Assembly: GCF_003002095.1 (NCBI RefSeq)
Contig: NZ_PVZC01000001.1
Span: forward strand, 558,001 to 622,000
Direction: 5' to 3'
DNA from: Allonocardiopsis opalescens
Lineage (GTDB): Bacteria > Actinomycetota > Actinomycetes > Streptosporangiales > Streptosporangiaceae
DNA: 64,000 bases
Shown: in pieces, positions 1-64,000 of the stretch
Layout of the letters: every line of letters starts with the position of its first letter
Position numbering within the stretch: position 1 is the first letter of the stretch
Notes under the pieces: generated by a model
Seen by the model: only the letters and a program-made list of their open reading frames with translations
What the model was told of the DNA's origin: nothing
Databases searched by the model: none
Translations under genes and position numbers: made by a program

Positions 1-501
1 AACGGTACCGACGGCGGGGTGGAGGTGGCGGTGGACGCCTGCCACGCGGCGGCGGCCAGCCACACCTTCTTCGGTGTGACGGGGGACGGCCGCGCCGCGG
101 TGGTCACCACGGAGGGCAATGCGGACTGCCATGTGATCCTGCGGGGGGGCCGTCCGGGTCCGAACTACGGTGCGGAGCATGTGGCGGCGGCGCTGGGCGC
201 GATCGAGCGGGGCGGGCTGCCGCGGCGGGTGATGATCGACGCGAGCCACGGCAACAGCGGCAAGGACCATGTGCGGCAGGCGGTGGTGGCGGGTGAGATC
301 GGCGCGCAGGTGGCGGCGGGGCAGGCGGGCATCGTCGGGGTGATGCTGGAGAGCTTCATCGAGGCGGGCCGCCAGGAGCTGTCGGATCCGGCTTCGCTGA
401 CCTACGGGCAGAGTGTGACGGACGCGTGCATGAGCTGGGAGACGACCGTCGGGGTGCTGTCGGGGCTGGCCGAGGCGGTGCGGGAGCGCCGCAAGGGCTG
501 A
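1..501 (+). CDS. aroG: 3-deoxy-7-phosphoheptulonate synthase, class I (3' part only)
   Basis: The gene enters from the left edge in frame 1, and only its last 166 residues are present. Class I DAHP synthases condense phosphoenolpyruvate and erythrose 4-phosphate, the first step of the shikimate pathway. Family motifs visible are NGTDGG near the edge, GNADCHVILRGG, DASHGNSGK and a C-terminal GVMLES...SVTDACMSWE block that shapes the barrel end and metal site. The stop is TGA at 499-501. The paralogue name (aroF/aroG/aroH) cannot be decided from the fragment. It does not look functionally tied to the polysaccharide genes that follow. Confidence 0.93.
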   Translation, partial: NGTDGGVEVAVDACHAAAASHTFFGVTGDGRAAVVTTEGNADCHVILRGGRPGPNYGAEHVAAALGAIERGGLPRRVMIDASHGNSGKDHVRQAVVAGEIGAQVAAGQAGIVGVMLESFIEAGRQELSDPASLTYGQSVTDACMSWETTVGVLSGLAEAVRERRKG

Positions 502-786
502 GCCGGTGGCCGCGGGGTGGGGCCGCCGTGTGCGGGCGGCGGCCGCCACCCGGATCGTTTGGTCGCTGACGGTGATTCTCTCGCTACCGTCCGGATTCCT
601 CGGTTAGGATCGGGCCTGTCGAGCGGCCGGTCCCGCCGCCTCCCATTCTTCGTCGCCGGATCCCGGTTCTCCGCGCCTACGCGCGGGGAGCCCGCTGGTC
701 CGTGCCCGGATCCGGAGGGCGCCGGCCGCGGAGACCGCCCGGCGGCAGCGGCCGCCGGGCCGGGGAGCCGACCGACCGGGAGAGCC
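502..786. other. Intergenic stretch upstream of the sugar phosphotransferase
   Basis: These 285 bp hold no convincing gene. The reading frame of the next CDS stays open back to 517, but the upstream part is low-complexity Gly/Arg/Pro translation without family similarity, so it is treated as leader. A possible -10 (TAGGAT, 605-610) has no good -35 at the right distance. Confidence 0.4.
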
Positions 787-2244
787 GTGGCCGTCATCGA
801 GCAGCGCCGTGCCGGCGCACCGGCGCCGCCGGGGCCGCGCCGCGACTGGATGCGCGGGTACGTCCGCCGGCTGGTGGCCGCGGACTTCTGCTGCGGCGCG
901 GTGGCCGGGGTGTTCGCGCTGGATCTGCGCTTTGCGGACCTGCTGGCGCCGTTCGTGCTGCCGTATCTGCTGATCACGGTGGCGCTGCCCTTCGTGTGGG
1001 TGTCGGCGGCCGCGCTGGCGCGCTGCTACGAGCCGCGCTTCCTCGGGCTGGGCTCGGAGGAGTTCCGGCGGGTGTTCAGCGCGGGGCTGCTGCTGACGAC
1101 GGCGGTGGCGATCCTCGCCTATGCCACCAAGACGGATCTGGCGCGCGGGTACGTCGCCGTGGCGCTGCCGGGGATGACGCTGCTGACGCTGGCGGCCCGG
1201 TTCGCGCTGCGCAAGCGGCTGCACCGGCTGCGCCGGTCGGGCCGCTGCATGCGGCGGGTGGTGGCGGTGGGGCACCGCGACGCGGTGCGGGCGCTGCTGC
1301 GGCAGTTCCGGCGCGAGCGCCACCACGGCATGCAGGTGGTGGCGGCCTGCCTGCCGGCCGGGCAGGCCAATCCGGAGGTCGGCGATATCGACGGCTGCCC
1401 GGTGCTGGGTGATTTCGGCATGGTGACGGAGGCGGTGCGCCGGGCCGGTGCCGACACCGTCGCGGTGCTGGCCTGCCCGGAGCTGGACGGGACCGCGCTG
1501 CGCCGGCTCACCTGGCGGCTGGAGCGGACGGGTACCGAGCTGTGCGTGGCTCCGGCGCTGATGGAGGTGGCCGGGCCGCGCACCACGATCCGCCCGGTGG
1601 CGGGGCTGCCGCTGCTGCACGTGGAGCATCCGGAGTTGGCGGGGGCGCGCAAGCTGGTCAAGGAGGTGGTGGACCGGATCGCCGCGGTGGCGGCGCTGGC
1701 GCTGCTGGCGCCGCTGTTCGCGGTGATCGCGGTGCTGGTGCGGGCCGGGAGTCCGGGGCCGGCGTTCTTCCGGCAGGTGCGGGTGGGCAAGGACGGCCGA
1801 CTTTTCACACTGGTGAAGTTCCGTACGATGGTGGTCGGCGCGGAGACGCTCAAAGCCGAGCTGGCTCAGCGCAACGAGCACGACGGCGTGCTCTTCAAGA
1901 TCAGGCGGGACCCGCGGATCACCCCGGTCGGCGGCTGGCTGCGCCGCTACTCGCTGGACGAGCTTCCTCAGCTGTGCAATGTCGCACTCGGCCACATGTC
2001 GCTGGTCGGCCCGCGTCCGCCGCTGCCGGAGGAGGTGGCCCGCTACGGCGACGACGTGCGGCGCAGGTTGGTGGTGAAGCCGGGGCTGACCGGGCTGTGG
2101 CAGGTGAGCGGCCGCTCGGACCTGTCGTGGGAGGAATCGGTGCGGCTGGACCTGCGTTACGTCGAGAACTGGTCCCTCACCCTCGATCTGCAGATCCTGT
2201 GGAAGACCTGGTCGGCGGTGGCCCGCGGCTCGGGCGCCTACTGA
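787..2244 (+). CDS. Exopolysaccharide polyprenyl glycosylphosphotransferase (WbaP/CpsE type)
   Basis: A 485-residue membrane enzyme expected to start repeat-unit assembly by moving a sugar-1-phosphate onto undecaprenyl phosphate at the inner membrane face. The N-terminal third has four hydrophobic segments, followed by a soluble CoA-binding-like Rossmann region, a further membrane hairpin (AALALLAPLFAVIAVLV) and the C-terminal bacterial sugar transferase domain with SPGPAFFRQVRVG, LVKFRTM, RYSLDELPQ and VGPRPPLPEE. GTG 787 is chosen because GGGAG lies just upstream and family similarity begins here; the open frame runs back to 517. cysQ, cysD and cysN follow on the same strand, linking chain initiation to sulfate activation. 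Confidence 0.9.
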   Translation: MAVIEQRRAGAPAPPGPRRDWMRGYVRRLVAADFCCGAVAGVFALDLRFADLLAPFVLPYLLITVALPFVWVSAAALARCYEPRFLGLGSEEFRRVFSAGLLLTTAVAILAYATKTDLARGYVAVALPGMTLLTLAARFALRKRLHRLRRSGRCMRRVVAVGHRDAVRALLRQFRRERHHGMQVVAACLPAGQANPEVGDIDGCPVLGDFGMVTEAVRRAGADTVAVLACPELDGTALRRLTWRLERTGTELCVAPALMEVAGPRTTIRPVAGLPLLHVEHPELAGARKLVKEVVDRIAAVAALALLAPLFAVIAVLVRAGSPGPAFFRQVRVGKDGRLFTLVKFRTMVVGAETLKAELAQRNEHDGVLFKIRRDPRITPVGGWLRRYSLDELPQLCNVALGHMSLVGPRPPLPEEVARYGDDVRRRLVVKPGLTGLWQVSGRSDLSWEESVRLDLRYVENWSLTLDLQILWKTWSAVARGSGAY

Positions 2245-2312
2245 CCGCGGCGCCGGCCCGTCCGGTCCGCACCGACACGATGCGGCGCCTCGGCGCTTGG
2301 GATGGAGCACGG

Positions 2313-3143
2313 ATGGCGGAAGGCGCGGAGGGCGCGGTCGCCCCGGCGGCCGGTGTCGACGGAGGGCCCTCGGACGACCGGGTGGCCGGGGAGCTGGCCG
2401 AGCGGGCGGGAGAGCTGCTGCTGGCGCTGCGCGCCGAGCTGGGCCACGGCGACGCGGCGGCGCTGCGCGACGCGGGCGACCGGCGCTCGCACCTGTTCAT
2501 CACCGGGGAGCTGGCGCGGCTGCGCCCCGGCGACGCGGTGCTGTCGGAGGAGGGGACCGACGACCCCGCCCGGCTGCGGGCCGAGCGGGTCTGGATCGTG
2601 GACCCGCTGGACGGCACCCGCGAGTACGGGGAGGAGGGGCGCGAGGACTGGGCGGTGCACGTGGCGCTGTGGGAGCGCGGCGCGCTGTCGGCGGGCGCGG
2701 TGGCGCTGCCCGCGCAGGGCGTGACCCTCACCGCCGGCGCCCCGCCGCCTCCGTCGGGCCCTGCGGGGGCACCGGTCCGGATCGCGGTGAGCCGCAGCCG
2801 GCCGCCGGCGCTGGTGGACGCCGTCTGCCGGGAGCTGGGCGCGGTCGCGGTGCCGATCGGCTCGGCCGGAGCCAAGATCGCCGCGGTGGTGCGTGGCAGT
2901 GTGGACGCCTACCTGCACGCGGGCGGGCAGTACGAGTGGGACAGCGCCGCGCCGGTCGCCGTCGCGCGGGCCGCGGGGCTGCACTGCTCGCGGATCGACG
3001 GCTCCGAGCTGACCTACAACCAGGCCGATGTGCGGCTGCCCGATATCCTGGTGTGTCGGCCGGAGCTCGCCGGTCCGCTGCTTCAGGCGGTCGCCGGCGC
3101 CCCTGCCCCCCGTCCGACCGAGACCCGGGACGCGATCCGATGA
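2313..3143 (+). CDS. cysQ: 3'(2'),5'-bisphosphate nucleotidase, CysQ family
   Basis: A 276-residue member of the inositol monophosphatase fold. CysQ proteins dephosphorylate 3'-phosphoadenosine 5'-phosphate (PAP), the inhibitory by-product of sulfotransferases and PAPS reductase. The metal-site motifs are present: SEEG, the DPLDGT signature, and WDSAAPVAVARAAG near the C-terminus. ATG 2313 has GGAG five bases upstream. The TGA stop overlaps the cysD start as ATGA at 3140-3143, implying translational coupling. Coupling to ATP sulfurylase, with three sulfotransferases nearby, argues for PAP recycling rather than inositol phosphate turnover. Confidence 0.9.
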   Translation: MAEGAEGAVAPAAGVDGGPSDDRVAGELAERAGELLLALRAELGHGDAAALRDAGDRRSHLFITGELARLRPGDAVLSEEGTDDPARLRAERVWIVDPLDGTREYGEEGREDWAVHVALWERGALSAGAVALPAQGVTLTAGAPPPPSGPAGAPVRIAVSRSRPPALVDAVCRELGAVAVPIGSAGAKIAAVVRGSVDAYLHAGGQYEWDSAAPVAVARAAGLHCSRIDGSELTYNQADVRLPDILVCRPELAGPLLQAVAGAPAPRPTETRDAIR

Positions 3144-4054
3144 TCCGAAGTGACTACCAGCTCTCCCAGCTCGACGTGCTGGAGAGCGAGGCGATCCACG
3201 TCATGCGCGAGGTGGCCGCGGAGTTCGAGCGGCCCGTCCTGCTGTTCTCCGGCGGCAAGGACTCCATCGTGATGCTGCGGCTGGCCGAGAAGGCCTTCTG
3301 GCCGGCCCGCATCCCCTTCCCGGTGATGCACGTCGACACCGGCCACAACTTCCCCGAGGTGATCGAGTTCCGCGACCGCCGCGTCGCCGAGCTGGGGGTG
3401 CGGCTGGTGGTGGCGTCGGTGCAGGAGCAGATCGACGCCGGGCGCGTCACCGAGCCGACGGGCCGCTGGGCCAGCCGCAACCAGATCCAGACGCCCGCGC
3501 TGCTGGACGCGATCGAGGAGCACCGCTTCGACGCGGCCTTCGGCGGTGCGCGGCGCGACGAGGAGAAGGCGCGGGCGAAGGAGCGGATGTTCTCCTTCCG
3601 CGACGAGTTCGGCCAGTGGGACCCCAAGAACCAGCGGCCCGAGCTGTGGAACCTGTACAACACCAGGATCGGGCGGGGCGAGCACATCCGGGTCTTCCCG
3701 CTGTCGAACTGGACCGAGCTGGACGTGTGGGACTACATCCGGCGCGAGGGCCTGGAGATCCCGTCCATCTACTTCGCGCACGAGCGCACCGTGTTCGAGC
3801 GGGACGGCATCCTGCTGGCCGACAGCCCGTTCGTGCACCGCGACGACGACGAGGCGCTGTTCGCCGCCACGGTGCGCTACCGCACGGTCGGCGATATGAG
3901 CTGCACCGGCGCGGTGAAGTCGGCGGCGGTCACGATCGACGAGGTGATGGCGGAGATCGCCGCGACCCGGATCACCGAGCGCGGGCAGACCCGTGCCGAC
4001 GACCGGGCCAGCGAGGCCGCCATGGAGGACCGCAAGCGCGAGGGGTACTTCTAG
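3140..4054 (+). CDS. cysD: Sulfate adenylyltransferase small subunit
   Basis: A 304-residue PAPS-reductase-fold (PP-loop) ATP pyrophosphatase that adenylates sulfate to APS with CysN. The PP-loop LFSGGKDS sits near residue 34, followed by family blocks HVDTGHNFPEVIEFRD, FGGARRDEEKARAKER, NLYNTRIGRGEHIRVFPLSNWTE (read in pieces) and the C-terminal RYRTVGDMSCTGAV. Length and order match CysD throughout. It overlaps cysQ by four bases, and cysN begins two bases after its stop, so the three form one unit. Confidence 0.97.
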   Translation: MIRSDYQLSQLDVLESEAIHVMREVAAEFERPVLLFSGGKDSIVMLRLAEKAFWPARIPFPVMHVDTGHNFPEVIEFRDRRVAELGVRLVVASVQEQIDAGRVTEPTGRWASRNQIQTPALLDAIEEHRFDAAFGGARRDEEKARAKERMFSFRDEFGQWDPKNQRPELWNLYNTRIGRGEHIRVFPLSNWTELDVWDYIRREGLEIPSIYFAHERTVFERDGILLADSPFVHRDDDEALFAATVRYRTVGDMSCTGAVKSAAVTIDEVMAEIAATRITERGQTRADDRASEAAMEDRKREGYF

Positions 4055-4056
4055 CA

Positions 4057-5355
4057 GTGGACAGCGAACGATTCGGCTCCGTGGTGGGCGACGGCATGGA
4101 CATCCTGCGCTTCGCCACCGCGGGTTCGGTGGACGACGGCAAGAGCACCCTGATCGGGCGGCTGCTCTACGACTCCAAGTCGATCTTCGAGGACCAGTTG
4201 GAGGCGGTGGAGCGCACCAGCAGGGACCGGGGCGAGGAGACGAACCTGGCGCTGCTCACCGACGGCCTGCGCGCCGAGCGGGAGCAGGGCATCACCATCG
4301 ACGTGGCGTACCGCTACTTCGCCACCCCCAAGCGCAAGTTCATCATCGCCGACACCCCCGGCCACATCCAGTACACCCGGAACATGGTCACCGGCGCCTC
4401 CACCGCCGACCTGGCGATCATCCTGGTGGACGCGCGCAAGGGGCTGCAGGAGCAGAGCCTGCGGCACGCCTTCCTGACGACCCTGCTGCAGGTGCCGCAC
4501 CTGGTGCTCGCGGTGAACAAGATGGACCTGGTCGACTACGACCCGGCCGTGTTCGAGCGGATCAAGGCGGAGTTCGCCGCCTTCGCCGCCAAGCTCGACA
4601 CCCGCGACCTCGCGTTCGTGCCGATCTCGGCGCTGCACGGCGACAACGTCGTGGAGCGCTCGGTGAACATGCCCTGGTACGAGGGCGCGTCGCTGCTGCA
4701 CCACCTGGAGAACGTGCACATCGCCTCCGACCGCAACCTGATCGACGTGCGCTTCCCGGTCCAGTACGTCATCCGGCCGCAGCGGGCGACCGACCCGGAG
4801 TTCCACGACTACCGCGGCTACGCCGGGCAGGTGGCCGGCGGCGTGCTCAAGCCGGGCGACGAGGTCCTGCACCTGCCGTCCGGGCTGACCACCCGGATCG
4901 CGAAGGTGCTGACCGCCGACGGCCCGGTGGCGCAGGCCTTCCCGCCGATGTCGGTCACCCTGCTGCTGGAGGACGAGATCGACATCTCCCGCGGCGACAT
5001 GATCTGCCGTCCCAACAACCAGCCGGCCACCACCCAGGACCTCGACGCGATGGTGTGCTGGATGACCGACGCCCGCCCGCTCACCCCCCGCAGCCGTCTG
5101 CTGGTCAAGCACACCACCCGCACCGCCAAGGCGATGGTCCGCGAGCTGCACTACCGCATCGACGTCAACACCCTGCACCGCGACGAGGCCGCCGACCGCC
5201 TCGGCCTGAACGAGATCGGCCGCGTCACCCTGCGCGTCACCCAGCCCCTCTTCGCCGACGAGTACAAGCGCAACCGGCTCACCGGCGGCTTCATCCTCAT
5301 CGACGAGGCGACGCACGCCACCGTCGGCGCGGGGATGATCACCCGCACCGGCTAG
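4057..5355 (+). CDS. cysN: Sulfate adenylyltransferase large (GTPase) subunit
   Basis: A 432-residue EF-Tu-like GTPase that drives ATP sulfurylase (CysD) by GTP hydrolysis. G1 is GSVDDGKST, G3 is DTPGH and G4 is NKMD; the beta-barrel domains follow. GTG 4057 lies just after the cysD stop; an in-frame ATG at 4096 is an alternative. It ends after domain III without a C-terminal APS kinase domain, unlike CysNC fusions. The kinase is a separate gene at 22937-24433. A hairpin follows directly. Confidence 0.95.
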   Translation: MDSERFGSVVGDGMDILRFATAGSVDDGKSTLIGRLLYDSKSIFEDQLEAVERTSRDRGEETNLALLTDGLRAEREQGITIDVAYRYFATPKRKFIIADTPGHIQYTRNMVTGASTADLAIILVDARKGLQEQSLRHAFLTTLLQVPHLVLAVNKMDLVDYDPAVFERIKAEFAAFAAKLDTRDLAFVPISALHGDNVVERSVNMPWYEGASLLHHLENVHIASDRNLIDVRFPVQYVIRPQRATDPEFHDYRGYAGQVAGGVLKPGDEVLHLPSGLTTRIAKVLTADGPVAQAFPPMSVTLLLEDEIDISRGDMICRPNNQPATTQDLDAMVCWMTDARPLTPRSRLLVKHTTRTAKAMVRELHYRIDVNTLHRDEAADRLGLNEIGRVTLRVTQPLFADEYKRNRLTGGFILIDEATHATVGAGMITRTG

Positions 5356-5363
5356 CGGCGGGC

Positions 5364-5395
5364 CCGGGCCCCGTCCGCGGCCGGGCGGGGCCCGG
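5364..5395. terminator. Hairpin between convergent cysN and SUKH gene
   Basis: A perfect inverted repeat of CCGGGCCCC (5364-5372) and GGGGCCCGG (5387-5395) with a 14-base loop lies in the 43-bp gap between the two convergent stops. It could end transcription in both directions. There is no U-tract, as is usual in this GC range. Confidence 0.55.
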
Positions 5396-5398
5396 CGC

Positions 5399-5881
5399 TC
5401 AGCCGCCCCGGCGGGCGCGGGCGCGGCGGTCGAGTTCGCGTAGCACCTCGGCGTCACGTCGGAGCAGGTCGGCCATTGTGGCGGCGTCGGCGACGGGCGC
5501 CGGGTCGCCCTCGGTGTGGATCCACACGCGGGGGTCGCCGGCCTCGAAGAAGTAGAAGACGTAGCCCTGGTGGTGGCCGATGAAGAAGCGGCCCTCGGTC
5601 CTGAGTTCCGGCATGTCGGTCTCGGCCGCCTCCCGCGCCGCCTCCTGGGCCTCCAGGCAGACCGGGTAGAACAGGTCCGATCCGCGGAAGACCCGGTCGG
5701 CGCCGCGCCCGGCCCGCCGCAGGAAGTCGGCGTAGTCCGGGGGCGGGCTGACCGAGGGCTCGGTGGCGAGCACCGCCGCCACCTCGTCGTCCGTGCAGCC
5801 GCGCACGCCCTCGGCCTTGATCAGGCCCTCGCCGATCAGCGCGTCGAAGAGCGCGTCGATCTCGGTACCGCTGCCGCCCAT
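5399..5881 (-). CDS. SMI1/KNR4 (SUKH) family protein, likely immunity protein
   Basis: A 160-residue SUKH-fold protein. SUKH proteins are widespread immunity proteins against contact-dependent and other polymorphic toxins. The sequence has the proline-rich PPPDYADFLRRAGRGAD motif and GRFFIGHHQGYVFYFF typical of the fold. It is a paralogue of the protein at 6569-7051: both share EGVRGCT-DEVA, DLFYP/SIFYPE and FFIGHHQG. ATG 5881 has GAGGA eight bases upstream; the GTG at 5896 lies upstream of that site and is less likely. It is the last gene of a - strand run that starts with the toxin at 9879. Confidence 0.75.
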   Translation of the reverse strand: MGGSGTEIDALFDALIGEGLIKAEGVRGCTDDEVAAVLATEPSVSPPPDYADFLRRAGRGADRVFRGSDLFYPVCLEAQEAAREAAETDMPELRTEGRFFIGHHQGYVFYFFEAGDPRVWIHTEGDPAPVADAATMADLLRRDAEVLRELDRRARARRGG

Positions 5882-5890
5882 GCGGGTCGT

Positions 5891-5953
5891 CCTCACTGGG
5901 AGATCCGGACACTTCTGCCGTGGTTGGGACCCGTCGGCCCTTCCGCCGGTTCC
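5891..5953. repeat. Duplicated leader segment, copy 1
   Basis: This leader resembles 7059-7117 upstream of the paralogous SUKH gene. Shared pieces in the same order are CCTCA, GGAG-TCCGG, CTGCCGTGG, GACCCGTCG and CGCCGGTTC, with small gaps. Duplication therefore covered the 5' flank as well as the coding region. Confidence 0.65.
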
Positions 5954-6052
5954 CGCCGCCGAGCGGTGGTCACGCTTCGCCAGGATGTCGCGCGCCCCAT
6001 GCCTTCGTCGCCGTTACCGGCCGGATGCGGTGGTCGTCCCGTACCCACAGCG

Positions 6053-6565
6053 TCATTCCGGTTGTATGCGACCGCTCCGGCCCAGCCAGTCGGCGAGTTG
6101 CGGCACGAGCGCGGCCGGAGGGTGGAGCCGGGCGGCGGAGACGGCGAAGTCGTGGGCGAGCGCGGTGAGCATGTCCTCCAGCTCGCTGCCGTGAGCGGTC
6201 TCGACCTCGGGGTCGGGCCGCCACGCCGTCCTCGACCCGCAGCGGATCAGGGTCGTGTCACCGTTCGGTGTGAACTCCAGCGTGCGCTCGATGCCCTGGC
6301 CGTAGAAGTCGAGCGAGCCGGCACGTCGCTCGCGCAAGGACGAGAGCAGATCGGGAAGCTGCTCGATCACGGCCGACAAGTCGTAGGCCACATCGACCGG
6401 CCAGTGCGGTTCCCCGAAGCCGCCGACGTGGAAAGCGCAGTCGGTCTCCGCCAGCAGTTCGCAGTACCGCATCACGGCTGTGGCGAAATCGGCGTCCTCC
6501 GGTGGCACGACCGTCGGCGGCTCGGGCCACTGGGACGGCGGCCGCAGCGCGATGGCGAAACCCAC
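6053..6565 (-). CDS. Uncharacterised 170-residue protein in the immunity array
   Basis: I do not recognise a family. The protein is acidic, soluble-looking, without signal peptide or membrane segment. It has an N-terminal proline-rich stretch and a mixed alpha/beta pattern (FHVGGFGEPHWPVDVAYDL, LDFYGQGIERTLEF). The GTG start lies three bases after the SUKH stop at 6569, so it is probably co-translated with that gene. Small proteins in this position behind a Hint toxin are often immunity proteins; that role is inferred from context only. Confidence 0.6.
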   Translation of the reverse strand: MGFAIALRPPSQWPEPPTVVPPEDADFATAVMRYCELLAETDCAFHVGGFGEPHWPVDVAYDLSAVIEQLPDLLSSLRERRAGSLDFYGQGIERTLEFTPNGDTTLIRCGSRTAWRPDPEVETAHGSELEDMLTALAHDFAVSAARLHPPAALVPQLADWLGRSGRIQPE

Positions 6566-6568
6566 GTG

Positions 6569-7051
6569 CTATGACCGCCGGCGATCCCGGGCCGCGCGTT
6601 CCCTCTCCCGGAGGGACTCCACGTCCATCCGCAGCAGGCCGCTCATGGAGTCCGACTCGACCACGGACCGGTCCTTGCCCTCCACATAGGCCCAAGGGCG
6701 GGGATCGTCCTTCTCGAAGAAGTGGTGGATGTCGCCCTGGTGGTGGCCGATGAAGAAGCGGTCGCGCACCCGGAAGTCCGGAACGTCCACCTCGGCGAGT
6801 TCGATCGCGCCGTCATGTGCTTCCAGAGACTCCGGATAGAAGATGCTCGTGCCGCGCAAGACGCGTCCGGCCCCGCGTCCAGGCCGCCGCAGGAAGTCGA
6901 TGTACTCCTGGGGCGGATCGACGGACGGATTGGTGGCGAGCATCCGAGCCACCTCATCACCCGTGCAGCCGCGTACTCCCTCGGCGCTGATCAGGCCTCC
7001 CGCGACCAGCACGTCCATCAGCTCGTCGACCGCGGTGCTGCTCGTGCTCAT
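6569..7051 (-). CDS. SMI1/KNR4 (SUKH) family protein, likely immunity protein
   Basis: A 160-residue SUKH protein with PPQEYIDFLRRPGRGAG, GTSIFYPESLEAHD and DRFFIGHHQGDIHHFF. It is clearly paralogous to the gene at 5399-5881 but differs in the C-terminal half, as expected for immunity proteins with different partners. ATG 7051 has GAGGA six bases upstream. It sits between the pentapeptide protein gene and the unknown 170-residue protein, all on the - strand behind the toxin. Confidence 0.75.
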   Translation of the reverse strand: MSTSSTAVDELMDVLVAGGLISAEGVRGCTGDEVARMLATNPSVDPPQEYIDFLRRPGRGAGRVLRGTSIFYPESLEAHDGAIELAEVDVPDFRVRDRFFIGHHQGDIHHFFEKDDPRPWAYVEGKDRSVVESDSMSGLLRMDVESLRERERAARDRRRS

Positions 7052-7058
7052 GGGGCAT

Positions 7059-7117
7059 CCTCATGTGGAGTCCGGGACCCTGCCGTGGATTCGACCCGTC
7101 GACCGCTTCGCCGGTTC
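7059..7117. repeat. Duplicated leader segment, copy 2
   Basis: Partner of 5891-5953. It contains the SUKH ribosome-binding site and about 45 bases further upstream that match the other copy in the same order. Confidence 0.65.
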
Positions 7118-7127
7118 TGTCCGGCGG

Positions 7128-7808
7128 TCACCGCTCGACGTGCACCTCTGGGGCGCCCCGGTCGCGGAACCAGTCCGCCAGCCGGTCGCCCTCCAGGAGT
7201 TGCGGGCCGTCCTCGTCGTTCTCGCCGATGTCGACCGGGCCGAGGATGTGGCCCCGGGCTCCGTCGAGGCGGGATCCGGCCAGCCGGGCGCGGGACAGGA
7301 CGGTTCGGCCGCCGCCGCCCGGAGGACCGAAGCCGGCGTCGCGCAGGTCGGCGCCGCGCAGGTCGCAGCGGGACAGGTGCGCCCCGTTGAGCCGTGCGCG
7401 GCGCAGGTCGGCGCCGCGGAGGTCGGAGCCGCCCATCCGCGCGCCCAGGAGGTCGGCCCGGGCGAACACGGCGGACCGGGCCGAGCAGTCCCGCGCCTCG
7501 GTCTTGACCAGCCGCGCCCCGGTGAGGTCCGCTCCGTCGAGCAGTGCTCCGGTCAGCTCCGTCTTGGTGAGGTCGGTGTGGGCCATCCGGACGCCGGTGA
7601 GGTCGGTGTGCCACAGGCGCAGCCAGGCCAGGTCCATACCGCTGAGGTCGGCGTCGCGGAGCACCAGCTCAGGATGGCCGACGAGTTCGCGACCCGTGCG
7701 GCCGCCGCTCGTCCGCCATTCCAGGTGCGCGCGGAGCGCGTCGGCGCCGTCCGCGTCGGCCGGCCAGCGCCGCGGCTCGACCACGGCGGCCGCTCCGGGC
7801 TCAGACAT
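7128..7808 (-). CDS. Pentapeptide-repeat protein, candidate immunity protein
   Basis: A 226-residue protein whose middle consists of consecutive A(D/N)Lxx-type pentapeptides (ADLSG, TDLTG, ADLTG, ADLLG, SDLRG, ADLRR, CDLRG, ADLRD), predicted to form a right-handed quadrilateral beta-helix. The last 40 residues leave the repeat and are acidic. ATG 7808 lies inside the last codons of the toxin gene, an 8-base overlap that forces co-expression with the toxin. That coupling makes it the most likely cognate immunity factor. Mimicry of DNA, as in other pentapeptide proteins, would suit a nuclease tip, but this is inference. Confidence 0.75.
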   Translation of the reverse strand: MSEPGAAAVVEPRRWPADADGADALRAHLEWRTSGGRTGRELVGHPELVLRDADLSGMDLAWLRLWHTDLTGVRMAHTDLTKTELTGALLDGADLTGARLVKTEARDCSARSAVFARADLLGARMGGSDLRGADLRRARLNGAHLSRCDLRGADLRDAGFGPPGGGGRTVLSRARLAGSRLDGARGHILGPVDIGENDEDGPQLLEGDRLADWFRDRGAPEVHVER

Positions 7809-9879
7809 CCACGATCACGACCCTTCCCTCCCAGTCCGGGTTCTCGCTCAGCAACTCCTCGACGTCCTGGCGGGCCTCCGGAGACAGGCCGCGCGGGTCG
7901 ATCATCACGTTCTCGCCGTTGGCGAGTTCGTCGTTGACCTCGTTCATGAAGGTCTCGCGATCGTACCGGCCCCGCTGGTTCGGCGGCATCGGCTGCCCGC
8001 CGACGCGCGGAGCGTCGGTCGGGAACAGGTCCCGGGGCCCCTTCACGTCCCATGGCTGCCCGTTCGCGTCGACGAAGTCACCCTGGTCACGCTGGAACGC
8101 GGGATCGGAGTTGTCCAGTTCGGCCCGCTCGAGCGGCCCCGGGGCCACGCCCTGGTTCTCGGCGGCGAGGGCGACCTCGGCCTCCCTACGGGCCGCGGCC
8201 TCGACCCGCGGGGTCCGGCGGGTGTCGCCGCCCGCCGGGTCTTCCATCAGCTCCTGGATCCGCTGCTCGTACTCGGGCGTGCCGGGCGCCGGGGGCCGGT
8301 AGCAGTCGTCGCCGTCGGCGTTGGTGTTGTGCACCAGCAGGGCGTCCGCGCCGGTGCCGACATGGTAGGTGTGCAGGTCGGCGACGGTGAGGTTGTGGAC
8401 GGTCCGGTCGGCGGTCCAGTGGTCGACGGCGGTGATCTGGGCCCAGGTGCCGGACGAGGTCTGGAGCCGGGCGCCGGGCCGCAGGTCGGCGGCGTCGGTC
8501 CACTCGGCGGCCCCGGGGAGCCAGAAGGGGTGGCCCGCCGTGGCGGTGAGGGTGTCGGCGCCGTCGTCGGTCTGGACGGTGACGGTGACGAGGTCCTTCT
8601 CGCCGGTGCCGGTGATGAGGTCGGTGACCTGGCGGGCGCCCTCCTGGCCGGTGAGGGGGTCGGCGGCCCAGACGAGGTCGCCTACCGCGATGTCCTCGAT
8701 GGGGGCGTGGGTGCCGTCGGCGAGCAGGACGGGGGTGCCGGGCAGGAAGCTGTTGGGGAGCGGGCAGGCGAGGCTGTCGTCGGGCTCCTCCTCCTGGTCC
8801 TGGTCCTGGTCGTCGTCCTGGTCCGAGTCGGAGTCGTTGCGGTTATTGCCATCGGGCAGGTTGTTGAGGACGCGCGGGATCTTGGTGGCCTGGGTGCCCG
8901 GGATGAACCAGGAGCCGACGTTCCACACGGTGCGGCCGATGGCCTCGCCGTAGTCGCCGTTGGCCCAGGCTTCCGCGGACTCCTCGTCCCAGACCATCGT
9001 GGTCAGGGTGCCGACGGGGTCGTTCCACAGCGCCTCGCCGAGGTCGACGATGCCGCCGACGGTGTCCTCGACGAAGCCGCCGGGGTCGGTGATGATCTGC
9101 TCGCCGGTCTCCCACAGGCCGACGGCCTCGTCGGCGATGGCGCCGCCCAGGCCGCCGAAGAAGCCGCCGACCTGGTCGAGTCCGTCGGTGAACCAGTTGC
9201 CGCCGTCGTCCCCGCCGCCGTCGTCCCCGCCGTCACCGTCTCCGCCGTCCCCGTCGCCTTCTCCGTCCCCGCCCGGGTCGTCGGAATCCTGGCCCCCATC
9301 GGGGGCGTTCGCGAGGTCGCCGCCCTCCTCCCCGCCGTTGAACAGCTGGTCCACGGCCTCGGTGACCTGGGGCTGGACGACGGGGAACGCGGCGGCGAGC
9401 CCGACGATCAGCGCGCCCGCCAGCACGATCACGGCGGCGTACTCGATGACGCTGGCGCCGCGCTGGGGGTCGTGCAGCCGCTGGAGCAGGCCGGGGCGGC
9501 GCCGCACCGGGCGGGCGCGCCCCGACAGGTGGGCACGGGAGCGGCGCAGCAGCACCAGTACCAGGACGAGGCCCGGCAGCAGCAGCTGGGTGACGGCCTG
9601 CCCCTCACCCTCGTCGAGGGTGCTCAGCGCGGTGAGCAGCTGCCAGGCCGACCAGCCGATGATCAGCCAGAACAGGGTGCGGCCTCCGGCGGCGAGCCGG
9701 AGGCCGAAGACGAGCGCGAGGACCCCGGGCAGCATCACCCACAGCAGGTAGCCGAGGGTCTCCCCGCTGAAGTCGGCCAGCAGCGCGCCGAACGACATCA
9801 GGAAGGTGAGACCGGCGAACACGAAGAGCAGGACTCGGGCCAGCCGCAGCCCGCGGGGGAGGGACGCCGCCATGATCAC
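7801..9879 (-). CDS. Polymorphic toxin: membrane/Flp-pilin-like N-terminus, Hint domain, nuclease-like C-terminus
   Basis: A 692-residue modular protein. Residues 13-111 hold about four hydrophobic segments. Residues 141-165 match a Flp-type pilin processing site (G141, then ASVIEY, with Glu at +5 and Tyr at +6) and its hydrophobic helix. Next come an Asp/Gly-rich linker (185-228), a helical pre-toxin region (229-340) and an acidic Asp/Gln linker. A Hint domain (about 377-518) has NSFLPGTPVLLADG, GHPFW and the terminal VHN. The tip (519-692) contains DFVDANGQPWDVKGP, a pattern expected of PD-(D/E)xK nucleases. Hint domains of this class autocleave to release the tip. GTG 9879 or ATG 9873 starts it; AAAGG is upstream. 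The pentapeptide gene overlaps its stop. Confidence 0.82.
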   Translation of the reverse strand: MIMAASLPRGLRLARVLLFVFAGLTFLMSFGALLADFSGETLGYLLWVMLPGVLALVFGLRLAAGGRTLFWLIIGWSAWQLLTALSTLDEGEGQAVTQLLLPGLVLVLVLLRRSRAHLSGRARPVRRRPGLLQRLHDPQRGASVIEYAAVIVLAGALIVGLAAAFPVVQPQVTEAVDQLFNGGEEGGDLANAPDGGQDSDDPGGDGEGDGDGGDGDGGDDGGGDDGGNWFTDGLDQVGGFFGGLGGAIADEAVGLWETGEQIITDPGGFVEDTVGGIVDLGEALWNDPVGTLTTMVWDEESAEAWANGDYGEAIGRTVWNVGSWFIPGTQATKIPRVLNNLPDGNNRNDSDSDQDDDQDQDQEEEPDDSLACPLPNSFLPGTPVLLADGTHAPIEDIAVGDLVWAADPLTGQEGARQVTDLITGTGEKDLVTVTVQTDDGADTLTATAGHPFWLPGAAEWTDAADLRPGARLQTSSGTWAQITAVDHWTADRTVHNLTVADLHTYHVGTGADALLVHNTNADGDDCYRPPAPGTPEYEQRIQELMEDPAGGDTRRTPRVEAAARREAEVALAAENQGVAPGPLERAELDNSDPAFQRDQGDFVDANGQPWDVKGPRDLFPTDAPRVGGQPMPPNQRGRYDRETFMNEVNDELANGENVMIDPRGLSPEARQDVEELLSENPDWEGRVVIVDV

Positions 9880-9910
9880 CTACGCCTTTCCGGCTTGCGG
9901 TGACATTATC

Positions 9911-9936
9911 GACGCGGACCGGCCCCGGTGCGTTCC
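9911..9936 (-). promoter_or_regulatory. ECF-sigma-like promoter for the toxin operon
   Basis: On the - strand GGAAC (9936-9932) and CGTC (9914-9911) are separated by 17 bases, the arrangement recognised by many group 4 (ECF) sigma factors. GATAAT follows directly. The inferred start of transcription is about 30 bases before the toxin start codon, with AAAGG between them. Seen as a motif only; no sigma gene is nearby. Confidence 0.45.
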
Positions 9937-10010
9937 GCTGCCGGTGCCCTATTTTGTTGATCTTTGGTGCTCTCCGCCCTATATCACAGGCGGTCCGGAC
10001 GGCCGCGCGC

Positions 10011-11222
10011 TCAGTCCCGCGCCCCCTCGGCCTCCGCCAGGTCGACGAAGCCGAGGTGGTCCAGCAGCAGTTCCACCCGGGGCAGGTTGACGTGCGGCGC
10101 GCGGGCGGCCTCGACGAAGCCGCGGGTGACGCGCTCGTCGTTGAGCACGCGGAAGTCGCAGCCGCGGCCCAGTTCGTTCTCCCAGAGCTTGACCGCCTTG
10201 AACTGCGGATAGCGCTCCAGCACGGACGGGATCGCGCGGTACCAGTCGGCGGTCGCCTCCGGTCCGCCCGGCAGCGGGGTGGTGCCCATCTCGCCGATCA
10301 TGATCGGCTTCCCGGCGTCGATCCCGTGCCGCTCGCCGTGGGCGTGCATCCACTCGTACAGCGGCAGCACGGAGTCGGCGAAGCTCTGCACGTGGTCCCA
10401 CTGGGGCTGCTGGTCGCAGCCGGTCATGTTGTAGCCCTCCCAGCTCAGCCAGTCCACGTAGCCGTTGCCGGGCCACAGGCGGGGCAGCCGGTCGAAGTTG
10501 TCCGGCCAGCCCGTCACGTTCCACACCCACACGACCTCGTCGGCGCCCTCCTCCCGGTACAGGTCCACGATGTGCCGCCAGGCGAGGGTGAACTCGCGGG
10601 GGGTGCCGCGCCGGTTGTAGCGCTGGTCGGCGTCGGCCTCGTGGTCGAAGGTGACGAAGGCGGGCAGGCCGAGGTCGGCGAAGTTGCGGGCCTGCGCGCG
10701 CAGCGACTCGTCGAACTCGCCGTCGATGATCTGCCGGTAGCGCACCGCCGGGTGGCCGGACTGGCGGAAGCGGCGCGCCTCGATGTTGAGGTGGATGATG
10801 CGGCCGTCGAGGGCCGCCTGCCGCTCGTGCTCGGCGGGCAGCGCGGCCTGGTCCACGCCGTGCCAGTAGTAGACGATGTCCAGCCGGCGGCCCATCGCCT
10901 CCTCCAGCGGCCCGACGTCGTCGCGGTAGGGGCTCGCGCCCCACCAGGCGCCGCAGGACGGTTCGAGGATGTCGTTGACGGCGCACTCGGTGTGCGGGGA
11001 GGGGCTGGGCGCGGCGGCGGGCGCGGCCGCGGTGCCGGTCGGCGGGGCGGCGGAGGGCTCCGCCGGGACGGGCGGGGCCGGCGGCGGGGCGTCCGGCCCG
11101 GTCTCCCCGCAGGCGGTGGCGAGCGCGATCGACAGGGCGCCGCCGCAGGCGAGCAGCCGCCGGTACCGGCGGCGCACGCGGTCCCGGGCGCTCCTGCCGA
11201 GTCGGTGTCCGTCCCGAACCAT
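10011..11222 (-). CDS. GH26-like glycoside hydrolase, predicted lipoprotein
   Basis: A 403-residue protein with an Arg-rich N-terminus, a short hydrophobic stretch and a lipobox ending in LATAC, then a Pro/Ala linker. It is probably anchored outside the membrane. The remainder looks like a GH26 barrel (mannanase/related endoglycanase): FDHEADA and IMIGEMGTT carry the likely acid/base and nucleophile glutamates, with WHGVDQAAL and WEGYN blocks. ATG 11222 has a strong GGAGGTGA. It is the most distal - strand gene of the polysaccharide cluster, so it may trim or release the polymer; the substrate is unknown. Confidence 0.72.
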   Translation of the reverse strand: MVRDGHRLGRSARDRVRRRYRRLLACGGALSIALATACGETGPDAPPPAPPVPAEPSAAPPTGTAAAPAAAPSPSPHTECAVNDILEPSCGAWWGASPYRDDVGPLEEAMGRRLDIVYYWHGVDQAALPAEHERQAALDGRIIHLNIEARRFRQSGHPAVRYRQIIDGEFDESLRAQARNFADLGLPAFVTFDHEADADQRYNRRGTPREFTLAWRHIVDLYREEGADEVVWVWNVTGWPDNFDRLPRLWPGNGYVDWLSWEGYNMTGCDQQPQWDHVQSFADSVLPLYEWMHAHGERHGIDAGKPIMIGEMGTTPLPGGPEATADWYRAIPSVLERYPQFKAVKLWENELGRGCDFRVLNDERVTRGFVEAARAPHVNLPRVELLLDHLGFVDLAEAEGARD

Positions 11223-11241
11223 GACGCAGAGTCACCTCCGG

Positions 11242-11260
11242 TCCCGAGGCGGTCTCGGGA
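11242..11260. promoter_or_regulatory. Inverted repeat in front of the GH26 gene
   Basis: TCCCGAG (11242-11248) and CTCGGGA (11254-11260) form a perfect 7-bp stem with a 5-base loop, immediately upstream of the GH26 ribosome-binding site. It may be an operator or an attenuating hairpin. The 137-bp gap between the sulfotransferase stop and this gene holds nothing else clear. Confidence 0.35.
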
Positions 11261-11359
11261 TGTGTGGGTACCTGCGTCCAGTTTCGGCGCTAACCGCCCT
11301 TGTGCGCTGCACCTGCATGCTGCTGGCGGGTCGCGGCGGCCGCGGTGCGGCCGTTCCGG

Positions 11360-12169
11360 TCAGGAGGCCATGGAGGTGACGGATTGTGACATAGTGGTGC
11401 GCGGCTCGGCCAGTTCGGCGGAGTCGATCCGGTAGCCGAAGGCGCCGGCGGTGGCGTCGAAGCGCTCCCGCAGCCGGTCCATGGTGCGGCCGCTCACCGG
11501 CCAGCGCCGCTCCAGCGCGCCCGCGTCGGGGCCGGAGGGCACGATGCGGCGCGCGGCGCCGCCGAGGGGGTGCCCGCCGAGCCGCAGCCGGGCGCACAGC
11601 CCGCTGAGGACCCGCTCGGGTTCGGCGAGCAGGTCCTCGTAGCGGACCACCTCATAGCGCCGCACGTGCGGGGCGTCGGACAGGAACAGCTCGTGGGCGG
11701 TCAGCCAGTGCTCCAGCAGCGACTGCATCGACGCGGTCCAGCGGCTGTGCCGGGTCTCGACGGAGACGGCGACGGGGTGCCGGACCATCAGCACGAACAC
11801 GGCGTCGGGGTAGAGCCGCTGGAGGAAGCGGGTCATCACCAGGTTGGGCGGGGCGGTCTCCACCAGCACCCGCTTGGACAGGTCCCAGTAGCGGCCCCAG
11901 TCGTGCAGGAGGCGCTGCGCGGCGGACCGCCTGACCAGCGGGCTGGACTCGGTGAGGTGCGCCTCGGCGTCGAAGCAGAACCGGCCGGCGCCGCCGTAGA
12001 CGGTGTCGGGCGGGTAGACGCTCTGGCGGTGCTCGGTGGAGTCCTCGGCGTCGGGGGTGCCGGCCAGGACGCTGACGTCGGGGTGGGCGGCGAGCGCATC
12101 GGACAGCTGGCAGGCGCCGCTGTGGTGCAGTCCGCCCACGAACACCAGGGTGTGCTGCGGGAGTCGCAT
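11360..12169 (-). CDS. PAPS-dependent sulfotransferase family protein
   Basis: A 269-residue P-loop sulfotransferase. The 5'-phosphosulfate-binding loop is GGLHHSGACQLSDAL near residue 12, a divergent form of the usual GxxRSGTT because the arginine is replaced by histidine. The 3'-phosphate site is VLMVRHPVAVSVETRHSRW, and RYEVVRYEDLLAEPE is the typical downstream block. It most likely transfers sulfate from PAPS to a sugar hydroxyl. It is the third sulfotransferase of the cluster and is 67 bases after the second. The start ATG 12169 has only a GAGAG site. Confidence 0.8.
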   Translation of the reverse strand: MRLPQHTLVFVGGLHHSGACQLSDALAAHPDVSVLAGTPDAEDSTEHRQSVYPPDTVYGGAGRFCFDAEAHLTESSPLVRRSAAQRLLHDWGRYWDLSKRVLVETAPPNLVMTRFLQRLYPDAVFVLMVRHPVAVSVETRHSRWTASMQSLLEHWLTAHELFLSDAPHVRRYEVVRYEDLLAEPERVLSGLCARLRLGGHPLGGAARRIVPSGPDAGALERRWPVSGRTMDRLRERFDATAGAFGYRIDSAELAEPRTTMSQSVTSMAS

Positions 12170-12236
12170 GATTCTCTCTTCGGCTGACCGTCCCGGCGGG
12201 CGGGACCTCGTTAAGCTTTCCCGCTGCGCGGCCGTC

Positions 12237-13205
12237 CTAACGCCCGTAGCCGTAGTACCGGCGCAGGGCGAAGGTGAGTGCGGACACCGTCACGCGGTCG
12301 CCCGGATCGAGGCGGTGGCGCCATTCGGCGTCCGGGCGCACGTCCACCCGGCCCGCGGTGAACCGCAGCGGGTTGCCGGACACGGTATGGGTGCTGGACA
12401 GGCAGGCGCTGTCGCGGGACTTCCCCTCGAACAGATCCGGCTGGCCACGATATCCGACCCATGCGGCCACCCGTGCCAGGGTGTCGGCGGGGGCGGCGGC
12501 GAAGTCCTCGTAGCGGATCCGCAGCACCGGGACGGGGAGGCGTCCGGAGGCGGCCAGGCACTCGAAGGCGAGGTTCTGCACGCACCAGTGCAGCGCGGTG
12601 GCGGCCGGGGAGCGGCGGGCCATGAACTGCTCGGGGCTGCTCGGGCGGGCGTCGGGCCGCCGCACCGACTTGCCCCAGGCGTGCGCGGCGGCGCGCGGGT
12701 CGCGCACCACGTGCAGGACGCGGAGCCGGATGCCGGGGTCCAGCCGAAGGCAGGCGGCGAGGGAGGCGTGCTTGCTGGAGTCGATGAGCAGGTCGGCGCC
12801 GCTGACCTCGGCGGCGGCCAGGTACAGGCGCCGGTAGAGGTCGGTGTAGGCGCGCAGCCGGGCGGCGCGGGCCGCCGGGGGGCGGGCGCGCAGCAGGCCG
12901 GGCAGCCGGCGGGTGCGGTCGACCTCGTCCTTGAGGTCGAGCACGGCGTCGGCGTCCAGGCGGTGCCAGCCGCCGAAGGCCAGCTCGCCGACCTTGGTCC
13001 AGAACGGGCAGGCCGAGAAGGCGTCGCCGCAGCCGCAGGGCTCGTCGTCGATCAGGGCGCGCCGCCACATGTGCACGAGCTCGCCCAGCGGTGTGCAGCC
13101 GGGGAGTTCGCCCAGCAGCCGTTCCAGCAGGGTGCTGCCGCTGCGGCCGAGGCCGCCCACGTACAGCACCAGCGGCGGCGGCGCGGATCCGGCGGGCCCG
13201 TCCAC
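12237..13205 (-). CDS. PAPS-dependent sulfotransferase family protein
   Basis: A 322-residue sulfotransferase with the phosphosulfate loop GGLGRSGSTLLERLL, the 3'-phosphate motif VLHVVRDPRAAAHAWGKS and the PVLRIRYEDFAA block. A cysteine-rich piece (EPCGCGDAFSACPFW) after the first helix is common in actinobacterial members. GTG 13205 begins two bases past the stop of the upstream glycosyltransferase, so they are co-translated. The open frame continues upstream only because of base composition. Likely to sulfate the exopolysaccharide or its lipid-linked precursor in the cytosol. Confidence 0.85.
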   Translation of the reverse strand: MDGPAGSAPPPLVLYVGGLGRSGSTLLERLLGELPGCTPLGELVHMWRRALIDDEPCGCGDAFSACPFWTKVGELAFGGWHRLDADAVLDLKDEVDRTRRLPGLLRARPPAARAARLRAYTDLYRRLYLAAAEVSGADLLIDSSKHASLAACLRLDPGIRLRVLHVVRDPRAAAHAWGKSVRRPDARPSSPEQFMARRSPAATALHWCVQNLAFECLAASGRLPVPVLRIRYEDFAAAPADTLARVAAWVGYRGQPDLFEGKSRDSACLSSTHTVSGNPLRFTAGRVDVRPDAEWRHRLDPGDRVTVSALTFALRRYYGYGR

Positions 13206-13207
13206 GG

Positions 13208-14689
13208 CTACACCCCCCGCCCGCGGCGGTGCAGCGCGCGCAGCACCGCGTCGGGGCTGAGGCCGCACAGCACGGCCAGGGCGAGGTGGGCGCGGGCCTC
13301 GGCCGGGCGGGTGCGCAGGGTGCGGCCGACCCAGCGCAGCGCTTCGCGGCGCTCGCCGCGCGCCGCCTCGGCGAAGGCGATCTGCCCGGTGACGCGGGCC
13401 AGGCCGCGCCGCTGGAGCCGGAGCTCCGGATGGCGGTCGAGCAGCCAGCGCAGCGCGCCGGAGACGGTCTCCCAGCGTCCGGAGAAGTAGGAGCGGGCGT
13501 GCCAGCGCACCTGCACGCCGATCTCGGGCACGTTGCGCACGGGGGCCTGCCGCGCGGCGCGCAGCAGGAACTCGTAGTCCTCCGCGTAGCTGCCCGGGAT
13601 GTCCTCGGCCACCAGCCCGACGCCGCCGCGCACCGCCGAGGTGCGCAGCAGGAAGGTGGAGGGGTGCAGTTCGGTGAGCCGGGAGCGCAGCAGCTCGGCC
13701 AGGGTGACCTGGGCGGTGTCCAGGCTGCGCTCGGCCGTCGTGTCGCCGTAGCGGATCCTGATCCCGCAGCACACCAGCTGCGCGTCGGGGTCGGCGGCCA
13801 GTACGCCGACCTGGCGGCGCAGTTTGCCGGGCAGCCACAGGTCGTCGTCGTCGCAGAAGGCGACCAGCTCGGTGGCGGCGGCCAGCAGACCGGTGTTGCG
13901 CGCCCCGGCCAGGCCGGGTGTCCTGGCGTTGACCAGCACGGAGGTGCTGCGCGGCGGCGATCCCCCGCGTGCGGCCAGCGAGGGGTCGGGGGCGCACTGG
14001 TCGTGCACGACCAGGCAGTGCACCCCGCCGGGGTAGTCCTGCGCCCAGACGGAGTCCAGCGCGTCGCGCAGCAGCCGGGGGCGGTCGCGGGTCGGGATCA
14101 CCACGGTCACGTCGGGCCGGCGCCCGGCCGGCGCGGCGGGGGCGGGTGCGGTTGCCGGCGGGGGCGCGGGCCTGCGGGTGGCGACCAGCGTGTCGATCAG
14201 CCGTCCGGCGCGCTCGGCGGCGTCCCGCGGCCCGGCGCCCGCCGCGGGCGGCTCGGCGCGGAAGTCGGCGGGGGAGGTGAGCGCCTTGTCGACGGCGGCC
14301 CGCAGCTCCTCCTCGCCGTCGCAGGCGTGCACCAGGCCCTCGGCGGACATCCGGGCGACGAAGCGCAGCTGGTGGTCGTCGACGTGCTCGCCGCGGCGGG
14401 GGTCGCGGGGGACGACGATGGGCAGCCGCCCGGCCCGGCGCGCCTCGGTGATGGTGGCGGGCCCGCCGTGGCAGACCACCGCGGCGGCCTGCTCCATGGC
14501 GGCGCGCAGCTCGGCGTGGTCGAGGTAGGCGCGGCCCCGGGCGTGCCGGGGCGGCGGCGCGGAGCCGTGCTGCACCAGGACGTCGATCCCGGGGTGCCGC
14601 TCGGCGATCCGGTCGGCCCAGGCGGCCAGCCGGCGGAAGGGGTGGAAGTCGGTGCCGACGGTGACCAGCACCAGGGGGCGCGGGCTCAC
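13208..14689 (-). CDS. Fused glycosyltransferase: Alg13/GT28-C-like domain plus GT2 domain
   Basis: A 493-residue protein with two catalytic units. Residues 1-170 resemble Alg13/PssE/EpsF (LVLVTVGTDFHPF, VLVQHG, AVVCHGGPATITEARRAG, DDHQ), which bind the UDP-sugar and need an Alg14-like membrane partner. After a Pro/Ala linker (171-190), residues 193-400 are a family 2 glycosyltransferase (VTVVIPTRDRP, DSVWAQDYPG, FCDDDDLW). The GTG start overlaps the Alg14-like gene by GTGA (14686-14689). The two modules could add successive sugars of the repeat unit. Such a fusion is unusual; Alg13-like subunits normally stand alone. Confidence 0.85.
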   Translation of the reverse strand: MSPRPLVLVTVGTDFHPFRRLAAWADRIAERHPGIDVLVQHGSAPPPRHARGRAYLDHAELRAAMEQAAAVVCHGGPATITEARRAGRLPIVVPRDPRRGEHVDDHQLRFVARMSAEGLVHACDGEEELRAAVDKALTSPADFRAEPPAAGAGPRDAAERAGRLIDTLVATRRPAPPPATAPAPAAPAGRRPDVTVVIPTRDRPRLLRDALDSVWAQDYPGGVHCLVVHDQCAPDPSLAARGGSPPRSTSVLVNARTPGLAGARNTGLLAAATELVAFCDDDDLWLPGKLRRQVGVLAADPDAQLVCCGIRIRYGDTTAERSLDTAQVTLAELLRSRLTELHPSTFLLRTSAVRGGVGLVAEDIPGSYAEDYEFLLRAARQAPVRNVPEIGVQVRWHARSYFSGRWETVSGALRWLLDRHPELRLQRRGLARVTGQIAFAEAARGERREALRWVGRTLRTRPAEARAHLALAVLCGLSPDAVLRALHRRGRGV

Positions 14690-15141
14690 AGCAGCGGCCC
14701 GACGTGGACGGCGCGCGGCAGGAAGTCGAGCTGGCCGGGCCACTGCACCAGGTGCAGGGAGGTGAACGGGGCGCACAGCCGGGTGGTGAGGGTGGGCGCG
14801 TCGATCCGGTCGTAGACCTCGATGTAGACGGTCGGGACGCCCAGCAGCCGGGCCAGCACGAAGAACGGGAAGGCGACGGCCGCGCCGGTGGTCACCACCA
14901 CGTCGGGCCGCTCGCGGCGCAGGGTGCGCCAGGCCAGGGCGGTGTTGCGGAGCAGGTTGGGCAGGTCGCGGGTGGTGGGGTGGTGTGCCCAGACCACCGT
15001 CTCGCCGGCCAGCGCGGAGACCGCGTCGGCGGTCCGGAAGGTCACCCAGGTGCGTCGCCGCGCCCGCCACCAGGGGCGCAGGGCGAGCAGCTGGCTGAGG
15101 TGCCCGCCGCTGGAGGCGACGAACAGGGCGTGGACGGGCAT
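14686..15141 (-). CDS. Alg14/PssD-like glycosyltransferase membrane subunit
   Basis: A 151-residue protein matching the usual length of the Alg14/EpsE/PssD family: FVASSGGHLSQLLAL at the N-terminus, VVWAHHPTTRDLPNLLRN, VVTTGAAVAFPFFVLARLLG and YIEVYDRIDAPTLT. These proteins anchor and complete the Alg13-like catalytic subunit, here the N-terminal half of the next gene, which starts inside its stop codon. ATG 15141 has AAAGG six bases upstream; the frame is open further back without support. A 205-bp gap precedes it, so a separate promoter is possible. Confidence 0.85.
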   Translation of the reverse strand: MPVHALFVASSGGHLSQLLALRPWWRARRRTWVTFRTADAVSALAGETVVWAHHPTTRDLPNLLRNTALAWRTLRRERPDVVVTTGAAVAFPFFVLARLLGVPTVYIEVYDRIDAPTLTTRLCAPFTSLHLVQWPGQLDFLPRAVHVGPLL

Positions 15142-15255
15142 CGGGGGCCTTTCGGTGGCGTGGCGTCGGCGGCGCGCGGGTGCGGGTGCCCGGCGGGCCG
15201 GTCCGGGCGGCCGGAGCCCGGACCGGCGGTTCGCGTGGAGCGACAAGGCCGCAGC

Positions 15256-15278
15256 TGTGTGTAGTCACACGATCACAC
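15256..15278. promoter_or_regulatory. Clustered TCACAC/GTGTG motifs in the mid-cluster gap
   Basis: TCACAC occurs at 15265-15270 and 15273-15278 (8-base period), next to TGTGTGT at 15256-15262, inside the only long gap (15142-15346) of the polysaccharide - strand run. The site lies just upstream of an AT-rich patch and could regulate the distal half of the cluster. No protein can be assigned. Confidence 0.3.
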
Positions 15279-15346
15279 AAGGTCATATTGCCATGCTCGG
15301 GGCCGGGTGTCCGGTGTTTGGCCGCACGGGCGGCCGCAGCGCCGCC

Positions 15347-16885
15347 TCAGCCGCGGGCCCGTCCCCACCGCTCCAGGCGGCGCACCAGCGGCAGCTCGCG
15401 CAGCGACAGGACCGCGCGCCAGCGCCAGAGCGTGGCCAGGTAGCCGGCCGCCGCCGCGGCCAGGGTGGCGGCGGCGGTGCCGAGGCCGTCGCCGAGCAGC
15501 GCCTGCGCGGCCAGCGGCAGCAGCAGGAACCACACCAGGCAGGCCGCCGCGGCCGCCGCGGCGGCCCGGCTGAGCGGGCGCAGCCCGAGCCCGCGCAGCT
15601 GGAGCAGCGGCAGGCCGCTGCGGACCAGGATCGCCCCGGCCCAGCCCAGCGCCGCCCCCGCGATGCCCAGCCGCGGCACCAGCACCACGCACAGTGCCAC
15701 GTTCACCGCCAGCGCCGCCACCTGGTTGACCAGGTTCCACACGGTCTTGCCCGCCATGGTCAGCGCCAGGTCCGACATGCCGCAGCCGGTCGCCGCCAGC
15801 AGCGCGGCCGCCAGCAGCGCCATCGCGGCGGCCCCCTCGGTGTAGCCGTCGCCGAAGACGGCCAGCAGCAGCGGCGCGTACACGGTCGCGGTCAGGTACA
15901 GCGGCCAGTTCACGCAGATCAGCCAGGCCGTCGACACCTCGTACAGGTGCCGGGCCCCGGCCCGTTCGTCCACGGCCAGCAGCTCCGAGAGCCGGGGCGA
16001 GACGGCGTTGCCGAGCGCCTGGTTGCCGAACTGGCCGACCACCAGGAAGCGGGTCGCCGCCGTGAAAACCGCCGCCTCCGCGGCGCCCTGCAGGGCGCCG
16101 ACCAGCACGATCCCCAGCCGCTGCACATTGATCTGGGCCAGGTCCGCCAGCGAGCGCGGCAGGGTGAAGCCCCAGAAGGCGCGCGGCCGCACCGTCTCCG
16201 CTCCGGCGGCCGCGGGCTCCGCCGCGCCCGGGTGCCGCCGCAGCAGCCGGTGCAGCCAGAAGGCGGCCAGCGCCGCCGCGGGCAGGTACGGGCCCGCCCA
16301 GGCCACCGCGAGCAGCCCGGCGCCGCCGCTGGAGGCGACGGCCAGCAGCAGCGCCAGCTGCGCGCCGGGCCGCGCCACCCGCTCGACGTACACGGTCGCC
16401 CGCATCACCCGAAGCCCGCGCGTGGCGGCCAGGCAGGAGTCGGTGAGCACCGCGAGCGGCAGGAAGGGGGCGAGGGTGCGCAGGTAGGTGGCGGTGTGCG
16501 GCGGGGCGCCCGGCAGCAGCCCCTCGGCCAGCGCGGGAGCGCACGCGTACAGCGCCGCCCCGACCAGCGCCGAGACGGCCAGCACCGGCCCGAAGGCGAT
16601 CCGCAGCACCCGCACCACCAGCCACGGCGCCCCCCGCGCCCGCACCCGGGCGATGAAGTAGACCAGCCCGGTGGTGCAGCCCAGCGAGGCCGCCGCGGCG
16701 GCGATCACGAACACCGAGGTGGCCGAGAAGAACACCCCGGCCTCCGCCGTCGACAGGGTGCGGGTCACCGCGACCACGATCGCCACGTTCAGCGCCGCGC
16801 CGACCAGCGCCCCGGCCATGTTCAGCACCCCGCCGCGCAGCACCGCGCCGGTCTCGGCGGCGCGGGAGGGGGCCGGGGCGCTCAC
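15347..16885 (-). CDS. Wzx-type polysaccharide flippase (MVF/PST superfamily)
   Basis: A 512-residue integral membrane protein with about 14 hydrophobic helices (for example NMAGALVGAALNVAIVVAV, FVIAAAAASLGC, LAVSALVGAALYAC). The layout is that of O-antigen/exopolysaccharide flippases, which move undecaprenyl-linked repeat units across the membrane. GTG 16885 overlaps the stop of the upstream sulfotransferase as GTGA. It is the last gene of the tightly overlapping block that begins at 22140. Confidence 0.85.
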   Translation of the reverse strand: MSAPAPSRAAETGAVLRGGVLNMAGALVGAALNVAIVVAVTRTLSTAEAGVFFSATSVFVIAAAAASLGCTTGLVYFIARVRARGAPWLVVRVLRIAFGPVLAVSALVGAALYACAPALAEGLLPGAPPHTATYLRTLAPFLPLAVLTDSCLAATRGLRVMRATVYVERVARPGAQLALLLAVASSGGAGLLAVAWAGPYLPAAALAAFWLHRLLRRHPGAAEPAAAGAETVRPRAFWGFTLPRSLADLAQINVQRLGIVLVGALQGAAEAAVFTAATRFLVVGQFGNQALGNAVSPRLSELLAVDERAGARHLYEVSTAWLICVNWPLYLTATVYAPLLLAVFGDGYTEGAAAMALLAAALLAATGCGMSDLALTMAGKTVWNLVNQVAALAVNVALCVVLVPRLGIAGAALGWAGAILVRSGLPLLQLRGLGLRPLSRAAAAAAAACLVWFLLLPLAAQALLGDGLGTAAATLAAAAAGYLATLWRWRAVLSLRELPLVRRLERWGRARG

Positions 16886-17790
16886 CGGCGCCAACTCGGG
16901 GTCCGTCCCAGCCAGGCGGCCAGCCGCTCGTCGTGCGGGGCGAAGTACGCGTCCAGCCGTGCCCGCAGCCGTTCGGGCATCGGGCTGCGCGGCCGGGCGT
17001 TGTGCCGCTCGAAGGCGACGCCGTTCGCGGGCGGCAGGCCCAGGAAGCGCTCGACCGCGGCGAACACCGGCCGCGGGTCGGTGAAGAAGTCGCCGCTGTC
17101 CACCACCAGGATCCGGTCCCGGCCGACCGCCTTCTCCAGCCGCTCCAGCTGCTCGGCGTAGCGGCCCCTGGCCAGGTAGGCGTGGTGGCGGTGGGCGTGC
17201 GCGAGGGCGGCGGGCAGCGCCGACGGGTCCGCGCCGGGCCGCTGCGCGCCCGCCAGCCGCTCGGGCTCCAGGTCCAGCGCGCGCTCGAAGGGCTCCGTCT
17301 CGAAGCCGCGCGCCCGCTCGTGCGCGTGCGCGGAGTAGGCCCGCTGCACCGGGTCGCGCACCGCCACCAGCAGCCGCGCCTGCGGCAGGGTGGCGGCGAT
17401 CCGCTCGGCGGCCAGCGGGTGGAACAGGTAGTACGGGCTGGACTCGCCGGTGAGCGCGGGCGCGCCGGTGCGCCGCCGCACCCGCTCCGCCGTGCGCAGC
17501 AGCGGGAAGTGCGAGCGGTACCAGCCGAGCGTGCGGTGGTAGCCGACGTCGAAGTAGTGCACCCCCTTGCGCAGCGGCGGCGCGATGACGTTGCCGTGCT
17601 GGACCAGCGCCTTGAACAGGGAGGTGGTGCCCGAGCGCTGCGCGCCGACGATGAGGAAGCCGGGCAGCATCCGCGCGTCGGCGCTGAGCAGCCCGGCAGC
17701 GCGGCACGCGCCCCGGGCGGCGGCGAGCGCGGCGGAGCGCAGCGCGCGGCGCGCGGGGGCTCGCGGAGGGGCGGGGCGGGGGGAGGCCAC
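16882..17790 (-). CDS. Sulfotransferase, heparan-sulfate-sulfotransferase-like
   Basis: A 302-residue sulfotransferase with canonical PAPS motifs: FLIVGAQRSGTTSLFKAL near residue 44, the lysine-bearing PLRKGVHYFDVGYHRTLGWY, and LLVAVRDPVQRAYSAHAHE for the 3'-phosphate. This arrangement resembles the NDST/HS3ST group acting on polysaccharide chains. GTG 17790 has GAAGGA eight bases upstream. It overlaps the flippase start by four bases. Of the three in the cluster this has the best conserved active site, including the RSGTT loop. Confidence 0.88.
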   Translation of the reverse strand: MASPRPAPPRAPARRALRSAALAAARGACRAAGLLSADARMLPGFLIVGAQRSGTTSLFKALVQHGNVIAPPLRKGVHYFDVGYHRTLGWYRSHFPLLRTAERVRRRTGAPALTGESSPYYLFHPLAAERIAATLPQARLLVAVRDPVQRAYSAHAHERARGFETEPFERALDLEPERLAGAQRPGADPSALPAALAHAHRHHAYLARGRYAEQLERLEKAVGRDRILVVDSGDFFTDPRPVFAAVERFLGLPPANGVAFERHNARPRSPMPERLRARLDAYFAPHDERLAAWLGRTPSWRR

Positions 17791-17837
17791 GGTCGGAGTC
17801 CTTCGGGTGTCGGAGCGCCGGGGCGGCGCGGGCGGCG

Positions 17838-19031
17838 TCAGCGGGGGCGGAGCGTACGGACGTGTCTGCGCAGCGGCGGGAGCAGCCAGCGCCCGATCCC
17901 GGCCACCGGCGCGCCCACGTCGTCCTGGCGGTCGCGCAGGTAGCGCACCGCGATCTCGGTGAGGTAGAGGGCGGCGACCACGCCCGCCGCCGCGGGTGCG
18001 ACGCCGAACGGGCGCAGCAGCCGCCCGGCCGACGCGCACAGCGCGGTGGTGTCGGCGGGGCCGGCCCGGCCGCGGGCGCTGACCATGTCCTGCAGCCGCA
18101 GGTGCAGCGCGTCGAAGCCGACGGGGACGCCCTGCCGGTAGCGCTCCCAGTCCCACACCAGCACCCCGGTGCGGTGCGGCGCGAGGTTGCCGCGGGTGAG
18201 GTCGCCGTGCCAGCCGCCGAAGGCGAGCTCGACGTCGGGCAGGCCGTCGAGCACCGCGCGCAGCGCCGCGGCGGGCTCGGCCGCCTCGGGGCCACGGGCG
18301 GCCAGCCCGTCCAGGTCCCGGTACAGGTCCTTGAGGTAGGCGCAGCCCAGCAGCGGCGCGGTGTGGGTGCCCTGGGCGGCGGCGATCTCGGCCAGGCAGG
18401 CGCGCAGCCGCGCCGGGCGGCGGGTCAGCTCCGGGCCGGGCACCGGCAGCGCCTCGAGCACCAGCAGCGGCCGCCCGTGCCACTCCGACAGCGCCAGCAC
18501 CCCCGGCACCCGGGTGTGGCGCAGCGGCGCTGCGGCCAGGGTCCGCAGCGCCGCCGCCTCCGCCCGCACGAGTTCGGCGGTGAGGGCGTTGGCGGCCAGC
18601 TTGGCGAAGGCCAGCGTCGCCCCCCGCGGTGTCATCAGGTGCAGCACCGGCTTGCGGTTGGCGCGCGGCGGGCCGAGCCGCACCGCTACCGCGAGTTCAC
18701 GGCCGAGCAGGCCGGCCAGCCACTCCTCGATCGTCGCGACGCCGTCGGGCGCCAGCACGTGCAGCCGCTCGGTGAGCAGCCGGTCCGCCAGCCCGCAGCG
18801 CAGCGCCGCGCCCAGCGCGGCCGCGCCGAAGCGGCGGGTGCTCGCGACCGCCCGCGCCGCGGCACGCGGGTGCGGCCACGGCAGCAGCAGCCGGGGCGCC
18901 CGCGCCGAGGGCAGCGGCAGGTACCCGGCCCGGCTCGGCGCGCCGCCCGTCGACGCCGCCAGCCGCACCGGCGCCGGCCACAGCGCCGCCACGCAGGGGT
19001 CGCGGCCCGGCTCGGGCGCCGGACCGCTCAT
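17838..19031 (-). CDS. APH-fold phosphotransferase in the polysaccharide operon
   Basis: A 397-residue protein with the aminoglycoside phosphotransferase/choline kinase fold. Brenner's motif GGWHGDLTRGNL and the metal-binding VWDWERY are intact, and KLAANALTAELVRAEAAAL gives the Lys and Glu of the N-lobe. The first 100 residues are a family-specific extension. ATG 19031 overlaps the upstream polymerase stop as ATGA. Its target is unknown; in this context a sugar, a polymer modification or a regulatory target is more plausible than an antibiotic. Confidence 0.75.
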   Translation of the reverse strand: MSGPAPEPGRDPCVAALWPAPVRLAASTGGAPSRAGYLPLPSARAPRLLLPWPHPRAAARAVASTRRFGAAALGAALRCGLADRLLTERLHVLAPDGVATIEEWLAGLLGRELAVAVRLGPPRANRKPVLHLMTPRGATLAFAKLAANALTAELVRAEAAALRTLAAAPLRHTRVPGVLALSEWHGRPLLVLEALPVPGPELTRRPARLRACLAEIAAAQGTHTAPLLGCAYLKDLYRDLDGLAARGPEAAEPAAALRAVLDGLPDVELAFGGWHGDLTRGNLAPHRTGVLVWDWERYRQGVPVGFDALHLRLQDMVSARGRAGPADTTALCASAGRLLRPFGVAPAAAGVVAALYLTEIAVRYLRDRQDDVGAPVAGIGRWLLPPLRRHVRTLRPR

Positions 19032-20431
19032 GGCGCGCCCCTCGGCACAGGCGGCGAGCCCGCGCGTGCCGTCTCGCGCTCGCGCCGCCACAGCACGGCG
19101 ACCCCGGCCATGGTGATGATCAGCGCGGCGAGCATCGTGGTGTAGACGAACATGAACCAGAACGGCAGCAGCAGCCCCAGCAGCGCGGCCGAGCCCACCG
19201 CCGAGCGGTCCGCGCGGTAGCGCCAGGCGGTGTAGCCGAAGTAGCCGAGGAAGAGCGCCGCGCCGACCCAGCCGTTGGCGATCAGCATCAGCCAGAGCTG
19301 GCCGTTGTTGCCGATCACCATGTTCCCGCACTGCGGGCAGTCGCGGCTTGCGCCGATCGCGATGGAGCGCCCGCTGCCGCGCATCTCCCGGGTGCTGCCC
19401 CAGCCGACGACGGGGGAGCCGAAGGAGGCGCGCACCGCCGCGGCGCTGGCCGCCTCCCGCCCGTCGTCGCTGTGCGGGTTGTCCAGGCGGGCCTGCACCA
19501 CGTCCAGCAGCGGCGACAGCGCGACGGCCGAGGCCAGCAGCGCCGCCGCGCAGCCCGTCGCGAGCAGCGTGCGGACGCGTCCGGCGCGCGCCAGCCGGTG
19601 CGCCGCGAAGGCGGCGGCCAGGGCGAGCGCGATCCACAGCCCGCGGTTCATCGAGTACACGACGGGCACCAGGGCCAGCGCCGCGGTGATCCCGGCCGCC
19701 CAGCGCAGCGCCGTCCCGCCCAGGCACCACCAGCCCGCGACCAGCCAGGCCAGCAGCAGCGAGAAGTTCTGCGCCCAGGTGTTGGTGTACTCCCAGGGCG
19801 CCGAGGCGCGCGGAGCGTCGTAGCCGAGGAAGTCCATGGTCTGCGCGGCGGTGGGGCGCAGCAGCGCGCGCAGGTAGGCGTCTCCGGCCAGCCCTTCGGG
19901 CAGCAGCGCCTCCAGCGGGGAGGGGTAGGAGAAGTGCGGGGCGAAGGTGCCCAGCAGCCCGCCCGCCACCGTCACCGCGCACAGCCAGGCCAGCAGCCGC
20001 GCCACCGTCGCGTCGGGCAGCCGCGAGCGGCCGAGGTTGCCGATGTAGAGGCAGACGACCGTGGCGACCAGGTAGTTCACCTGGCGCAGCGCGAAGCCCA
20101 GGTAGCCGGCCGAGCCCGGCATCGTGTCCGGCGGGGTCAGGTGCACCAGTGCGAGGCCGAACAGTGACCAGGCCAGGAAGAGCAGCCACAGCGCGAAGCC
20201 CGGCGGCACCCGGATCGCCGGGCGGCGCACCAGCTCGACCGCCATCGGGACCGCGAACAGCCAGAAGGCGAACTGGCCGAGTCCCAGCGCCCACCACAGC
20301 GGGTAGCCGCCGACCATCGCGATCAGCGGCCAGCCCGGCGGCAGCGCGCCGGCGGGCCCGCCGACCGGGCCCGCCGCGGCGCGGCGGGCGGTCGGCGGCA
20401 CGGTCGGCGCTCGGACGGCGCCGCGGCTCAT
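19028..20431 (-). CDS. O-antigen ligase/Wzy-like polymerase
   Basis: A 467-residue membrane protein with about 11 hydrophobic segments and a large extracytoplasmic loop between them. The loop carries NPHSDDGREAAS and SFGSPVVGWGSTREMRGSGR, like the Wzy_C/O-antigen ligase signature with a conserved Arg in the preceding helix region (YSMNRGLW). It is expected to polymerise the repeat units outside the membrane. ATG 20431 overlaps the chain-length gene by ATGA and its own stop overlaps the phosphotransferase start. Confidence 0.82.
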   Translation of the reverse strand: MSRGAVRAPTVPPTARRAAAGPVGGPAGALPPGWPLIAMVGGYPLWWALGLGQFAFWLFAVPMAVELVRRPAIRVPPGFALWLLFLAWSLFGLALVHLTPPDTMPGSAGYLGFALRQVNYLVATVVCLYIGNLGRSRLPDATVARLLAWLCAVTVAGGLLGTFAPHFSYPSPLEALLPEGLAGDAYLRALLRPTAAQTMDFLGYDAPRASAPWEYTNTWAQNFSLLLAWLVAGWWCLGGTALRWAAGITAALALVPVVYSMNRGLWIALALAAAFAAHRLARAGRVRTLLATGCAAALLASAVALSPLLDVVQARLDNPHSDDGREAASAAAVRASFGSPVVGWGSTREMRGSGRSIAIGASRDCPQCGNMVIGNNGQLWLMLIANGWVGAALFLGYFGYTAWRYRADRSAVGSAALLGLLLPFWFMFVYTTMLAALIITMAGVAVLWRRERETARAGSPPVPRGAP

Positions 20432-22140
20432 GGCCGGGGCAGCGCGGCGGCGCCGGCCTCCGGCTCGGCCGCCTGCCCGGCGGCGTCCGCGTCCGCGCCC
20501 GTCGCGGCGCGGGGCGCGGGGGCCGAGCCGTCCCGGTCGGCCGGGACGGCGTCGGTGACCCGCGGCAGGCTCTCGGTCACGGCCTCGGTCGGCACCGGGG
20601 CGGAGATCTCCGGCCCCGGTGCGGCGGCCGACGCGGGCGGGACGGTGACCGCGCCCAGTACGGCCGCGCCCCGGCGCGACAGCTTGGCCACCGCGGCGGT
20701 GAGCGTGTCGTGGCGGGTGCGGCCCAGCTCCACCACCAGGACGGCGGCGTCGGCCGCGGCGGCCATGGCGGTGGCGTCGGCGCGGTCGGTGGTCGCGGCG
20801 GTGCGCACCACCACGTAGCGGGCGCCGGCGCGGAACTTCTCGATCAGCCGGGTCATCGCGCCGCGCTGCACCAGGTCGGCGGCGCGCGCCCGCTGCCGCC
20901 CCGGGCCGATCACCCGCAGCGCGGGCACCTGCGCGGGCCGCCGCTCGACCTCGGCCGGGTAGGCGGCGGCCAGCAGCAGCTCGGCCAGGCCGGGACGGTC
21001 GCCGTCGTCGTCGGGCACGGTGAGGTCGGCCCCGACCAGCAGGGTGTCGTGCCCGGTGCGGGCCAGCGCGGCGGCCAGGTTCAGCGCCACGGCGTCGGCC
21101 GCGCCGCCCGGACCGGTGCCGGTCACCAGCACGACATGCGAGCCGCTGCCCAGGGTGGCCGCGACCGACAGGCCGAGGTCGTGGTAGCCCTGGCCGGTCC
21201 GGCCGTGCGGCGACAGCGGCCCGGTGGCGGCGACGGAGCCGGGCGGCAGGTCGAGCAGCACCGGCAGGCCGACCCGCCGCTCGACGTCCTGCGGCCGGTG
21301 CACCGAGCGGTCGCGCCGGTCGGTCCACCAGGCCAGCGCCAGCCCGGCCAGCAGCCCCGTCATCAGGCCCCCGCCCAGCCACAGCACCGGCACCGGGCGG
21401 CTGGGCGCCTCGGGCGGCCGTGCGGCGGTGATCACCCGGCCCGGCACCAGTTCGGCGGTGGCCAGCGGGGTGATCTGGTCGCGCAGCGCGGCCACGTCGG
21501 TGCCGAGCACCTGGAGCTGGGTCTGGGCGCGCAGCAGGTCGGCCGAGCCCGGCGCCGCCTCGGCCGCGCGCTCGCTCCAGGCGTCCAGGTCGTCGGTGCG
21601 GTCGGTGATCTCGTTCTCCAGCGCCCGGATGCGGCTGCGGACCTGCCGCTCTCCGACGTCCAGGCGCTGCTCCAGGTAGCTCTCGGCCAGCGCCTGCGCC
21701 CCGTCGCGGGCCCGCTCCGGGGTGGGCGCGGTGTAGGAGATCTCCAGCACGGTGCTGTTGGGCGGCACGGTGACCGCGGTGCCCTCGCGCAGCTCGGGGT
21801 AGCCCACCCCGCCGCCGAGCGCCGCGATGGCGCGCTCGCCCACCTCGGCGGAGGTGACCAGCTGCGCCTCGGTGTCCAGGTTCACCTCGCCGGCCCGCCC
21901 GGCGGAGGGCCCGGTGGCCGGCGTCGACGTCGCCATGGCGTCCACCTGCACGGTGCTGGTGGCGGTGTAGGCGCGCGGCAGCACCGCGAAGACCGTCCCG
22001 GCCACCGCGAGCCCGGCCGCCAGCCCGCCCGCCACGATCCACCACCGCCGCCGCAGCAGCGCGGCGTAGTCACCCAAGGTCGTATCGGCGGGCCCGGCCG
22101 CCGAGGCCGCGTCCGGCGGTTCCCCCATCGACACCCTCAT
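20428..22140 (-). CDS. Wzz-like chain-length determinant with degenerate tyrosine-kinase-like domain
   Basis: A 570-residue protein: an N-terminal membrane helix (about 33-54), a periplasmic-type region with a coiled coil (about 150-225), a second helix (about 251-272) and a cytosolic P-loop-like domain (about 285-510). In bacterial tyrosine kinases of this type the Walker A has GK(S/T); here residues 341-350 read GTGPGGAADA, lacking the lysine. LLVGADL takes the place of Walker A'. There is no tyrosine-rich tail; the end is Ala/Pro/Glu-rich. It likely controls chain length without kinase activity. ATG 22140 is used; ATG 22128 also has a suitable GAGGG. Confidence 0.85.
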   Translation of the reverse strand: MRVSMGEPPDAASAAGPADTTLGDYAALLRRRWWIVAGGLAAGLAVAGTVFAVLPRAYTATSTVQVDAMATSTPATGPSAGRAGEVNLDTEAQLVTSAEVGERAIAALGGGVGYPELREGTAVTVPPNSTVLEISYTAPTPERARDGAQALAESYLEQRLDVGERQVRSRIRALENEITDRTDDLDAWSERAAEAAPGSADLLRAQTQLQVLGTDVAALRDQITPLATAELVPGRVITAARPPEAPSRPVPVLWLGGGLMTGLLAGLALAWWTDRRDRSVHRPQDVERRVGLPVLLDLPPGSVAATGPLSPHGRTGQGYHDLGLSVAATLGSGSHVVLVTGTGPGGAADAVALNLAAALARTGHDTLLVGADLTVPDDDGDRPGLAELLLAAAYPAEVERRPAQVPALRVIGPGRQRARAADLVQRGAMTRLIEKFRAGARYVVVRTAATTDRADATAMAAAADAAVLVVELGRTRHDTLTAAVAKLSRRGAAVLGAVTVPPASAAAPGPEISAPVPTEAVTESLPRVTDAVPADRDGSAPAPRAATGADADAAGQAAEPEAGAAALPRP

Positions 22141-22170
22141 CAGCCCCTCAGACTTCCGACGACTCTGTGC

Positions 22171-22189
22171 GATTAGTGACCATCTAATC
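22171..22189. promoter_or_regulatory. Inverted repeat upstream of the polysaccharide operon
   Basis: GATTAG (22171-22176) and CTAATC (22184-22189) flank seven bases, 31 bp before the chain-length gene and in an AT-rich patch of the 190-bp divergent gap. It is a reasonable operator for the long - strand operon. Confidence 0.35.
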
Positions 22190-22330
22190 ACCTTGAGTAG
22201 TTGTTCGAGGGTCTCTTCGGCACGCGTCGTGTGAGGAGTGCGGGATCGGTAGCGGGAGGTGCGGATCGGTCGCAAAAGATCTGCCACCCGTTTACGAGTA
22301 TCGTTTTAGCGCAATGCGTAGACTCCACAT

Positions 22331-22936
22331 ATGAGCGTGGCGAGCGTCGAACCCCTGCCAGACTGGGTAATCCCTCCGCCGGGTGGATTCACCGCTGACG
22401 CCTTCTTCGAGCTGAAGGGGCTGCCCCGGCACACCGAGCTGATCGACGGGAGCCTCGTCTTCATGAGCCCGCGGCAGAAGTGGCACAGCAAGGTCATCGA
22501 CCTGCTTGTCGCGGAGCTCGACGCGCAGGCTCCGGCTGAGTGCCGTGCCCACCGCGAGATGACGGTCCGCCTGGCAAAGCGCCAGGTGCCCGAGTCCGAC
22601 GTCGTGGTCGTCACGACCGAGGCATTCGATCGCAGCGAGCCATCGACCTACTATCTGCCCGCCGACGTGCTGCTCGCGATCGAGGCGGTCTCGCCCGACT
22701 CCGAGGACCGCGACCGTGATACCAAGCCGCGCAAGTACGCCGCCGCCGGTATCCCGCACTTCTGGCGGGTGGAGTGCGACGATCCCGACTCCGCCGTCGT
22801 CTACACCTACGAGCGCGACCCGGCCGGCGGCACGTACGCGCTGACCGGGATCTTCCACGACCGGCTGAAGACCACGGTGCCGTTCCCGCTCGACATCCCG
22901 TTGCTGGATGTCAACGCCCGCCGCCGCCAGCCCTAG
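22331..22936 (+). CDS. Uma2 family (DUF820) putative endonuclease
   Basis: A 201-residue protein of the Uma2/DUF820 family, which has a PD-(D/E)xK fold. The motifs HTELIDGSLVFMSP, the split PESDVVVV and VLLAIEAVSPDSEDRDR...KYAAAGIPHFWRV are clear. These proteins are abundant paralogues in actinomycetes with no settled cell role. ATG 22331 has no clear Shine-Dalgarno, and an upstream TAGACT hints at a leaderless or very short leader. Its stop directly abuts the convergent APS kinase stop at 22937. Confidence 0.85.
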   Translation: MSVASVEPLPDWVIPPPGGFTADAFFELKGLPRHTELIDGSLVFMSPRQKWHSKVIDLLVAELDAQAPAECRAHREMTVRLAKRQVPESDVVVVTTEAFDRSEPSTYYLPADVLLAIEAVSPDSEDRDRDTKPRKYAAAGIPHFWRVECDDPDSAVVYTYERDPAGGTYALTGIFHDRLKTTVPFPLDIPLLDVNARRRQP

Positions 22937-24433
22937 TCAGCCGTCGGCCGCGACCCAGCCGTCCTTGACCAGGTGGTCGAAGACGCGGGCGACGGCCTCG
23001 TCGACGGTGAGGTCGGAGGTGTCGACGGTGAGGTCGGCGTCGGCGGGCTCCTCGTAGGGGTCGGACACGCCGGTGAACTCGGTGATCTCGCCGGCGCGGG
23101 CCTTGGCGTACAGGCCCTTGGTGTCGCGGGCCTCGCAGACCTCGATCGGGGTGGCGACGTGGACGAGAACGAAGCCGCCGACCTCCTCGGCCATGGCGCG
23201 GACCTCGGCGCGGGTGGCGGCGTAGGGGGCGATCGGCGCGCACACGGCCACGCCGCCGTGCCGGGCGACCTCGGCGGCGACGTAGCCGATGCGGCGGATG
23301 TTGAGCTCGCGGTCTGAGCGGGAGAAGCCGAGCCCGGCCGACAGCAGCCGGCGCACGACGTCGCCGTCGAGCAGGCTGACCCGGCGGCCGGCCTCGGCCA
23401 GGGAGTCGGCGAGGCCGCGCGCCACGGTGGACTTGCCCGAGCCGGACAGGCCGGTGAACAGGACGACGAGGCCGCGCCGGGAGCGCGGCGGGCGGGCGGC
23501 GGCGAGTTCGGCGGCGACCGCCGGAGGGGTGAACCAGTCGGGCAGCGGCTCGCCCGCGTCCAGCAGCTCGGCCAGCTCCTCGGGCCCCGGCTCGGCGCGG
23601 ACGTGCTCGGGCGCCACCTTCTCGGCCGGGCGCCACACCTCGACGTCGGTGTCGTAGACCCACAGCGGCGGGACCAGCACGGACGGCTGCTCGGCGGCGC
23701 GGTCGCCCAGCGGGAGCGGCTGCTCGCTGAGCAGGTGGGTGGCGCCGTAGGCGGCGGCGACCCGGCCGGCCAGCGCGCGCTCGGCCTCCGGCGGCGCGCC
23801 GTGGCCGGGCAGCGGCACCACGGCCAGCGCGGTGCCGGCCGGCAGCTCGGGCAGCGCGGCGCGCACCGTGCGCACCAGGGCGTCGCCGGTGGCGACGGGG
23901 TGGGCGGCGGCCGGGTTCACCAGCACCAGGACGCGGACCTCGCGCGGCCCGCCGAGCTGCTCCACGGTGTGGCGGAGCTGGGCGATGGCGCGGCGGTGCA
24001 GCGGCCCGCCCGCCACCACGGCCAGCACGGCCGAGGCCGTGCCCAGCTGGGCGCGGACCGCCTCGGGGCCCTGGCGCAGCGCGCGGAAGGTGCCGTGCGC
24101 GGGCGGGCGGAGGGCGTGCACCGGCCCGGCGGCGCGGCGCTCGCCCGGCGGCCCCCAGCGCTCGGTGACGTCGAGCCGGGCGACCGGGGTGCCCTCGGGG
24201 TCGGTGAGCACCAGGCTCGGCGCGTCCGGCTCGCCCTCGGGCAGCCGCAGGGTGATCGCCACCGGCCACGGCGTGCCGTCGGCCAGTCGGCGGCGGGCGC
24301 GGACGGCTTCGGCGTCGGCCTCGCCGAGGAAGCCGGGCAGCGGGTAGCCGCCGTTGAGCAGCAGCTCCAGATCCGCGAGTTCGGCGGCGGACGGGGTGTG
24401 AGCCGGGAGTTCGCGCAGCTCGTGAGGCAGCAT
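22937..24433 (-). CDS. cysC: Adenylylsulfate kinase with degenerate N-terminal sulfurylase domain
   Basis: A 498-residue protein. The C-terminal third is a complete APS kinase: Walker A GLSGSGKS (328-335), DGDVVRRLLSAGLGFSRSDR, APIAPYAATR and ATPIEVCEARDTKGLYAKAR. It makes PAPS from APS. The first 300 residues follow the ATP sulfurylase plan (GGYPLPGFLGEAD near 28), but the catalytic QxRNPxHxxH is replaced by AGGPLHRRAI (141-150), so that domain is probably inactive. ATP sulfurylase is instead supplied by CysDN at 3140-5355. ATG 24433 begins the similarity. It completes sulfate activation for the nearby sulfotransferases. Confidence 0.9.
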   Translation of the reverse strand: MLPHELRELPAHTPSAAELADLELLLNGGYPLPGFLGEADAEAVRARRRLADGTPWPVAITLRLPEGEPDAPSLVLTDPEGTPVARLDVTERWGPPGERRAAGPVHALRPPAHGTFRALRQGPEAVRAQLGTASAVLAVVAGGPLHRRAIAQLRHTVEQLGGPREVRVLVLVNPAAAHPVATGDALVRTVRAALPELPAGTALAVVPLPGHGAPPEAERALAGRVAAAYGATHLLSEQPLPLGDRAAEQPSVLVPPLWVYDTDVEVWRPAEKVAPEHVRAEPGPEELAELLDAGEPLPDWFTPPAVAAELAAARPPRSRRGLVVLFTGLSGSGKSTVARGLADSLAEAGRRVSLLDGDVVRRLLSAGLGFSRSDRELNIRRIGYVAAEVARHGGVAVCAPIAPYAATRAEVRAMAEEVGGFVLVHVATPIEVCEARDTKGLYAKARAGEITEFTGVSDPYEEPADADLTVDTSDLTVDEAVARVFDHLVKDGWVAADG

Positions 24434-24611
24434 GCCAGCATCGTAGGACGGCCCGCGCGCACGGAGGCGCGCCGATCGGCGCTTTTCCGTGACCCATCCG
24501 CTTCCTGGCGAAATGTCAGCGGGCCCCGGGCGTGCCCAGCCGGTTTCGGACGTCCGCAGCCCGCCGCCGAGTCCGCCCGTAAGACGGGAGGCGACCGGGC
24601 CGGCGCCGCCG

Positions 24612-25517
24612 CTACAGCACCCGCGCGTCGCGCTTCTCGCGCTTGCGCAGGACCAGGGTGAACTCGTCGGCGATCCGGTTGCCCGCGCGGTCGGTGCCGC
24701 GGCCGAGCGCCGCGGCGAGCCGGGCCGCCAGCCCGGGCACCGGCAGCGGGTAGCGGGAGCTGTGCTGGTCGATGATGTCGAGGTCGCGCACGATCGCGTA
24801 CGCGCGCACACCGTTGAGGCTGACCACCGGCTCGTACACCGCCGGGCCGCGGTCGGGCGGCCGGGCGCCGTCCCCGGCGCCGGGCCCCTGCTGCGGCGCC
24901 TGCGGTTCGGGCTTGGCGCTGGTGGGCGTCGCCACGTAGCCGTCGTCGCGGCCCGTCCTGGGCCGGCCCCCGCGCCCGAGCACGCCGAACTCGGCCGCCC
25001 ACTCCGTCCAGGTGGTCCGGTCGCCCGCGCCCCGGCGGCCGGTCGGGCGCGGCCACGGCAGCCGGGCGCGCAGCGCCTCGGGCAGCGCCCGGTCGAGGAC
25101 GCCGTAGCGGGAGTCGCGGTCGTGCGAGCGCAGCAGCAGCAGCCCGCCGGGGCGCAGCGCGGCCACCAGCCGGTCGAGCACCAGTTCCGCGTGGCCGATC
25201 CGCTCGATCACGAAGGACGCGTGCACGATGTCGAAGCACCGCTGCCCCAGCGGCACCGTGCGCAGGTCGCCCAGGTGCAGCTCGGCCAGGTCGGTGCGGC
25301 CCAGCGCCCGCTCGCGCGGCCCCGGCTCGTCGGTCTCCACCCCCACCACCTGCGCGGCGAGCCGGCCGAGGTCCAGCGGCGGCGCCAGCCCGCAGCCCGC
25401 GTCCAGCACGGCCAGCCGGCGGTAGCCGAGGTCCTGGCCGTGGAAGCGCACCCGCTTGGAGAAGGGGTCGGCGCCGCTCGGCCCGGTCGGTGGTCCTGCC
25501 ACTGCATGCTCCGCCAT
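24612..25517 (-). CDS. Class I SAM-dependent methyltransferase
   Basis: A 301-residue protein with motif I VLDAGCGLAPPLDL, an acidic end of beta 2 (VVGVETDE), a DIVHASFVIERI post-II block and LRPGGLLLLRSHD, all typical of class I methyltransferases. An inserted Gly/Pro/Arg-rich segment occupies about residues 185-225. The substrate is not evident. ATG 25517 has no Shine-Dalgarno; TACTCT seven bases upstream suggests a leaderless transcript. It is divergent from mfd across 188 bp. Confidence 0.75.
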   Translation of the reverse strand: MAEHAVAGPPTGPSGADPFSKRVRFHGQDLGYRRLAVLDAGCGLAPPLDLGRLAAQVVGVETDEPGPRERALGRTDLAELHLGDLRTVPLGQRCFDIVHASFVIERIGHAELVLDRLVAALRPGGLLLLRSHDRDSRYGVLDRALPEALRARLPWPRPTGRRGAGDRTTWTEWAAEFGVLGRGGRPRTGRDDGYVATPTSAKPEPQAPQQGPGAGDGARPPDRGPAVYEPVVSLNGVRAYAIVRDLDIIDQHSSRYPLPVPGLAARLAAALGRGTDRAGNRIADEFTLVLRKREKRDARVL

Positions 25518-25705
25518 GATGCAGAGAGTAGCCGCATATGACGCTGAGTGGGCGGCAGCACTCCGGGCGGCACGCTGAGCGGTCGCTCCGACGCGCTCGG
25601 TGGCGGCGCGCGCGACCGCGTCCACCGGCGCATAGAGTTGGGCCGGGGGCTCAAACCCGACTCCGAGACCGGGTCGGGATCGCCGTCATCCCCCGGTCAG
25701 TGGAG

Positions 25706-29311
<3,606 letters not shown>

Positions 29312-29364
29312 CGCGCGCTACCCTGGCAGTCGCATACCGCACGTTCGTGGAAGGAACCGACCGC

Positions 29365-30159
29365 GTGTTGCCGCACTCCTCCTCCCCGGCGTCCCGTCCG
29401 CGGCGCCCGCGCGCCCGGACCCTGCTCGCCGGACTGGCCCTGGCCGCCGCCGGCCTCGCGCTGAGCGCGTGCGGGCCCCAGCAGGCGGGCGCGGCCGCCA
29501 TCGTGGGCGGCGAGCGGATCAGCACCGAGTCCGTCCGCGCCGACCTCGACGAGATCGCGGTGCTGGCCGAGGAGTCGGGCCAGCAGCTCACCGACGAGCA
29601 GCGCGGCCAGCTCTCCGGCGAGGTGCTGCGCCAGCGCATTCTGTACGTGATCGGCGACACCACCGCTGAGCAGGCCGGGCTGGAGTTCAGCCAGGGCGAG
29701 CTGGACGCCCAGCTGGAGTCCATGGGCGGCGCCGAGCAGCTGGCCGCCCAGGGCGTGCTGCCCGCGCACCAGGACTCCGTGGTCCGCTTCGAGCTGCTGG
29801 TGCAGCGGCTCGGCGAGCAGGCGTCGGAGCAGGAGCTGGCCGCCGTGGTCGAGCAGCTGCGGCCGCAGGCCGAGGCGCAGCTGCTGCCGCAGCTCCAGCA
29901 GATGTACGGCGACCAGCAGGAGCTGATCGACGCCGAGATCAATCGCCAGCTGGAGGGCCAGGCCCGCCAGCAGGTCGCGCTGCAGGCGGTGCAGACCGCC
30001 GCCCAGGAGATCTCGGTCGACGTCAACCCCCGCTACGGCACCTTCGACCCCGCCACCCTGAGCATCAACCCGGAGTGGAACGCCGTCTCCGCGCCCGAGG
30101 AGTCCGGGCAGCCGACGGTGCCCGGCATGGGCGGTGTGATCCCTCCCGATGGCGGCTGA
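29365..30159 (+). CDS. SurA N-terminal domain lipoprotein
   Basis: A 264-residue predicted lipoprotein: an Arg/Pro-rich start, a hydrophobic stretch and the lipobox LALSACG. The mature part matches the helical SurA N-terminal chaperone domain (AIVGGERISTESVRADLDE) and is very rich in Gln and Glu. No PPIC rotamase domain follows, so it may be a chaperone without isomerase activity. GTG 29365 has GAAGGA nine bases upstream. It sits between mfd and mazG, which overlaps its 3' end by 11 bases. Confidence 0.82.
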   Translation: MLPHSSSPASRPRRPRARTLLAGLALAAAGLALSACGPQQAGAAAIVGGERISTESVRADLDEIAVLAEESGQQLTDEQRGQLSGEVLRQRILYVIGDTTAEQAGLEFSQGELDAQLESMGGAEQLAAQGVLPAHQDSVVRFELLVQRLGEQASEQELAAVVEQLRPQAEAQLLPQLQQMYGDQQELIDAEINRQLEGQARQQVALQAVQTAAQEISVDVNPRYGTFDPATLSINPEWNAVSAPEESGQPTVPGMGGVIPPDGG

Positions 30160-30913
30160 GCCGGATCCGCCCGCGGGCGGGGAGCGCCCCGGAGCCGGCG
30201 AGGTCCCCGGGGCGCGGCTGCTGGACCTGGTGGCCACCATGGACCGGCTGCGCCGGGAGTGCCCCTGGACGGCGGGCAAGACCCACCGCACCCTGGCCCG
30301 CTTCCTGATCGAGGAGGCCTACGAGACCCTCGACGCCATCGAGGGCGGTGACCCCGACGAGCTGCGCGAGGAGCTGGGCGACGTCCTGCTCCAGGTCGTC
30401 TTCCACGCCCGGATCGCGGCCGAGCGGCCCGGCGGCTTCACCATCGACGACGTCGCCGCCGCGCTCAACGACAAGCTCGTCCGCCGCCATCCCCACGTCT
30501 TCGCGGGCGCCGAGGTCGGCGGCCTGGAGGACATCCGGGCCAACTGGAACCGCATCAAGGCCGAGGAGCGGGCCGCCAAGCGGCTCGCCGCCCCCGACGG
30601 CGGGGCCGAGCCCTCGGTGCTGGCCGGCGTCCCCTTCGGCCAGCCCGCCGCCCAGCTCAGCGCCGAGCTGGCCAAGCGCGCCGAGGCGGCCGGGGTGCCG
30701 CCCGAGGTGATGGCCGACGACGGCGAGCCCGGCGGCCGGCTGTTCGCCGCCGTGCTGGCCGAGCGCGGCCGGGGCGGCGATCCCGAGACCGACCTGCGCG
30801 CCGCGGCCCGCCGCTTCGACCGCCGGGTCCGCGCCGCCGAGGCCAAGGCCCGCGCCGAGGGCCTGGACCCCCGCTCGCTCAGCCCCGAGCAGTGGCGGGC
30901 CTACTGGGACTGA
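30149..30913 (+). CDS. mazG: Nucleoside triphosphate pyrophosphohydrolase MazG
   Basis: A 254-residue MazG protein. It hydrolyses non-canonical or excess NTPs to NMP and PPi. The helical core with the metal-binding EEAYETLDAI and EELGDVLLQVVFHARIA motifs is intact, with RRHPHVF and the NWNRIKAEER block following. ATG 30149 overlaps the lipoprotein gene by 11 bases. The last 90 residues are alanine-rich and less conserved. The convergent monooxygenase ends four bases after its stop. Confidence 0.93.
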   Translation: MAAEPDPPAGGERPGAGEVPGARLLDLVATMDRLRRECPWTAGKTHRTLARFLIEEAYETLDAIEGGDPDELREELGDVLLQVVFHARIAAERPGGFTIDDVAAALNDKLVRRHPHVFAGAEVGGLEDIRANWNRIKAEERAAKRLAAPDGGAEPSVLAGVPFGQPAAQLSAELAKRAEAAGVPPEVMADDGEPGGRLFAAVLAERGRGGDPETDLRAAARRFDRRVRAAEAKARAEGLDPRSLSPEQWRAYWD

Positions 30914-30917
30914 CGGC

Positions 30918-32135
30918 TCAGCCGACCGCGCGTCCGGTGGGCGCGTAGTCGGGCAGCTCGATCGCGGTGGAGGCCCGGTCCAGCGCCGAGGCCAGGCCGT
31001 TGAGCCGGGGCAGGTGCGGGAGCAGGCGGATGGTGCGGTCGCGCAGCCACAGCGCGGCGCGGGTGCGCGGCGCCAGCGTCCCGGCCCCCGACAGCGCCAC
31101 CTTCTGGTTCCGGGCGACGAACCCGGCCATCCGCTCCTGGTAGCGGGCGAAGGCGGCGGCGTGGTCGCCGCCGGCGGCGGCCAGCTCGCCAGCGAGCACG
31201 TACGCGCCGACCAGGGCCAGGCTGGTGCCCTGGCCCGACAGCGGCGAGGCGCAGTAGCCGGCGTCGCCGACCAGCGCGATCCGCCCCCGCGACCAGCGGT
31301 CCAACCGGATCTGGCTGATGGAGTCGAAGTAGAAGTCGGGTGCGTGCTCCATCTCGGCCAGCAGCTCCGGCGCCCGCCAGCCGACCCCGGCGAAGGCGTC
31401 GGCCAGCGCCCGGCGCTGCACCGCCGGGTCCCGGTCGCCGGGCAGCTCGGGCGAGGCGAAGCCGAAGACCGCGTGGGTGGGCGCGCCGCTCGCGGCGCGG
31501 GCCGTGCCCACCAGCCGGCCCGGCTCGTTGTGCAGCAGCGTCCAGTGCTCGCGGCCCAGGCGGTCGGGGACGGTGCAGATCGAGATGTAGTAGCCCAGGT
31601 GGTGCCGGTACCGCGTCTCCGGGCCGAAGGCGAGCGCGCGGACGCGCGAGTGCATGCCGTCGGCGCCCACCACCAGGCCGAAGCGGCGGGTGCCGCCGCG
31701 TTCGAAGGCGACCTCCACGCCGTCTGCGCCCTCGGTGAGGGCGGCGACGGAGTCGCCGAACAGGTACTCGGTCCCGTCGGCGGTGGCCCGGTGCAGGATC
31801 TCCAGCAGGTCGCCGCGCGGGATCTCGACATCGCGGTCGCGGCCCGCCCCGGCGAAGACGTCGGCGGACAGTTCCACCTTCGTGGCTCCCGCGGCGTCCA
31901 CATAGGCGATGCCGCGCATCCGGGTGCGGGCGGCGCGCACGGTGTCGAGCAGGCCCATCCGCTCGGCCACGTCGACGGCGGCCCCGCGCAGGTCGATGCC
32001 GTAGCCGCCGGTGCGCAGCCGGGGAGCGTGCTCGACCACGGTGGGCCGGAAGCCGAAGCGTCGCAGCCAGTAGGCCAGGGCGAGTCCGGCGACGCCCGCG
32101 CCGGAGACGAGTACGCCAGTGTCGGTCTGGTTCAT
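30918..32135 (-). CDS. FAD-dependent monooxygenase (TetX/PHBH type)
   Basis: A 405-residue flavoprotein monooxygenase. It has the dinucleotide motif [15 protein letters not shown], the DG motif [12 protein letters not shown] and the GD motif [18 protein letters not shown]. Such enzymes hydroxylate aromatic compounds and some inactivate antibiotics, but the substrate cannot be read from sequence. ATG 32135 is preceded by GGGGGA. It is divergent from a TetR gene whose putative operators cover its promoter, and it interrupts the mazG-eno order usual in the group, suggesting acquisition. Confidence 0.88.
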
Positions 32136-32198
32136 GTCGGTCCCCCGTGGTGCGGCCGCCGTAGCCCCGCCGTCCGCGCGGTGCGGGCGACGGAAGCG

Positions 32199-32228
32199 AG
32201 CCTACGGAGCCGACTTACCGGCCGTCAA
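32199..32228 (-). promoter_or_regulatory. Promoter of the monooxygenase gene
   Basis: On the - strand TTGACG (32228-32223) and TAGGCT (32204-32199) are 18 bases apart, a good housekeeping-type promoter. The -35 box lies within the first 19-bp tandem repeat, so binding of the divergent TetR protein there would block it. Confidence 0.65.
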
Positions 32229-32289
32229 GCAACTTACCGGGCGTCAAGTTGCTTACCGGTCGGCCAGTTTTCTACCGGGCGGCAGGTTT
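32214..32289. repeat. Four 19-bp tandem repeats, probable TetR operators
   Basis: Units start at 32214, 32233, 32252 and 32271, each 19 bp with no spacer. The shared pattern is CTTACCGG-CG-CAAGTT with drift in the third and fourth units. Adjacent units bring AACTT and AAGTT together, giving dyad character. They lie between the monooxygenase and the TetR gene, cover the -35 of the former and precede the likely -10 (TACACT, 32300-32305) of the latter. Confidence 0.7.
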
Positions 32290-32394
32290 GGCCTCGGGAT
32301 ACACTCGACTCGGCGGACCGGCCGGACGCGGCCGGTCATCCGCCGCAGGAGCAGTGGGAGGCCGGGAGACCCCGGGATCACGGAGAGGCCGGGC

Positions 32395-32946
32395 GTGCCG
32401 AGGACCCAGACCGACACCAGGCAGGAGATCCAGGCGGTGGCCAGGGAACTGGTCGCCGCCCAGGGCTACGAGAAGACCAGCCTGCGGGAGATCGCGGAGC
32501 GGCTGGGCATCACCAAGGCCGCGCTCTACTACCACTTCCGGTCGAAGGAGGAACTGGTCCGCGCGATCGTCCAGCCGGTGCTGGACGGCACCGAAGAGGT
32601 GCTCGCCGCCGCCGAGGCGCGCGCCGACGAGCGCGGCCAAGTGGCGGCCGCCCCGCTGCTCGCGGAATTCTTCGACGCCCTCCAGCGGCACCGCGCCCTG
32701 TTCCAGATGATGTTCGGCGATGTCTCCCTGCTCGCCCGGCTCGACCTGCTCCCGCAGGTGCTCGGCTGGCGGCAGCGGATGAACACGCTTCTGGTCGGCC
32801 CGGTAGCGGCGCCCTCCGACCTCGCCCGGGCGACGGTCGCCGTCGGCGGCCTCCAGGACTGCCTGATGCTGAACGACCCGCCGGACTACTTCCGGGCCGC
32901 CGCGCTCGACGCCGCGATCGCGGCGCTCGGCCCGGCGGCCCGGTGA
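32395..32946 (+). CDS. TetR family transcriptional regulator
   Basis: A 183-residue TetR regulator. The helix-turn-helix is textbook: [19 protein letters not shown] then [12 protein letters not shown] (residues about 23-53). The ligand domain is alpha-helical with a TetR_C-like pattern. GTG 32395 has GGAGAGG six bases upstream; the open frame extends back through the operator repeats without support. It most likely represses the divergent monooxygenase and itself through the tandem repeats, being released by the monooxygenase substrate. Confidence 0.9.
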
Positions 32947-32968
32947 GGACCCGGAGCGGCACGGCGCG

Positions 32969-33910
32969 TCAGGACGGCACCGGCTCCGACTCGTCCGACC
33001 CGCCGGCCTCCCGCGAACCGGCGGCCGGCCGCTCCGCGTCCAGCCTGCGCTGCGCCAGGTGGGCCCGCACGGAGAAGGCGACGGCGGCGGCCCAGACCAG
33101 CGCGATGAACAGGTAGGCGAGGTTCTGCGCCAGTTCGGGGGCGGCGACCCAGTCGCTGCGCAGGATGGTGCGCACATTGGTCAGCACGATCACGCCGCCG
33201 ACCAGCGAGCCGAGCACGCGCGGCGGCACGTGCCGCACCAGCCAGGCCGCGATCGGGGCGGCGACGAGTCCGCCGAGCAGCAGCACGCCCACCCAGGCGA
33301 AGTCGATGTTCTCCGAGCCGAGGCCGATCAGGAAGCCGAGGCTGGCGGCGAGCGCGATCACGAACTCGCTGGTGTCGATGGAGCCGACCACCTTGCGCGG
33401 CTCGATCCGGCCGCTGGCCAGCAGCGCGGGGGTGCCGACCGGGCCCCATCCGCCGCCGCCGGTGGAGTCGACGAAGCCGGCCACCAGGCCGAGCGGGGCG
33501 AGGAAGCGCTTGCGCAGCGGCTTGCCGAGGTTGCCCCGCGGGGTGCCCCACAGGGTGAACCTGACCAGGATGTAGACGCCGAGGGCCAGCAGGATGCCCG
33601 CCATGACCGGTTCGGCCGCCTCGGTGGACAGCCAGCTGAGGAAGGTGGCGCCGGCGAAGGCGCCGACGGCGCCCGGCAGCGCGATCCTGCGGACGACCTT
33701 CCAGTCCACATTGCCGAAGCGCCAGTGCGAGACGCCCGAGGCCAGCGTGGTGCCGATCTCCGACAGGTGCACGGTCGCCGAGGCGGCGGCCGGATTGGTG
33801 CCGATGGCCAGCAGCAGCGTGGTGGAGGTGACCCCGTAGGCCATGCCGAGGCTGCCGTCCACCAGCTGTGCCAGGAACCCGACGATGCCGAGCAGAACCA
33901 GAGCGCGCAT
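32969..33910 (-). CDS. TauE/SafE family sulfite/anion exporter
   Basis: A 313-residue membrane protein with about eight hydrophobic segments in two TSUP repeats: VDGSLGMAYGVTSTTLLLA in the first half and VDSTGGGGWGPVGTPALLA in the second. TauE/SafE proteins export sulfite, sulfonates or related anions. ATG 33910 follows GGAAG. A palindrome at 33929-33945 covers its leader. The gene ends convergent with the TetR gene. A link to the sulfur genes elsewhere in the window is possible but only by theme. Confidence 0.87.
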   Translation of the reverse strand: MRALVLLGIVGFLAQLVDGSLGMAYGVTSTTLLLAIGTNPAAASATVHLSEIGTTLASGVSHWRFGNVDWKVVRRIALPGAVGAFAGATFLSWLSTEAAEPVMAGILLALGVYILVRFTLWGTPRGNLGKPLRKRFLAPLGLVAGFVDSTGGGGWGPVGTPALLASGRIEPRKVVGSIDTSEFVIALAASLGFLIGLGSENIDFAWVGVLLLGGLVAAPIAAWLVRHVPPRVLGSLVGGVIVLTNVRTILRSDWVAAPELAQNLAYLFIALVWAAAVAFSVRAHLAQRRLDAERPAAGSREAGGSDESEPVPS

Positions 33911-33928
33911 GGGCGAGCACTTCCTATC

Positions 33929-33945
33929 CCTACTATTTGAGTAGG
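33929..33945. promoter_or_regulatory. Palindrome in the TauE/SafE leader
   Basis: CCTACT (33929-33934) and AGTAGG (33940-33945) flank five A/T-rich bases, 18 bp before the exporter start. Size and position suggest a repressor site such as an Rrf2- or GntR-type operator; the protein is unknown. Confidence 0.5.
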
Positions 33946-34051
33946 ATTTTAGGGAGAGTGGTCGAGGCGCGTCAATGCCGCAAGCCTGGCAATGTCGATC
34001 GATTTCGTGGGTTTTGCGCTCCGGTGCCCGCCGTGCCCGACACCGGGTATG

Positions 34052-34063
34052 TGGTCTGGACCA
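34052..34063. promoter_or_regulatory. dre-like (DasR/GntR-HutC type) palindrome upstream of eno
   Basis: TGGTCTGGACCA differs by one base from the core TGGTCTAGACCA of the published DasR-responsive element. It lies 171 bp before the eno start. The same 12-mer, with two further shared bases (ATT side), recurs at 37930. Two GntR/UTRA regulators of the same superfamily are encoded at 49141 and 49965. Confidence 0.5.
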
Positions 34064-34185
34064 TTTCTGTTCATCTTCGCGGCGTTCCGGCCGGTCCCGG
34101 GCTGATTCGGCCCGACTCGTCCCCGCCTGCCGCGCGTGCCGGGACCACCGGCGCCGGACGACTCGCTACGCTCTAGGGGACTTAG

Positions 34186-35517
<1,332 letters not shown>

Positions 35518-35529
35518 CCGGACGCCGCG

Positions 35530-36270
35530 ATGACGCGCTCAGCCCAGCCCTCCGAACCCGATCCCGACCGCCCCGGGCCGCGGCCGAAAGGCGCGGGCGA
35601 CCGCCGCCCTGGCACGCCCCGGTCCGGTCGGCCGGAGCCGAAGGGCCGGGCCGAGCCGTCCCCGCGTCCGCGTGCGAAGCCCGCGCCGGGCCGGCCGGGC
35701 AAGCCCGGCAAAGCCGCTAAGCCCGAGGCGGGCGGCGCCGCCGAGCCGGCCAAGCCCGCCGCATCCGGCAGGCGCCCGGCGCAGGCCCGCACCGCGGCCG
35801 GCTCGGGCGACCCGCCGCGCGACCGTCGCGGCCGGCCCAACCTCACCAGCCGCGCCGCCGTGCTGGCCATCGTGGTGTGCGCCATCGCGCTGAGCGTCGC
35901 GTACCCGCTGCGCGAGTACATCGCGCAGCGGGCCGAGATCGCCGCCCTGGCCGAGGAGCAGGCCCGGCTGCGGGAGGCCATCGCCGCGCTGGAGGAGCGC
36001 CGCGACCAGCTGGAGGATCCCGTTTTCACCGAGCGCGAGGCCCGCAACCGGCTGCACTACCACTATCCGGGCGAGCGCTCCTACGTGATCGTGGGCGGCG
36101 ACGACCTCGCCGGCTCCGGCGCCGACGCCGCCCAGGCCGATCCCGACCCCTGGTTCTCCCGCCTGTGGCAGTCGGTGCGTGCCGCCGACCGGGTGCCGCC
36201 CGCCCCGGACGCCGACTCCGGCGAGCGCGGCGCCGAGGAGCCGGCCGGCACCGGAACGGAGGGCGGCTGA
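35530..36270 (+). CDS. ftsB: FtsB/DivIC septum formation initiator
   Basis: A 246-residue bitopic protein. About 105 cytosolic residues rich in Pro, Lys, Arg and Ala precede one membrane helix (AAVLAIVVCAIALSVAYPL) and a short coiled coil (AALAEEQARLREAIAALEER) ending in NRLHYHYPGERSYVI, typical of the FtsB/DivIC family. It would join FtsL and FtsQ in the divisome. The long basic extension is common in actinobacterial members. It starts 12 bases after eno and shares one base (TGATG) with the next gene. Confidence 0.88.
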   Translation: MTRSAQPSEPDPDRPGPRPKGAGDRRPGTPRSGRPEPKGRAEPSPRPRAKPAPGRPGKPGKAAKPEAGGAAEPAKPAASGRRPAQARTAAGSGDPPRDRRGRPNLTSRAAVLAIVVCAIALSVAYPLREYIAQRAEIAALAEEQARLREAIAALEERRDQLEDPVFTEREARNRLHYHYPGERSYVIVGGDDLAGSGADAAQADPDPWFSRLWQSVRAADRVPPAPDADSGERGAEEPAGTGTEGG

Positions 36271-36857
36271 TGCCCGCCCGTGCCGAGGGCGCCGGAGCCC
36301 CGGACGCCCGCGACACCGCGGCGGTGGCCGGGCAGCTGGGCCGCCCGCCGCGCGGCCTGCGCGCGGTCGCGCACCGCTGCCCGTGCGGCCTGCCCGACGT
36401 GGTCACCACCGCGCCCCGGCTCGACGACGGCACCCCCTTCCCGACTCTCTACTACCTGACCTGCCCGCGCGCCGCGAGCGCCATCGGCACCCTGGAATCC
36501 GGCGGCGTCATGCGCGAACTGGCCGCCCGGCTGGCCGACGAGCCCGAACTCGCCGCCGGCTACGCCGCCGCGCACGCCTCCTACCTCGCCGACCGCGACG
36601 CCCAGGCCCGCGCCGACGGCACCCCGCCGCTGCCGGCCGGCATGCAGAGCGCCGGCGGCATGCCCGACCGGGTGAAGTGCCTGCACGCCCTGGTCGCCCA
36701 CGAGCTCGCCGACCCCGGCGCCAACCCGGTCGGCCGCGCCGCGCTCGACCGGCTGCCGCGGTGGTGGGCGGCGGGCCCCTGCGTGCCCGACCCCGCCGGC
36801 GACGCCCCGGCCGCCGGCCCCCGCACCGAGCCCACCAGCGACAAGGACCCCCGATGA
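36270..36857 (+). CDS. DUF501 domain protein
   Basis: A 195-residue protein of the actinobacterial DUF501 family, function unknown. Conserved pieces are AHRCPCGLPDVV, TLYYLTCPRA (two Cys-containing motifs that could bind metal), SAGGMPDRVKCLHALVAHELA and NPVGRAAL. It overlaps ftsB by one base and ppx by four (ATGA), so the genes are translationally coupled. Confidence 0.9.
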   Translation: MPARAEGAGAPDARDTAAVAGQLGRPPRGLRAVAHRCPCGLPDVVTTAPRLDDGTPFPTLYYLTCPRAASAIGTLESGGVMRELAARLADEPELAAGYAAAHASYLADRDAQARADGTPPLPAGMQSAGGMPDRVKCLHALVAHELADPGANPVGRAALDRLPRWWAAGPCVPDPAGDAPAAGPRTEPTSDKDPR

Positions 36858-37789
36858 CCCGTGTGGCCGCGATCGACTGCGGGACCAACTCCATCCGGCT
36901 GCTGATCGCCGAGCCCGACCCCGCCACCGGCGGCCTGCGCGACATCGAGCGGCGCATGGAGATCGTCCGGCTCGGCCAGGGCGTGGACGAGACCGGCCGG
37001 CTCGCCCCCGAGGCGCTGCAGCGCACCTTCACCGCGCTCACCGGCTTCGTCAAGCTCATCGACCAGCACGCCGTGGGCTCGGTGCGCATGGTCGCCACCA
37101 GCGCCACCCGCGACGCCGCCAACCGCCAGGAGTTCATCGACGGCGTGCGCGGCGTGCTCGGCGTGGAGCCCGAGGTGATCACCGGCGACGCCGAGGCGCG
37201 GCTGTCCTTCGCCGGCGCCACCGCCGAGCTGGCCGGGCGCGAACTCCCCGAGCCGTACCTGGTCGTCGACATCGGCGGCGGCTCCACCGAGTTCGTGCTG
37301 GGCGGCACCGAGGTGGCGGCCGCGGCCTCCGTCGACATCGGCTGCGTGCGGCTCACCGAGCGGCGGCTCCGCTCCGACCCGCCGACGCCGCCGCAGGTGG
37401 CCGCGGCCACCGGCGACATCGAGGCGGCGGTCGAGCGGGCCAGCGGCACCGTGCCGCTGCGCAGCGCCCGCACCCTCGTCGGCCTGGCCGGCACCGTCAC
37501 CACGGTGGCCGGCATCGCGCTCGGCCTGTCCGGCTACGACGCCGAGCGCATCCACCACTCCTCGATCCCGGCCCGCCAGGTGTACGAGGTCAGCACCTAC
37601 CTGCTCGCGCTGCCGCGCGAGCAGCGCGCCCGCATCCCGGTGATGCACCCCGGCCGCATCGACGTGATCGCGGCCGGCGCGCTGATCCTGGACCGGGTGA
37701 TGCGCCGGCTGGACGTCTCCGAGGTGCTGGTCAGCGAGCACGACATCCTCGACGGCATCGCGTGGTCGCTGCTCGGCCGCCGGGTGTGA
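36854..37789 (+). CDS. ppx: Exopolyphosphatase (Ppx/GppA family)
   Basis: A 311-residue short-form Ppx/GppA enzyme of the ASKHA fold, acting on polyphosphate or (p)ppGpp. The phosphate 1 motif is AIDCGTNSIRLLI, the phosphate 2 motif LVVDIGGGSTEFVLG, and VGLAGTVTTVAGIALGL and HHSSIPARQVYE follow. Only the two catalytic domains are present, as in actinobacterial Ppx. It ends the eno operon. Confidence 0.92.
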   Translation: MTRVAAIDCGTNSIRLLIAEPDPATGGLRDIERRMEIVRLGQGVDETGRLAPEALQRTFTALTGFVKLIDQHAVGSVRMVATSATRDAANRQEFIDGVRGVLGVEPEVITGDAEARLSFAGATAELAGRELPEPYLVVDIGGGSTEFVLGGTEVAAAASVDIGCVRLTERRLRSDPPTPPQVAAATGDIEAAVERASGTVPLRSARTLVGLAGTVTTVAGIALGLSGYDAERIHHSSIPARQVYEVSTYLLALPREQRARIPVMHPGRIDVIAAGALILDRVMRRLDVSEVLVSEHDILDGIAWSLLGRRV

Positions 37790-37929
37790 GCCGCGGCCCA
37801 GGGTCCGGTTAGGCATCTCACAGGCCCCGCCCTGAGAGGGTCGGGGGACCGGCGGCGCACCGAAACCGCTGCTCAGCGGGGGTGAGCGGCGGTCGGCGCC
37901 GCGCCGTGCGCGCCTGGCCGGGCCCATAT

Positions 37930-37941
37930 TGGTCTGGACCA
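37930..37941. promoter_or_regulatory. dre-like palindrome, second copy
   Basis: Identical to the 12-mer TGGTCTGGACCA at 34052-34063 and followed by the same TT. It lies 34 bp upstream of the Rex-like box, in the ndh control region. Confidence 0.5.
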
Positions 37942-37974
37942 TTCCGATCCGCTGTGGCACTGTTGAAGCAGAGC

Positions 37975-37992
37975 TTGTGAATGGATGCACAA
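37975..37992. promoter_or_regulatory. Rex-like redox operator before ndh
   Basis: TTGTGAATGGATGCACAA agrees with the Rex consensus (TTGTGAA, four bases, TTCACAA) at all but one position. It is embedded in the perfect 9-bp inverted repeat GAGCTTGTG/CACAAGCTC (37971-37979, 37988-37996). The likely -10 starts 16 bases later, so the site covers the -35 region. Rex senses NADH/NAD+, which fits control of NADH dehydrogenase. Confidence 0.6.
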
Positions 37993-38164
37993 GCTCGGAG
38001 ATCTCGCTACGATAAGGCCAGAGCGAAAGATTCGCCGGGATTGACGGCGAATCGCAGTATGAAGCTTGCTCTGCTGACAACTATTGCCAAATTTTCGCGC
38101 AGTTCTCCAGAGTGGAAGCCGGGCACTTCCGGGAACGGGAGGCCCGCCAGCGGAAGGGCGTCCC

Positions 38165-39511
38165 GTGTCGAAGACCGTCACCAAGGTCCCCAGGATCCTC
38201 ATCGTCGGCGGAGGCTACGTCGGCCTCTACACCGCGCTGCGGCTGCAGCGCCGGCTCCGCAGGGACGAAGCCGCGATCACCGTGATCGACCCGCAGTCGT
38301 ACATGACCTACCAGCCGTTCCTGCCTGAGGCCGCCGCCGGCAACCTCTCGCCCCGCCACGTCGTGGTGCCGCTGCGCAGGGTCTTAAGGCGGGTGGAGGT
38401 CCTCAACGGCCGGGCCGTGCGCATCGACCACGCCGCCCGCACCGTCGAGTTCGAACCCAACGCCGGACCCAACCGCGAGATCGGCTACGACGTGCTGGTG
38501 ATGGCGGCCGGCTCGGTCTCGCGCACCCTCCCCGTCCCCGGCCTGGCCGAGTGGGGCATCGGCTTCAAGACCGTCGGCGAGGCCATCCACCTGCGCAACC
38601 ATGTGCTCCAGCAGCTCGACACCGCCGACTCCACCACCGACGCCGACGAACGCCGCAAGGCGCTCACCTTCGTCTTCGTCGGCGCCGGCTTCGCCGGAGT
38701 CGAGGCCATCGCCGAACTGGAGGACATGGCCCGCGACGCCTGCGCGCTCTACCCCAGCATCCGGCCCGAGGACCTGCGCTTCCACCTGGTCGAGGCCAGC
38801 GACCGCATCCTGCCCGAGGTCGGCCCCGAGATGGGCCGCTGGGCACTGGACCAGCTGCGCGGCCGCGGCGTGGAGATCCGGCTCGGCACCCGGCTCGAAT
38901 CCGCCGTCGACCAGCACATCCGGCTCAGCGACGGCACCGCCTTCGACGCCGGCACCCTGGTGTGGACCGCCGGAGTCAAGCCCAGCCCGGTCGTCGCCGC
39001 CAGCGACCTGCCCACCGACGGCAAGGGCCGCGTCGTCGCCGACGAGTACCTGCGCGTCGCCGGCCACGACGACGCCTACGCCGCCGGCGACAACGCCGCC
39101 GTCCCCGACCTCACCGCCCCCGGCGAATTCTGCGCGCCCAACGCCCAGCACGCCGTCCGGCAGACCAAGGTGCTCGGCGACAACATCGTCGCCCGGCTCC
39201 GCGGCAAGGAGCCCAAGCCCTACCGCCACGCCTACGTCGGCTCGGTGGCCGGGCTCGGACTGCACATGGGCGTCGCCAACGTCTACGGCGTGAAAGTGCG
39301 CGGCGTGCTGGCGTGGTTCCTGCACCGCACCTACCACCTGTCGCGGGTGCCCACCGTCAACCGCAAGACCCGGGTGATGGCAGACTGGACGCTCTCGCTC
39401 TTCTTCCGCCGCGAATTCGTCTCCCTCGGCGGACTGGAACAGCCGCGACTGCCGTTCGAGATGGCCGCCAACCCGCAATTCGAAGACGGCCGGCTGCGAC
39501 GCGTCAGCTGA
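38165..39511 (+). CDS. ndh: Type II NADH:quinone dehydrogenase
   Basis: A 448-residue NDH-2, the single-subunit, non-proton-pumping NADH dehydrogenase. The FAD motif ILIVGGGYVGLYTAL is near residue 10, the NADH motif FVFVGAGFAGVEAIAEL near 160, and VWTAGVKPSP and YAAGDNAAVPD mark the flavin end. A C-terminal stretch (RVMADWTLSLFFRREFVSL) is the usual amphipathic membrane anchor. GTG 38165 has GGAAGGG. A Rex-like operator lies about 170 bp upstream. Confidence 0.93.
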   Translation: MSKTVTKVPRILIVGGGYVGLYTALRLQRRLRRDEAAITVIDPQSYMTYQPFLPEAAAGNLSPRHVVVPLRRVLRRVEVLNGRAVRIDHAARTVEFEPNAGPNREIGYDVLVMAAGSVSRTLPVPGLAEWGIGFKTVGEAIHLRNHVLQQLDTADSTTDADERRKALTFVFVGAGFAGVEAIAELEDMARDACALYPSIRPEDLRFHLVEASDRILPEVGPEMGRWALDQLRGRGVEIRLGTRLESAVDQHIRLSDGTAFDAGTLVWTAGVKPSPVVAASDLPTDGKGRVVADEYLRVAGHDDAYAAGDNAAVPDLTAPGEFCAPNAQHAVRQTKVLGDNIVARLRGKEPKPYRHAYVGSVAGLGLHMGVANVYGVKVRGVLAWFLHRTYHLSRVPTVNRKTRVMADWTLSLFFRREFVSLGGLEQPRLPFEMAANPQFEDGRLRRVS

Positions 39512-39779
39512 TCACCGGCGTGGCCGGGGCGCCGCACGCGTCCGCTCGATACCATAGCGTCCCGGCCACCGCCAGCCGGGCGAACGACGGATACAACGTT
39601 CTGGCCCGCTGGTGAGAATTGAGGAAGGCGGACGATCATCGCAAAGCGCCGCGGCATTCTCCGCACTCCGGCGCGAAGTGCGGAAATGCCCCGTACGCCG
39701 CGCGTCAAATTGATTTTCCCCTTTGTGGCGCTCTCCGCTGATTCGCCTGATGTACTTGAGCTGCGGGTATTATGTCCTC

Positions 39780-39853
39780 GCCCTCGTAGCCCAACGGTAG
39801 AGGCAGGCCCCCTAAAAGGGTCATGAGTGTCGGTTCGAATCCGACCGAGGGCA
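39780..39853 (+). tRNA. tRNA with apparent UAA anticodon, short variable arm and C33
   Basis: A complete cloverleaf can be drawn: acceptor GCCCTCG/CGAGGGC (perfect), 3-bp D stem GCC/GGC with the GG pair in the loop, anticodon stem GGCCC/GGGTC (one G-U), and T arm GTCGG-TTCGAAT-CCGAC. The seven-base anticodon loop is CCTAAAA, putting UAA at 39813-39815 (would read Leu UUA) but with C, not U, at position 33. The variable loop is only about six bases, unlike normal class II tRNA-Leu. CCA is not encoded. It could be a divergent tRNA-Leu or a non-functional relic. Confidence 0.75.
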
Positions 39854-40262
39854 CGCGAACCTCGGGGGAGGTGTGCTTGTGGCCCTGGCGGGCCCCTTCG
39901 CCTGGCTCGGTTCGCATATCTCCCGGGGGGGCGACCCCCCGGAACCCCCCGATGTGGGGGGCTTCGCCCCCCACGCCCCCCGACCCCCACGGCGTGCGGT
40001 GCGTCCTCGGTCCTTGCGGGTGCGGTTCGGGTTCGCGGTGGTTGGTTGGGGCTTCGCCCCTCACGGGTGCGGTCGGAGTTCGCGGGGTTGACCTGGGCGG
40101 GGTGGGGTGCGGGCCGGTTCCGGCGTGTGACCGGGTTGGTATGTGGCGTGGCTTTGCTGGGCGGGGGAGGTTGTGGTGGAGTTGGGGGCGGCAGGGAACT
40201 TTAGCCTTGTACTCGGTCGTTAGTTGATCGCAGACGTGTCCGCCCCGAAAGGCTTGGCCATC
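39854..40262. other. Low-complexity G/C hairpin region after the tRNA
   Basis: These 409 bp have no supported gene. The first 125 bp contain stacked perfect hairpins; GGGGCTTCGCCCC recurs at about 40048-40060. The rest is G-rich on the + strand. The final 40 bp lead into the Bax-inhibitor gene. Confidence 0.5.
39923..39974 (+). terminator. Two consecutive hairpins downstream of the tRNA
   Basis: Hairpin one: CCGGGGGG (39923-39930) and CCCCCCGG (39935-39942) around GCGA, a GNRA tetraloop. Hairpin two: GTGGGGGG (39954-39961) and CCCCCCAC (39967-39974) around CTTCG. Both are perfect and probably end tRNA transcription. Confidence 0.6.
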
Positions 40263-41141
40263 ATGAGGAGTAGGAACCCCATCCTTAAGCGGGGGTTCGG
40301 TGCCGGCGCCGCGCCGTCCCACCAGCAGCTCAACGACATGTACAACCGGCCTGCCTATGGCCAGCAGTACCCCCAGCAGGGGTACGGCCAGCCGTACCCC
40401 CAGACGCAGCCGGGCTACGGGCAGCCGATGCCGCCCGGGTACGGTCCCGCGCACCCCACCCAGACCGGCCGCACGCTGACCTATGACGACGTCGTGGTGA
40501 AGAGCTTCATCACGCTCGGCGTCCTGGTGCTCGGCGCGGCCTTCGGCTGGATGGCCACGCAGCTGAACCCGGGCCTCGGCACCATGCTCATGATCGTCGG
40601 CGCCATCGGCGGTCTGGTGTTCGGCCTGTGGGCCTCGTTCAAGTCGCAGCCCAGCCCGGTGCTGACCCTGCTGTACGCCGCCTTCCAGGGCACCGCGCTC
40701 GGCGTGATCAGCCTGCTGTTCAACAGCGTCTTCAACGGCATCGTCACCCAGGCCGTGCTCGGCACCATCTTCGCCTTCGGCGCGATGCTGGCGCTCTACA
40801 GCTTCCGGGTCATCCGCGTCACCCCGATGTTCACCAAGGTGGTCATCGGCGCCGCGGTGGGCGCGCTCGCGCTGGTGCTGGTCAACCTGCTGGTGGGCTT
40901 CTTCGTCCCCGGCGGCCTGGGCCTGCGCACCGACAGCCCGCTCGGCTGGATCTTCTCGATCGTGATGATCCTGATCGGCTGCTTCTTCCTCTGCCTCGAC
41001 TTCAAGGACATCGAGGACGGCGTGAACTACGGCGCGCCGCGCAACTTCGCCTGGAAGTGCGCGCTGGGCCTGACCCTCACCCTGGTCTGGATCTACCTGG
41101 AGGTGCTGCGCCTGCTCTCGTACTTCCAGGGCGGCGACTGA
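40263..41141 (+). CDS. Bax inhibitor-1/YccA-like membrane protein
   Basis: A 292-residue protein of the actinobacterial Bax-inhibitor-like (BI-1/YccA) group. The N-terminus (about 15-70) is a Tyr/Gln/Pro/Gly-rich tail with repeated YGQ-P units; seven hydrophobic segments follow, ending in a charged FKDIEDGVNYGAP region that matches the family's DIEDG motif. Its role in bacteria is unclear (membrane stress, calcium leak). ATG 40263 has AAAGG ten bases upstream. A strong hairpin follows. Confidence 0.85.
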   Translation: MRSRNPILKRGFGAGAAPSHQQLNDMYNRPAYGQQYPQQGYGQPYPQTQPGYGQPMPPGYGPAHPTQTGRTLTYDDVVVKSFITLGVLVLGAAFGWMATQLNPGLGTMLMIVGAIGGLVFGLWASFKSQPSPVLTLLYAAFQGTALGVISLLFNSVFNGIVTQAVLGTIFAFGAMLALYSFRVIRVTPMFTKVVIGAAVGALALVLVNLLVGFFVPGGLGLRTDSPLGWIFSIVMILIGCFFLCLDFKDIEDGVNYGAPRNFAWKCALGLTLTLVWIYLEVLRLLSYFQGGD

Positions 41142-41169
41142 CCCTCCGGCGGCCCAGCCGACGGCACGG

Positions 41170-41220
41170 CGAAGCCGGCCCGATCGGGTGCCTCATCGGC
41201 ATCCGAACGGGCCGGCTTCG
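41170..41220. terminator. Long hairpin terminator, bidirectional
   Basis: Perfect 13-bp arms CGAAGCCGGCCCG (41170-41182) and CGGGCCGGCTTCG (41208-41220); the inner part pairs further (TCGGGTGCC with GGCATCCGA, one G-U), so almost the whole element is stem. It separates the convergent Bax-inhibitor and DUF4287 genes. Confidence 0.8.
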
Positions 41221-41243
41221 TCATGTGCGGTGCGGCGCCGGGC

Positions 41244-41474
41244 TCAGACCCGCAGGCGGCCCTTGCGGCGCATCTCGTACTCGCGCACGATGGCGCGGGC
41301 GTATCCGTGGGAGAGGCTGTACTCGTCAGCCAGCCAGCTGGTGCGTTCCGCACAGCGCAGGAACGCGGGTCCCTGCTCAATGCGGCCGAACCACTCGGGG
41401 AGGTCGCGTCCGGTTACGGTCGGAATGCGGTTGATCAGCTTGGAATGAGTCTCCGGCGAGTGGTTCAGGGACAT
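41244..41474 (-). CDS. Small DUF4287 domain protein
   Basis: A 76-residue protein. The helical body (SKLINRIPTVTGRDLPEWF, then HGYARAIVREYEMRRKG) matches DUF4287, a small family of unknown function common in actinobacteria. ATG 41474 has GGAGGTG eight bases upstream, which decides it against upstream in-frame starts. It ends 24 bp from the long hairpin. Confidence 0.8.
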   Translation of the reverse strand: MSLNHSPETHSKLINRIPTVTGRDLPEWFGRIEQGPAFLRCAERTSWLADEYSLSHGYARAIVREYEMRRKGRLRV

Positions 41475-41557
41475 AGGCGAGGCACCTCCGCGATGTCGGG
41501 CTCGCTGCGGCCCGCGGGGACCGGCAGCGGATCCGACCCGGTCAGGCCGGATCACCT

Positions 41558-41573
41558 TGCACCCGAGGGTGCA
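41558..41573. promoter_or_regulatory. Perfect 16-bp palindrome upstream of the DUF4287 gene
   Basis: TGCACCC and GGGTGCA flank GA. It lies 84 bp before the DUF4287 start in a 230-bp gap that is otherwise AT-rich towards 41620. An operator is likely; the regulator is unknown. Confidence 0.4.
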
Positions 41574-41704
41574 TCAGGATGACGCTGAGGGCAATACCTG
41601 GAAACGAATGAATTAATTTACCTCCGCCGGTCCGACCGTTACCGATCGCTGCTCCGGCGGCGGCGCGCCGGTCCCGGACCGCCCCGCTCTCCCGCCGCGA
41701 GTTC

Positions 41705-42925
41705 TCAGCTCAGCCGTTCGAAGACCGCGGCCATGCCCTGGCCGCCGCCCACGCACATGGTCTCCAGGCCGAGGGTCTTGTCGTGGAAGGCGAGGCTGTT
41801 CAGCAGCGTGGTGGTGATCCGGGCGCCGGTCATGCCGAAGGGGTGGCCCACCGCGATGGCGCCGCCGTTGACGTTCAGCCGGTCGAAGTCGATGCCGAGA
41901 TCGCGCGCGGACGGGATCACCTGCGCCGCGAAGGCCTCGTTGATCTCCACCAGGTCGATGTCCTCCATGGTCAGGCCGGCCCGCCGCAGCGCCCGCCGCG
42001 ACGCCTCCACCGGCCCCAGCCCCATGATCTCCGGCGAGAGCGCGCCCACGCCGGTGGAGACGATCCGGGCCAGCGGGGTGATGCCCAGCTCGGCCGCCTT
42101 GGTGTCGCTCATCACCACCACGGCGGCGGCGCCGTCGTTCAGCGGGCAGCTGTTGCCCGCGGTGACCGTGCCGTCGGGACGGAAGACCGGCTGCAGCTGG
42201 GAGACCACCTCGTAGGTGGTGCCGCGCCTGGGGCCGTCGTCGGCGCTCACCACGGTGCCGTCGGGCAGGGTGACGGGGGTGATGTCGCCGGCCCAGAAGC
42301 CGTTGTCCAGGGCCTGCTCGGCGAGGTTCTGGGACCGGACGCCGAATTCGTCCTGCTCGCGGCGGCTCAGCCCGCGCAGCTGCACCACGTTCTCGGCGGT
42401 CTGCCCCATCGCGATGTAGACGTCGGGCAGTTCGCCGTCCTCGCGCGGGTCGCGCCAGGCGGCGGCGCCGCCCTCGGCCCGCTTGGCCGTGCGCGATTCG
42501 GCCTCGGTGAAGGCGGGGTCCTTGGTGTCGGGCAGGGAGTCGCTGTTGCCCTTGGTGAAGCGGCTGACCATCTCCACGCCGGCGGAGACGAACACGTCGC
42601 CCTCGCCCGCCTTGATGGCGTGGAAGGCCATCCGGGTGGTCTGCAGTGACGAGGAGCAGTAACGGGTGACGGTGGCGCCGGGCAGCGTGTCCAGGCCCAG
42701 CTTGACCGCGACGACGCGGGCCAGGTTGAAGCCCTGCTCGCCACCGGGCAGGCCGCAGCCCAGCAGCAGGTCCTCGATGTCGGCCGGGTCGAGCTGCGGC
42801 ACCTTGGCCAGCGCGGCCTGGATCACCTGCACGGTGAGGTCGTCGGGCCGGATTTCCTTGAGCGATCCCTTGAAGGCCCGTCCGATGGGGGACCGGGCGG
42901 TGGCGACGATGACGGCTTCTGGCAT
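41705..42925 (-). CDS. Acetyl-CoA acetyltransferase (thiolase)
   Basis: A 406-residue thiolase. The acylated cysteine is C90 in RYCSSSLQ, and the C-terminal catalytic motifs are GHPFGMTGAR and CVGGGQGMA. NEAFAAQ carries the usual Asn. ATG 42925 has GGGAG five bases upstream. It may act in fatty-acid degradation or acetoacetyl-CoA synthesis. It stands alone, with the GDSL gene upstream on the same strand. Confidence 0.92.
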   Translation of the reverse strand: MPEAVIVATARSPIGRAFKGSLKEIRPDDLTVQVIQAALAKVPQLDPADIEDLLLGCGLPGGEQGFNLARVVAVKLGLDTLPGATVTRYCSSSLQTTRMAFHAIKAGEGDVFVSAGVEMVSRFTKGNSDSLPDTKDPAFTEAESRTAKRAEGGAAAWRDPREDGELPDVYIAMGQTAENVVQLRGLSRREQDEFGVRSQNLAEQALDNGFWAGDITPVTLPDGTVVSADDGPRRGTTYEVVSQLQPVFRPDGTVTAGNSCPLNDGAAAVVVMSDTKAAELGITPLARIVSTGVGALSPEIMGLGPVEASRRALRRAGLTMEDIDLVEINEAFAAQVIPSARDLGIDFDRLNVNGGAIAVGHPFGMTGARITTTLLNSLAFHDKTLGLETMCVGGGQGMAAVFERLS

Positions 42926-43071
42926 GGCGTCTCCCTGATCAGCACCCGGGCCCGGCGGCGGCCCGGCCGGCAGCGGCGGGCGGGCGCTTCCGGCGCGCCG
43001 GATGTTACCCGCGAGTCGCTTCGTCTCTGAACGGTAGCGCGTCGCGCTCCCGGACGCCGAGACCGGGGCCG

Positions 43072-44097
43072 TCAGGACGGGCTGCGGCTCGTCTCCGGAT
43101 CGCCCTCGCGCGGCCCGGCGGGCGCCCGGCGCCGCCGCATCAGGGTGGCCCAGCGGCCCCGCGGGCCGCGGTCGCGCCCGGCCACCGAGGCGCCGGAGAC
43201 CTCGGCACCGGCCTCCTCGGCCGCCTCGACGGCCGCGACCGAGACCGGCAGCGCGCCGCCGTCCTCGCGGACGTCGGGAAGCGCGTCGAACTCGGGGCCG
43301 TAGCCCAGCGCCGAGCAGACCGAGGGCAGGACGGCGGCGGCCGCCTGGGCGTAGCCGCGCGCCGAGGGGTGGAAGCGGTCGGGGCCGAACATGATCTTGG
43401 GATTGGCGGAGAAGTCGGCGCTGAGCAGGTCGGCCAGCGAGACCGTGCGGCCGCCCGCCTCCACCACCGCGACCGTCTGGACGGCGGCCAGCTGCCGGGA
43501 GGCGCGCCGCGCCAGCGAGCGCAGCGGCTGGCCCAGCGGCTCGATGGTGCCGAGGTCGGGGCAGGTGCCGACCACCACCGTGCAGCCCGCGGCGCGCAGC
43601 TCGCGCACGGCGGTCTCCAGGTAGCGCACGGAGTCGGCCGGGCGGGTGAGGTGGGTGACGTCGTTGCCGCCGATGAAGATGACGGCGAGGTCGGGGCGCA
43701 GCTCCAGCGCGGTGCTGAGCTGGGCGGGGAGGTCCTTGGACTCCGCGCCCACCACGGCGAGGCTGGTGAGCCGCACCGGGCGCTCGGCCACCGCCGCCAG
43801 CCCCCCGGCGATCAGCCCGGCCGGGGTGCGCACGCCGTCGTCGACGCCGAGGCCGGCCGCGATGGAGTCGCCCATCATCACCATGGAGATCTCGGGGCCG
43901 CCGCCGGCGCCGTACAGCCCGTCGGCCGGGGGCGGGGACTCGGTCGGCAGGCCGATCGTGCGCCTGGCCACCAGCGCCTGGACGAACAGCAGGCCCACGG
44001 TGGCCGCGCCGAGCAGGGTCAGGCCGCCCCCGCCGAAGGCCGTCGCGGTCGCGATCCGGCGCACCCGCGCAGCACGGAACACCACTGCGGTGAGCAC
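43072..44097 (-). CDS. Membrane-anchored SGNH/GDSL hydrolase
   Basis: A 341-residue protein with one N-terminal membrane helix (GGGGLTLLGAATVGLLFVQAL) and an extracytoplasmic SGNH esterase domain: block I MMGDSIAAGLGV, block III GGND, block V HPSARGY. The last 65 residues are a charged, low-complexity tail. GTG 44097 is chosen, although GAGGGG is very close; GTG 44085 is the alternative. Its substrate is unknown; related proteins deacylate lipids or cell-wall polymers. Confidence 0.85.
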   Translation of the reverse strand: MLTAVVFRAARVRRIATATAFGGGGLTLLGAATVGLLFVQALVARRTIGLPTESPPPADGLYGAGGGPEISMVMMGDSIAAGLGVDDGVRTPAGLIAGGLAAVAERPVRLTSLAVVGAESKDLPAQLSTALELRPDLAVIFIGGNDVTHLTRPADSVRYLETAVRELRAAGCTVVVGTCPDLGTIEPLGQPLRSLARRASRQLAAVQTVAVVEAGGRTVSLADLLSADFSANPKIMFGPDRFHPSARGYAQAAAAVLPSVCSALGYGPEFDALPDVREDGGALPVSVAAVEAAEEAGAEVSGASVAGRDRGPRGRWATLMRRRRAPAGPREGDPETSRSPS

Positions 44098-44404
44098 CCC
44101 CTCGACTCGAAGGCCGCGCCCGGAGCGTCCCCGTTGCGCCCGGCTGCGGCACGCTCTGACCAGATTAGGCGATCCGCCCCGCTCACGTCCGGTGCCGGGC
44201 CCGGGCTGGCGTGCCGCGGGCCGGGGCAGGTAGGTTCCGTCACGTCGCCGCGACCGGCCCGAACGGCTGGGCGCGGCGTCCCGCCCGACGTCGGCGAGTG
44301 CGCCTGGCCGCCGGCCGCCGTGGGGCATAGTGGTGGAGCAGGGGCAGGGGGCAGGGCGCGCCGATCCGCGCCGCCCCGGTGAACGGATGTGAAGGCGGTT
44401 GCGC
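44098..44404. other. Divergent promoter region, GDSL hydrolase and cystathionine beta-synthase
   Basis: 307 bp without a gene. CATAGT (44326-44331) is a possible -10 for the + strand gene. I see no riboswitch (no S-box or cobalamin-like pattern) and no strong palindrome. Confidence 0.4.
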
Positions 44405-45775
44405 GTGCGCGTGTACGACTCCCTGATCGAGCTGGTCGGCGACACCCCGCTGGTCCGGCTGCGCAAAGTGGTCGCGGGCCCGCGCCCGACCGTGCTGGCC
44501 AAGGTGGAGTACTTCAACCCCGGCGGCTCGGTGAAGGACCGCATCGCGCTGCGCATGGTGGAGGCGGCCGAGGCGTCGGGACGGCTCCGCCCCGGCGGCA
44601 CCATCGTGGAGCCCACCTCGGGCAACACCGGTGTGGGGCTGGCCATCGTGGCGGCGGAGAAGGGCTACCGCTGCGTCTTCGTCTGCCCCGACAAGGTCGG
44701 CGCGGACAAGCTGAGCGTGCTGCGCGCCTACGGTGCCGAGGTGGTGGTCTGCCCGACCACCGTCGCGCCCGAGCACCCCGAGTCCTACTACTCCGTCTCC
44801 GACCGGCTGGCCAAGGAGATCCCGGGCGCCTGGAAGCCCGACCAGTACAGCAACCCCGAGAACCCCGCCTCGCACTACCACTCCACCGGCCCCGAGGTCT
44901 GGGAGCAGACCGAGGGCAAGGTCACCCACTTCGTGGCCGGAATCGGCACCGGCGGCACGATCAGCGGGGCCGGGAAGTACCTCAAGGAGGTCTCCGGCGG
45001 CCGAGTCAAGATCATCGGGGCCGACCCCGAGGGCTCGGTCTACTCCGGCGGCAGCGGGCGCCCCTACCTGGTCGAGGGCGTCGGCGAGGACATCTGGCCC
45101 GCCACCTACGACACCTCCATCTGCGACGAGGTCATCGCGGTCAGCGACAAGGACTCCTTCCTGATGACCCGGCGGCTGGCCCGCGAGGAGTCGCTGCTGG
45201 TCGGCGGGTCCTGCGGGCTCGCGGTGGTGGCGGCGCTGCGGGTGGCCGAGCGGGCCGGGCCCGACGACGTGATCGTGGTGCTGCTCCCCGACGGCGGCCG
45301 CGGCTACCTCGGCAAGATCTTCAACGACGAGTGGATGGGCGACTTCGGCTTCCTCAGCACCGAGACCGGCGAGCCGCGGGTGGCCGACGTGCTGGCGGGC
45401 AAGGGCCCGCAGCTGCCGGAGTTCGTGCACACCCACCCGCACGAGACCGTCGGCACCGTGATCGCGATCATGCGCGAGTACAACGTGTCGCAGCTGCCGG
45501 TGATGAAGGAGGAGCCGCCGGTGATGGCCGCGGAGGTGGTCGGCGCCATCGCCGAGCGCGACCTGCTCGACGCCCTGTTCAACGGCCGGGCCCAGCTCGA
45601 CGACCCCGTCGAGCACCACATGGGCCGCCCGCTGCCCAATGTCGGCTCGGGCGAGCCGGTGAGCCGGGCCGTCACCCTGCTCCAGCACGCGGGGGCGGCG
45701 ATCGTGGTGGTCGACGGCAAGCCGGCCGGGGTGGTCACCCGCCAGGACGTGCTCAGCTTCCTCAGCCGCGGCTGA
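44405..45775 (+). CDS. Cystathionine beta-synthase with C-terminal CBS domains
   Basis: A 456-residue PLP enzyme. PLP lysine motif PGGSVKDRIAL, TSGNTGVGLAI for substrate binding and AGIGTGGTISG for the phosphate. After about residue 330 come two CBS domains (TVGTVIAIMREYNVSQLPVM, then SRAVTLLQHAGAAIVVVDG) that usually sense adenosyl compounds. It makes cystathionine from serine and homocysteine. GTG 44405 has GAAGG nine bases upstream; TTG 44399 is too close to it. With the gene at 47215 it gives a transsulfuration route. Confidence 0.93.
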   Translation: MRVYDSLIELVGDTPLVRLRKVVAGPRPTVLAKVEYFNPGGSVKDRIALRMVEAAEASGRLRPGGTIVEPTSGNTGVGLAIVAAEKGYRCVFVCPDKVGADKLSVLRAYGAEVVVCPTTVAPEHPESYYSVSDRLAKEIPGAWKPDQYSNPENPASHYHSTGPEVWEQTEGKVTHFVAGIGTGGTISGAGKYLKEVSGGRVKIIGADPEGSVYSGGSGRPYLVEGVGEDIWPATYDTSICDEVIAVSDKDSFLMTRRLAREESLLVGGSCGLAVVAALRVAERAGPDDVIVVLLPDGGRGYLGKIFNDEWMGDFGFLSTETGEPRVADVLAGKGPQLPEFVHTHPHETVGTVIAIMREYNVSQLPVMKEEPPVMAAEVVGAIAERDLLDALFNGRAQLDDPVEHHMGRPLPNVGSGEPVSRAVTLLQHAGAAIVVVDGKPAGVVTRQDVLSFLSRG

Positions 45776-45794
45776 GGGGCGCGGACGGCCGGAC

Positions 45795-45822
45795 GCGGCC
45801 GACCGAGCGCTCGGTCGGCCGC
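45795..45822. promoter_or_regulatory. 28-bp perfect palindrome before the acyltransferase gene
   Basis: Half-site GCGGCCGACCGAGC is followed directly by its exact reverse complement, with no spacer. The core ACCGAGCGCTCGGT resembles many TetR-family operators. It lies 20 bp after the beta-synthase stop and 16 bp before the next ATG, over the region of a TTATCG-type -10. It could instead act as a terminator. Confidence 0.55.
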
Positions 45823-45838
45823 ATTATCGTTGGCGTCC

Positions 45839-46600
45839 ATGGCACGACGTGATTGGCCGAGGGACGCGCTGCGCCGCCTCGGCCGGGCCTGGCTGCGCCG
45901 GGCCTGGATGTGGGGGCGGCTGCACGGCCACATCACCGCGCAGACCTCGCAGGGGCGCGCGTTCGGGGCGTTCGGCGAGCACAGCTCGATCGCCTTCCCG
46001 TACGGCACCCTCTTCGGCGAGCGCTGGATCGCGCTGGGCTCGAGCGTGATGATCGGCGCCGAGGCGACCCTGTCGGCCGGGATGGTGCCCGGCCTGGACC
46101 TCGGCCCCGAGCCGCTGCTGCGGATCGCCGACGGCAGCACCATCGGCCGCGGCTCGCACATCGTGGCGCACGAGTCCATCGAGATCGGCGAGAACGTCTA
46201 CACCGGGCCCTACATCTACATCACCGACCAGAACCACGCCTATGTCGATCCCGACACCCCCATCGGCAAGCAGTGGCCGGTCAACGAGCCGGTACGGATC
46301 GGCTCGGGCAGCTGGATCGGCGCCAACGCCGTGATCCTGCCCGGCACCGTGCTGGGCCGCAACTGCGTGGTGGCGGCCGGTTCGGTGGTGCGCGGCGTCT
46401 ACGGCGACCACTGCGTGCTGGCCGGGGTGCCCGCCCGCGTCGTCCGCCGCTACGAGCCCGGCACCGGCTGGCAGCCCCCGCTGCGCGGCCCGCAGGCGCT
46501 GCGCGCCCAGGACCCGGCGGGTCCGCCCGTCGCGGCGCTGGCCGCCGAACAGGAGCTGGTCGACGGCGTCCCGGGCGGCGAGCCGCCCGAGGGCGACTAG
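45839..46600 (+). CDS. LbetaH (hexapeptide) acyltransferase
   Basis: A 253-residue left-handed beta-helix protein. The hexapeptide pattern runs through IALGSSVMIGAEATLS, IADGSTIGRGSHIVAH, IEIGENVYTGPYIYITD with the catalytic-loop histidine in DQNHAYVDPD, then IGSGSWIGANAVILPGT and VVAAGSVVRG. Such enzymes O- or N-acylate sugars or other small molecules. ATG 45839 lacks a Shine-Dalgarno and lies about ten bases after a -10-like sequence, so it may be leaderless. Its stop overlaps the convergent SLOG gene stop. Confidence 0.85.
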   Translation: MARRDWPRDALRRLGRAWLRRAWMWGRLHGHITAQTSQGRAFGAFGEHSSIAFPYGTLFGERWIALGSSVMIGAEATLSAGMVPGLDLGPEPLLRIADGSTIGRGSHIVAHESIEIGENVYTGPYIYITDQNHAYVDPDTPIGKQWPVNEPVRIGSGSWIGANAVILPGTVLGRNCVVAAGSVVRGVYGDHCVLAGVPARVVRRYEPGTGWQPPLRGPQALRAQDPAGPPVAALAAEQELVDGVPGGEPPEGD

Positions 46601-47076
46601 ACCCGCCGCGCGCCCTGCGGCCAGATCACGTCGACGGGCACCTCGCGCTTGCGGGCGCGCTCGACGGCGTCGCCGGTGCCGCCCCCGCCGGACGGCCGCC
46701 CGTCCCAGACCGCGAACAGCCGGTCGATCCCGTTGAGGACCGCCTCGTTGGCGTCCTCGTAGGCGGCCCGCCCCGCCGTGAGGTGCGGCATATAGCGCAC
46801 CTGGTGCGCCCGCACCAGCAGCCGGTCGAACTGCTCCCGGTCGGCGGCCTTCACCTTCGCCTCGCGGTAGTCGGCGGACGGCAGCACCACCTCGAGCCGC
46901 CCGCCCGCCGCCAGCACCACCTCGGCGAACAGCTGATCGGCCCCGCGAGCCAGGCACGACAGCCCCACCAGCTCCCCGCCCGCGTACGGCGCCAGCGCGT
47001 CACCCAGCGCCGCCCGCACCAGCCCCACCGTCTCCGCGGACAGGTTGGAATGCCCGGTGATCCCGATTCGCGTCAC
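46597..47076 (-). CDS. Stand-alone SLOG-like (Rossmannoid) protein
   Basis: A 159-residue protein with the SLOG/LOG-like nucleotide-binding pattern: GITGHSNLS at the N-terminus, SCLARGADQLFAEVVL, LEVVLPSADYREAKV and the glycine motif SGGGGTGDAVERA near the end. Such domains bind nucleotide-derived ligands and occur in phytohormone-like LOG enzymes and in some defence systems; nothing here shows a defence partner. GTG 47076 has GAAGGAG five bases upstream. Its stop overlaps that of the acyltransferase in CTAG. Confidence 0.72.
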   Translation of the reverse strand: MTRIGITGHSNLSAETVGLVRAALGDALAPYAGGELVGLSCLARGADQLFAEVVLAAGGRLEVVLPSADYREAKVKAADREQFDRLLVRAHQVRYMPHLTAGRAAYEDANEAVLNGIDRLFAVWDGRPSGGGGTGDAVERARKREVPVDVIWPQGARRV

Positions 47077-47214
47077 GCCCACTCCTTCACCCACGGCCGC
47101 CGCGTCCCGGCGGCAGCGTACCCATCGGCGGCCGGAGGCACGCCGGGCCGCCGGGAATCGCCCGGCTGCGGACGGGTGACCGGCGCGGGCGGTGCTCCCG
47201 GTAGGGTCGGGCGC

Positions 47215-48354
47215 ATGAGTGCGGACGGCTTCGAGACGCTGGCGATCCACGCGGGCCAGGAGCCCGATCCGACCACCGGCGCGGTGGTGGTGCCGATCTA
47301 CCAGGTGTCCACCTACGCGCAGGACGGGGTCGGCGGGCTGCGGTCGGGCTACGAGTACAGCCGCAGCGCGAACCCCACGCGCAGTGCGCTGGAGGAGTGC
47401 CTGCGGGCGCTCGAAGGCGGGGCGCGCGGGCTGGCCTTCGCCTCCGGCATGGCGGCCGAGGACACCCTGATGCGCACCATCGCGCGGCCCGGCTCGCATG
47501 TGCTGATCCCCGACGACGCCTACGGCGGCACCTTCCGGCTGTTCGCGCGGGTGCTGGCGGAGTGGGGGGTGGCCTGGGACGCGGTCCCGGCCGACCCCGA
47601 GGCGGTGCGGGCGGCCATGCGGTCCGAGACCGTCGCGGTGTGGGTGGAGACGCCCACCAACCCGCTGCTGAACATCGCCGACATCGCGGCGCTGGCCGGG
47701 GTGGCCCATGACGGCGGCGCGCTGCTGGTGGTCGACAACACCTTCGCCTCGCCGTACCTCCAGCAGCCGCTGGCGCTCGGTGCCGACGCGGTGGTGCACT
47801 CCACCACCAAGTACATCGGCGGCCACTCCGACGTGGTCGGCGGTGCGCTGGTGGTGGCCGATCCCGAGCTGGGCGACCGGCTGGCCTACCACCAGAACGC
47901 CATGGGGGGCGTGGCCGGGCCGTTCGACGCCTGGCTCACCCTGCGCGGCGCCAAGACCCTCGCGGTCCGGATGGACCGCCACTGCGCCAATGCCGAGCAG
48001 GTGGTGCGGCTGCTGGCCGAGCACCCGAAGGTGGGCTCGGTGCTGTACCCGGGGCTGCCCGGCCACCCGGGCCACGACGTGGCGGCCAAGCAGATGCGCG
48101 CCTTCGGCGGCATGGTGTCGTTCCGGATGCGCGACGGCGAGCAGGCGGCGGTCGAGCTGTGCGCCCGCACCCGGCTGTTCACCCTCGGGGAGTCGCTGGG
48201 CGGCGTGGAATCGCTGATCGAGCACCCCGGCCGGATGACGCACGCCTCGGCGGCGGGCTCGCCGCTGGAGGTTCCGGGCGACCTGGTGCGCCTGTCGGTG
48301 GGCATCGAGTCGGCCGACGACCTGGTAGCGGACCTGCGCCAGGCGCTGGGCTGA
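47215..48354 (+). CDS. Cystathionine gamma-synthase/gamma-lyase
   Basis: A 379-residue Cys/Met-metabolism PLP enzyme. Conserved: YQVSTYAQ, YEYSRSANPTRSALEE, FASGMAAED, the acidic ETPTNPLLNI, DNTFASPYLQQPL and the PLP lysine in HSTTKYIGGHSDVVGG; SLGGVESLIEHP is near the end. Synthase and lyase cannot be separated by eye. ATG 47215 has TAGGGT seven bases upstream and no Shine-Dalgarno, so the transcript is probably leaderless. Works with the beta-synthase at 44405. Confidence 0.93.
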   Translation: MSADGFETLAIHAGQEPDPTTGAVVVPIYQVSTYAQDGVGGLRSGYEYSRSANPTRSALEECLRALEGGARGLAFASGMAAEDTLMRTIARPGSHVLIPDDAYGGTFRLFARVLAEWGVAWDAVPADPEAVRAAMRSETVAVWVETPTNPLLNIADIAALAGVAHDGGALLVVDNTFASPYLQQPLALGADAVVHSTTKYIGGHSDVVGGALVVADPELGDRLAYHQNAMGGVAGPFDAWLTLRGAKTLAVRMDRHCANAEQVVRLLAEHPKVGSVLYPGLPGHPGHDVAAKQMRAFGGMVSFRMRDGEQAAVELCARTRLFTLGESLGGVESLIEHPGRMTHASAAGSPLEVPGDLVRLSVGIESADDLVADLRQALG

Positions 48355-48429
48355 CGGTCGCGCTACGAGGTCACTGGCCGATTCGCGTGCGCGGAGGGGA
48401 CTGTCCGCGCGGTCGGGGCCGTGGGGCGG

Positions 48430-48690
48430 CTAGTGCAGCGCGGGCTCGCGCTCGGTGACGGCGTCGTCCGCGGCGGTGCGGGGGGCGGGCACCGCGCGGG
48501 GGGCGCCGGGGGCGCCGCCGACGTACAGGCCGGTCAGGCGGCGGCTGGCCGAGACCAGGCTGCCGGGGCGGCTGCCCAGGCGCTGGCGGTCGCGGTCGTC
48601 GAGGTGGATGGCGATCGAGGCGAAGAAGACGACGCCGAGGCCGGCGCCGGCCAGCACGACCGCGAGGGCGATCACGACGTAACCGAACAT
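48430..48690 (-). CDS. Small membrane protein, 86 residues
   Basis: Unknown family. One hydrophobic segment (YVVIALAVVLAGAGLGVVFF) at the N-terminus, a basic stretch (DDRDRQRLGSRPGS) and an Ala/Pro-rich tail. ATG 48690 is preceded by GGAGGAA, an excellent ribosome-binding site. It lies 23 bp after a 35-residue membrane microprotein, likely in one transcript. Topology would place the tail inside the cell. Confidence 0.75.
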   Translation of the reverse strand: MFGYVVIALAVVLAGAGLGVVFFASIAIHLDDRDRQRLGSRPGSLVSASRRLTGLYVGGAPGAPRAVPAPRTAADDAVTEREPALH

Positions 48691-48713
48691 GGCTTCCTCC
48701 AAATGGGCTTGTG

Positions 48714-48821
48714 TCAGTCCTTGGACTTGCTCCGATTCGCTAGCGACATCAGGACGAAGGCACCCAGTCCGACTCCGGCGGCGAACAGGACCATCCCGAC
48801 GGCGATGACTGCTCCGATCAT
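48714..48821 (-). CDS. 35-residue membrane microprotein
   Basis: Begins MIGAVIAVGMVLFAAGVGLG, continues as a single hydrophobic helix and ends in a charged NRSKSKD tail. ATG 48821 has GGAGGT seven bases upstream, the best ribosome-binding site in this stretch, which strongly supports translation despite the size. It is first in a two-gene unit with the 86-residue protein and faces the GntR genes across a 319-bp region. Function unknown. Confidence 0.7.
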   Translation of the reverse strand: MIGAVIAVGMVLFAAGVGLGAFVLMSLANRSKSKD

Positions 48822-49140
48822 GGGGGCTACCTCCGTTTAAGCAGGTACTTCGCTCCTTACCGCGGTTCGGGCGCCGTGGGGGCGCCGGGTGCCCCGACCG
48901 GATCCGCCGTTGGCAGGTATGGCGGGTATCGCAGGCATGTGGGGTACCGGTGTAACGATTGGCCTTGATCTGACGGTTCGACTTGTACCAACCTATTTCT
49001 ACGGCCATAATGACGGAGTCTCAACCGGGTCGTCAATAGGCATGGTCCGGCTTGTTGGTACAATTTTGCTGAGATATCGCTGAGTGCCCTCGGCGTCGTC
49101 ACGGTGTGTTCAATGGCGAATCACTAGGAGTTGACTCGCG
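48822..49140. promoter_or_regulatory. Divergent control region with an inverted TTGTACCAAC pair
   Basis: 319 bp between the microprotein unit and the first GntR gene, noticeably AT-richer than its surroundings. TTGTACCAAC (48983-48992) and its reverse complement GTTGGTACAA (49054-49063) are 61 bases apart; each is itself near-palindromic and of the size bound by GntR proteins. TACAAT at 49059-49064 is a likely -10 for the + strand gene and overlaps the right copy. No gene is seen here. Confidence 0.6.
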
Positions 49141-49923
49141 GTGGCCTACAGCAGCAGGTTCCGCAAGATCGCCGGCGATCTGCGCGACCGCATCGCCGAC
49201 GGCACGCTCGCCCCCGGCAGCAGACTGCCCACCGAGCAGGAGCTGCAGCGCACCTACGACACCTCCCGCAGCACGGTGCGGCTGGCCGTCGCCGAGCTGG
49301 TCAACGAGGGGCTGGTGGTGAGCCGGCCCGGCCGCGGCACCTACGTCAAGGAGCGGCTGGCCTTCACCTACCACCAGTCGCGCGAGCGTTTGCGCCTGGA
49401 CGGCCCGCCGATCGACGCCTTCGCGCTGGCCGTCGCCGAGCAGGGTCGGCGGGCCGAGCAGCAGCCCGAGGTGGGCCTGGAGATCACCGGCCCGATGGTG
49501 GCGGCGCGGCTGCGGATCGCCACCGACGCCACCGTGGTGGTGCGGCGGATGCTGCGCAAGATCGACGACCAGCCCGTCTCGATCGTCTTCTCGTACTATC
49601 CGCAGGACATCGCCCAGGGCACCGAGCTGCTGAGCCCGAAGGGCATCGAGCGGGGCGCCATCCGGGTGCTCGCCGAGCACGGCCACGAGCAGGTCGGCTA
49701 CGTCGACGAACTGGCCGCCCGGATGCCCACCCCCGACGAGTCGCGCGAACTCGAACTCAGCCCCGGCGTACCGGTGGTGGAGTGCTACCGCACCGCCTAC
49801 TCCGCCACCCGTCCCATCCGGGTCACCTGGACGGTCTTCGCCGGCGACCTGGCCCGCTTCCAGTACGAGGTCAACGACGTCAGCGCGTACTTCGCCGGAC
49901 TCGACGGCGACTCGGAACGATAG
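49141..49923 (+). CDS. GntR family regulator with UTRA domain (1)
   Basis: A 260-residue HutC-type GntR regulator. The winged helix is SRFRKIAGDLRDRIADGTL...PTEQELQRTYDTSRSTVRLAV (about 5-50) with the wing SRPGRGTYVKE; a UTRA ligand domain follows (about 90-245). GTG 49141 has AGGAG ten bases upstream. It is paralogous to the next gene, sharing the PTE-EL--YD-SR-T-R block and HEQVGY in the effector domain. Palindromes in its leader make autoregulation likely. UTRA domains bind small ligands such as phosphorylated sugars. Confidence 0.88.
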   Translation: MAYSSRFRKIAGDLRDRIADGTLAPGSRLPTEQELQRTYDTSRSTVRLAVAELVNEGLVVSRPGRGTYVKERLAFTYHQSRERLRLDGPPIDAFALAVAEQGRRAEQQPEVGLEITGPMVAARLRIATDATVVVRRMLRKIDDQPVSIVFSYYPQDIAQGTELLSPKGIERGAIRVLAEHGHEQVGYVDELAARMPTPDESRELELSPGVPVVECYRTAYSATRPIRVTWTVFAGDLARFQYEVNDVSAYFAGLDGDSER

Positions 49924-49964
49924 GAGCCGCGCCCCGGCCGGGGCGGCGGGCGCGGAGGACAGCC

Positions 49965-50771
49965 ATGATCACGTCGAAGAAGCAGCAGATCACCGAGCAC
50001 CTGCGGACACGCATCGAGGGCGGCGAGTTCGACCCGCCGGCGGACGCCGGACCCGACGGCTCCGACGGCGGGAAGCTGCCCACCGAGGAGGAGCTGGGCG
50101 CCGAGTACGACGCCTCGCGCAACACCATCCGCAACGCCATCGAGGTGCTGGTCAACGAGGGCCTGCTGGAGCGCAGGCAGGGCAGCGGCACCTACGTGCG
50201 CCGGGGGCGGGTGCTCACCTACGACGCCTCGCCCAGCGGCTACCAGCCCGACGCCGCCCACTTCGTCCGCCACTACGCCGAGCGGCTGCGCGAGGAGTCG
50301 GGCATCGAGCAGGTCAGGCAGGAGCTGGACGTCCGGCTGCTGCCCGCGCACAAGCGGGTGGCCCGCCGCCTCGGCCTGGAGGTGGGCGCCGCCGTCATCC
50401 GGCGCCGCCACATCCACATCCTCGACGGCTCGCCCTGGTGGTTCAAGGACTCCTTCTACCCGGCCGACATCGCCGAGGGCACCGAGCTGATGAACCCGGT
50501 GAACATCGACCGGGGCACCATCAAGCTGCTCGCCGAACTCGGCCACGAGCAGGTCGGCTACACCGACACCATCCGCGCCCGGATGCCCAACCCGGCCGAG
50601 CAGCGCCGGCTGGAGCTGGGCCCGGGCGTGCCCGTCATCGTGCACGCCCGCACCGCCAACTCCGCGCGGCGCCCCATCCGGCTGACCGTCACCATCTTCC
50701 CGGCCGACCGCAACGAACTGCTCTACGACCTCACCGGCGAGGTGTCGGACTTCACCGAGCACGCCACCTAG
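49965..50771 (+). CDS. GntR family regulator with UTRA domain (2)
   Basis: A 268-residue paralogue of the preceding gene. Its winged helix has an insertion of about 12 residues rich in Asp/Gly/Pro (about 20-35) before the PTEEELGAEYDASRNTIRN recognition region. The UTRA domain carries RRRHIHILDGSPWWFKDSFY and ELGHEQVGYTD. ATG 49965 has GGAGGA five bases upstream. The tandem arrangement suggests two regulators sharing or competing for sites. Confidence 0.88.
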   Translation: MITSKKQQITEHLRTRIEGGEFDPPADAGPDGSDGGKLPTEEELGAEYDASRNTIRNAIEVLVNEGLLERRQGSGTYVRRGRVLTYDASPSGYQPDAAHFVRHYAERLREESGIEQVRQELDVRLLPAHKRVARRLGLEVGAAVIRRRHIHILDGSPWWFKDSFYPADIAEGTELMNPVNIDRGTIKLLAELGHEQVGYTDTIRARMPNPAEQRRLELGPGVPVIVHARTANSARRPIRLTVTIFPADRNELLYDLTGEVSDFTEHAT

Positions 50772-50785
50772 CCGGGCGCCGTCCG

Positions 50786-52759
50786 CTAGCCGCCGCTCCT
50801 GGCCCGCCGCGAGCGCAGGAAGTCGCTGACCACGTACTCGCCCAGGTTCTCCGACGCGGGCGAGAAGACCCGCCCGCCGTTGCGCCTGGCCACCTCCTCC
50901 ACGAAGGCCAGCAGCCGCTCGTCGGGGGCGAGCATGAAGATGTTCATCACCGCCTTGCGGCGCGTCATCTTGTCGACCTCGGCCAGCGTCAGCGCCAGGG
51001 TCTCCTCCGACGGCGGCCAGTCGAACCACGAGCGGCCGTCGGGCAGCAGGTGGGCGGTGGGCTCGCCGTCGGTGACGACGAGCACGATCGGGTCGAAGCC
51101 CGGGTGGCGGTCGATATGGCGGCCCGCGATCAGCAGGGCGTGGTGCAGGTTGGTGCCCTGCACCATGTCCCACTCCAGGTCGACCAGGCCCGTGGCCGGC
51201 AGCGGCCTGGCGTAGTTGCTGAAGCCGATGATCTCCACGGCGTCCTGCGGGAACCGGGTGGTGATCAGGGTGTGCAGCGCCAGCGCCGTCTCCTTGGCCG
51301 GCCCCCAGGTGCCGCGCAGCGCCATGGAGTACGAGAGGTCCACCAGCAGGCAGACCGCCGCGCCGCTGCGCCGCTCGGTCTCGGCCACCTCGAAGTCCTC
51401 GACCCGCAGCCGCACTCCGCCGCTCACACCGCCCTCGCGCCGCTCGCCGCGCAGCACCGCGTTGCGCACGGTGCGGACCACGTCGACGGGCTGGGAGTCG
51501 CCGAACTCCCACGGGCGGCTGGCGCCGGTGGGCTCGCCGGAGTGGCCGGCCCTGCGGTCGTCGTGGCCGCCGCGCCGGGTGGCGGTGGAGCCGTTGAACA
51601 TCCGGCCCAGCGCCGACTCGCCGATCCGGCGCACCGCCTTGGGGGTGAGGCTCAGCTTGCCGCCGGAGCGGCGCAGGTAGCCCTGCTCCTCCAGTTCGCG
51701 CTCGATCTGGCGCAGCCGGGCGAGGTCGTCGACGGCCGAGCGGCCCAGCGCCCGGCGCACCGCCTCGGGGTCGACGTCGTCCAGCCGCGCACCGGGGTAG
51801 TTCTGCCGCAGCGCCCCCTCGACCTCGGCGAGGTCGGCCAGCTCCTCGATGGCGGTGGTGGCGTCGCCCATGCCCAGCGAGCCCTCGCCGGTGAAGCGCT
51901 CGCCGCTGGACCAGTCCAGGTCGGGACGGCGGGCGCGCAGCCGGTCGGACAGGCCCGACAGCTCCTGGCCCAGGCCGGCGCGGTCCATGGCGTCGTTCAT
52001 CAGCGCTTCCAGCTCGGCGCGCTGGTCGGGGGTGAGGGAGGCCAGCATCCGGCCCGCCGCCGCGGCCCGCCGCGCCAAGGAGTCGACCAGCTCCTCCAGG
52101 TTCTCCGGCCGGTCGGGGAAGAGATCGCCGTGGCGCTCCATGAAGCGGTCGAAGTCGGCCTGGGTGTGCTCGCCGCGGTCGTCGGCGTCCAGCATCGCGT
52201 TCAGGTCGGCCATCATCTCGCGGACCCGGCGCATCGCCTCGGGGTCGGCGCCGCCCAGCGCCTGCTTCATGCCCTGGAAGCGGCTGTCCAGGATCTCGCT
52301 GCGCAGCAGCGCGCGCAGCTCCTCGAAGGTGGCGGCCGCCTCGGGGGAGCGCCAGCCGTAGTCGGCCAGCTGCCGCACCGCCTGCGCGGTGTCGGCGGGC
52401 AGCGAGTCCAGCTCGGCCTCGCGCAGCCGGGCGTCGTCGCCGGGGTCGGCGGCCAGCGCGTCGCGCTCCTGCTCCACGGCGCGGTCCAGCAGCTCGCGGG
52501 CACCGGCCAGCACGTCGTCCAGCCGGCCGCTCCCGCGCAGCTCCTCGCGGCGCCGCCGCACCTGGCGGAGGAGGTCGTTGAGGCCGCGCAGGCCCTGCGA
52601 GCCGCGGCGCAGCAGTTCGCGCAGGGCTTCGGCGGTGCCCTTGCCCGACATCACGGAGTCGCCGACGGCGTCGACCGCCGCGCGCACGTCGTAGGGCGGT
52701 GCGAGCGGGTCGGGGCCGTCGCGGTAGGGGCCGTACCGGAAGTTCCGCATCGGGCTCAC
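50786..52759 (-). CDS. VWA domain protein paired with a MoxR-type ATPase
   Basis: A 657-residue protein. The first 400 residues are helical and rich in Arg, Glu and Asp. The C-terminal von Willebrand factor A domain has a MIDAS motif (LLVDLSYSM), a threonine region (MVQGTNLHHAL) and VVTDGEPTAH. VWA proteins work with AAA+ partners in metal insertion or complex remodelling. GTG 52759 overlaps the ATPase stop as GTGA; ATG 52750 is an alternative. The 'SSGERFTGEGSLGMGDAT' linker precedes the VWA region. Confidence 0.85.
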   Translation of the reverse strand: MSPMRNFRYGPYRDGPDPLAPPYDVRAAVDAVGDSVMSGKGTAEALRELLRRGSQGLRGLNDLLRQVRRRREELRGSGRLDDVLAGARELLDRAVEQERDALAADPGDDARLREAELDSLPADTAQAVRQLADYGWRSPEAAATFEELRALLRSEILDSRFQGMKQALGGADPEAMRRVREMMADLNAMLDADDRGEHTQADFDRFMERHGDLFPDRPENLEELVDSLARRAAAAGRMLASLTPDQRAELEALMNDAMDRAGLGQELSGLSDRLRARRPDLDWSSGERFTGEGSLGMGDATTAIEELADLAEVEGALRQNYPGARLDDVDPEAVRRALGRSAVDDLARLRQIERELEEQGYLRRSGGKLSLTPKAVRRIGESALGRMFNGSTATRRGGHDDRRAGHSGEPTGASRPWEFGDSQPVDVVRTVRNAVLRGERREGGVSGGVRLRVEDFEVAETERRSGAAVCLLVDLSYSMALRGTWGPAKETALALHTLITTRFPQDAVEIIGFSNYARPLPATGLVDLEWDMVQGTNLHHALLIAGRHIDRHPGFDPIVLVVTDGEPTAHLLPDGRSWFDWPPSEETLALTLAEVDKMTRRKAVMNIFMLAPDERLLAFVEEVARRNGGRVFSPASENLGEYVVSDFLRSRRARSGG

Positions 52760-54171
52760 GTCCGGTACACGGTGGTGCCGTCGAGGTCGTCCTTTGACAG
52801 CCTGCGGGTCAGGAACAGCCCTTCGAGCGCGAACTCGCACGCCGAGGCGGCGTACTCGGGCGCCTCCGCGCCGTCGCCGAGGTCGAGCCGGTCCATGATC
52901 GCGGCCAGCCCCGTGACGCGCCCCACCCGCTGCAGCAGCTCCGAGGCGGCCACCAGCTCGCCCGTCTCGACGGTGCCGCCGTCGGCGAAGCGCTCCAGCA
53001 GGCCGCTGAGGTCGGCGGTGCCCAGAGTGCGGCGGAAGGTCTCGGCGGTCGCGCGGCGCAGCAGGTGTTCGAGCACCTCCTGCTCCCGGCCCTCCTCGCT
53101 CACCTCGAACTCCACCTTGCCGCGCAGGGTGGACACGATCGGCGGGAGGTCGCACACCCGCGCCACCGGCCGCTCCTCACCGGTCAGCGCGGCGCGCCGC
53201 GCCGCCGCGGCCGCCACGGTCTCGGCGGCGGCGATCGCGAAGCGGGCCGACACCCCGGAGCGGGCGTCCACCGAGGTGGAGTCGCGGACCAGCCGGGTGA
53301 AGCGCGCCACGGTCTCCAGCAGGTAGCCGGGCACCACCGAGGAGACCGCCCCGCCGGGGTGGTCGAGTTCGGCCTCCTGGCGGATCAGGTCCAGCTCGTC
53401 GGCCAGGTCCATCGGGTAGTGGGTGCGGACCTCGGCGCCGAAGCGGTCCTTGAGCGGGGTGATGATCCGGCCCCGGTTGGTGTAGTCCTCGGGATTGGCG
53501 CTGGCGACCAGGAACACGTCCAGCGGCAGCCGCAGGGTGTAGCCGCGCACCTGGATGTCGCGCTCCTCCAGGACGTTCAGCAGCGCGACCTGGATGCGCT
53601 CGGCGAGGTCGGGCAGCTCGTTGATGCTGAACACGCCTCGGTTGGCGCGCGGCACCAGGCCGAAGTGGACGGTCTCGGGGTCGCCCAGGGTGCGGCCCTC
53701 GGCCACCTTCACCGGGTCGATGTCGCCGATGAGGTCGCCGACGCTGGTGTCGGGGGTGGCCAGCTTCTCCGCGTAGCGGTCGTCGCGGTGCAGCCAGCCG
53801 ACCGGCAGCTCCTCGCCCGCCTCGGCGGCGAGCCGGCGGCAGCGCGCGCACACCGGCGCGTAGGGGTGGTCGTTGATCTCGCAGCCCGCGACCACGGGGG
53901 TCCACTCGTCGAGCAGCCCGGCCAGCGTCCTGATCAGCCGGGTCTTGCCCTGGCCGCGCTCGCCGAGCAGCACGAAGTCGTGGCCCGCCAGTACGGCCCG
54001 CTCGACGTGGGGCAGCACGGTGGCGTCGAAACCGACGATGCCGGGGAACCTCGGCCGGCCGTCGCGCAGCCGGTCGAGGAGGTTGTCGCGGAGCTCGGCC
54101 TTGACCGAGCGGTGGAGGTGCCCGGACGCGCGCAGCTCGCGCAGCGTGGTGGGGCGGTTCTCGGTTCGCAC
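52756..54171 (-). CDS. MoxR/magnesium-chelatase-like AAA+ ATPase
   Basis: A 471-residue AAA+ ATPase. Walker A is LLGERGQGKTRLIRTL, Walker B SINELPDL, sensor 1 FLVASANPEDYTN and the arginine-finger region follows. A cysteine pair (APVCARCRRLA) about residues 105-115 may bind metal. Together with the VWA protein it resembles the ChlI/ChlD or MoxR/VWA modules that remodel protein complexes. GTG 54171 lies six bases after a -10 box and has no Shine-Dalgarno, so its mRNA appears leaderless. Confidence 0.88.
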   Translation of the reverse strand: MRTENRPTTLRELRASGHLHRSVKAELRDNLLDRLRDGRPRFPGIVGFDATVLPHVERAVLAGHDFVLLGERGQGKTRLIRTLAGLLDEWTPVVAGCEINDHPYAPVCARCRRLAAEAGEELPVGWLHRDDRYAEKLATPDTSVGDLIGDIDPVKVAEGRTLGDPETVHFGLVPRANRGVFSINELPDLAERIQVALLNVLEERDIQVRGYTLRLPLDVFLVASANPEDYTNRGRIITPLKDRFGAEVRTHYPMDLADELDLIRQEAELDHPGGAVSSVVPGYLLETVARFTRLVRDSTSVDARSGVSARFAIAAAETVAAAAARRAALTGEERPVARVCDLPPIVSTLRGKVEFEVSEEGREQEVLEHLLRRATAETFRRTLGTADLSGLLERFADGGTVETGELVAASELLQRVGRVTGLAAIMDRLDLGDGAEAPEYAASACEFALEGLFLTRRLSKDDLDGTTVYRT

Positions 54172-54177
54172 CGTTCG

Positions 54178-54208
54178 ACTCTATGTAGGTGGAGAAAGCT
54201 CCTGTCAA
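54178..54208 (-). promoter_or_regulatory. Promoter of the ATPase/VWA operon (leaderless)
   Basis: On the - strand TTGACA (54208-54203) and TAGAGT (54183-54178) are 19 bases apart; CATAGA at 17 bases is the alternative -10. The transcript would start at or next to the GTG at 54171. Confidence 0.6.
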
Positions 54209-54450
54209 GGAATGCCTTGTAAACTCCGGCGTTCACGTCTACTGGGAGCAGTCCGTACGCCGCGGGCGAAACCCGCCGCACCCGCGTGCGGAGCGGGTAT
54301 CGGCCGGACAATGGGGTAGGCACTGCGAGCACGGCGCCGGTCCGCCCGGCGCGGGGGGCGAACCCGCACGGACCGGCGCGTACCGCCGCGCATCCGCGCG
54401 GATCGGACGCCCGGGCTCAACGTTCCTGAAAGCACTTGAGGAGGCGGTCG

Positions 54451-55608
54451 GTGAACCGGTTCGGCACAGGGCTCGCTACAGGGGCCGACCTGGTCGGCGC
54501 AGCCGAGAGGGCGGTGCGCGAGGCCGTCTTCGGGCTGGAGGAGATGCCCGACCTCCTCACGGTCTTCGTCAGCGGCGGCTCGCCCGAGGACGTCGAGGCG
54601 GCGGCGCGCCGCGCCATGGAGCTGTCGGGCGCCGGCACCATCCTCGGCTGCACGGCCGTCGGCGTGCTCGGCGGCGACCGCGCGGTCGAGAACGAGGGCG
54701 CGGTCAGCGTCTGGGCGGCGCGGCTGCCCGGCACCCGGCTGGTGCCCTTCGAGCTGACGACCGTGCGCGACGACGACCACCTCGCCGTCCTCGGCATGGC
54801 CGAGCCCGGGCCCGACGACCAGGTCGCCGTCATCCTGGCCGACCCCTACGACTTCCCCGCCGACGCCTTCGTCGAGGAGACCACCGAGGCGCTGGGCGGC
54901 ATGCCGCTGGTCGGCGGGCTGGCGGACTCCCCGATCGGCGGCGAGGGCGTCCGCCTCTTCCTCAACGGCCGGGTGCTGCGCGGCGGCGCGGTGGGCGTGC
55001 TGCTCGGCGGCGAAGGCGTGCTGGGCGCCACCGTCAGCCAGGGCTGCCGCCCCATCGGCCCGCCGATGGTCGTCACCCGCGCCGAGGGCAATGTCGTGCT
55101 CGAACTGGCCGGGGTGCCCGCGCTGGAGAAGCTGGAGTCCATCGTCAACGGGCTGCCGCCGGCCGAGCAGGAACTGGCGGCGCTCGGCCTGCACATCGGC
55201 GTCGCCATGGACGAGTACGCCGACCGCCACGAGCACGGCGACTTCCTGATCCGCGCCGTCGCCGGGGCCGAGGGCGACGAGACGGCGCTGCTGCTCGGCA
55301 GCCTGGTCTCGGTCGGCCAGACCGTGCGCTTCCAGGTGCGCGACGCCGCCACGGCAGAGACCGACCTGCGCGAGCGGCTGCTGCGCTTCACCAAGAACGC
55401 CGCCCTGCGCCCCGGCGGCGCGCTGCTGTTCACCTGCAACGGCCGGGGCTCGGCCATGTTCGACTCCACCGGCCACGACCCCGCCCTGGTCCGCCAGACC
55501 CTCGGTGTCGACGCCGTCGGCGGCTTCTTCGGCGCGGGCGAGATCGGCCCGGTGGCCGGCCGCAACCACGTGCACGGCTTCACCGCCTGCGTGCTGGCCT
55601 TCGCCTAG
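54451..55608 (+). CDS. FIST domain protein
   Basis: A 385-residue protein with FIST_N (about 10-190) and FIST_C (about 215-365) domains, a family of signal-sensing proteins of unclear ligand. FSGG-like VFVSGGSPEDV, GCTAVGVLGG, LADPYDFPADAFVE and VSQGCRPIGPPMVV are visible, with the FIST_C end LLFTCNGRGSAMFDS and GFFGAGEIGPVAGRNHVHGF. GTG 54451 has GAGGAGG six bases upstream. Unlike many FIST proteins it has no histidine kinase next to it. Its stop overlaps the convergent RDD gene in CTAG. Confidence 0.9.
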   Translation: MNRFGTGLATGADLVGAAERAVREAVFGLEEMPDLLTVFVSGGSPEDVEAAARRAMELSGAGTILGCTAVGVLGGDRAVENEGAVSVWAARLPGTRLVPFELTTVRDDDHLAVLGMAEPGPDDQVAVILADPYDFPADAFVEETTEALGGMPLVGGLADSPIGGEGVRLFLNGRVLRGGAVGVLLGGEGVLGATVSQGCRPIGPPMVVTRAEGNVVLELAGVPALEKLESIVNGLPPAEQELAALGLHIGVAMDEYADRHEHGDFLIRAVAGAEGDETALLLGSLVSVGQTVRFQVRDAATAETDLRERLLRFTKNAALRPGGALLFTCNGRGSAMFDSTGHDPALVRQTLGVDAVGGFFGAGEIGPVAGRNHVHGFTACVLAFA

Positions 55609-56231
55609 TAGCCCGGGTAGCCCTCGTAATCGGTGGACACCACCACGGTGCCGGCCGCCTTGTCGTGCAGGCACTGCCGGAAGGGCTCGTCCCACAGCAG
55701 CCAGAGCGCGTCGAGCAGGCCGATGACCGGGAGCTGGCTCATGGCGACGTAGGCGGCGCCGCGCCCGCACGCCTGCCCGCCGGTGGGCAGCCCGCCATCG
55801 GCGATCCTGACGACCTTGATGTCCAGGATCCGCTTGCCGACGGTCTGGCCCGAGCGGGCGTGGCACACCCAGTCGTAGACCCACAGGGCGCCCAGCGGCA
55901 GCGCGATCGCGGCGATGATCAGCAGGAACATGCCGCCGAAGACCGACAGCACCTCCGCTCCGCCCACGGTGGAGGGATCGGCCTCCGAGAGGCCGACGAT
56001 CCCGTACACCATCCACGCGAAGGCGCCCAGCAGCACGGCGGTGACCGGGACGCCCACCACCAGGCCGTCGATGACCCGCGCCGCCAGGCGCCGCCAGGAC
56101 TCCGCGAGCGGTACGCCCTGCGGGCTGACGGCCGGGCGCGGCATCGCGTACGGGTGGGGCCCGTACGGCGCTCCGGGCGGCGGCCCGTAGCCGCCCGGCG
56201 GGGCACCGTGGTGCGGGACGCCTGGGTTCAT
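55605..56231 (-). CDS. RDD family membrane protein (1)
   Basis: A 208-residue protein with a Pro/Gly/His/Tyr-rich N-terminal tail and an RDD domain: LAARVIDGLVVGVPVTAVLL carries the Arg-Asp pair, followed by two further hydrophobic segments and GQTVGKRILDIKVV. ATG 56231 has AGGATG in front. The next gene upstream is a paralogue. RDD proteins are membrane proteins of mostly unknown transport or insertion function. Confidence 0.85.
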   Translation of the reverse strand: MNPGVPHHGAPPGGYGPPPGAPYGPHPYAMPRPAVSPQGVPLAESWRRLAARVIDGLVVGVPVTAVLLGAFAWMVYGIVGLSEADPSTVGGAEVLSVFGGMFLLIIAAIALPLGALWVYDWVCHARSGQTVGKRILDIKVVRIADGGLPTGGQACGRGAAYVAMSQLPVIGLLDALWLLWDEPFRQCLHDKAAGTVVVSTDYEGYPGY

Positions 56232-56301
56232 GCGCCCATCCTGACGCGTGGACGGCCGGCGGCCAAGTCGGCATCCGCGCCCCGGCCGGGCCGCGGCGGC
56301 C

Positions 56302-56850
56302 TCACCAGCGGGTGCGCACCACGAGGGTGCCGGCGGCCACATCGTGCCACGCCCGGCGCCGCTCGTCCCACAGCGGGGAGGCGGCGTCGACCAGCTGGAA
56401 CAGCGTGCCCAGGCAGGGGAGCAGGCCGGGCAGCCACGCCAGCGCGGCGCGCCCGGCCGCCTGCCCGCCGGTGGGCAGGCCGCCGTCAGAGACCGCCACC
56501 ACCCGCAGCGACAGCATCCGCTTGCCGAGGGTGGCGCCCCACTGGGCGTGGCACAGCCAGTCGCCCAGCCACTGCAGCAGCGGCCCGCAGAAGAACCAGA
56601 CCCAGACCAGCGCGTCGTAGGCGGGCGGGACCTCGGGGGCGTTCATAACCTCCGGCGGCAGCAGCATGGCGATGACGACCGCCGCGAAGAGGACCAGTCC
56701 CCACCAGACGCCGAGGAAGACCACGAGGTCGATGACGCGGGCCAGCGCCCGCAGCGGCCAGTCGGCGACGGGCTCGCCCCGCGGACCGGCGGGCCCGGTG
56801 GCGGCGGGCCGGCCGGACGGCGGGCCGCCGTAGGGAATCGATGGGTTCAC
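56302..56850 (-). CDS. RDD family membrane protein (2)
   Basis: A 182-residue paralogue of the preceding RDD protein, with ARVIDLVVFLGVWWGLVLF, the GATLGKRMLSLRVVAVSDG block and GLPTGGQAAGRAAL, which matches GLPTGGQACGRGAA in its neighbour. The ribosome-binding site is weak. GTG 56850 fits the start of conservation. The two genes look like a tandem duplication. Confidence 0.82.
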   Translation of the reverse strand: MNPSIPYGGPPSGRPAATGPAGPRGEPVADWPLRALARVIDLVVFLGVWWGLVLFAAVVIAMLLPPEVMNAPEVPPAYDALVWVWFFCGPLLQWLGDWLCHAQWGATLGKRMLSLRVVAVSDGGLPTGGQAAGRAALAWLPGLLPCLGTLFQLVDAASPLWDERRRAWHDVAAGTLVVRTRW

Positions 56851-56985
56851 GGTCGAACATCTTGGCGCGGACCCGTGCCCGGTGCCACCCGGCCCCGCGC
56901 GTCCCGGGACGCGGCCCGCACTAGAGCGGACCGGGTGTCCGTTGGTATAGCTGGGACTTGCACCGACCACCGGAAGGCGGCCCGC

Positions 56986-57459
56986 ATGGCCTTCGACTCA
57001 CTCGACGCCCGGATCGTGGAGCTGTTCGCCCGCGAACCGCGCGTCGGCATCCTGGAGGCGTCCCGCCGGCTCGGCGTGGCCAGGGGCACCGTCCAGGCCC
57101 GGCTGGACCGCCTGGTGGAACGGGGGGTCATCACCGGCTTCGGCCCCGACATCGACCCCGGCGCGCTGGGCTACGGGGTGACGGCCTTCGTCACGCTGGA
57201 GATCCGCCAGGTCGGCGGGCACGACCCCGTGGCGGCGCGGCTGGCCGAGATTCCCGAGGTGCTGGAGGCGCACACCATCACCGGCACCGGTGACCTGCTG
57301 TGCAGAGTGGTGGCCCGCACCAACGCCGACCTGCAACGAGTGATCGACAGCATCGTCGCGGTGGACGGGGTGGTGCGGGCCTCGACGGTGATCGCGCTGG
57401 CGACGCCGGTCGCCTACCGGACGCTGCCGCTGGTGCGCGCGGCCGGCGGCGCGGGCTGA
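56986..57459 (+). CDS. Lrp/AsnC family regulator
   Basis: A 157-residue Lrp/AsnC protein. The helix-turn-helix is near the N-terminus (VGILEASRRLGVARGTVQARLDRL, read from residue 18), the RAM ligand domain follows (YGVTAFVTLEI, HTITGTGDLLCRVVA). ATG 56986 has GGAAGG eight bases upstream, and TATAGC 40 bp further up is a possible -10. Ligand is probably an amino acid; target genes are unknown. Confidence 0.92.
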   Translation: MAFDSLDARIVELFAREPRVGILEASRRLGVARGTVQARLDRLVERGVITGFGPDIDPGALGYGVTAFVTLEIRQVGGHDPVAARLAEIPEVLEAHTITGTGDLLCRVVARTNADLQRVIDSIVAVDGVVRASTVIALATPVAYRTLPLVRAAGGAG

Positions 57460-57484
57460 ACGGGCCGGGCGGTCCCGCGCGGGC

Positions 57485-57988
57485 TCAGTTGCCCACGTAG
57501 GGGACGGCCTCCAGCACCTCCACGCTCAGCGTGCGGCCGTTGGGCAGGGTGTAGCTGGCCTTCTCGCCGACCTTCTTGCCGTTGATGGCCGAGCCGAGCG
57601 GCGAGCGCGGCGAGTAGACGTCGATCGGCGCGCCGCTGCTCTCCTCGCGGGAGGCCAGCAGGAAGGTGACCTCCTCGTCGTCGCCGTCGAAGCGGACGGT
57701 GACGGTCATGCCGGGGCTGGCCACGCCCTCCGTCTGCGGGGCCGAACCCACGCGGGCGTGGGCCAGGATCTCCTGCAGCTGGATGATGCGGGCCTCGATC
57801 TTGCCCTGCTCCTCCTTGGCGGCGTGGTAGCCGCCGTTCTCCCTCAGGTCGCCTTCGTCGCGAGCTGCCTCGATCTTCGCGGAGATCTCGATGCGACCAG
57901 GGCCCGACAGATGGTCCAGCTCCGCCTTGAGCCGGTCGTACGCCTCCTGAGTCAGCCAGGTGACGGCCTTGTCGCGGGTCTCGGTCAC
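57485..57988 (-). CDS. greA: Transcription elongation factor GreA
   Basis: A 167-residue GreA. The N-terminal coiled coil with its acidic tip (ARDEGDLRENGGYHAAKEEQ) and the FKBP-like C-terminal domain (PLGSAINGKKVGEKASYTLPNG) are complete. It stimulates RNA polymerase to cleave backtracked transcripts. GTG 57988 has AAGGAG five bases upstream. DUF4307 and mca follow upstream, a common actinobacterial arrangement. Confidence 0.97.
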   Translation of the reverse strand: MTETRDKAVTWLTQEAYDRLKAELDHLSGPGRIEISAKIEAARDEGDLRENGGYHAAKEEQGKIEARIIQLQEILAHARVGSAPQTEGVASPGMTVTVRFDGDDEEVTFLLASREESSGAPIDVYSPRSPLGSAINGKKVGEKASYTLPNGRTLSVEVLEAVPYVGN

Positions 57989-58151
57989 GGTTACTCCTTG
58001 TTCCGTCCGTGAACTGCGTATATCGGGGAAACCGCAGTTGAATGTACGAGGCTACCACCGCCGTACTTGGTACGCGGAGTAACAAAAGCCTCTATGACAG
58101 GTCACAAAAGACGCACTACCGGGTGAACGGGTCCTTGCGGAACGGTGTTCC

Positions 58152-58571
58152 CTAGCCCTCGTTCCCCGTATCGGTCATCCAGCAACCTGTGATCTCGGCC
58201 GAAGCGGCGCGGTGCGTCGTGGCGAGCTCGAAGCGGACCTCGTCGTCGCCGGGCGGAACCGGCACCTCGGCCGTGCCGACCTCGACGTGCTGCGCGTCGG
58301 TGGCGCGGACGAGGCAGGTGACATGGCCCGGGGTGAGACGGCCGACGGCGAACCGCAGCGACACCTCGTCATCGGTCGGGACCGAATAGCTGATCATCTG
58401 GTTGGAGACGCTCCCCCCTTCCTTGTACGTGAAGTGCGCGATGCCCCAGCCGACGGTGAACACCGCGGCGATCACGCCCAGCACGATCAGGCCGACGGAC
58501 GGGCGGCGTGGCCGGGCGGGCGCGACGCCGTCGTCCGCGGGGGTTCTCGCTTCCGCGGAGGGGGTCGACAT
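58152..58571 (-). CDS. DUF4307 membrane protein
   Basis: A 139-residue bitopic protein: a cytosolic Ala/Pro-rich N-terminus, one membrane helix ([20 protein letters not shown]) and a beta-rich outer domain ending in a Cys-containing ITGCW motif; a second Cys is in VTCLVRA. Matches DUF4307, regularly found next to mca in actinobacteria. ATG 58571 has GGAGAT in front. Divergent from mca. The 163 bp before greA hold a small CGTAC/GTACG palindrome and no gene. Confidence 0.85.
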
Positions 58572-58729
58572 GGGAATCTCCGTGCGCTGAACAGGTGTTG
58601 ACAGAGATAATCATGGCGCACCCGTGGCGTGTACCGCGCGCGGGGTGCCGCCGCCGCAGAACCCCCCCGGCCGTCACCCGCGGGAGGCGGGTGCGGCGGC
58701 CACGAGACGCGCGAAGGGAATCCGTAGAG

Positions 58730-59641
58730 TTGTCCGAGCGACTTCGGCTGATGGCCGTGCACGCCCATCCCGACGACGAGTCGAGCAAGGGCGCCGCGAC
58801 CATGGCGCGCTATGTCAAGGAGGGCGCCGACGTGCTCGTCGCCACCCTCACCGGCGGCGAGCGCGGCTCGATCCTCAACCCGGCGATGGACCGCCCCGAG
58901 GTTGCGGAGAACATGACACAGATCCGCCGCGCCGAGATGGACCGGGCGCGCGAGATCCTGGGCGTGCAGCAGCGCTTCCTCGGCTTCGTCGACTCCGGCC
59001 TGCCCGAAGGCGACCCCCTGCCGCCGCTGCCCGAGGGCTGCTTCGCGCTGCAGCCCCTGGAGGTGGCCAGCGAGCCGCTGGTCCGCGCGATCCGCGAGTT
59101 CCGGCCGCACGTCATCCTCACCTACGACGACAACGGCGGCTACCCGCACCCCGACCACATCATGACCAACCGCGTCTCCGTCGAGGCATTCGAGGCGGCC
59201 GGCGACCCCGCCCGCTACCCCGGCTCCGGCGAGCCCTGGCAGCCGCTCAAGCTCTACTACCACGTCTCCTTCCACCGGGCGCGCTTCGAGGCGATCTCCC
59301 GGGCGCTGGCCGAGCGCGGCCTGGAGGACCCCTACGCGGAGTGGTTCAAGCGCGAGGAGGACCGCGCCGAGGAGCGCAAGGAGTGGTCGATCACCACCCG
59401 GGTGGAGTGCGGCGAGTTCTTCGAGATCCGCGACCAGGCGCTGCTGGCCCACGCCACCCAGATCGACCCCAACGGCTTCTGGTTCGCCATCCCGCTCGAC
59501 CTCCAGCGCGAGGTCTGGCCCACCGAGGACTACCACCTCGCCCGCTCGCTGGTCGACACCGAACTCCCCGAGACCGACCTCTTCGCGGGCGTGCAGCGCG
59601 ACGGCAGCGAGGGCCGGCCGCCGGTCGCCGCCGCGGTCTGA
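58730..59641 (+). CDS. mca: Mycothiol S-conjugate amidase
   Basis: A 303-residue zinc-dependent amidase of the LmbE/PIG-L fold. The zinc motifs HAHPDDES and HPDH are present, with [10 protein letters not shown] and [14 protein letters not shown] between. Mca cleaves mycothiol conjugates, releasing mercapturic acids for export, and mycothiol is restricted to actinobacteria. TTG 58730 ([14 protein letters not shown]) has GAAGGGA ten bases upstream; ATG 58751 would remove the conserved start. Confidence 0.93.
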
Positions 59642-59717
59642 CCGGCCCCGGCCCGCCCGCCGCCGCACCCGGGTGCCCGCGGCGGGCGGGGCGTGCGACA
59701 GTGGAAGGGTGAACACC

Positions 59718-59906
59718 ATGGCCATGGCAGCGAACGTCACTCCGGGCATCCTCGGCTTCGCCGTCATCGCGGCGCTCGGCTTCGTGCTGTACCTGCTGCT
59801 GAAGAACATGAACCAGCGCATCAGCCGGCTGCGCTTCGAGGAGCGGGAGCAGGCGGAGCGGTCCGAGGCGTCGGACAAGGCCGACACCGGTCCGGAGCGC
59901 GGGTGA
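59718..59906 (+). CDS. Small membrane protein downstream of mca
   Basis: A 62-residue protein with one hydrophobic helix (GILGFAVIAALGFVLYLLL) then a basic and Glu-rich tail (NQRISRLRFEEREQAERSE). ATG 59718 has GGAAGG nine bases upstream; GTG 59709 overlaps that site. Similar small proteins follow mca in other actinobacteria. Function unknown. Confidence 0.78.
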   Translation: MAMAANVTPGILGFAVIAALGFVLYLLLKNMNQRISRLRFEEREQAERSEASDKADTGPERG

Positions 59907-59945
59907 CACCCGCGTGCGCGGGCGCGGCCCGCTAGGCGCCGCGCC

Positions 59946-60524
59946 GTGGACGACGACGCCCGGCTGCTGGGCGCCGCCCTGTGGCGGGCCGACTGGCTGG
60001 ACGCCCGCGAGTACGCCGAGGCGGCCGCCGCCCCCGGCGGCGAACGGCTCACCGGAGTGGTGCTGCTGCCGATCGGCGGACGGCCCGGCCGGATCGGCTA
60101 CCGGGTCGAGACCGGCCCCGACGGCACCACCCGCTCCGCCTCCGTCGAGATCAGCTCCGGCGGCGAGCCCTGGCGGCTGGAGCTGCGCGCCGACGGCGCG
60201 GGCGGCTGGATCCGCGACGGCCTGCCGGCGCCCGAGCTGACCGGCTGCGCCGACGTCGACCTCGGCTTCTCACCCGTCACCAACACCCTGCCGATCCGCC
60301 GCCTGAGCGGCGCCGCCGAGGGCGAGGAGCACCCGGTCGCCGCCGCCTGGCTGCGCTACCCCGAACTGGTGGTGGAGCGGCTGGACCAGACCTACACCCG
60401 GCTCGGCCCCGAAACCTGGCGCTACCGCGCGCCCTCGCTCGCCTTCGAGGCGCTGCTGGCGACCGACCCCGTCGGGCTGGTGCGGCGCTACGGCGAGCTG
60501 TGGGGCAGGGTCGACGGGAGCTGA
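59946..60524 (+). CDS. Putative glycolipid-binding family protein
   Basis: A 192-residue beta-rich soluble protein. DLGFSPVTNTLPIRRL and the preceding GCADVDL are the signature of the bacterial 'putative glycolipid-binding' family; WLRYPELVVERLDQTYTRL follows. Family members are annotated mostly by fold, so function is uncertain. GTG 59946 lies 39 bp after the small membrane protein, with a weak ribosome-binding site. Confidence 0.78.
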   Translation: MDDDARLLGAALWRADWLDAREYAEAAAAPGGERLTGVVLLPIGGRPGRIGYRVETGPDGTTRSASVEISSGGEPWRLELRADGAGGWIRDGLPAPELTGCADVDLGFSPVTNTLPIRRLSGAAEGEEHPVAAAWLRYPELVVERLDQTYTRLGPETWRYRAPSLAFEALLATDPVGLVRRYGELWGRVDGS

Positions 60525-60534
60525 TCGCCGCGCC

Positions 60535-61431
60535 TCAGTCCTCCGCCATCGGCAGGCCGAGCAGCATCCGGGCGAGGGCGTCCGGCGGAACCCCGGCTCC
60601 GGCGTCGCTGACCTGGGCGTCGCCCAGCTCCACCAGCCGCCAGCGGCCGTCCGTGCGCCGCGCCAGGTCGGTGGTGACGAAGCGGCAGGCCAGCGCGTCG
60701 ACCAGCGGCCGGAACGGCTCCACGTCCGGCTCGACCAGCTCGCCGGGGGAGTCGGGGTGCGGGGCGACCAGCACGGGCTCGCCGTCGCGCCACCAGACCC
60801 GGGCCTCGGCGGCCCGCCCGTCGGTGCCCTCGAAGGGCTCGAAGGCGCGCACCACCACCCCGCCCTCCAGGTACTCGCCCTGAAGCTCCACGAAGCGGCG
60901 CACCACCGCGAGCGCGGCCGGCGTGTCGGACAGCTCGGGGATGTGGCAGGCGTCGGCCCAGGCGTCCTTGCGCGACTTGACGTAGTCCTTCACCATGCCG
61001 GCCCCGCCGCCCAGCGGCGCCAGCGCCCGCGCCAGCTCCGCCTCACCGGGCACCTCGCCGGGTTGGGCCGCCCACCACACGCTGGCCGGCGTCGCCTCGG
61101 CGAACAGCGGATACCAGCCGGGCAGGTGGTGGGCGCGCACGTAGGCGCCCGGACCCACCACCAGCGGTGTCCCCCGCCCGGCCAGCGCCGTGGCCAGCGC
61201 CCGGTAGGCGACCGCCGGGATCATCCACCCCCGGTACCAGGCCGGCCCCAAGTCGCGGTCGACCCGCCGCGCCGCCCCCTCGGCGTCACCGTGCGCGAGC
61301 GCGTCGTGATCGACCGTCTTCACGGTCCCGCCCAGCTCGCGCACCGCCTCGGCCTGCGCCGCGAAGTGCGGATCCACCCGGCCCGGCCGCAGCGGGTCGG
61401 CGGCGAAGAGCACGGTGCCGACGCTGTCCAT
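60535..61431 (-). CDS. ATP-grasp domain protein
   Basis: A 298-residue protein with an ATP-grasp-like C-terminal half: MVKDYVKSRK, then EGGVVVRAFEPFEG, ARVWWRDGEPVLVAPH and the metal-binding VELGDAQVSD. Such proteins ligate carboxylates to amines. ATG 61431 has GGGAGGG five bases upstream. It lies just downstream of cas6e on the same strand but shows no similarity to Cas proteins. Substrate unknown. Confidence 0.8.
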   Translation of the reverse strand: MDSVGTVLFAADPLRPGRVDPHFAAQAEAVRELGGTVKTVDHDALAHGDAEGAARRVDRDLGPAWYRGWMIPAVAYRALATALAGRGTPLVVGPGAYVRAHHLPGWYPLFAEATPASVWWAAQPGEVPGEAELARALAPLGGGAGMVKDYVKSRKDAWADACHIPELSDTPAALAVVRRFVELQGEYLEGGVVVRAFEPFEGTDGRAAEARVWWRDGEPVLVAPHPDSPGELVEPDVEPFRPLVDALACRFVTTDLARRTDGRWRLVELGDAQVSDAGAGVPPDALARMLLGLPMAED

Positions 61432-61528
61432 GGAGTCCCTCCCGTCCACGCGGCCGAGCGTAGCGGGCCCGGACGGCCACCGGACGGGACGGGAGTACGG
61501 CGCCCCCGCCTCCGTGCGGCGGAGCGGG

Positions 61529-64000
<2,472 letters not shown>

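Follow-up and report, generated by a model that had tools for sequence, protein, structure and literature searches.

Organization of the locus

The sequence analysed here, referred to as the window, is a 64,000-nt stretch of Allonocardiopsis opalescens (contig NZ_PVZC01000001.1 of assembly GCF_003002095.1, positions 558,001-622,000), in which a gene for a TetR-family regulator and a gene for an FAD-dependent monooxygenase diverge from a 259-bp intergenic region that holds four tandem copies of a 19-bp unit. The features of the region are given below in window coordinates, together with the rank of each unit among all 18-mers of the window (strict motif) and its unit-model score, both models being described in the next section.

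30918..32135, minus strand: FAD-dependent monooxygenase gene, divergent from the regulator gene, 405 aa (Pfam FAD_binding_3 PF01494, 77.4 bits, cut-off 22)
32199..32204, minus strand: probable -10 box of the monooxygenase gene, TAGGCT, 8 bp outside the array
32213..32230: putative operator unit 1, ACTTACCGGCCGTCAAGC; rank 2, unit-model score 24.8, which no shuffled position equals
32223..32228, minus strand: probable -35 box of the monooxygenase gene, TTGACG, inside unit 1 and 18 bp from the -10 box
32232..32249: putative operator unit 2, ACTTACCGGGCGTCAAGT; rank 1, unit-model score 29.5
32251..32268: putative operator unit 3, GCTTACCGGTCGGCCAGT; rank 3, unit-model score 21.5
32270..32287: putative operator unit 4, the weakest, TTCTACCGGGCGGCAGGT; rank 6, strict-motif score -2.9, unit-model score 10.6 (shuffled fraction 5e-6)
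32300..32305, plus strand: probable -10 box of the TetR gene, TACACT, 12 bp past the array
32311-32342: hairpin rich in G+C, located in the tetR leader downstream of the -10 box and upstream of the start codon
32395..32946, plus strand: TetR-family regulator gene, GTG start, 183 aa, recognition helix TKAALYYHF

The four consecutive units fill positions 32213-32288 without any intervening indels. A preliminary description of this DNA, whose implied gene positions and orientations are correct, had read the repeats as starting at 32214, 32233, 32252 and 32271; units cut there open with CTTACCGG, the last one with TCTACCGG. The natural unit begins one base earlier, at 32213, and consists of an 18-bp imperfect palindrome (ACTTACCGNNCGKCAAGT) followed by a 1-bp spacer. 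Tandem Repeats Finder reports 32214-32288 with period 19, 3.9 copies, 76% matches and 0% indels. The copies are not identical, 10 of the 19 columns being invariant and copy 4 being the most diverged. Comparing each base of the array with the one 19 positions further on gives 44 identities in 57 comparisons, a value reached by none of 5000 shuffles that preserved the dinucleotides of the 259-bp intergenic region (maximum 33) and, with the period free to vary between 12 and 30, by none of 1000 (maximum 34); over the whole window, at lags 12-30, the array is the sole place that attains it. The exact phase, the absence of indels and the shuffle test thus bear out the description of the array as four 19-bp repeats without spacers. 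The top Tandem Repeats Finder score in the window (129) belongs to two 57-bp direct repeats at 29691-29800, inside an ORF at 29233-30159.

The regulator scores 66.6 bits against Pfam TetR_N PF00440 (cut-off 24), which places it in the family by its domain, and its predicted structure (pLDDT 93.4) has the all-helical TetR fold. The entries nearest to this model by Foldseek are 7eqe and 7eqf, 33-34% identical to it, which in VIA-align are tied with 2eh3 (Z 17.0 for 2eh3, 16.7 for 7eqf_A with an rmsd of 3.3 over 178 residues, and 16.6 for 7eqe); no paper for 7EQE or 7EQF was found in the open-licence literature. In sequence, the solved structures closest to the monooxygenase are those of tetracycline destructases, with Tet(55) at the top (290.7 bits). 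Its identification as a tetracycline destructase was rejected, since it reaches 310.6 bits with NCBIfam NF033476 against a curated cut-off of 550. A structured RNA in the tetR leader was considered and rejected, the leader that holds the hairpin having a folding z-score of only -1.67.

Probable operator motif and placement between promoter-like boxes

Two models of the repeated palindrome were used. The strict motif, whose core is ACTTACCGNNCGGTAAGT, is symmetric and was trained on 125 loci with a divergent monooxygenase, including the paralogous pair of the same genome (L117); its seed was set after the window and its relatives had been inspected, and the array of the window was absent from the training. 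With it, the three best 18-mers of the window are units 2, 1 and 3 (24.9, 22.3 and 15.8, respectively). The unit model, trained on the 33 other arrays found in related loci, places all four units of the window above the 99.9% threshold of shuffled sequence, the flanking 18-mers in register with the array staying below it. Given its poor score with the strict motif, unit 4 may be weak or unbound.

A strict σ70 scan returned no promoter, and the promoter boxes listed above therefore rest on the comparison among related loci. In all 34 arrays (the window's included) TTGNC is present in the first unit, read on the monooxygenase strand. On that side, 32 of the 34 loci have a TANNNT box, a form of the -10 box selected after the loci had been inspected, at a distance of 7 bp (14 loci) or 8 bp (18 loci) from the array; L016 and L025 have none, and no locus has one that starts at any other offset between 0 and 33. 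Shuffled flanks have TANNNT at 7 or 8 bp in at most three loci. On the tetR side, the same form is found 3-12 bp past the array in every locus except L213 (33/34), at exactly 6 bp in 21 of them, shuffled flanks having it within that range in at most five. It follows from these positions that arrays of two, three or four copies all fill the space between two promoter-like boxes. The probable boxes and this comparison thus agree with the earlier proposal that the repeats cover the monooxygenase -35 and precede the TetR -10.

Copy number in related loci

Homologues of the TetR protein (E <= 1e-20) are present in 180 of the 341 genomes of its family. From these, 130 TetR loci were taken, namely 30 first matches, window included, and 100 more, one of which is the paralogous pair of the same genome; they are the best-scoring of the listed places, down to 1.0e-32. 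L037-L039 were excluded from the counts; two of them, the Nocardiopsis loci L037 and L039, have matches to the mfd, mazG, eno and ftsB-like genes of the window within the same 10.5 kb, as in the window itself. A divergent monooxygenase homologue (E <= 1e-6) accompanies the regulator in 126 of the 130 loci, the window's among them.

Arrays with the 19-bp step occur in 34 of the loci: 22 have two copies, 11 have three and the window alone has four. The 33 comparison arrays were picked by eye (L025 being an addition by eye), each was left out of the training of the model that scored it, and one of them, L213, has two copies by the model and three by eye. The last copy is the weakest in 19 of the 22 two-copy and in 6 of the 11 three-copy arrays. 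Five changes on the TetR tree are needed to account for the three-copy label, three of them forced by starred branches, with labels assigned by eye (12 three-copy rows including L213, and L025 under "other"). Furthermore, a 27-bp pattern spanning 1.5 units, with one mismatch allowed, is found in 7 of the 394 genomes of the class, the window's included, its reversed control matching in none. The claim that four sites are unusual for a TetR target holds in the sense that they exceed all 33 related arrays; as a general statement it is weakened by the multi-site TetR operators of SCO7222, ActR and EthR.

Four members of the clade have no monooxygenase beside tetR (L181, L195, L202 and L211). By the strict motif, two units survive in L202 (17.8 and 14.2) and one (8.3) in L181, which by eye retains a remnant of the start of the monooxygenase gene, and neither L211 nor L195 has any unit scoring above 0. 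Such erosion in the absence of the monooxygenase would be expected if the units serve the gene pair, the cases being few (four) and L202 an exception.

Recognition helix and putative operator type

Among the 126 loci, 36 regulators have a TKA recognition helix and 85 a TKP helix, L167, L168, L196, L203 and L149 (TQA) standing outside these counts. The two classes differ at position 5 of the best palindrome of each locus, where 35 of the 36 TKA loci have G in at least one half-site and all 85 TKP loci have A in both halves. On the TetR tree, one side of a single branch with support 99 holds 86 rows, which equals the number of TKP rows plus L149; the match between helix and operator rests largely on this one split, and the covariation therefore amounts to few independent events. 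The spacing of sites also differs: neighbouring strict sites in the TKA loci other than the window follow the 19-bp step in 25 of 30 pairs (two TKA loci, L023 and L028, have no 19-bp array), and among the 99 pairs of the TKP loci, steps of 45 bp (27 pairs) and 23 bp (21 pairs) are the most frequent, with a single instance of 19 bp. None of the 129 pairs of both classes has a step of 20, 21 or 22 bp. The two short steps are 21 bp minus or plus two bases, and neighbouring dimers would be turned by them equally and in opposite directions. In L149, the single relative with a TQA helix, each half of the best site carries a T at position 8, and this might represent a third specificity.

Taken with the motif ranks and the 33 related arrays, this comparison makes it very probable that the neighbouring TetR protein uses the repeats as its operators, as had been proposed.

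Comparison with known systems

The closest experimental counterpart is SCO3367 of Streptomyces coelicolor, which, as described in excerpts of PMC3511530, represses its divergent MFS gene and has the putative operators ACTTGACGCCCGGCTAGT and ACTTGCCGGGCGGCAAGT within DNase footprints. The second of these has the same sequence as operators in L008 and L011, relatives of the window locus, and it reaches 20.9 bits with the motif obtained here; units 1-3 of the window match it as the same palindrome or close variants in a divergent intergenic region. Among 199 genomes of a genus taken to be Streptomyces, 15 contain ACTTGCCGGGCGGCAAGT, in every case next to a TetR homologue, and the helix TKAALYYHF is present in the three homologues examined. 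In 13 of the 15 loci these homologues (the S. coelicolor protein itself not among them) are 33-38% identical to the regulator over long alignments, and the other two are 58-60% identical over just 64-68 residues. In the eight of these loci read for spacing, a second site stands at a distance of 44-47 bp, being the first operator in seven loci and a variant of it in L245. These eight loci thus have two sites 44-47 bp apart, and SCO3367 itself, going by the excerpts of PMC3511530, has an MFS partner, whereas the window has a 19-bp array and a monooxygenase partner.

Several other TetR systems resemble the window in part. In the excerpts of PMC3511530, the footprints described for SCO7222 and ActR contain three operator repeats; the pair SCO7222/SCO7223, like that of the window, consists of a TetR gene divergent from a monooxygenase gene, with three palindromic repeats inside the footprint, and differs in its operator, which is TGGAACGNCGTTCCA. 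MabTetRx/MabTetX of Mycobacterium abscessus, compared by its description in excerpts of PMC6143652, likewise pairs a TetR repressor with an FAD monooxygenase, the repressor being released by the substrates of the enzyme, but forms one operon with a 35-bp operator, an arrangement that the divergent genes of the window do not share. For tandem or four-site TetR operators, the open-licence literature searched yielded a paper about Rv3574 and others that, by their titles, deal with different subjects.

EthA is a flavin enzyme. EthR, going by the title of a paper, reportedly octamerizes cooperatively on its operator. The regulator of the window does not qualify as an EthR-like orthologue, EthR lying outside the best 60 of 139 sequence matches; the EthR chains align to the TetR model with 15-16% identity and Z 14.0-14.7. 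The Mycobacterium tuberculosis pair, as excerpts of PMC3511530 present it, is like that of the window in having a TetR-family repressor of a monooxygenase gene and a short intergenic region (75 bp), and the EthR motif is described in excerpts of PMC4482099 as larger and complex, with no classical palindrome. Multi-site TetR operators are already known (EthR, SCO7222); what the present array contributes is a natural series of two, three and four copies.

Proposed mechanism and alternatives

It is highly likely that the array serves as operator region for a local TetR switch under autoregulation, which would work as follows. A single dimer of the neighbouring regulator would sit on each 18-bp palindrome; the outer copies would overlap the -35 regions of both divergent promoters, so that bound dimers would exclude the RNA polymerase from both the monooxygenase gene and tetR, and the inner copies would hold extra dimers between the outer ones. 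We infer that this repression ends when the repressor is released by a small ligand, which is probably either a monooxygenase substrate or a compound related to one. The four copies, against two or three in the relatives, would possibly give a tighter repression or a steeper response to the ligand.

How neighbouring dimers would be arranged depends on the step. The idea that they stack on one face of the DNA did not survive the calculation, since 19 bp correspond to 1.81 turns and successive dimers would be rotated by about -69 degrees (10.5 bp per turn; -62 with 10.4), so that four would spread over more than half of the helix circumference; for the 23-bp step seen in part of the TKP loci the rotation is +69 degrees, and neither step aligns the dimers. 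Contact between neighbouring dimers at the 19-bp step is possible. A more elaborate proposal, in which the dimers would form a cooperative spiral filament, with contact only at the 19-bp step, ends pinned to both promoters and a steepness that lineages would tune in evolution by adding whole units, is tentative and rather unlikely.

Does the number of copies matter at all? The units might be real operators whose number is neutral, tandem duplication adding and removing copies and the two promoter-proximal units alone being of consequence. This is a plausible reading, if somewhat short of a probable one: the repeated changes of copy number on the TetR tree and the degenerate unit 4 are what it would predict, but the inner copies have kept the 19-bp step, only 3 of the 11 three-copy arrays have their weakest unit in the middle, and two of the four loci with no monooxygenase beside tetR have no unit above 0 by the strict motif, from which it follows that units decay when they are not needed. 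Neutrality of this kind would leave the operators themselves in place, and the two remaining alternatives concern whether the units are operators, and in which register. Tandem palindromes with a 19-bp step create a second set of dyads between the units (an inverted repeat), and dimers could bind there, on GTCAAG-N-ACTTAC centred at the 1-bp joints, or as two overlapping dimers, as with QacR. Such a register is very improbable, given that the 85 TKP loci have the outer-register palindromes at other spacings (the 19-bp step once) and the SCO3367-type palindromes stand 44-47 bp apart; the joint dyad is missing there. That the array is a mechanical tandem repeat with no regulatory role is scarcely credible. 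Short tandem repeats are indeed common in GC-rich DNA, with 137 rows in this window, but the motif, the step and the placement relative to the promoters are common to 33 other loci, and the 27-bp pattern recurs in the class where its reversed control does not.

The relation of operator number and spacing to the sharpness of repression has mostly been studied with synthetic promoters. Under the proposed TetR switch, the loci with two, three and four units, which share the step, the motif, the gene pair and the anchoring to both promoters, would constitute a natural test of what extra operator sites do, complemented by the sister loci with other spacings. In addition, the TKA and TKP helices provide a predicted operator code for the TetR-monooxygenase pair in many genomes of the family of A. 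opalescens.

Other sites in the same genome

A regulon was considered and is not claimed, because, with up to three mismatches allowed, the genome matches the reversed control more often than the operator pattern itself (237/222 vs 108/108). The same genome has a second TetR-monooxygenase pair (G000:C5:132757-136490, L117), whose regulator is about 50% identical to that of the window and has a TKP helix, the operator being of the other type, ACTTAACGGAAGGTAAGT. The sole one-mismatch site outside the window (G000:C5:134900) lies in the intergenic region of this paralogous pair, and cross-binding between the two systems is possible. Operator-like places with two mismatches number five elsewhere in the genome (C3, C7 twice, C9 and C12); the two on C7 (G000:C7:63636 and C7:65319) are identical 18-mers that lie 1.7 kb apart.
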